Of a stretch of 14,087 nucleotides of DNA, positions 1-14,087 are shown one piece after another. The notes beneath the pieces were generated by a model that was given only the letters and a program-made list of their open reading frames with translations, searched no databases and had not been told where the DNA came from. The translations under genes were made by a program, and so were the position numbers. How positions within the stretch are numbered: position 1 is the stretch's first letter; each line of letters opens with the position of its first letter. The DNA is from an uncultured Pseudomonas sp. (GTDB taxonomy: Bacteria; Pseudomonadota; Gammaproteobacteria; Pseudomonadales; Pseudomonadaceae): contig CAMPJN010000058.1 of NCBI GenBank assembly GCA_946886875.1, positions 1-14,087 on the forward strand, given 5' to 3'.

Positions 1-14
1 GATAAGGAATCGTC

Positions 15-635
15 ATGCTCGCTTCCCTGACCGCCTTTGCGATTACCTCCGCCGCACGCCTGCTAACCGGCGCCCGTGCGCTTTGGCTCGGCTGCACCGC
101 GCAACCCGTGCAGCGCCTGTACTACGCCAACCACAGCAGCCACGGCGACTTCGTGCTGCTCTGGGCCTCGCTACCGCCGGAATTGCGGCGCAGCACCCGC
201 CCCGTAGCCGGCGCCGATTATTGGCAGCGCGACGGCCTACGCCGCTATCTGATCAACGAGGTGTTCAATGGCGTGCTGATCGATCGCGAGCGCAGTTCCG
301 CCCACAGCAACCCGCTGCAACCGATGCTAGATGCCCTGGATAACGGCGATTCATTGATCCTGTTTCCCGAGGGCACACGCAATCTGGAAGATGGTTTGTT
401 GCCGTTCAAGAGCGGCCTCTACCATTTGGCCCAGGCGCGACCGCATATCGAGCTGATCCCCGTGTGGATCGCCAACCTCAGCCGCGTCATGCCCAAGGGC
501 AGGGCACTGCCATTGCCGCTGCTGTGCACCCTGAGCTTCGGTGCGCCGTTGCAACCGCTGGAAACGGAAAGCAAGGAAGCGTTCCTCGAACGCGCCCGTA
601 ACGCACTGTTGGCCATGGCACCCGAGGAGGTTTGA
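15..635 (+). CDS. PlsC-like 1-acylglycerol-3-phosphate acyltransferase family protein
   Basis: Probably transfers an acyl chain to a lysophospholipid such as lysophosphatidate at the inner membrane. The 206-residue protein has the family motifs in order: the catalytic HX4D as NHSSHGD (His40, Asp45), GVLIDR at 86-91, the substrate-binding FPEGTR at 117-122, and a hydrophobic IPVWIANL stretch near 148-155. It is a little shorter than typical PlsC (about 240 residues), and its N-terminus is only moderately hydrophobic. An AAGGA six bases before the ATG supports the start. It ends one base before the CdsA-like gene, so the two are surely co-transcribed and probably act in sequence or on related lipids. 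As an acyltransferase/CdsA pair it resembles accessory phospholipid operons better than the essential plsC. The promoter lies left of the window. Family assignment is firm; the exact acceptor is not known. Confidence 0.93.
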   Translation: MLASLTAFAITSAARLLTGARALWLGCTAQPVQRLYYANHSSHGDFVLLWASLPPELRRSTRPVAGADYWQRDGLRRYLINEVFNGVLIDRERSSAHSNPLQPMLDALDNGDSLILFPEGTRNLEDGLLPFKSGLYHLAQARPHIELIPVWIANLSRVMPKGRALPLPLLCTLSFGAPLQPLETESKEAFLERARNALLAMAPEEV

Positions 636-636
636 G

Positions 637-1578
637 ATGGATAACAACACCCTGATGCTGTTCGCCGGTATCGGCGCCCTGTTGCTGTTGGCCTCGGCCA
701 TCGGCTATTTCCTCAAGCGGCGCAGCGGCGACACGCCCAACCCGGTGATCGACAACCTCAACGCGCGGATCAACGCCTGGTGGGTGATGGTGCTGGTGAT
801 AGGCGCCGCCTTCATGTTCGGCGATATCGGCGTGATCCTGCTGTTCTACTTCGTCTCCTTCTACGCCCTGCGCGAGTTTATGACCCTGACGCCGACCCGG
901 CGCAGCGATTACCCGGCGCTGGTGGCAGCGTTCTACTTCGCTTTACCCATGCAATACCTGTTGATCGCCGTCGATTGGTACGGCCTGTTCTCGATCTTTA
1001 TCCCGGTTTACCTGTTCCTTCTGCTGCCGATTCTCGCCTCCCTCGGCGGCGATACCACGCGCTTTCTCGAACGAGCCTCCAAGGTGCAATGGGGTCTGAT
1101 GATCGCGGTGTACTGCATTTCCGCGGTACCAGCATTGCTGACCCTGGACATCCCCGGCTATGAAGGGCGCAACCTGCTGCTGATCGCCTGGCTGATCATA
1201 GTGGTGCAGCTCTCAGACGTGCTGCAGTACGTCTGCGGCAAACTGTTCGGCAAACGCAAGATCGCCCCGCGCCTGTCACCCTCGAAGACCCTCGAAGGCT
1301 TTGTCGGCGGCGTATCCCTGGCCTGCCTGGCTGGCGCGCTGCTGTACTGGATCACCCCATTCAACTTCTGGCAGGCCGCGCTTATGGCCCTCACCGTCAA
1401 CCTGCTGGGCTTCGCCGGCGGCCTGGTGATGTCGGCGATCAAACGCGACCGTGGGGTAAAGGACTGGGGCCATATGATCGAAGGCCACGGCGGCATGCTC
1501 GACCGTCTCGACTCGGTATGCTTCGCCGCACCGATCTTCTTTCACTTCGTGAGGTATTGGTGGGTGCCGTTGGCTTAG
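637..1578 (+). CDS. CdsA-like phosphatidate cytidylyltransferase family membrane protein
   Basis: Predicted to make CDP-diacylglycerol, or a related CDP-lipid, from phosphatidate and CTP in the inner membrane. The 313-residue protein has many hydrophobic segments (about 5-24, 48-76, 95-140, 152-170, 180-196, 221-240 and 246-266). The family signature runs from Ser266 to Asp292: SAIKR, then KD at 275-276, then HGGMLDRLD at 284-292. An upstream SPSKT (214-218) is also typical. The frame is open further upstream, but the ATG at 637 was chosen because GAGGAGG lies six bases before it and the earlier part is only the previous gene read in another frame. It follows the acyltransferase with a one-base gap, so coupled translation is likely. 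Housekeeping CdsA in Pseudomonas is usually in the dxr/bamA cluster, so this is more likely an accessory paralogue (inference). Confidence 0.93.
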   Translation: MDNNTLMLFAGIGALLLLASAIGYFLKRRSGDTPNPVIDNLNARINAWWVMVLVIGAAFMFGDIGVILLFYFVSFYALREFMTLTPTRRSDYPALVAAFYFALPMQYLLIAVDWYGLFSIFIPVYLFLLLPILASLGGDTTRFLERASKVQWGLMIAVYCISAVPALLTLDIPGYEGRNLLLIAWLIIVVQLSDVLQYVCGKLFGKRKIAPRLSPSKTLEGFVGGVSLACLAGALLYWITPFNFWQAALMALTVNLLGFAGGLVMSAIKRDRGVKDWGHMIEGHGGMLDRLDSVCFAAPIFFHFVRYWWVPLA

Positions 1579-1591
1579 CCGACAAAAGTAT

Positions 1592-1612
1592 CCCCGCCAT
1601 GGCATGGCGGGG
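1592..1612. terminator. Hairpin between convergent genes
   Basis: CCCCGCCAT and ATGGCGGGG form a perfect 9-bp stem around a 3-base loop. The minus-strand exit (end of the metallophosphoesterase) has TTTT a few bases past the stem. The plus-strand exit, after the CdsA-like gene, has no T-run. It is probably an intrinsic terminator for the leftward gene and at best a pause or stabilising hairpin for the rightward one. Confidence 0.6.
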
Positions 1613-1640
1613 TGGCTTAACTGGCAGACGCGGCAATCGC

Positions 1641-2576
1641 TTACCTGGCTACCCATACCAAATTATCTGTGGACAGCACGCCTTCGCCACTCCAGCGATA
1701 GGCACATAGCTTCGCGCTAGCCGCTTTGCTGCCCGCGATGCTCCAATCCAAGCAAGCGATGTGATCGCTGAGCAAATTGGGCACACCGCTCATCCAGTAG
1801 TGCCCGATAAATAGGGGTTTGATACCGTCATAGCCTGGCTGAAGCCCCTGCGGCACCGGCTCATGTGGTATCTGCTCAACCAACTCCGGCGGCACCATCG
1901 CCAACTCCCGATAAGTGAGTCCCTCCTTGGATTGCCACCAATGCGTTCGCGTACGTCTGCGGAGATGACCATCCTTGTCTCGATACTCAACACCCGTTGG
2001 AAGCGGTATTTCCATGCCTTTGAGGATGGTTTCCAATGCCTCGAATGGCGCACCTCCTTCACTGCAAAGCGCCGGCCAGGATTCGGTCTTAACCCTGTTT
2101 CTCTTATCGATGTGGGAGGAAAGTATCTGCAGATGCGCGGGGTGCCAACAGGCGTGGACCACTCGTAAGCCATCGAGATCCAGAAAAAGAGGCAGGGTCT
2201 TGAACCAGGCTATGGCCTCCTGGTGGGCAGTCGAACCTTCGACAATCTGATTCAAAAATGCCGCATGCTGGTGACGATTCTTGCTGCTATGGCTGCGAAG
2301 AAACTCTCCGGGCCTTGCATCGTCTGCGGTCGCCCAAGCAACCGCATTGAACTCGTGATTTCCCATTACCGCCAGTGCATGACCCGCTTCAACCATCCGC
2401 TTGGCAATGTCGATGACCTCAAGCTGCTCAGGCCCTCGGTCAACGAAGTCACCAAGAAAAATCACCTTGCGCTGCGGATGCTGCCAAACGCCGCCATCCT
2501 CGGCATAGCCAAGCTTGACCAGCAATCGCTGAAGCACCGCTGCATAACCGTGGATATCGCCAACTATGTCGTACAT
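1641..2576 (-). CDS. Calcineurin-like metallophosphoesterase (PPP family)
   Basis: Predicted soluble two-metal phosphoesterase. The 311-residue protein shows the full PPP set: GDIHG (6-10), GDFVDRG (42-48), GNHE (72-75), a metal-ligand His141 in VVHACW and His259 in GHYW. These are the residues used by bacterial protein phosphatases PrpA/PrpB and by the diadenosine tetraphosphatase ApaH, so activity is expected, but the substrate cannot be read from sequence. It is longer than PrpA/PrpB (about 220) and somewhat longer than ApaH (about 280). The extra length lies mainly in the middle (about 150-245, rich in Arg, Glu and Trp). AAGGA six bases before the ATG supports the start. It stands alone, beyond the gyrB terminator, and must have its own promoter in 2589-2729, where I could not pick a convincing one. 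Its base composition looks less GC-rich than its neighbours, which hints at later insertion here. Confidence 0.92.
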   Translation of the reverse strand: MYDIVGDIHGYAAVLQRLLVKLGYAEDGGVWQHPQRKVIFLGDFVDRGPEQLEVIDIAKRMVEAGHALAVMGNHEFNAVAWATADDARPGEFLRSHSSKNRHQHAAFLNQIVEGSTAHQEAIAWFKTLPLFLDLDGLRVVHACWHPAHLQILSSHIDKRNRVKTESWPALCSEGGAPFEALETILKGMEIPLPTGVEYRDKDGHLRRRTRTHWWQSKEGLTYRELAMVPPELVEQIPHEPVPQGLQPGYDGIKPLFIGHYWMSGVPNLLSDHIACLDWSIAGSKAASAKLCAYRWSGEGVLSTDNLVWVAR

Positions 2577-2729
2577 GGATTGTCCTTAATTTATGTGCAA
2601 GGGCCCTAAGCCAAAGTCGCTTTTGATAGGCCGTCCTTAGCGGAAAACATTAGGGTAGCGCATGCGTCAGTAGCAAGCCTTGCCTGATCATCCCGTAGAC
2701 AAAGGCAGTTTATCGTCATTATGAATCTC

Positions 2730-2766
2730 AAAAAAAACCCCGACATAGCTGAGCTAGTTCGGGGTT
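2730..2766 (-). terminator. Rho-independent terminator of the dnaA-dnaN-recF-gyrB operon
   Basis: Read on the minus strand, AACCCCGA pairs with TCGGGGTT (8 bp, plus-strand arms 2736-2743 and 2759-2766), and eight T follow (plus-strand A-run 2730-2737). It lies about 50 bases past the gyrB stop. The rest of the 242-base gap from 2577 to 2818 holds only the metallophosphoesterase ribosome-binding site and presumably its promoter. Confidence 0.92.
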
Positions 2767-2818
2767 CTGAGGTTCTGTCAGGACAATTAATCTGCCCGTG
2801 GACACATTCTGATGATGA

Positions 2819-6343
<3,525 letters not shown>

Positions 6344-6344
<1 letters not shown>

Positions 6345-6360
6345 TAAACAGACCGTTTAA
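6344..6360. repeat. Inverted repeat abutting the recF start codon
   Basis: TTAAAC and GTTTAA arms of six bases, perfectly complementary, flank a 5-base spacer. Read on the minus strand, the last base of the repeat is the A of the recF ATG. It occupies the place where a Shine-Dalgarno would be and lies next to an AT-rich TACATTATT stretch. It could be a repressor operator or a small mRNA hairpin that hides the start; neither is proven. Confidence 0.5.
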
Positions 6361-6546
6361 TAATGTAGCGGGCGAGGGTGGAACAAGGACTGGATGGTAA
6401 ACCACAAACATAGGACCCATGCAACGATGCCCGCTTCATTCGCATTGCGCGATCTGTGGCGGAGCACCCCTTGAACGCTACTGCGCATCGCCGCGAAGCC
6501 TGATCGTCGGTTCGAGCACAGTAGCCATTCAAGGTGGGTTAACGAC

Positions 6547-7650
6547 TTACAAACGCATCGGCATAACCACGTATGCGGAATCGTCGTTGCCAGCCTCTTG
6601 TACAAGGGCGCTGCTATTGGCATCGGAAAGAATCAGGCGAACCTGCTCGGTGGTCATCACACCTAACACGTCCAACAGGTAGCTTACGTTGAAGCCGATC
6701 TCCAGCGAGCTGCCGCTGTAGTCGACTGCAATTTCTTCTTCCGCTTCTTCCTGCTCGGGGTTGTTGGCCTGGATCTTCAGCAAGCCGGATTCCAGCTGCA
6801 GACGGATACCGCGATATTTTTCGTTGGAAAGAATCGCCGTGCGGCTGAAAGCTTCGCGCAGCCCCTGGCGATCAGCGATAACCAGCTTGTCGCCGCCGCG
6901 CGGCAGCACGCGTTCGTAATCAGGGAATTTGCCGTCGACCAGCTTCGAGGTGAAGGTGAACTCGCCGGTGGTTGCGCGGATATGATGCTGGCCGAGGACA
7001 ATGCTGACGCTGCCATCTTGCTCGGTAAGCAACCGCGCCAATTCGAGGATACCTTTACGCGGCACTATGACCTGATGGCGCTCGACCTGCTCGACCGCCG
7101 CGTCCATGGAACACATCGCCAGGCGATGGCCATCGGTTGCCACCGCACGCAGCAAGCCGGTCTGTACTTCGAGCAACATGCCGTTGAGGTAGTAGCGCAC
7201 ATCTTGCTGGGCCATGGCGAAGCTGGTGCGTTCGATCAAACGGCGCAGTTTGCTCTGCACCAGGCTGAAGGTCAGCGAACCCGGACCTTCTTCAACGGTT
7301 GGGAAATCGTTGGCGGGCAGGGTGGAAAGGGTGAAACGGCTGCGCCCGGCTTTGACCACCAGCTTCTGCTCGTCGATACGGATATCGACCAGGGCATCAG
7401 CCGGCAAACTCTTGCAGATATCCATCAGCTTGCGCGCGGGTACGGTGATCTCGCCCGGCTCGGCCGGCTCTTCCAAATCGACCCGGCCCACCAGCTCGAC
7501 TTCGAGGTCGGTACCGGTCAGCGACAACTGTTGGCCTTCGACCACCAGCAATACGTTGGAAAGCACCGGCAAGGTCTGACGGCGTTCCACGACGCCGGCG
7601 ACCAGTTGCAGGGGTTTCAACAGGGCTTCGCGTTGAATAGTGAAATGCAT
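6547..7650 (-). CDS. dnaN: DNA polymerase III beta sliding clamp
   Basis: Forms the ring-shaped dimer that tethers DNA polymerase III and many other proteins to DNA. The 367 residues are the standard length for three clamp domains (about 1-120, 121-245 and 246-367). Recognisable conserved pieces are RRQTLPVLSNVLL (23-35), ATDGHRLA (171-178), KFPDYERVLP (241-250) and the C-terminal VMPMRL, part of the pocket that binds clamp-binding motifs. AAGGGA seven bases before the ATG supports the start. It follows dnaA with a 29-base gap that has no terminator, so it is transcribed at least partly from the dnaA promoter. It precedes recF by 202 bases. Confidence 0.99.
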   Translation of the reverse strand: MHFTIQREALLKPLQLVAGVVERRQTLPVLSNVLLVVEGQQLSLTGTDLEVELVGRVDLEEPAEPGEITVPARKLMDICKSLPADALVDIRIDEQKLVVKAGRSRFTLSTLPANDFPTVEEGPGSLTFSLVQSKLRRLIERTSFAMAQQDVRYYLNGMLLEVQTGLLRAVATDGHRLAMCSMDAAVEQVERHQVIVPRKGILELARLLTEQDGSVSIVLGQHHIRATTGEFTFTSKLVDGKFPDYERVLPRGGDKLVIADRQGLREAFSRTAILSNEKYRGIRLQLESGLLKIQANNPEQEEAEEEIAVDYSGSSLEIGFNVSYLLDVLGVMTTEQVRLILSDANSSALVQEAGNDDSAYVVMPMRL

Positions 7651-7679
7651 GGTCTAGTCCCTTGCCTAGTGGAATTGCG

Positions 7680-9161
7680 TTAGGTGGTCAGCGTGCGCAG
7701 TAGATTCTTGTAGTCCTCGCGGATGTCCGCGTCGGATTCCTTAAGTTCAGCAATCTTACGGCATGCATGCAATACCGTGGTGTGATCGCGGCCGCCGAAG
7801 GCGTCGCCGATTTCCGGCAGGCTGTGGTTGGTCAGCTCCTTCGACAACGCCATGGCGACTTGTCGCGGGCGCGCCACCGAACGTGAACGACGTTTGGACA
7901 GCAGGTCGGAAATCTTGATCTTGTAATACTCGGCGACGGTGCGTTGGATATTGTCGATGCTGACCAATTTATCCTGCAACGCCAACAGATCTTTTAGCGA
8001 TTCGCGAATCAACTCGATGGTGATGTCGCGGCCCATAAAGTGCGAGTGGGCGATCACCCGCTTCAACGCGCCTTCGAGTTCGCGCACGTTGGAGCGAATC
8101 CGTTGAGCGATAAAGAAAGCGGCGTCATGCGGCAGATCGACCTTGGCCTGGTCGGCCTTCTTCATCAGGATAGCCACCCGGGTTTCCAACTCGGGCGGCT
8201 CGACCGCCACCGTCAGGCCCCAGCCGAAACGCGACTTGAGACGTTCTTCCAGACCTTCGATTTCCTTCGGGTAACGGTCGCTGGTGAGAATCACCTGCTG
8301 ACCGCCTTCGAGCAAGGCATTGAAGGTGTGGAAAAATTCTTCCTGGGAGCGTTCTTTTTTGGCGAAGAATTGAATGTCGTCGATCAACAGCGCATCCACC
8401 GAGCGATAGAAACGCTTGAACTCGTTGATCGCATTCAACTGCAGTGCCTTGACCATATCGGCGACGAAGCGCTCGGAATGCAGGTAAACCACCTTGGCAT
8501 TGGGGTTCTTCTGCAATAGGTGATTGCCCACCGCATGCATCAAGTGGGTTTTACCTAGACCTACGCCGCCATAGAGAAACAGCGGGTTGTAACCGTGCTT
8601 GGGGTTATCTGCCACCTGCCAGGCGGCCGCGCGCGCGAGCTGGTTGGACTTACCCTCGACGAAGTTGTCGAAGGTGAAGGTCCTGTTCAGGTAACTGGTG
8701 TGCTTGAGGCCACCTTCGACCTGCACCGAACGCTCGGTACGTGCCGGCGCCTGCTGGTTCGCCGCACCGGCCATGGGGTCGAAGCTGGACCGCGAAGGCT
8801 CGCTCTGAGCGGGAGCCGCGGCCTGCTGCGCCACAGAAGCCTGAGCCTGAGCCGGTGCCGATCGGCTCGGCTCCATCGGCGGAGCGCTCACTGCCGCAGC
8901 ACGCGACGCACCGCTGCGCTTACTGCCTATCAATAAGGAAAGCGCAGGTACCAAGCCATTGGTCCGCTCGCCGAGCAGCTCGAGCAAACGACTGAGGTAC
9001 TTTTCATTGACCCAGTCGAGTACGAAACGGTTAGGCGCATACACGCGAAGCTCGTCGCCTTCGGCTTCGACCTGTAGTGGACGGATCCAGGTGTTGAATT
9101 GCTGGGCAGGCAGTTCGTCGCGTAGAAGCTCTACACACTGCTGCCAAAGTTCCACGGACAC
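7680..9161 (-). CDS. dnaA: Chromosomal replication initiator protein DnaA
   Basis: AAA+ initiator that binds DnaA boxes and melts oriC in its ATP form; it is also a transcription factor. The 493 residues divide into domain I (about 1-85, beginning [12 protein letters not shown]), a variable Ala/Ser/Pro/Gln-rich linker domain II (about 86-150), AAA+ domain III with Walker [10 protein letters not shown] (198-206, Lys204), Walker B LLIDDIQF (258-265) and sensor 1 ILTSDR (291-296), and DNA-binding domain IV with the DnaA signature [15 protein letters not shown] (452-466). Translation starts at GTG, with AGGGGA five bases upstream; the protein N-terminus matches other Pseudomonas DnaA. It leads the leftward operon. 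A candidate promoter at 9207-9235 overlaps a perfect DnaA box, which suggests autoregulation. Confidence 0.99.
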
Positions 9162-9206
9162 GGATATCCCCTAAATCGGAAGGCGGCGAGGCAAAAAACA
9201 GCAGCC

Positions 9207-9235
9207 ATTGTAGCCTTCGAAGGCTGAGTTATCCA
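9207..9235 (-). promoter_or_regulatory. Candidate dnaA promoter overlapping a DnaA box
   Basis: On the minus strand a TACAAT -10 (plus-strand 9207-9212) is exactly 17 bases from TGGATA (9230-9235), which matches four of six bases of the TTGACA -35 consensus. The -35 lies entirely within the DnaA box 9229-9237. The leader to the GTG start would be roughly 40 bases. This placement would let DnaA compete with RNA polymerase. The transcription start is inferred. Confidence 0.65.
9212..9225. promoter_or_regulatory. Perfect 14-bp palindrome in the dnaA promoter spacer
   Basis: AGCCTTCGAAGGCT equals its own reverse complement and fills most of the spacer between the -35 and -10 of the candidate dnaA promoter. 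A dimeric regulator could bind it. No known regulator is assigned. Confidence 0.5.
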
Positions 9236-9237
9236 CA
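9229..9237 (+). promoter_or_regulatory. DnaA box, perfect TTATCCACA
   Basis: Exact consensus nonamer. It covers the -35 of the candidate dnaA promoter, so it may serve both origin firing and dnaA autorepression. Confidence 0.9.
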
Positions 9238-9262
9238 TGAAAACCGCCTTCTTAGCACCTTA

Positions 9263-9275
9263 AATCAAGGCGTTA
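9263..9275 (+). promoter_or_regulatory. IHF-type site
   Basis: AATCAAGGCGTTA fits the enterobacterial IHF consensus WATCAANNNNTTR at every specified base. It lies between two perfect DnaA boxes (9229 and 9314). An IHF bend between DnaA boxes is part of E. coli oriC; the same role here is inferred. Confidence 0.6.
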
Positions 9276-9313
9276 TCGATTTTCCGGGATAACCGTCATT
9301 GCGCAGTAAAGTC

Positions 9314-9322
9314 TGTGGATAA
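9314..9322 (-). promoter_or_regulatory. DnaA box, perfect (TGTGGATAA on plus strand)
   Basis: Exact consensus in reverse orientation, in the left-centre of oriC, facing the box at 9229. Confidence 0.9.
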
Positions 9323-9375
9323 CTGACCATGAAGGCTCTGGGTAAACCCAGGCATAACCTCGGGAAAACCCGCCC

Positions 9376-9384
9376 TGTGGGTAA
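9376..9384 (-). promoter_or_regulatory. DnaA box with one mismatch (TGTGGGTAA)
   Basis: One base differs from consensus. It is followed 18 bases later by a weaker opposed match, TCATCCCCA (9394-9402). The same opposed pair, with better boxes and identical spacing, recurs at 14035-14061. Confidence 0.7.
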
Positions 9385-9486
9385 AAGAGCCTTTCATCCC
9401 CAGCTTATGCGCTGTCGCCGCACAGCCGCAGCACCGCTTTCTGACAGACTTACCCTTCCCTGAAAGCCAGGCCTGCAAAAGCCTTG

Positions 9487-9512
9487 AGCCACTTATCCAC
9501 AGACAAGTGGCT
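9487..9512. repeat. Inverted repeat enclosing a DnaA box
   Basis: AGCCACTT and AAGTGGCT are perfectly complementary 8-base arms with a 10-base spacer. The DnaA box TTATCCACA begins on the last two bases of the left arm and fills most of the spacer. In single-stranded form the box would sit in a hairpin loop next to the unwinding region. Confidence 0.7.
9493..9501 (+). promoter_or_regulatory. DnaA box, perfect, next to the unwinding element
   Basis: Exact TTATCCACA. It is the last box before the AT-rich tract, about 35 bases from it, and so the natural place from which DnaA would extend onto single-stranded DNA. Confidence 0.9.
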
Positions 9513-9536
9513 AGCTAAGTATTACTAGCATTACAG

Positions 9537-9581
9537 AACATCTTTAAATATCTCTTCTTTATATTTCTTATATTCATCCAA
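9537..9581. other. AT-rich DNA unwinding element
   Basis: A 45-base stretch with no G on the plus strand; 9541-9577 has only six C in 37 bases. TATCTCTTCTTTA (9549-9561) matches nine of the eleven fixed bases of the E. coli 13-mer GATCTNTTNTTTT. TATATTTCT and TATATTCAT form an imperfect tandem 9-mer at 9560-9577. Position beside the last DnaA box fits a duplex-unwinding element. Confidence 0.82.
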
Positions 9582-9596
9582 GACGCTGGTTGGAAA

Positions 9597-9625
9597 TTGA
9601 CCTGACCCTCGGCTTTCTCTACAAT
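9597..9625 (+). promoter_or_regulatory. Sigma-70 promoter of rpmH
   Basis: TTGACC (9597-9602) and TACAAT (9620-9625) are separated by exactly 17 bases, each with one mismatch to consensus. This gives a leader of about 55 bases before the rpmH ATG. It should drive rpmH-rnpA-yidD-yidC strongly. Confidence 0.88.
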
Positions 9626-9685
9626 CGCCGGTCTCTTAAAACGGGGGCCATTCCGGCCCGTACTCGACCACCCAGGTACCGCACC

Positions 9686-9820
9686 ATGAAACGTACTTTC
9701 CAACCCAGCACTATCAAACGCGCTCGCACCCACGGTTTCCGTGCTCGTATGGCCACCAAGAACGGCCGTGCTGTCCTGTCGCGTCGCCGCGCCAAGGGCC
9801 GTAAGCGTCTCGCCGTTTAA
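9686..9820 (+). CDS. rpmH: 50S ribosomal protein L34
   Basis: Small, very basic protein of the large ribosomal subunit. The 44 residues are the normal length and begin with the typical MKRTFQPS, followed by [11 protein letters not shown] and [16 protein letters not shown], all hallmarks of L34. The frame is open upstream, but the ATG at 9686 gives the conserved N-terminus. Only a short AGG nine bases before it acts as ribosome-binding site. It is first in the rightward operon, driven by the near-consensus promoter at 9597-9625, and rnpA starts 11 bases after its stop. The rpmH-rnpA pairing next to oriC is very widely conserved. Confidence 0.99.
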
Positions 9821-9831
9821 ATTTCGGCCTT

Positions 9832-10236
9832 GTGGTGAGTCGAGACTTCAGTCGGGAAAAGCGTCTGCTAACTCCCCGGCAATTCAAGGCAGTCTTCGAC
9901 TCCCCTAGCGGCAAAGCGCCGGGCAAAAATGTCCTGCTGCTGGCACGCAACAACGAGCTCGATCATCCCCGCTTGGGCCTGGTGATCGGGAAAAAGAGCG
10001 TCAAGCTCTCCGTTGAGCGTAACCGCCTGAAACGCCAAATCCGCGAATCGTTCCGCCTCAACCAGGACAACCTGGTCGGCTGGGACATCGTGGTGGTCGC
10101 GCGTAAGGGATTGGGTGATCTGGAAAATGCCGAAGTCGCACAACAGTTCGGCAAACTCTGGAAACGCCTGGCTCGCAGCAAGCCCAGCCCGCAGCCTGAA
10201 ACTCAGGCAGGGGTGAGCGATAGTCCCCATGCGTAA
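9832..10236 (+). CDS. rnpA: Ribonuclease P protein component
   Basis: Protein subunit of RNase P; it helps the catalytic RNA cleave the 5' leaders of tRNA precursors. The 134 residues include the RNR motif as [14 protein letters not shown] (62-75), preceded by [12 protein letters not shown] (47-58), and IVVVARKG (86-93). Two GTG codons stand in tandem (9832 and 9835). I chose the first because Pseudomonas RnpA begins MVSRDF. There is no clear Shine-Dalgarno, so translation is probably coupled to rpmH, 11 bases upstream. The last eight bases overlap yidD in another frame. The C-terminal tail after about residue 115 is Pro/Gln/Ser-rich and is variable in this family. Confidence 0.98.
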
Positions 10237-10474
10237 ACTGGTCCTAGCTCCAATCCAGTTCTACCGCTATGCCGTCAGCCCACTGATGGCCAGTCACTGT
10301 CGTTTTTATCCAAGCTGTTCTTGCTACGCGCTTGAGGCCATTGAGCAACATGGCGTCATGCGTGGTGGCTGGCTGACCTTGCGTCGGCTCGGCCGCTGTC
10401 ACCCGTGGAATCCCGGTGGCTACGACCCGGTTCCCCCCGCGAAAACCTCCTGTTCCTCTTCGATGGCCGAATAA
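10229..10474 (+). CDS. yidD: Membrane protein insertion efficiency factor YidD
   Basis: Small membrane-associated protein that in E. coli assists YidC-dependent insertion. The 81 residues carry the family core: [16 protein letters not shown] (23-38) with Cys24, Cys30 and Cys32, then [15 protein letters not shown] (55-69) with Cys57. An N-terminal segment (about 3-20) is amphipathic or hydrophobic. The start overlaps the end of rnpA by eight bases, and the gene ends two bases before the yidC ATG, so all three are tightly coupled. The short Ser-rich tail (72-81) is not conserved. Confidence 0.97.
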
Positions 10475-10476
10475 TC

Positions 10477-12225
10477 ATGGATATTCAACGCTCGATCCTG
10501 ATCGTCGCCCTGGCAATCGTGTCCTATATGATGGTTCTTCAGTGGAACCAGGATTACGGTCAAGCTGCCCTGCCGACTCAAACTGCTACAGCCAGCAGCA
10601 GCGTTCCGGGTCTGCCGGAAACCTCGGCGGCGGCCGATACTTCCAGCAGCGACGACATCCCGACCGCCGTTGGCGCTGTCGAGCCTAGCGCGATCAGCGC
10701 GGCGCCCGCGGCCAGCAGCGACAAATTGATTCGAGTGAAAACCGACGTACTGGACCTGGCCATCGATCCACGTGGCGGTGATGTGGTGCAGTTGACTCTG
10801 CCCCAGTACCCGCGCCGTCAAGATCACCCGGATGTGCCTTTCCAGCTGTTCGATAACGGTGGCGAGCGGGTTTATCTGGCGCAAAGCGGCCTGATCGGCA
10901 GCAACGCACCGGACAAGTCGAGCGGCCGTGCGCTGTGGAGCAGCGCGCAACGCAGCTATGAACTGGCCGAAGGCCAGGACCAACTGCAGGTCGACCTGAC
11001 CCTCAGCGAAGCAGGTGTCAATTACATCAAGCGTTTCACCTTCAAGCGTGGCTTGAACCCGGAATGCTCGACCAAACAGCAGGAGCTGAAAAAGCCTGGT
11101 TGCGTCGACCCCGCGTCCTATCAGGTGGAAGTCAGCTACCTGATCGACAACCAGAGCCAGCAAGCATGGAGCGGCAACATGTTTGCCCAGCTCAAGCGCG
11201 ATGCCAGCGATGATCCTTCTTCGACCACCGCCACCGGCACCGCGACTTATCTCGGCGGCGCCCTGTGGACCGCCGAAGAGCCGTACAAAAAAGTGTCGAT
11301 GAAAGATATCGACAAGCAACCCTTCAAGGACAGCGTCGAAGGTGGCTGGGTCGCCTGGCTGCAGCACTATTTCGTTACCGCCTGGATTCCTCAAAAGGGC
11401 ACCACCAACCTGGTGCAGACCCGTAAAGACAGCCAGGGCAACTATATCGTTGGCTTCACCGGGCCGACCATTCAGGCCGCTCCGGGCGAGCAGGCGCAAA
11501 CCAGCGCAACCCTATATGCCGGCCCCAAGCTGCAAGGTCATTTGAAGACCCTGTCGCCCGGCCTCGAACTGACCGTCGACTACGGCATCCTGTGGTTCCT
11601 CGCCCAACCGATCTTCTGGTTGCTCGAACATATCCACAGCCTGTTGGGTAACTGGGGCTGGTCGATCATCGTCCTGACCCTGATCATCAAGCTGATCTTC
11701 TTCCCGCTGTCCGCCGCCAGCTACAAGTCCATGGCGCGCATGCGTGCCGTAGCACCCAAGCTGGCTGCGCTGAAGGAACAGTTCGGCGACGACCGGCAGA
11801 AAATGTCCCAGGGCATGATGGAGCTGTACAAGAAGGAGAAGATCAACCCCCTGGGCGGTTGCTTGCCGATTCTGGTGCAGATGCCTGTGTTCCTCGCGCT
11901 CTACTGGACCTTGCTGGAAAGCGTGGAAATGCGCCAGGCACCTTGGCTGCTGTGGATAACCGACCTGTCGATCAAGGATCCGTTCTTTATCCTGCCGATC
12001 ATCATGGGCGCCACCATGTTTATTCAGCAGCAGCTCAACCCGACTCCACCGGACCCGATGCAAGCCAAGGTACTGAAGATGATGCCGATCATCTTCACCT
12101 TCTTCTTCCTCTGGTTCCCTGCCGGTCTGGTGCTGTACTGGGTGGTCAACAACGTCTTGTCCATCGCCCAGCAGTGGTACATTACCCGCAAGGTCGAAGC
12201 AGCAACCAAGGCGGCCGCCGCCTGA
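10477..12225 (+). CDS. yidC: Membrane protein insertase YidC (Oxa1 family)
   Basis: Inserts and folds inner-membrane proteins, alone or with SecYEG. The 582-residue protein has an N-terminal membrane anchor (about 5-22), an Ala/Ser-rich linker (30-80), a large periplasmic beta-sandwich domain (about 82-360) and the conserved insertase core with membrane segments near 370-388, 395-412, 462-482, 504-520 and 536-570. The conserved positive residue of the hydrophilic groove (Arg366 in E. coli) appears to be Lys405 in LIIKLIFFPL. INPLGGCLPILVQMPVFLAL (456-475) is a family hallmark. Cys197 and Cys209 lie in a periplasmic loop and could form a disulfide. The frame is open 24 codons upstream inside yidD, but the ATG at 10477 gives the standard MDIQRS start; its ribosome-binding site is weak, so coupling to yidD is likely. 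Confidence 0.99.
   Translation: MDIQRSILIVALAIVSYMMVLQWNQDYGQAALPTQTATASSSVPGLPETSAAADTSSSDDIPTAVGAVEPSAISAAPAASSDKLIRVKTDVLDLAIDPRGGDVVQLTLPQYPRRQDHPDVPFQLFDNGGERVYLAQSGLIGSNAPDKSSGRALWSSAQRSYELAEGQDQLQVDLTLSEAGVNYIKRFTFKRGLNPECSTKQQELKKPGCVDPASYQVEVSYLIDNQSQQAWSGNMFAQLKRDASDDPSSTTATGTATYLGGALWTAEEPYKKVSMKDIDKQPFKDSVEGGWVAWLQHYFVTAWIPQKGTTNLVQTRKDSQGNYIVGFTGPTIQAAPGEQAQTSATLYAGPKLQGHLKTLSPGLELTVDYGILWFLAQPIFWLLEHIHSLLGNWGWSIIVLTLIIKLIFFPLSAASYKSMARMRAVAPKLAALKEQFGDDRQKMSQGMMELYKKEKINPLGGCLPILVQMPVFLALYWTLLESVEMRQAPWLLWITDLSIKDPFFILPIIMGATMFIQQQLNPTPPDPMQAKVLKMMPIIFTFFFLWFPAGLVLYWVVNNVLSIAQQWYITRKVEAATKAAAA
11951..11959 (-). promoter_or_regulatory. Perfect DnaA box inside yidC
   Basis: TGTGGATAA is an exact reverse-orientation DnaA box in the codons for Leu-Trp-Ile-Thr. 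It uses ATA for Ile, a rare choice in this GC-rich genome. It lies between the two intergenic clusters. It may be chance; roughly 0.1 exact boxes are expected in 14 kb of random sequence. Confidence 0.4.
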
Positions 12226-12250
12226 TTTTCAGTTGCTTCTAAGCTGTACT

Positions 12251-12276
12251 AAAACGCCCCTGTCCAGGGGCGTTTT
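12251..12276 (+). terminator. Rho-independent terminator after yidC
   Basis: AAAACGCCCCTG and CAGGGGCGTTTT form a 12-bp perfect inverted repeat with a 2-base centre; in practice the tip would open. The GC stem followed by TTTT fits an intrinsic terminator and, being symmetrical, could also work leftwards. It separates the rpmH-yidC unit from mnmE. Confidence 0.88.
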
Positions 12277-12300
12277 GCTATGTCGTATTTGGAGAGCCGC

Positions 12301-13668
12301 ATGCAAGCAAGCCGTGAAACCATCGCTGCCGTCGCCACCGCTCAAGGCCGTGGCGGCGTCGGCATAGTTCGGGTCTCCGGCCCTTTGGCGGCAACCTTGG
12401 CGCAGGCGATCTGCCAACGTCAGCTAACACCGCGCTACGCCCATTACGGCCCATTCTTCGCCGACGCCGAGCAGGTACTGGACGAGGGCCTGGCGCTGTA
12501 TTTCCCCGGGCCTAATTCCTTTACCGGCGAAGATGTGCTGGAACTGCAAGGCCACGGTGGGCCGGTGGTTCTTGACCTGTTGCTGCGCCGTTGCCTGCAA
12601 TTGGGCGCGCGCCTGGCCCACCCCGGGGAGTTCAGCGAGCGCGCGTTTCTCAACGATAAACTCGACCTGGCCCAGGCCGAAGCCATTGCCGATCTGATCG
12701 AAGCCAGTTCGGAACAGGCCGCGCGCAATGCCCTGCGCTCGTTGCAGGGCGAATTCTCGCGCCGCGTGCACGGCCTGACCGAACGCCTGATCAGCCTGCG
12801 CATCTACGTCGAAGCGGCCATCGACTTTCCCGAAGAGGAAATCGACTTTCTCGCCGACGGCCATGTGTTGAATCTGCTCGATGGTGTGCGCACCGATCTG
12901 GCCGGGGTGCTGCGCGAGGCCGGTCAAGGCGCATTGCTGCGCGACGGTATGACGGTGGTGATCGCCGGCCGGCCGAACGCCGGCAAGTCCAGCCTGCTGA
13001 ATGCCCTGGCCGGGCGTGAAGCCGCGATCGTCACCGAGATAGCCGGCACCACCCGGGATGTGTTGCGCGAACATATCCACATCGATGGCATGCCGCTGCA
13101 TGTGGTGGACACCGCCGGCTTGCGCGCGACCGAGGATCAGGTCGAACGCATCGGCGTCGAACGCGCCCTGAAAGCCATTGGCGAAGCCGATCGGATACTG
13201 CTGGTGGTCGACGCCACCGCGCCCGAGGCCGACGACCCCTTCTCGCTCTGGCCGGAATTTCTCGACCAGCGGCCTGACCCGGCCAAGGTCACGCTGATCC
13301 GCAACAAGGCCGACCTGTCCGGCGAAGCCACGGTGCTGGAAGTCAGCGACGATGGCCACGTCACCATCAGCCTCTCAGCCAAGTCCAGCGACGGCTTGGA
13401 TCTGCTGCGCGAACATCTGAAAGCCTGCATGGGCTACGAACAAACCGCCGAGAGCAGCTTCAGCGCCCGCAGGCGCCACCTGGAAGCCTTGCGCCAGGCC
13501 TCCACACACCTGGAACACGGCCACGCCCAGCTGACCCTGGCCGGAGCCGGCGAATTGCTGGCCGAAGACCTGCGTATGGCGCAACAGGCGCTCGGCGAAA
13601 TCACCGGGGCCTTCAGCTCCGACGACTTGCTGGGGCGGATCTTTTCCAGCTTCTGCATAGGAAAATGA
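12301..13668 (+). CDS. mnmE: tRNA uridine-5-carboxymethylaminomethyl(34) synthesis GTPase MnmE
   Basis: Potassium-dependent GTPase that, with MnmG, modifies the wobble uridine of several tRNAs. The 455 residues show a tetrahydrofolate-binding N-terminal domain (about 1-120), helical parts, and an inserted G domain: G1 GRPNAGKS (223-230), G2 GTTRD (249-253), G3 DTAG (270-273), G4 NKAD (335-338). The C-terminal catalytic CIGK (452-455) is intact. An ATG seven codons earlier (12280) lies right behind the yidC terminator and lacks a ribosome-binding site; GGAG six bases before 12301 and the conserved [15 protein letters not shown] favour the later start. Being behind a terminator, it needs readthrough or its own promoter, which I cannot see clearly. 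mnmG is usually downstream and would lie beyond the window. Confidence 0.98.
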
Positions 13669-13696
13669 GCGCCAGGCTTTAAGCCGCAGAAGCCTT

Positions 13697-13765
13697 CGTA
13701 GCCCGGATGTAATCCGGGGAAATCTCTCGGCTATGAAACTGCTCCCGGATTGCATCCGGGCTACG
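13697..13765. repeat. REP inverted pair (REPIN/BIME-like)
   Basis: Two 22-base units, 13697-13718 and 13744-13765, are inverted copies of each other with one mismatch, 25 bases apart. Each has its own 7-bp hairpin, CCCGGAT with ATCCGGG around three bases, preceded by CGTAG on its outer side. This is the build of pseudomonad REP doublets mobilised by TnpA-REP (RAYT) transposases. It sits 28 bases after mnmE and may also stabilise or end its transcript. Confidence 0.85.
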
Positions 13766-13956
13766 AGCCTCAGGTTCTCGGCGTCGCGTACTCCATCATG
13801 TCGCTGCACTTCCCTGATGGGTTATGGGGGCATCTGACCCCCTCTCGAATCTGAAATTTCCTTTCTGCGCCGAATCCATCCTACGTCCTGAAATTCCTCT
13901 TTATGTCATCCCGACAGGCATCCGTCTGGGTGAAACAGCCGTGTCCGCTCACTTAT
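13766..13956. other. Non-coding stretch between REP pair and DnaA cluster
   Basis: No convincing gene in either strand. It holds a small GGGGG/CCCCC hairpin (13826-13842) with no T-run and an imperfect direct repeat, CTGAAATTTCCTTT (13851-13864) and CTGAAATTCCTCTTT (13888-13902). The pyrimidine-rich 13856-13908 part is the least GC-rich here and could hold a promoter for a gene to the right. Confidence 0.4.
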
Positions 13957-14061
13957 TTATCCACCTAAGCCCTGTGGAAAACCCGCCCTGAGCCCTGCCC
14001 ATAACCCGGTGATAAAACGGAGGATAACCGCCCCTGTGGATAACCATCACTTTCATCCACA
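13957..14061. other. Second DnaA-box cluster, oriC-like
   Basis: Within 105 bases there are one perfect DnaA box (14035-14043, TGTGGATAA, reverse) and three with a single mismatch: TTATCCACC (13957-13965), TGTGGAAAA (13973-13981) and TCATCCACA (14053-14061). A two-mismatch site lies at 14019-14027. It shares GGAAAACCCGCCCTG with oriC (9363-9377 and 13976-13990), and 14034-14065 aligns without gaps to 9375-9406 (24 of 32 identical). I recall a second DnaA-box region upstream of mnmG/gidA, with origin activity, reported in Pseudomonas. It may continue past the window end. Confidence 0.8.
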
Positions 14062-14087
14062 GCTTGCGTACGGCAACTGAACAGGCA

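Follow-up and report, generated by a model that had tools for sequence, protein, structure and literature searches.

A candidate second oriC-type DnaA-box module upstream of mnmG in Pseudomonas

The DnaA-box cluster that follows mnmE in the stretch of DNA analyzed here (14,087 nucleotides from an uncultured Pseudomonas sp., hereafter the window) is best read as part of a second oriC-type module upstream of mnmG, namely its left half. This module (oriC2) would be an old paralogue of oriC that acts as a secondary or conditional origin, a reading to which a probability of about 0.6 was assigned. It is probably DnaA-dependent, and its firing is a prediction. DnaA would bind a fixed array of boxes at 0 (-), 62 (-), 80 (+), and 179 (+), assemble towards the +179 box, and then melt an AT-rich element, as at oriC and at the E. 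coli oriC beside mnmG. The module between dnaA and rpmH (oriC1) would carry most initiation; the mnmG-side module may also hold DnaA, and transcription of mnmG may affect melting. Bacterial chromosomes are usually taken to be single-origin. A paralogous, same-register, genus-conserved second oriC module with its own unwinding-type element would offer a defined test of the use of two neighboring origins, and origin prediction in Pseudomonas-type genomes meets two candidates.

Box clusters in the window

Gene names were assigned from the sequence. The minus strand carries gyrB, recF, dnaN, and dnaA, and the plus strand then carries rpmH, rnpA, yidC, and mnmE. The left neighbor of oriC1 is dnaA (7680-9161, minus strand), which was taken from the list of open reading frames and served as the dnaA query; its right neighbor is rpmH (9688-9819, plus strand). 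Yee and Smith are said to have placed the Pseudomonas oriC between these two genes in 1990. The oriC1 array (9314-9501, plus strand) comprises boxes starting at 9314 (-), 9376 (-), 9394 (+, two mismatches), and 9493 (+), i.e. a register of 0/62/80/179. By predicted duplex stability, no 50-mer of the window is less stable than the unwinding-type element (DUE) of oriC1 (9523-9572, plus strand).

The left neighbor of oriC2 in the window is mnmE (12280-13668, plus strand), identified from the open-reading-frame list and homologous loci. The left part of oriC2 (13958-14087, plus strand) is expected to run past the window end. Its boxes are found at register 0 (TTTTCCACA, 13973-13981, minus strand, the place of E. 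coli R4), register 62 (an exact box, 14035-14043, minus strand), and register 80 (TCATCCACA, 14053-14061, plus strand), exactly as in oriC1. A weak box with two mismatches is located at register 46 (TTATCCTCC, 14019-14027, minus strand), and a box at the same position was found in Amphritea (L056). An extra box (TTATCCACC, 13957-13965, plus strand) is not part of the conserved register. The four boxes with at most one mismatch listed in the first-pass annotation (13957+, 13973-, the exact 14035-, and 14053+) were all recovered. A 23-base inverted repeat (TCGTAGCCCGGATG...; 13696-13718 and 13744-13766, 96% complementary, arms 25 bases apart) directly follows mnmE and resembles a REP-type palindrome; an exact DnaA box (11951-11959) is present within yidC, between both modules.

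A chance cluster of boxes was rejected by shuffle controls. The window holds 12 boxes with at most one mismatch (1.6 expected), a number reached in none of 200 shuffles. When the three-box register 0/62/80 was sought with up to 8 of 27 mismatches, only the sites at 9314 (three mismatches) and 13973 (two) were returned on the plus strand, and a single match (4624, eight mismatches) was returned on the minus strand. The best register score in 2000 dinucleotide shuffles of the gap was nine mismatches.

The first-pass annotation had proposed that the cluster is a rearranged duplication of oriC. Its observations were reproduced: an exact 15-mer occurs at 13976-13990 and 9363-9377, positions 14034-14065 and 9375-9406 agree at 24 of 32 bases, and an opposed pair of boxes keeps an 18-base offset at both sites. 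Duplication of oriC is strongly supported by the box register, the spacers, and the place of the unwinding element. Rearrangement was rejected. The order of the two segments had been said to differ, yet the 15-mer precedes the 32-base segment on the same strand at both sites (9363 then 9375; 13976 then 14034), and the in-register copies are collinear. The 15-mer itself is out of register, at offset 49 in oriC and offset 3 in the mnmG-side cluster, and is therefore no sign of rearrangement.

The window ends at position 14087 and does not reach the +179 box and unwinding element of the mnmG-side module, or mnmG itself; the fourth register position would be 14152. The last 26 bases of the window were compared in register with oriC2 of two relatives (L039 and L012) and matched at 16 of 26 positions in each case (null mean 6.2, maximum 14). 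Because the window ends first, we infer the right half of oriC2 in this genome from the relatives and from this in-register match.

The two modules in relatives

Loci were fetched with MnmE, and the best 80 of at least 584 were used; the nearest relative among these is Pseudomonas sp. GD03944 (L039), with 82% DNA identity over 8.4 kb aligned. Loci L001-L047 are Pseudomonas, Stutzerimonas, and Halopseudomonas by title (L023 is labelled Paucimonas). All contain mnmE, and 46 of the 47 reach mnmG. A box pair was located at most 600 bases upstream of mnmG in those 46, although the pair in L047 was anchored at the wrong place (five mismatches); a four-box search found the L047 register, also with five mismatches. 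The earlier expectation that mnmG lies downstream is therefore supported in the relatives examined, while the window itself ends before that gene. The location beside mnmG (gidA) that is characteristic of an oriC was thus found in 46 loci and in 10 of 10 genomes of the family sample described below.

When the mnmG-side sequences of L001-L047 were aligned by their box pair, they showed, in this order, a TATCCACAGA-type box at +179, AATAAACATAAAAAC...TTTCTCTCTTTTT, a conserved CCTATACT, and the start of mnmG. The AT-rich element begins about 20 bases past the +179 box. Nearest-neighbor stability singled out the elements of the two modules as the two least stable 50-mers in 40 of 40 loci (roughly 15 kb each), with median predicted starts of +207 (oriC1) and +206 (oriC2). 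A DUE beside the mnmG-side array is accordingly present in the relatives by predicted stability; the window holds only that of oriC1. A conserved CTGG(C/T)TATTTTTTGTGCAG-like block follows the unwinding element and precedes the mnmG start in L001 (about 9007-9040) and in many relatives; one terminator-like match was obtained in L001 (0.7 expected). A search of L001 8300-9200 against Rfam returned no hits.

The module precedes mnmG by roughly 370-560 bases, also in genomes with a distant mnmE, and insertions of 4 to 6 kb between the two genes leave it beside mnmG. In L007 (8425-12418, between mnmE and the module), the genes were annotated by eye as an apparent TonB-dependent receptor/FecR-like/sigma-factor-like set; similar 4.6-kb gaps occur in L004, L010, L014, L015, and L016, with the genes read in L007 only.

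With up to five mismatches, the four-box pattern was detected on the dnaA-rpmH side in 41 of the 47 loci, on the mnmG side in 44, and on both in 40. The mnmG-side boxes are present in L040 and L045 even though the pattern missed them; the last box is one base further along. The dnaA-side pattern was missed in six loci (L012, L019, L026, L040, L045, and L046). There is no rpmH in the L026 stretch, and the dnaA-side register was found in the L019 genome with one base of slack.

A stricter pattern (at most three mismatches) was applied to 149 genomes of the genus. Exactly two matches on one strand were obtained in 137, one match in 11, and none in 1; the reversed-pattern control gave 0 of 149. 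The 137 pairs are counted from the pattern itself, and those listed are about 4.3 to 9.3 kb apart. The 12 exceptions were rescored with one base of slack: the mnmG-side register was present in all 12 (z of -12.1 or lower), and the dnaA-side register was clear in nine and weaker in G036 (z -4.5); the records of G044 and G116 are cut at dnaA. The fixed order, orientation, and spacing of boxes that define an oriC were therefore found for three of four boxes in the window and, in the genus, in the 137 genomes and the other 12. Loss of the boxes in close relatives with the flanks kept, which the first-pass annotation had named as evidence against its view, was looked for in the genus and was not encountered: the 12 genomes with fewer than two strict matches all keep the mnmG-side register.

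In a sample of the family, 55 of 79 genomes had at least one strict match (two in 26, one in 29) and 24 had none (control, 0 of 79); on this pattern search, the register appears to loosen, or one copy to be lost, outside the genus. Ten genomes were picked from the 26 with two matches, and in all ten the modules were found just before rpmH and just before mnmG, even with mnmE and mnmG 10 kb apart. No dnaA, dnaN, recF, or gyrB was found in the 1.8-2.4 kb to the left of the rpmH-side module in five of them (L224-L227 and L230); the left neighbors in L227 resemble ampD and ampE. Thus, each module keeps to its right-hand gene, and the rpmH-side copy needs no adjacent dnaA. Six further family genomes resembling P. 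jinjuensis had one strict match (five genomes) or two (one genome). By a looser score, both copies were present in five; the sixth (L221) had only the mnmG-side copy, and its 14.7 kb fetched contained no dnaA, rpmH, or mnmE.

At the level of the order (28 genomes, 26 readable), the mnmG-side register outscored all 60 shuffles in 9 of 26 genomes, the dnaA-side register did so in 7 of 26, and both did in 3 (G001, G175, and G162). In a class-wide draw of 27 genomes, which seemingly includes none with an E. coli-type origin, the mnmG-side register was found in 0 of 24 readable others (z of -2.5 or higher, at most one box; two were not readable), and the dnaA side scored a z of -3 or lower in 4 of 23 readable others. 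The register at mnmG is therefore not general in the class. Beyond the Pseudomonadaceae, DnaA-box clusters were also noted upstream of mnmG in Marinomonas (L061 and L075), Amphritea (L056), and Marinobacterium (L053 and L078), and in Marinomonas an 18-base opposed pair occurs upstream of rpmH too. On its mnmG side, the Amphritea locus matches the Pseudomonas register with four mismatches.

Spacers (sequence outside the boxes) were compared in 40 loci. The two copies in one genome agreed at 43-45% in register and at 24% when slid; orthologous copies agreed at 55-57%. The window's own pair had an agreement of 0.51 over 91 columns. Sharing a genome did not bring the copies closer (0.430 within vs. 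0.427 between genomes; 40 loci), and a recent copy or gene conversion was rejected on this basis. Because the spacers agree in register and same-genome copies are no closer, the alignments indicate common descent of the modules, a split that predates the diversification of the genus, and no homogenisation, i.e. an old duplication with both copies conserved. A tree of 41 rows placed the resolved Pseudomonadaceae copies with others from the same site rather than the same genome; of its 38 inner branches, 18 are open, neither site forms one clade, and there are six label changes, at least one of them forced. Being poorly resolved, the tree gives no date for the duplication.

Column conservation from 0 to +260 was 0.59-0.80 in both modules. 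For oriC2, columns -20 to +260 scored 0.62-0.80, compared to 0.34-0.40 in the upstream flank; downstream, conservation declines to 0.52-0.63 as far as +340 and then to 0.40-0.46. The flanks of oriC1 scored 0.45-0.67 upstream (running into dnaA) and fall to 0.38-0.42 downstream. The first-pass annotation had judged the mnmG-side boxes to be the better ones. This is true of the two pairs it compared, but not across loci (44 oriC2, 41 oriC1): the +80 box is the only register box that is better in the mnmG-side copy, and those at 0/62/179 are weaker (mean mismatches of 0.98/0.64/0.64 vs. 0.39/0.29/0.29 in oriC1). The commonest +179 box is CTATCCACA on the mnmG side (25 of 44) and TTATCCACA in oriC1 (32 of 41). 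In the available text of the gammaBOriS paper (PMC7174414), TCTATCCACAGAA is given as a motif of Pseudomonas origins; it agrees with the +179 box commonest on the mnmG side rather than with that of oriC1.

Possible roles of the mnmG-side module

Among the roles offered by the first-pass annotation, a second origin fits best, since the copy has its own conserved unwinding-type element and a pure titration or promoter site should need none. This element argues for opening of the module, not mere binding. DnaA binding, unwinding, and a start of replication at the mnmG-side module are predicted. A secondary or conditional origin is the best reading of the conserved element together with the accessible portions of four reports (PMC4403523, PMC6323995, PMC7174414, and PMC12000880). 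Fourfold-site GC skew did not discriminate which copy is used.

The module could instead be a reservoir or activity-control site for DnaA (titration or reactivation, in the manner of datA/DARS) that tunes timing near oriC without opening. Dense boxes near oriC, which are replicated right after it, would suit this role, as would conservation of the array across the genus sample. It is nonetheless unlikely: in each of 40 loci examined, an unwinding-type element is located at the oriC-like place and ranks with the least stable DNA of the locus, this element is about as conserved as the boxes, and the full origin register is kept rather than boxes alone.

It is less likely still that the two modules form one two-lobed origin and cooperate at each initiation by DnaA bridging and DNA looping. 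Both are conserved together in the genus and share an orientation; however, each has its own unwinding-type element, and published bipartite origins, in the available part of PMC4285127, span at most about 2 kb and have a DUE in one of their parts. A rigid two-lobed origin, also among the roles proposed earlier, is disfavored because the copies are 4.3 to 13.9 kb apart between genomes.

DnaA control of mnmG transcription, with the origin likeness a leftover, is given a low likelihood. The proximity of the module to mnmG, whether mnmE is distant or not, and the conserved CCTATACT between the unwinding element and the mnmG start are in its favor. On the other hand, the conserved boxes are some 200-380 bases upstream of CCTATACT in L001, no sigma-70-type promoter match was obtained in L001 8650-9130, and such control would not be expected to keep the origin register and an unwinding element.

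Finally, a functionless relic of an ancestral second origin, suggested by boxes weaker than those of oriC1 at three of four places and by the dispensability of one of two P. aeruginosa origins (available text of PMC4403523), is very improbable, as module columns about as conserved as those of oriC1 (0.62-0.80 vs. 0.34-0.40 in the upstream flank) and a register present in 149 of 149 genus genomes (137 by two strict matches, 12 by the looser score) are unlike drift.

Comparison with known origins

No description of a second, mnmG-side module in Pseudomonas was found in the literature searched, as far as its text was available; key older papers were outside its reach. Ogasawara and Yoshikawa (Mol Microbiol 1992) reportedly mentioned a region of DnaA boxes ahead of the P. 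putida gidA gene, and if so, the mnmG-side site itself is not new.

The mnmG-side module resembles oriC1 in its register (0/62/80/179), in its unwinding-type element at about +206, and in its orientation. It differs in being upstream of mnmG rather than rpmH, in its stronger +80 and weaker 0/62/179 boxes, and in spacers that are only 43-45% identical to those of oriC1. Sites of the datA/DARS type have DnaA boxes with IHF (and Fis) sites and no DUE; the mnmG-side module, by predicted stability, has a DUE-type element.

Bipartite origins such as those of B. subtilis and H. pylori likewise have two nearby DnaA-box clusters in the dnaA region. According to the accessible part of PMC4285127, a spacer gene lies between their clusters, the whole origin spans up to about 2 kb, and one of the clusters has the DUE. 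The Pseudomonas pair, unlike these, has a DUE-type element in both modules and a distance of 4.3-13.9 kb; neither a short distance nor a DUE confined to one cluster was found.

Pre-priming complexes have been studied in vitro on two P. aeruginosa elements that replicate autonomously, and just one of the two origins is essential in laboratory conditions (available text of PMC4403523); the other may accordingly be a relic. The second P. aeruginosa origin capable of autonomous replication (Jiang et al. 2006), as described in the portion available, is also a second origin-like element on a Pseudomonas chromosome, and its identity with the mnmG-side module is predicted. In the parts of the respective papers available, DoriC curators report two predicted oriCs in some Gammaproteobacteria, of which the gidA-side one alone was kept (PMC6323995), and a DnaA-dependent alternative origin on the dnaA-rpmH side is discussed for E. 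coli rnhA-type mutants, whose normal oriC is beside gidA (PMC12000880).

The oriC of the E. coli/Vibrio type is located upstream of the same gene, mnmG (gidA), on the same side and in the same orientation as the Pseudomonas module. Its outer inverted pair is 180 apart in E. coli (R4-R1) and Photobacterium, compared to 179 in Pseudomonas, and its unwinding element is at about +203 in both (the E. coli anchor being one base early), compared to +206. Read in the direction of the unwinding element and mnmG, the E. coli R1 box is TTATCCACAG, and the same holds for the Pseudomonas module; the inner boxes are at other places. Spacer similarity with the E. coli oriC was 0.29 and 0.28 (slid mean 0.25, slid maxima 0.31 and 0.32), and that with Photobacterium was marginal (0.306 vs. 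a slid maximum of 0.296, and 0.295 vs. 0.299). Because spacer similarity is not above control for E. coli and is marginal for Photobacterium, common descent of the enteric origin and the mnmG-side module is suggested by geometry and position but not proven. Upstream of rpmH, a box pair 177-182 apart (at most two mismatches per box) was present in 9 of 31 readable outgroup loci, mostly of the Halomonas type; stability was computed for eight of the nine, and the least stable 50-mer was at +199 to +202 in four and elsewhere in four.

The module might explain how oriC came to adjoin mnmG in enteric bacteria. Tentatively, and with the odds judged to be against it, Pseudomonas may represent an ancestral state with two complete DnaA-dependent origins, before rpmH and before mnmG, both able to fire; the mnmG copy would have been retained in the ancestry of enterics and vibrios, and the rpmH copy in Halomonas-type lines. 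Such a two-origin ancestor, if real, would explain why the E. coli oriC is beside gidA and not dnaA.
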